A stretch of DNA of 12,378 nt, from positions 1 through 12,378 of the forward strand of contig JAUVQD010000017.1 in assembly GCA_030598355.1 (NCBI GenBank). Reading direction: 5' to 3'. Numbering within the stretch: the stretch's first letter is position 1; each line of letters opens with the position of its first letter. This DNA comes from Actinomycetes bacterium (GTDB lineage Bacteria > Actinomycetota > Aquicultoria > CAJVYJ01 > JAUVQD01). The notes under the pieces are model-generated. The model did not search any database. It had not been told where the DNA came from and saw only the letters and a program-made list of their open reading frames with translations. Both the position numbers and the translations under genes were made by a program. Below are positions 1 through 12,378 of this stretch, in pieces.

Positions 1-690
1 ATTAAAATCGCGGTTCATGCGATCAAAAATATTTTTTGTAAACGCGGCGCTCAGGCCCGCGGAGTCATTATAGGCGGCGTGCAAGGCTTCGGGGTCTTCG
101 GTAATGTCTATGCCTAAAAGGGAGAAGTCGCCTTTTACTTGATGAGCACATACACTCTCCCAAAAGGTAGTCGATTGGACGGTATCGAAATTTCCGATTG
201 AGCTGCCAAGAAAAAGAAAGAGTGACGGGGAAAATTGATGAAATAGATTGAAGGCTTCTTCATAGGTTCCGTGGAATGGATCGACAGAAACGTTTGGAAA
301 ATTTTTCGTTAAGCTGAGCTTGGCCTCTTCGAGAATTGTGTGACTGATATCAACCGGGGTGTAACATGTTTGACCGAACTCTTTAGAGTAGGCTTCAAGT
401 ATGGTTTGGGTCTTTATCGAACTACCCGAGCCAAATTCTATCAATGTCAGATTGCCGGTTTTCACAGCGATATCTGAAGCGGCGGCCTTTAGAATCTGAC
501 TCTCAGCGCTTGTTAAATAGTATTCAGGTTGCTCACAAATACGCTCAAAAAGCTGGCTTCCGTGGGCGTCATAGAGAAAACGGCAGTCAAGGTGGCGCGG
601 CGTATCACTCAAGCCCCGAACCACCGAACGGGCAAAGGCCAGTGTTTCTGTATCCGGTGTTCTTGTTATTTGTTCAATTGGACTAGCCAT
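1..690 (-). CDS. egtD: L-histidine N-alpha-methyltransferase EgtD (3' end cut off by window edge)
   Basis: Predicted SAM-dependent enzyme that methylates the alpha-amino group of histidine three times to give hercynine (trimethylhistidine), the first step of ergothioneine synthesis; cytosolic. The visible 230 residues begin with a typical EgtD N-terminus: RFLYDAHGSQLFERIC at 37-52, followed by PEYYLTSAE at 55-63. The SAM-binding strand LIEFGSGSS is at 83-91 and the family signature FLGSSIGNF at 160-168. Asn167 and Tyr207 (in AAYND) match known histidine-binding positions of mycobacterial EgtD. The family is usually about 320 residues, so roughly the last 90 residues, including the Glu/Ser substrate contacts, lie outside the window. 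The ATG at 690 follows an AGGTGA ribosome site and begins three bases after the stop of the upstream fusion gene, so the two are co-transcribed and probably translationally coupled. Identification is firm from the motifs. Confidence 0.93.
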   Translation of the reverse strand, partial: MASPIEQITRTPDTETLAFARSVVRGLSDTPRHLDCRFLYDAHGSQLFERICEQPEYYLTSAESQILKAAASDIAVKTGNLTLIEFGSGSSIKTQTILEAYSKEFGQTCYTPVDISHTILEEAKLSLTKNFPNVSVDPFHGTYEEAFNLFHQFSPSLFLFLGSSIGNFDTVQSTTFWESVCAHQVKGDFSLLGIDITEDPEALHAAYNDSAGLSAAFTKNIFDRMNRDFN

Positions 691-693
691 GTC

Positions 694-3600
694 TCACCTG
701 CAAGGCATAAACCTGATTGTGCTTCTTGATTCACTAATTATTTTTTCAAGCGCTCGTAGTACAGTATCTACCTCAGCCGCTGTGTTTTTCAAGCCCAAAG
801 AGAAACGGATGGAACAATGGGCCTCTTCGGCGGTCAGACCCATGGCTAGAAGAGCAGGGGAAGGGTCAGGAGAACCTGATTTACACGCTGATCCTGACGA
901 GAGCGCGATATTCTCTCGGTCAAGCTTAAGAACCAGAGATTCACCCCTAAAACCGGGGATGGTCATATTCACGGTATTTGGCAGACGTTCTATTTGCTGA
1001 CCATTGCAAAAGCTGCCCTCGGCCACTGCCGCAATTCCTGCTTGCAGCCTATCTCGTAGTTTAGCGACACTCGCCATTGCTGGCAGACGACTGGCCGCAA
1101 GCTCAGCGGCTTTGGCAAAACCGACGATAGCCGCAATATTCTCTGTTCCAGCTCTTAGTGAGTTTTCCTGGTCGCCACCGTCAATGAGGGCTGAAAGGTT
1201 GACGCCTGAGCGAACAAAAAGCGCCCCCGCTCCTTTTGGGCCGTGGATTTTATGAGAAGACAAAGACAGCAGATCGACTCCGAGCGCGCCAACGTCTACG
1301 GGTATTTTACCCAGGGCCTGGACACCATCGGAATGAAAGAGCACACCGTGTTCCTTGGCGATAGCCGCTAATTCAGAAATAGGTTGAATGACGCCAGTTT
1401 CGTTGTTCGCCATCATAATCGAGACCAAAATTGTCTCAGCCCCTATGGCTTTCTTTAAATCACTCGGATCTATGGTTCCACTTTTATCAACCGGCAGGTA
1501 AGTGACTGAATAACCATCTTGTTCAAGGGCGCGGCAAGTTTTGAGGATAGCCGGATGTTCAATAGTAGATGTAATTATATGGCCGCGTTGCGTCCCGAAA
1601 GTCTTCGCCACACCCTTAATGGCCAGATTATCGGCTTCTGAGCCACCGCTTGTAAAGATTATACGTTTTGCCGTGGCGTTGATTACCTGGGCAATTTCTC
1701 TTCTGGCATTGGACAAAGTTTCTTTCGCTTCTGCGCCAAGAGTATGAATGCTTGACGGGTTACCGAATTCTTGACGGAGATAGGGGAGCATGGCGTCAAG
1801 CGCTTCCGGGTCAAGTGACGTTGTTGCGTTATGGTCCATGTAAATGACTGGTTCAGAAGGTTTTTTAGCGCTTTCTTTTAGGTCGCTCATTTCATTGGTT
1901 TCATCATTAAATATCTCGTCAATCGAGTGAGCAACAGTAGACGAGACGAATTCCACTTCACAAAGGAGCGATTTATAGACCGGAAAACCAGAAATAGGAT
2001 CGTGTTGATCAAGGTCGGTTAAGGTGTTGACATTGCAGTTTCTCCAAGCAGCCGGTCCTACTGGACCTCCACCACCCATATTCGCGTCTATGGCGCCTTC
2101 TACAATGTCGTCGCTGACGCGGGCTCGAAAACGAGCGCGTCCGCGGAGAGTGATTACATCGACCTCGTCCCCATTATTTATCCCTCGTTTTTTCGCGTCA
2201 TTTAAGTTAATCGTCACGATTGGCTCAGGCGCTTTGTTAAGTAGACCTTCGATTCCATGATGTTGGGAGCAAAAGTCGGTTTTGACTCGCGCCCCTGAGC
2301 TAAAGACCAGCGGATACTCGGGATTAGGCGAACTCAGAGGACCCTCTTTTGGTTCAGTATAAACGGGAAGAGGGTCATACCCGTGTTCTTCTAAGACGCT
2401 CGAGGCTATTTCAAGTTTACCGGAGGGCGTGGCAAATCCGGGCTTTCCGTCTTTACGCAGCAAGCCCTTTTCCCACTTTTTATACTCCATCATGCCGGTG
2501 GCGAGCATTACCGAGCCCCCGTCCGCTCGTACGTCGCCGGGCGTAAACCCCGAGCCTTTCAGAACATGCTCTAGTAGAGCTTCTTCACTTTGTGGAAAGC
2601 GGTCTCCGTATCCAAGGCGTTTGGCCAGCTCTCCCATAATTAACAGGTCATTTCTCGCCTCGCCGACGGGTTCAATAAGTCTTTCTCGAATGCTGAATAT
2701 CGGACCGTATACCATATAAGAAGTGTTCTCGTACCCGGTTGTTGCCGGCAGGACAATATCGGCGTAAGCCGCGTCGGCGGTAAGCTGCCTGTCTATTGTC
2801 ACCAGGAAATCAAGTTTATCGAGAGTCCGCCGCCAAACATCAGGTTCAGGCCAGGCGGTTATTATCGAACCACCCTGTATGATCAATGACTTAATTGGAT
2901 AAGGCCTTCCTTCAAGCACGGCCTTGGGCAGCTCAATCGCGTGAGATTCGCCGCGATATAAACTGTAAACAGGAAAACGATCGCGTCCGATGGCTTTCTT
3001 AACATCGGGATTACTAATCAAGCCATCTTTGTTTATCGGGAATGTATTCTGCGTCATTCGAAAAACACGTCCGCCCGGGACATCCAGTTGACCCGCTAGC
3101 GCCCAGAGAATCATTGTGGCTCTAATAGTCTGAACACCGCTACTGGAATATTCAAGACCTGTATACATGACCGGACTCGCGCCGCGGGCCTGACAAATAC
3201 GACGGGCCAGGCTACGGACTGTATCAGCGGGCACACCCGTTATTTCCTGGGCGGCCTCGGGTCGAAAGTGTTGGGTGTATTGAACAAGATCGTCAAAGCC
3301 GACAGTCCAGTCGGCAACAAAATTTTCATCAAAGAGCTCCTCTTCTATTACTACTTGGATCATGCTGAGCGCCAGAGCCCCATCGGTTCCGGGGCGTATT
3401 GGAACCCACTGACCTCCGCTCTCCTTAGCTGTTTCATTATGGCGGGGATCAATAACGACAACCTCAGCGCCATTTTGTCGAGCTTTTAGTATCTGCTTAT
3501 GAGCAAGGGGCGGTGAATCAGTGGCCGGGTTGGATCCCCAGACAACGATCAATTCAGCCTGGTCAATATCTGAATCCATATTCACCATCATCCCGCCCAT

Positions 3601-4083
3601 GGTTACGTGAGGCGCGATCATCGCAAAGGAAACATAACAGAGCGCGCCTACGCCAAAAGTATTGGGCGAGCCAAAAGGAAACAGAAGGCTTGAAGCTGAA
3701 GAGACCACTGTGTCTTTGGGTTGAAAAACATCACATAGTGCCAGATCAAAGCTACCACGACCAGTATATATGGCGGTCGCTTCCGGACCAAATCTTTGCT
3801 TTGTCTTAATCAAATTTTCAGCTATTATTTCGTAGGCATTGTTCCAGGAGATAGGCTCAAAATCATATGCTCCCTTTGGTCCTACGCGCCTCAAAGGTGT
3901 TTTTAAGCGATCAGGCGAGTAGACCATTTCGGGTGAATGCTCGCCAAGTTTGCAGATCATGCCCAACGGGTGTCCTCCGCGGGCTTCTGTTTTAACTAGC
4001 TTGCCATTAGCCATGGTCGCGGTAACCCAGCAACCGGCGGGGCAAATTCCACAGATTGTGTCTACTTTGGTTGATCCGCTCGT
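694..4083 (-). CDS. Molybdopterin oxidoreductase-cysteine desulfurase fusion; predicted metallopterin-dependent ergothioneine synthase (MES-like)
   Basis: Predicted to insert sulfur from cysteine into trimethylhistidine, giving ergothioneine without oxygen. Numbering is from the ACG at 4083 (1129 residues). Residues 11-44 carry C-x2-C-x3-C-x25-C for a [4Fe-4S] cluster. A DMSO-reductase-family catalytic region follows: Cys149 in GALCYVS aligns by eye with the Mo/W-ligand cysteine of NapA/formate dehydrogenase-type enzymes, and VVWGSNP near 180-186 is a pterin-binding strand. A molydopterin-binding domain spans about 590-720. After a linker, a complete class V desulfurase begins near 745, with MDHNATT at 749, the PLP lysine in SSHKIHG at about 945, and the catalytic cysteine in SSGSACKSGS at about 1067. 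The fusion is one uninterrupted frame. The first ATG (4014) would remove three of the four cluster cysteines, so the start must lie upstream, where only near-cognate codons exist. egtD follows by three bases, which points to ergothioneine. Domains are certain; the exact reaction is inferred from context and from the Caldithrix enzyme as I recall it. Confidence 0.85.
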   Translation of the reverse strand, partial: TSGSTKVDTICGICPAGCWVTATMANGKLVKTEARGGHPLGMICKLGEHSPEMVYSPDRLKTPLRRVGPKGAYDFEPISWNNAYEIIAENLIKTKQRFGPEATAIYTGRGSFDLALCDVFQPKDTVVSSASSLLFPFGSPNTFGVGALCYVSFAMIAPHVTMGGMMVNMDSDIDQAELIVVWGSNPATDSPPLAHKQILKARQNGAEVVVIDPRHNETAKESGGQWVPIRPGTDGALALSMIQVVIEEELFDENFVADWTVGFDDLVQYTQHFRPEAAQEITGVPADTVRSLARRICQARGASPVMYTGLEYSSSGVQTIRATMILWALAGQLDVPGGRVFRMTQNTFPINKDGLISNPDVKKAIGRDRFPVYSLYRGESHAIELPKAVLEGRPYPIKSLIIQGGSIITAWPEPDVWRRTLDKLDFLVTIDRQLTADAAYADIVLPATTGYENTSYMVYGPIFSIRERLIEPVGEARNDLLIMGELAKRLGYGDRFPQSEEALLEHVLKGSGFTPGDVRADGGSVMLATGMMEYKKWEKGLLRKDGKPGFATPSGKLEIASSVLEEHGYDPLPVYTEPKEGPLSSPNPEYPLVFSSGARVKTDFCSQHHGIEGLLNKAPEPIVTINLNDAKKRGINNGDEVDVITLRGRARFRARVSDDIVEGAIDANMGGGGPVGPAAWRNCNVNTLTDLDQHDPISGFPVYKSLLCEVEFVSSTVAHSIDEIFNDETNEMSDLKESAKKPSEPVIYMDHNATTSLDPEALDAMLPYLRQEFGNPSSIHTLGAEAKETLSNARREIAQVINATAKRIIFTSGGSEADNLAIKGVAKTFGTQRGHIITSTIEHPAILKTCRALEQDGYSVTYLPVDKSGTIDPSDLKKAIGAETILVSIMMANNETGVIQPISELAAIAKEHGVLFHSDGVQALGKIPVDVGALGVDLLSLSSHKIHGPKGAGALFVRSGVNLSALIDGGDQENSLRAGTENIAAIVGFAKAAELAASRLPAMASVAKLRDRLQAGIAAVAEGSFCNGQQIERLPNTVNMTIPGFRGESLVLKLDRENIALSSGSACKSGSPDPSPALLAMGLTAEEAHCSIRFSLGLKNTAAEVDTVLRALEKIISESRSTIRFMPCR

Positions 4084-4104
4084 CTTTAAAACCTCTCTTC
4101 TTTA
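4081..4104 (-). promoter_or_regulatory. Ribosome binding site and non-canonical ACG start of the fusion gene
   Basis: On the minus strand an in-frame TAA (4104-4102) closes the frame upstream. Between it and the first Fe-S cysteine there is no ATG, GTG or TTG. The purine-rich AAGAAGAGAGG (4102-4092) ends eight bases before ACG (4083-4081), the usual spacing. Initiation there would give a protein starting (M)SGSTKVDTICGIC, a length typical of this family. Base 4082 is the only difference from ATG, so a natural ACG start, a mutation or a consensus error are all possible. Confidence 0.6.
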
Positions 4105-4142
4105 GCAAAAGCTCAACGGCTTTTCGATTGTCTGTTCATTGT

Positions 4143-4177
4143 ATTATATAGGAATAGCTACATTTTTCCCGCAAGGT
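4143..4177 (-). promoter_or_regulatory. Probable promoter of the ergothioneine operon
   Basis: A perfect TATAAT -10 hexamer lies at 4148-4143 on the minus strand, within CCTATATAATAC. The -35 region is weak: TTGCGG lies 18 bases before the overlapping TATATA, or 20 before TATAAT. Transcription would start near 4136, giving a leader of about 50 bases before the ACG at 4083. This position agrees with the upstream start and not with the ATG at 4014. Confidence 0.5.
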
Positions 4178-4200
4178 GTCTTTGTCTAACAACTTATGCC

Positions 4201-4229
4201 TTGAATCGCAACGATCGCTCTGATATATT
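4201..4229 (+). promoter_or_regulatory. Sigma-70-type promoter of the pyr operon
   Basis: TTGAAT (4201-4206) and TATATT (4224-4229) are separated by 17 bases, and a TG two bases before the -10 makes it an extended -10 promoter. The predicted start, about 4234-4237, lies just before the PyrR-binding loop, so the whole attenuator would be in the leader RNA. The divergent promoter on the other strand lies back to back with it. Confidence 0.65.
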
Positions 4230-4238
4230 GTTGATGCA

Positions 4239-4892
<654 letters not shown>

Positions 4893-4907
4893 TAAATAAG
4901 GAGGAAA

Positions 4908-5864
4908 ATGGCGCTTTCATGTCATGATCTGCTAGCTATCGAGGACTTGGAGAAGGCAGACATATTGACCTTGATCGATACCGCTGTATCCTTTAAAGAT
5001 GTCTCGACCCGGCAGATCAAGAAAGTGCCAACGCTTAGGGGTCGAACAATTGTCAATTTTTTTCTTGAACCCAGCACGCGGACGCGGACCTCATTTGAAA
5101 TAGCCGGAAAAAGATTGAGTGCCGATGTTATCAATATTTCCGGCTCGGCAAGCAGCTTAGTCAAGGGCGAGAGCTTAAAGGATATGGCCAGAACAATTGA
5201 GGCAATGCAGGTAGACGCTGTTGTCGTCAGACACTGGTCGAGCGGATCCGCTTTCAAACTAGCTCATTATATTGAGCCACCTGTGATAAACGCCGGTGAC
5301 GGAAAGCATGAACATCCGACTCAGGCTTTACTTGATCTGTTAACAATTAAGGAAAGCTTCGGCAAGATAGCGGGTCTTAAGGTAACAATTGTTGGCGACA
5401 TCAGTCATAGCCGTGTGGCCCGGTCGCTAGTCGTGCTTCTTAAAACCATGGGCGCGACAGTTACTATTGTGGCGCCGCCAATGCTTATCCCGGCCGAAAT
5501 GGAGAAGTTGGGCTGCGATATTTCACTGTCTCTAGATGATGTCATCGAGAAATCAGACATTCTATATATTTTGAGGATCCAGAAGGAAAGGCTGACAAGT
5601 GATCTTTTCTCTAATTATGCTGAGTACAATCGTCAGTATGGTTTGACAAAAGAGCGCTGGGCCAAAGCTTCAAAAAAATGCAAAGTTATGCATCCGGGCC
5701 CCATGAACAGGGGAATTGAGATAGACGATGAAGTCGCCGACAGTCTTGGTAGCTTGGTCAACGCACAGGTGGAAAATGGTGTCGCTATGAGAATGGCGGT
5801 ACTTTATTTACTAGTTGGCGGAGCGGCCCAAGAGTTGGGCGGAGCTCGGGAAGGGGCGCTTTAA
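4908..5864 (+). CDS. pyrB: Aspartate carbamoyltransferase catalytic subunit
   Basis: Makes N-carbamoyl-aspartate from carbamoyl phosphate and aspartate, the committed step of pyrimidine synthesis; cytosolic, normally a catalytic trimer. The 318 residues match the family length. The carbamoyl-phosphate site FLEPSTRTRTSFE is at 52-64, the mobile-loop lysine in SSLVKGES is Lys86, HEHPTQALLD is at 134-143, and the aspartate-binding segment HPGPMNRGIEI is at 262-272. A perfect AAGGAGG (4898-4904) lies only three bases before the ATG. The gene starts 15 bases after pyrR. No regulatory-chain gene (pyrI) is seen in the window, so control is probably through PyrR rather than allosteric PyrI. Confidence 0.97.
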   Translation: MALSCHDLLAIEDLEKADILTLIDTAVSFKDVSTRQIKKVPTLRGRTIVNFFLEPSTRTRTSFEIAGKRLSADVINISGSASSLVKGESLKDMARTIEAMQVDAVVVRHWSSGSAFKLAHYIEPPVINAGDGKHEHPTQALLDLLTIKESFGKIAGLKVTIVGDISHSRVARSLVVLLKTMGATVTIVAPPMLIPAEMEKLGCDISLSLDDVIEKSDILYILRIQKERLTSDLFSNYAEYNRQYGLTKERWAKASKKCKVMHPGPMNRGIEIDDEVADSLGSLVNAQVENGVAMRMAVLYLLVGGAAQELGGAREGAL

Positions 5865-5868
5865 AAGG

Positions 5869-7152
5869 TTGACTGACAAGATACTTATTAAAGGTGGCCG
5901 CGTAATTGATCCAACTAGCGAGGAAGATTCAGTTAGGGATATTTGCGTTGAGAAGAACGTTATCGTTGAGAAGTTTAGTAACGATAAAAGCATATCAGTT
6001 ATTGATGCGAAAGGGTTATTGGTTACACCTGGCTTGATTGACATGCACGTTCATTTGCGTGAACCTGGCCGCGAAGATGAGGAAACGATTGAATCGGGCG
6101 CTCAGGCAGCCTGTGCCGGCGGTTTCACAACCATCGTCTGTATGCCGAACACCGACCCACGTGTCGAAACAAGATCAGTCGTAGAGTACATAACTAAAAG
6201 GGCGACCGGTCTTCCCTCCAAGGTGAAGGTGGTCGGAGCCATAAGTGTTGGATCAACGGGAGAGAGTTTAACTGAAATGGGCGCGATGATAGGCGCCGGG
6301 GCAGTGGCTTTTTCTGATGATGGGCGGCCGGTAAAAGATAGTGCCCTGATGAGGCGGGCGCTTGAATATAGTACCGTTTTTGACGTACCGATAATAAGCC
6401 ACGCTGAGGACATGGCCTTGTCTGACGGGGGAGTAATGCACGAGGGATTGGTTTCTACATCCCTCGGGTTAAAAGGTATTCCCGCAGCAGCTGAAGACAT
6501 TATTGTGGCCAGAGACATTATTTTGAGCAAGTTGACCGGAGCCAAGCTTCACGTAACGCATCTTTCCACAGCTGGTAGCGTAGAGCTCATAAGGGCGGCG
6601 AAAAAAGAGGGCTTAAAAGTTACGGCTGATGTTACTCCTCATCATCTTAGCTTGACGGCTGATGGCTTAAAGGGGTATGAAGCGAATTGCAAAGTTAATC
6701 CGCCGCTCAGGGAAGAAGCTGACAGAAAAGCGCTTATCGCTGGCCTAGTTGACGGGACTATTGACGCGATTGCCAGCGATCACGCGCCTCACGCGGCCAA
6801 TGAAAAAGAAGAAGAGATAGAGCGCGCGCCGTTCGGAACTATTGGACTGCAAACGACCTTGCCAATTGTCTTAACGCAGTTAATCAGCAGCAAATTCAGT
6901 TTGTTGGAATTAATGGGTAAGCTCACAAAAGGCCCAGCTCAAATCCTCGGAATTGACGAAGGAACATTGCAGCCGGGCAGTGAAGCAGATATATCAATAA
7001 TTGACACTGAAGCTAAGGTACAGATAGAGCCAAGCTTCTTTTTGTCCAAAAGTAAAAATAGCGCGTTTTTGGGAATGAAAGCCAGCGGACGAGCAGTATA
7101 CGTTATTTTACGAGGCCGGCTGGTTTTAAAAGAAGGAGAACTTGTAGGGTGA
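5869..7152 (+). CDS. pyrC: Dihydroorotase (class I)
   Basis: Zinc amidohydrolase that closes carbamoyl-aspartate to dihydroorotate. The metal-binding HVH of [10 protein letters not shown] is His60 and His62. Other active-site motifs are FSDDGRP (149-154), ISHAED (176-181), VTHLSTAGS (229-237), the VTPHHL segment (255-260) and the catalytic ASDHAPH (302-308). The TTG at 5869 is chosen as start. It gives 427 residues, the usual class I length, beginning [15 protein letters not shown] as in relatives, and it lies four bases after the pyrB stop. An in-frame TTG at 5815 would overlap pyrB by 50 bases and add a tail unlike the family. The AAGGGG at 5851-5856 is a rather distant ribosome site, so coupled re-initiation from pyrB is likely. 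The gene overlaps carA by four bases. Confidence 0.95.
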
Positions 7153-8222
7153 AAGCTCTTTTGGTTTTAGAGGACGGAACAGTTTTTAGGGGAAAAAGCT
7201 ATGGGGCCGAAGGAGAAACAACGGGTGAAGTAGTTTTTAATACGAGCATGACTGGTTACCAGGAGATTCTTACTGACCCCTCATACGCGGGACAGATTGT
7301 TACTCTCACGTATCCTATGATCGGAAATTATGGTGTAAATGACGAAGATTATGAGTCAGATAGGGCTCATGTAAATGGCTTCGTTGTCCGCGAAGGAGTA
7401 AGCGCTTATAGCAATTGGCGGGCGAAAGGAAATCTTGAGGATTGGCTGAAGCGAAACAAGATTGTGGGCATAAAGGAATTAGATACTCGCGCTCTTACAA
7501 AACGAATCAGAACTGTTGGGGCAATGAGAGGCATTATTTCGACCACAGATCAATCTGTGGAAAGTCTTAGAAAAAAAGCGGAAGAAGCGCCGCCATTGCT
7601 CGGGCAGAATCTGGTCCGTGGGGTCACGACAAAGACGGGGTATGTCCGTGGGGAGCAGAATGGTTTTGAAGTTGTCGCAATTGATTTTGGCATTAAGAGC
7701 AACATAGGCAATCTTCTGGAAAAAAACGGGTGTCGTGTGAGTGTGGTTTCGGCTACAACTACAGCGGATGAGATACTAGAAAGGGCTCCTGACGGCATTT
7801 TCTTGTCGAACGGCCCTGGCGATCCGACAGAGGTGGAATACGCGATCGAAACTATAAAAGATTTGTTGGGGAAAAAGCCGATATTTGGGATATGCTTAGG
7901 GCATCAACTTTTGGCCTTAGCGCTTGGGGCAAAAACGTATAAGTTAAAGTTCGGCCATAGAGGGGGAAATCAACCGGTCCAAAACTTGGCGACACGTCGT
8001 GTGGAGATAACCGCGCAAAACCATGGTTTTGCTGTTGATAACGATGCTTTGCCTGATCGAATTGAGTCGACCCATATAAATCTTAACGATAATACCAATG
8101 AGGGGATAAGGTGCCTCGATATTCCGGCGTTTTCAGTTCAGTATCATCCAGAGGCAAGTCCGGGTCCACATGATTCTCTCTATTTGTTTAGGGAATTTAT
8201 AGATATGATGGAGCGAAACTAG
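7149..8222 (+). CDS. carA: Carbamoyl-phosphate synthetase small (glutaminase) subunit
   Basis: Releases ammonia from glutamine and channels it to CarB for carbamoyl phosphate synthesis. The 357 residues hold the N-terminal CPSase domain (about 1-130, with [17 protein letters not shown]) and a class I glutamine amidotransferase domain (from about 170). The triad is visible as Cys249 in GICLGHQLL and His333 with Glu335 in [12 protein letters not shown]. The start is a GTG that overlaps the pyrC stop (GTGA), behind AAGGAG at about 7133-7138. Position within the pyr operon suggests a pyrimidine-dedicated enzyme, although a single CPSase can also serve arginine synthesis; no arginine genes are present here. 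Confidence 0.97.
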
Positions 8223-8231
8223 GAGGCGAAT

Positions 8232-9104
8232 GTGTTTAAGAAGATTTTGGTCCCAATTGATTTCTCAGACGAATCTGACAGAGTTCTGGAATACGTAAAA
8301 GGCCTAAAGGCATTCGGTTTAAAAGAGATCACATTAGTTCATGTGGTCGATGTCGGGCGCGCCATCGTTTGGCCTATACCGATTACTTTGACAAACGCAA
8401 TTGAGACTAAGATCGAGGAAAGACGGGAGGCACTTGAAAATGATGGCTTTAAGGCAAGGTTCCTCCTGCTCGAAGGAAGTCCTTCAGATGAGGTCTTAAA
8501 AGTCGTAGCCGATGAAAAGTATTCGATGATTGTTACCGGTTCGCATGGCAAAAGATTGCTTGAAGAAATACTTTTAGGTAGCGTCTCTGAAAAGATTAGC
8601 CGGGAAGCAAAAATACCGGTTTTGCTAATTCGATACGATATCCTAAAAGATATTGAGAAAATCAAACCCCTTGGAGAGTATGCCAGAGAGACTTTTAGGA
8701 AAGTTCTCTTTCCTAGCGATTTCTCAGCGTGCTCCGAGGAAGCTCTCGGCGTACTTCAGCAGTTGAAAGCAGCCGGGGCTAAAGATGTTGTCGCTTTGCA
8801 CATTGTCGATACAAAGAAGCTGGAGACAGAACAAGAAAAAACAGAGAGACTTGAGGCTTGCAGGGTCGACACGGGCCAGATGGTAAAAGAACTGACAAAA
8901 AAAGGCTTCAACGTTAAAAGTATATGCAATGTAGGAGATCCCCTAAGGGAGATACTGGTGGCCGCGGAAGAGAATGACGCCTCGCTTATCTTGATGGGCT
9001 CTCATGGAAAAAGTGTCCTTCGCGAATGGCTTATTGGTAGCGTGTCCCTGAATGTGATCAGGACGGCCAATCGGCCGGCACTCGTTATTCACGAAACTGC
9101 ATGA
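8232..9104 (+). CDS. Tandem-domain universal stress protein (UspA family)
   Basis: A 290-residue cytosolic protein of two UspA domains (about 1-136 and 155-289) with no membrane segment. Each begins with a hydrophobic strand and acidic turn (KKILVPIDFSDES; RKVLFPSDFSACSEE). Each also keeps the ATP-binding pattern G-x2-G-x9-G-S: GSHGKRLLEEILLGS (103-117) and GSHGKSVLREWLIGS (256-270). Both halves therefore probably bind ATP. The GTG start sits five bases after AGGAGG, which overlaps the carA stop TAG, so the gene is firmly part of the operon. The start is further supported by the usual MFKKILVPID beginning. Its role here is unknown. Nucleotide sensing or a stress link to pyrimidine supply is speculation from position only. 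Usp family assignment is firm. Confidence 0.93.
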   Translation: MFKKILVPIDFSDESDRVLEYVKGLKAFGLKEITLVHVVDVGRAIVWPIPITLTNAIETKIEERREALENDGFKARFLLLEGSPSDEVLKVVADEKYSMIVTGSHGKRLLEEILLGSVSEKISREAKIPVLLIRYDILKDIEKIKPLGEYARETFRKVLFPSDFSACSEEALGVLQQLKAAGAKDVVALHIVDTKKLETEQEKTERLEACRVDTGQMVKELTKKGFNVKSICNVGDPLREILVAAEENDASLILMGSHGKSVLREWLIGSVSLNVIRTANRPALVIHETA

Positions 9105-9170
9105 CCCCTTCAATCGGAGAAATATTATCCGGCCACAGGCGTGCTCGCGCTCATGTCCGGGACGAAAATT

Positions 9171-12100
9171 ATGCCTAAAAGAGACGATATCAGCAAGATC
9201 TTAATAATAGGTTCAGGGCCAATCATTATCGGGCAGGCTTGTGAGTTTGACTATTCCGGGACGCAGGCCTGCAAGGTTCTTCGACGTGACGGCTTTGAGG
9301 TTGTTTTGATCAACAGCAACCCGGCGACAATCATGACCGATCCGGAATTTGCAGACAAAACTTATGTTGAGCCGATTACACCTGAAATAGTAACCAAAAT
9401 AATTGAAAAGGAGCGTCCCCAAGCCCTTCTGCCAACTTTAGGGGGTCAGACAGGCTTAAATACGGCTGTTTCCTTAGCCGAAGACGGTGTCCTCGATAAA
9501 TACGACGTTGAGTTGATTGGCGCGAAACTGGAATCAATAAAGAAAGCCGAAGATAGAAATCTCTTTAAGAGCGCAATTCAAAAGATTGGTCTCGCGCTTC
9601 CCGAATCCGGCTTTGCCAATACTCTGGCCGAGGCCCGGAAATTAGTGGATGGCATGGGTTTTCCAGTGGTTATTCGTCCAAGTTTTACTCTTGGAGGGAC
9701 GGGCGGGGGCATTGCGTTTAACTTACAGGAGTTCAACGACATAGTGGCCTATGGAATAATGTTAAGCCCGGTCAGTGAGGTTCTTATCGAGGTTTCGGTT
9801 ATAGGCTGGAAGGAATACGAACTTGAAGTAATGAGAGACAGGCATAATAATTCTGTGATTGTCTGCTCAATTGAAAACCTTGATCCTATGGGCATCCATA
9901 CAGGCGACAGCATTACGGTTGCGCCGGCCCAGACGCTTTCCGACAAAGAATACCAGGAAATGAGAAATTCCGCCTTAAAGATAATGGATGAGATCGGCGT
10001 TGAAACCGGCGGATCCAATATCCAATTCGCCGTTGATCCGAAGACTGGTAAACAAGTTGTGATTGAAATGAACCCGCGGGTGTCGAGAAGTTCTGCCCTA
10101 GCTTCAAAGGCTACGGGTTTCCCGATAGCCAAGATTGCGGCTCAATTAGCGGTCGGATATACATTAGATGAGATCGTAAACGATATAACGCTTGAGACGC
10201 CGGCTTGTTTTGAGCCTTCAATCGATTATGTTGTGGTCAAGATGCCGCGCTGGGCTTTTGAAAAATTTCCGGAAACTGACGCGTCGCTGACAATAAAAAT
10301 GAAATCAGTTGGCGAAGCCATGGCGATTGGCAGAACTTTCAAAGAAGCGCTTCAAAAAGTAGTGCGCTCTTTGGAAATAGGCCGCTTCGGGCTGGGGTCA
10401 GACGGACATGATGAAATCATCGTTGACCAGGTGGAAGCCAAGCTGACAATTGCCGACCAAGATCGGTTGTTTTACATAAAGCACGCGTTGGCGACAGGGA
10501 TGACGGTTGAAAAAGTCTGCGAGCTGACAAAAGTTGACCCCTGGTTCATTGCTCAAATAGCAGAATTAACCGACATCGAGAACAAGATCAAGGATCAAAA
10601 GATAGATTCTATAGATGCTGAGCTTTTAAGAGATGCGAAAAGAGCGGGTTTTTCCGATATTCAAATAGCTTTTCTTACAGGTTCAAGCGAGCTAAAAGTA
10701 AGAGAGAAGCGAAAAGAAGTCAAGGTCGTTCCCACATTCAAAACAGTCGATACTTGCGCCGCTGAATTTGAAGCCTATACACCTTATTACTATTCAACGT
10801 ATGAGGACGAAGATGAGGTGCGGCAATCGCAGAGGAAAAAAGTGATCATACTAGGAGGCGGTCCTAACCGAATAGGGCAGGGGATCGAATTTGATTATTG
10901 TTGTGTTCACGGTTCATTCGCGCTGAAGGAATTAGCCTATGAAACAATCATGGTTAATTGCAATCCGGAGACAGTGTCTACGGATTACGATACGTCCGAT
11001 CGGCTGTATTTCGAACCGCTGACATATGAGGACGTTATGGATATCGTTGAGCGGGAGAAACCTTATGGGGCAATCATACAATTTGGCGGTCAAACGCCGC
11101 TTAAGTTGGCCAAGGCTTTAGAAAAAGCCGGTGTCAAAATCTTGGGAACATCTCCAGATTCCATTGATCTGGGTGAAGACAGAAAGCAATTGGGCCAAGT
11201 GCTACGCGAGTTGAAAATCCCTCAAGCCGCGCACGGGACGGCTCGAAGCTTCAAGGAGGCGGTCGAGGTGGCGGCCAATATTGGTTATCCGCTGCTTATT
11301 CGACCCTCTTATGTGTTGGGGGGCCGGGCTATGGAGCTGGCGTATACCGATTTCATGCTGGAGGGATATATGGCTTCGGCCGTTAAGGCATCACCAGAGC
11401 ACCCTGTTTTGATCGATAAGTTTTTAGAAGGCGCGATAGAGGTCGATGTTGACGCTTTGGCCGACGGCCACGAAGTCGTAGTTGGCGGTATCATGGAACA
11501 CATTGAGGAGGCGGGAATACATTCCGGAGATAGCGCTTGCGTGATTCCGCCCTATACGCTCAGCGATGATATTCTGGAAACGATTACGGACTATACCATT
11601 AAACTGGGTATGGCCCTGGACGTTATCGGTCTTTTAAATATCCAGTTTGCCGTCAAGGACGAGACCGTTTACGTGCTAGAGGTTAACCCACGGGCGTCTC
11701 GCACGGTGCCGTTTGTGAGCAAGGCTATTGGTATTCCGCTGGCCAAGATCGCTACCAAAATCATGGTTGGAGAGAAGTTGGCCGACGTTATGCCCGATAT
11801 TCCAAAAATGGATTACATGGCTATCAAGGAAGCAGTTCTACCCTTTAACCGCTTTCCCGGTTCAGACATCGTATTAGGCCCGGAAATGCGGTCGACCGGC
11901 GAGGTCATGGGGTTAGCAAAATCATTTAGTGTTGCTTACGCCAAATCGCAGCTGGCGACCGGTTTTAAGTTTCCGGCGAGCGGACGTGTTTTTATCAGTG
12001 TTTGCAATCGTGACAAGAGGAACATCCGATTCATAGCCAAAGGGCTTTTGGATCTAGGCTATAAATTAGTTTCAACCAAGGGCACAGCTGATCTTTTGCG

Positions 12101-12374
12101 TAAAGCAGGGTTAGAGGTGGAAGAGGTTATGAAGGTTCACGAAGGCCGGCCAAATGTGGTTGATTCCATAATAAATGACGAGGTTGGTCTGGTCATAAAT
12201 ACGCCCTGGGGCCGGGGCACGCACTCCGACGGTTTTCATATAAGAACAGCCGCCGCCGCTCATGGAGTTCCCTGTGTAACGACAATAGCCGCCGCTGCCG
12301 CTGTCGTTCAGGGCCTGGAGGCAATTCAGCGGGGAGAGATTGGCGTCAAAGCCCTGCAAGATTATCATGTATAG
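9171..12374 (+). CDS. carB: Carbamoyl-phosphate synthetase large subunit
   Basis: Uses two ATP, bicarbonate and the ammonia delivered by CarA to make carbamoyl phosphate. The protein has 1067 residues from the ATG at 9171, the normal length. The first ATP-grasp half opens with [21 protein letters not shown] and includes the GGTGGG loop. An oligomerisation region lies in the middle (about 400-550). The second half opens with [18 protein letters not shown], and the final roughly 130 residues form an MGS-like allosteric domain containing VINTPWGRG. Both catalytic halves look intact. The ATG at 9171 is preferred because [17 protein letters not shown] is the usual N-terminus. In-frame GTG (9141) and ATG (9153) add residues not typical of the family, and none of the three has a strong ribosome site. 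It lies 66 bases after the stress protein gene and ends four bases from the window edge, complete. Confidence 0.97.
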
Positions 12375-12378
12375 CCAA

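Follow-up and report, generated by a model that had tools for sequence, protein, structure and literature searches.

The metallopterin-dependent ergothioneine synthase (MES) of Caldithrix abyssi (CaMES) was described in 2022 (PMC9516567). That paper names C14, C17, C21 and C48 for the cluster, C153 for the metal and K952 for PLP, together with C1074, C1097 and C1135, and gives acetylene hydratase as a relative of the molybdopterin module (PMC9516567). It also reports that CaMES makes ergothioneine in E. coli, where loss of C153, K952, C1074 or C1135 abolishes measurable product and loss of C1097 halves the production (PMC9516567). In the present study, we analysed a window of 12,378 nucleotides, that is, the whole stretch of DNA whose first lines are given above (contig C95 of a genome of 1.54 Mb in 260 contigs, 87.9% complete). 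It carries a gene pair that belongs to this already described enzyme type, and we consider it very probable that its two genes form an MES-type operon for O2-independent ergothioneine synthesis, in what is probably an actinobacterium. A preliminary description of this DNA had named an MES of such architecture from C. abyssi, in agreement with the paper (PMC9516567). The features of the window are the following.

1..690, minus strand: egtD, first 230 of 323 codons, continued on contig C180 (L002 2..409, plus strand)
694..4083, minus strand: MES-type fusion gene (molybdopterin module and cysteine desulfurase), 1129 codons plus stop, probable start ACG at 4083
700..702, minus strand: codon of C1128 (CaMES C1135), penultimate, in the C-terminal tail, the putative relay cysteine
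763..1845, minus strand: PLP cysteine desulfurase domain of IscS/NifS type, residues 747-1107 (Pfam Aminotran_5)
814..816, minus strand: codon of C1090, the MES-specific cysteine (CaMES C1097)
883..885, minus strand: codon of C1067, the predicted first persulfide cysteine (CaMES C1074)
1249..1251, minus strand: codon of K945, the predicted PLP lysine (CaMES K952)
1969..4068, minus strand: [4Fe-4S]/bis-MGD molybdopterin module, residues 6-705 (PF04879, PF00384, PF01568)
3637..3639, minus strand: codon of C149, which corresponds to CaMES C153 and is predicted to bind Mo or W; acetylene hydratase has a Cys aligned with it
3952..4053, minus strand: codons of the four predicted [4Fe-4S] ligands C11, C14, C18 and C44 (CaMES C14, C17, C21 and C48)
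4092..4099, minus strand: AAGAGAGG, resembling a Shine-Dalgarno sequence and 8 nt ahead of the ACG (read from the sequence)
4377..12374, plus strand: divergent pyrimidine genes pyrR, pyrB, pyrC and carA, a gene for a double-UspA protein, and carB

The preliminary description had reported a gene for a [4Fe-4S]/molybdopterin protein fused to a cysteine desulfurase, with egtD three bases further on, and the frame, the Pfam domains and the coordinates agree with this. The stop codon of the fusion gene is at 694-696 and the ATG of egtD at 688-690, with 3 bases between them. The Pfam layout (Molybdop_Fe4S4 6-56, Molybdopterin 59-489, Molydop_binding 599-705, Aminotran_5 747-1107), the continuous frame and the fold matches for both parts place the MPT-binding module and the PLP cysteine desulfurase in one chain. 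None of the codons ATG, GTG and TTG occurs from the in-frame upstream stop to the CxxCxxxC motif; the first ATG is at 4014, and a start there would remove the first three cluster cysteines. The ACG at 4083 lies ten residues ahead of the first Cys and 8 nt past AAGAGAGG, at the position of the initiator Met of the best-scoring relative (P0002), the starts of other relatives being variable. This ACG may be either a miscalled base or a genuine non-standard start. No RNA family was found in the window at the Rfam gathering score.

The end of the window contig cuts egtD; contig C180, which is joined to C95 by an exact overlap of 127 nt, supplies its last 93 codons. In another genome of the same genus (G003), the end of the fusion gene, egtD and the gene after egtD are all on one contig, and thus the gene order of the joined contigs is supported; in a genome of the same family (G001), a full-length fusion gene is followed after four bases by egtD, again on one contig. 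The joined EgtD protein narrowly passes the equivalog TIGR03438 (294.5 bits, cut-off 290.9) and matches EgtD of M. smegmatis with an E value of 2.2e-52. We take the histidine-pocket positions of EgtD to be Y39, F47, Y56, G161, N166, Y206, M252, E282 and S284. Y39, F47, Y56, G161, N166, Y206 and E282 are kept in all 19 EgtDs compared, and S284 in 18 of the 19, that of the window among them; position 252, Met in M. smegmatis and Ile in the window, varies among the 19.

Beyond egtD lies a convergent gene (L002 414..1766, minus strand) for a glutathione-reductase-like FAD disulfide reductase with a GGTCSLRGC motif; the two genes end 4 bases from each other. The same layout is found on one contig in G003, and in G001 the reductase gene is not beside the pair. 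The protein scored below the cut-off for each of the best 25 of 66 NCBIfam rows. We consider it very unlikely that this protein serves specifically to reduce oxidised ergothioneine, in which case ergothioneine would be a functioning low-molecular-weight redox thiol in an anaerobe.

The CaMES numbering was read through two homologues of 1136 aa (P0297 and P0301), which have all nine residues at the published numbers; C. abyssi itself had no entry among the best 120 of 3855, 3764 and 3673 matches of three protein searches, or among the best 80 of 208 of the genome scan. In the alignment through these proxies, the window fusion has all nine CaMES-named residues, as C11, C14, C18, C44, C149, K945, C1067, C1090 and C1128. 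In CaMES order, the nine positions are conserved in 366, 366, 366, 370, 370, 370, 369, 366 and 367 of 370 homologues, an alignment confined to proteins of 1000-1260 aa and leaving out two with broken frames (L030 and L038). The spacing of the residues is non-discriminating, since at least five of the eight intervals equal those of CaMES in all 363 rows scored. The equivalent of C1097 is Cys in 33 of 34 MES and in 1 of 36 stand-alone IscS, and that of C1135 in 32 of 34 and 0 of 36, respectively (38 IscS loci were given, of which 2 were not alignable). Thus, by residue and architecture criteria, the assignment of the fusion as a predicted MES is well supported. The MES tail ends in CR in 225 of 363 rows and in CK in 138, and all 15 rows of the tree clade that holds L014 and L028 end in CK. 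Close homologues carry the source names Actinobacteria (P0009) and Thermoleophilia (P0013 and P0017), which points to an actinobacterial origin of the window. On plasmids, none of 72,556 records had one place covering 80% of the MES query.

In a tree of the molybdopterin modules, from a quick search in which CaMES itself is absent, one branch (SH-aLRT 87) separates 41 MES rows from eight other molybdopterin enzymes, namely acetylene hydratase, two thiosulfate reductases, FdhF, DmsA, TorA, a nitrate reductase and an Enterobacter plasmid oxidoreductase; the support is modest because the end branches of the outgroup are 4.45 to 10 changes per column. The window module clusters with P0002, P0005, P0013 and L084 (99). 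None of the molybdopterin families among the best 25 of 54 NCBIfam rows for the fusion reached its own cut-off; the PhsA model gave 255.2 bits (cut-off 694), and the PhsA rows lie across the tree branch from MES. A grouping with thiosulfate or polysulfide reductases or with formate dehydrogenase was rejected on the tree and on the model cut-offs among these rows. The preliminary description had held that membership among polysulfide or thiosulfate reductases would speak against MES, and the tree and the PhsA cut-off place the protein elsewhere. By sequence, the module scores best in the PDB against the thiosulfate reductase 2VPW (215 bits), with acetylene hydratase close behind (206 bits). The best NCBIfam score of the desulfurase domain is that of NifS (TIGR03402; 499.6 bits, cut-off 530.75).

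The AlphaFold2 model of the fusion (63 sequences) has a mean pLDDT of 85.8 and a pTM of 0.83. Its top Foldseek match is acetylene hydratase 2E7Z (E 2.3e-50, TM by target 0.80), and the other leading molybdopterin matches are formate dehydrogenase H and polysulfide reductase 2VPW; the claim of a molybdopterin fold rests on Foldseek, since the rows of VIA-align cover the desulfurase part only. In the same model, residues 1124-1129 have a pLDDT below 50. A flexible tail carrying C1128 would fit a relay arm, low confidence being by itself no proof of mobility.

Two other proteins were considered and set aside. The entry 9WEP, the best PDB match of the desulfurase domain, was considered as a possible fragment of CaMES; it has Gly at the C1097-type Cys, and the alignment stops before the tail. 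The 1145-aa protein of a conjugative Enterobacter ludwigii plasmid (L132 1477..4914) is not an MES; it is a different fusion, of a molybdopterin module with FAD/NAD-binding and 2Fe-2S domains, and its module is 33% identical to that of the window over 62% of the query.

In the proposed mechanism, which would lead from histidine and cysteine to the antioxidant ergothioneine, the histidine-specific methyltransferase EgtD would make trimethylhistidine (TMH). The C-terminal PLP domain (K945) would convert cysteine to alanine and leave a persulfide on C1067. The sulfur would then pass to C1128 on the C-terminal tail and from there to the metal centre (bis-MGD with Mo or W), which C149 would hold. 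Carbon 2 of the TMH imidazole would attack the sulfido ligand of the metal to yield ergothioneine, and a fresh persulfide would recharge the metal; this attack is a tentative proposal of the CaMES authors (PMC9516567). The net reaction would be TMH + Cys to ergothioneine + Ala, and an external oxidant or reductant, such as the couple mentioned in the preliminary description, should not be needed, because this reaction is redox neutral. For the window protein, desulfuration, sulfur relay and sulfuration of TMH are predicted from the match to CaMES; the Fe-S cluster would presumably have a role as well, and ergothioneine would be the product in the host organism. That these two genes alone suffice for the pathway, as the preliminary description proposed, is something that we infer, because Moco synthesis is needed too.

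One genome scan (best 80 of 208) yielded 42 fusion loci and 38 IscS-only loci. EgtD is in the locus in 18 of the 42 and in none of the 38 (Fisher p 1.1e-6, the loci being phylogenetically non-independent and many of them cut by contig ends). Four of the 42 (L035, L039, L040 and L045) show one module only, at contig ends; without them, 16 of 38 have EgtD. Apart from EgtD, any one neighbour is shared by 3 of 43 loci at most (frames of at least 90 aa, blastp 1e-15). At the genome level, EgtD is above the cut-off in 37 of 42 fusion genomes and present at E <= 0.001 in 38 of 42; where it is below the cut-off or missing (L006, L016, L018, L019 and L044), import of TMH, another substrate or incompleteness of the genome may be the explanation. 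Of the 36 genomes in the class of the window, three (88, 96 and 75% complete) have the fusion and the same three have EgtD, which may reflect one event, because all three genomes are of one family. EgtB had no match in any of these three. The opposite pattern raised in the preliminary description, in which egtB would track egtD and the fusion would not, thus fails in the class.

MES and EgtB were compared across 45 fusion-bearing genome handles, of which G003 and the genome of L040 appear to be one and the same. The EgtB model TIGR03440 matches at E <= 0.001 in 32 of the 45, mostly by one domain, and above the cut-off in seven (L011, L012, L017, L023, L034, L035 and L037), the genome of L039 being near the cut-off (342 vs 360). 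A full-length MES frame was read in L011, L012, L017 and L023. L034, L035 and L037 are cut, the last, in a gap-joined chromosome, retaining MES residues 512-1129 alone, adjoining runs of N; together with L024, L029, L031, L039, L040, L044 and L045, also cut at contig ends, they were left out of the 33 loci read for full frames. L023 is from the purple sulfur bacterium Thiorhodococcus mannitoliphagus DSM 18266; its MES keeps nine of the nine residues, on contig C188 (L140 2336-4680) of the same strain the genes for EgtB (555.5 bits) and EgtD (401.7 bits) are neighbours, and this EgtD is the single match in the genome. These observations suggest that the two synthases, MES and EgtB, do not exclude each other. 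The 2022 study took as its starting point genomes with EgtD in which no other enzyme for the sulfuration of TMH could be discerned (PMC9516567), so that coexistence with EgtB lay outside its aim. No paper on this coexistence was found in our literature search, which included passages of PMC10903977 and covered mostly journals open without subscription. Why two synthases are kept is directly testable in T. mannitoliphagus DSM 18266, a culture-collection strain.

In the genome of the window (87.9% complete), no match was found for the FGE-sulfatase domain of EgtB type, for TIGR03440 or for the rhodanese domain PF00581 (a control matched 13 of 14), and the earlier statement that EgtB and EanB types are absent holds in this scope. 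COX1 also had no match there, the one observation that bears on the presumed anaerobic lifestyle. Molybdopterin cofactor synthesis needs MoaC and MoeA, and neither had a match in the same 87.9%-complete genome; both are also missing from the same-family G001 (75% complete). This gap is the main weakness of the functional case. It is weak evidence, because the genome is fragmented, G003 (96% complete) carries both genes on contig C229, some 2 kb from each other, and MoaC and MoeA are found in 29 and 30 of the 36 class genomes, respectively; a missing piece of the fragmented genome is the likelier explanation.

This bears on the possibility that the pair is non-functional in the window strain, through an altered start codon and the lack of a molybdenum cofactor, which we judge to be very unlikely. 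An ACG does stand where a start codon is expected, MoaC and MoeA are without a match, and the first 785 residues of the fusion in G003 are not found elsewhere in that 96%-complete genome (E <= 1e-100). However, the frame is otherwise open across 1129 codons and a single base miscall would account for the ACG; furthermore, the G003 contig covers just residues 786-1129 of the fusion, the final 344, because the contig end cuts the gene, the parts present there (these residues and EgtD) are 94% identical to those of the window, and G003 has both cofactor genes on one contig. The chance that the protein is instead an MES relative with a shifted product, which would sulfurate TMH or another imidazole betaine toward an end product other than ergothioneine, appears extremely small. 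The divergence of EgtD (its narrow passing score and Ile at 252) and the fusion genomes without detectable EgtD could be read in this way, but the EgtD pocket is otherwise kept, all nine MES residues are kept and no tailoring gene is evident beside the pair.

It is no more probable than such a shifted product that the fusion is an ordinary molybdopterin reductase of the thiosulfate, polysulfide or formate type, with a desulfurase that sulfurates its own cofactor and an incidental egtD. Desulfurases are known to sulfurate the cofactor of other Mo enzymes (PMC9516567), and the best single PDB match of the module by sequence is a thiosulfate reductase. Such an enzyme would, however, sit poorly with the molybdopterin families that all stay below their cut-offs among the best 25 of 54 NCBIfam rows, with a module lying apart from PhsA and FdhF in the tree, and with relay cysteines that are MES-specific relative to IscS. 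Moreover, the flanking genes are egtD and pyrR, without an electron-transfer subunit, and EgtD is the only recurrent neighbour and co-occurs at the genome level too. We therefore retain the MES-type operon as the reading of the pair.

With this operon, a probable actinobacterial lineage would be added to the places that encode O2-independent ergothioneine synthesis, with the two genes adjacent and without a match to a rival synthase. The classical route of Actinobacteria is the O2-dependent one through EgtB, and thus both chemistries would occur in one phylum. The EgtB pathway, which uses an O2-dependent sulfoxide synthase, would have EgtD and the end product in common with the window pair, in whose 87.9%-complete genome no EgtB-type domain was found. 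EanB of Chlorobium also transfers sulfur to TMH independently of O2; it is of the rhodanese type, a domain without a match in the genome of the window. The C-terminal domain of the fusion shares its fold and its PLP and persulfide residues with the IscS/NifS desulfurases, whereas these stand alone and lack the MES cysteines at 1097 and 1135 in all but one and in all of the 36 compared, respectively. Acetylene hydratase 2E7Z resembles the window module in fold, in the Fe-S/bis-MGD layout and in the Cys aligned with its metal-ligand Cys, whereas it is a hydratase without a desulfurase domain and matches the module in two pieces. The window pair differs from C. abyssi MES in its probable actinobacterial source, in the position of egtD three bases downstream, in the ACG start and in an activity that is predicted. 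It resembles C. abyssi MES (PMC9516567) in joining a [4Fe-4S]/bis-MGD module related to acetylene hydratase to a C-terminal cysteine desulfurase, in length (1129 vs 1136 aa), in the nine named residues, in the penultimate relay Cys and in the co-encoded EgtD.
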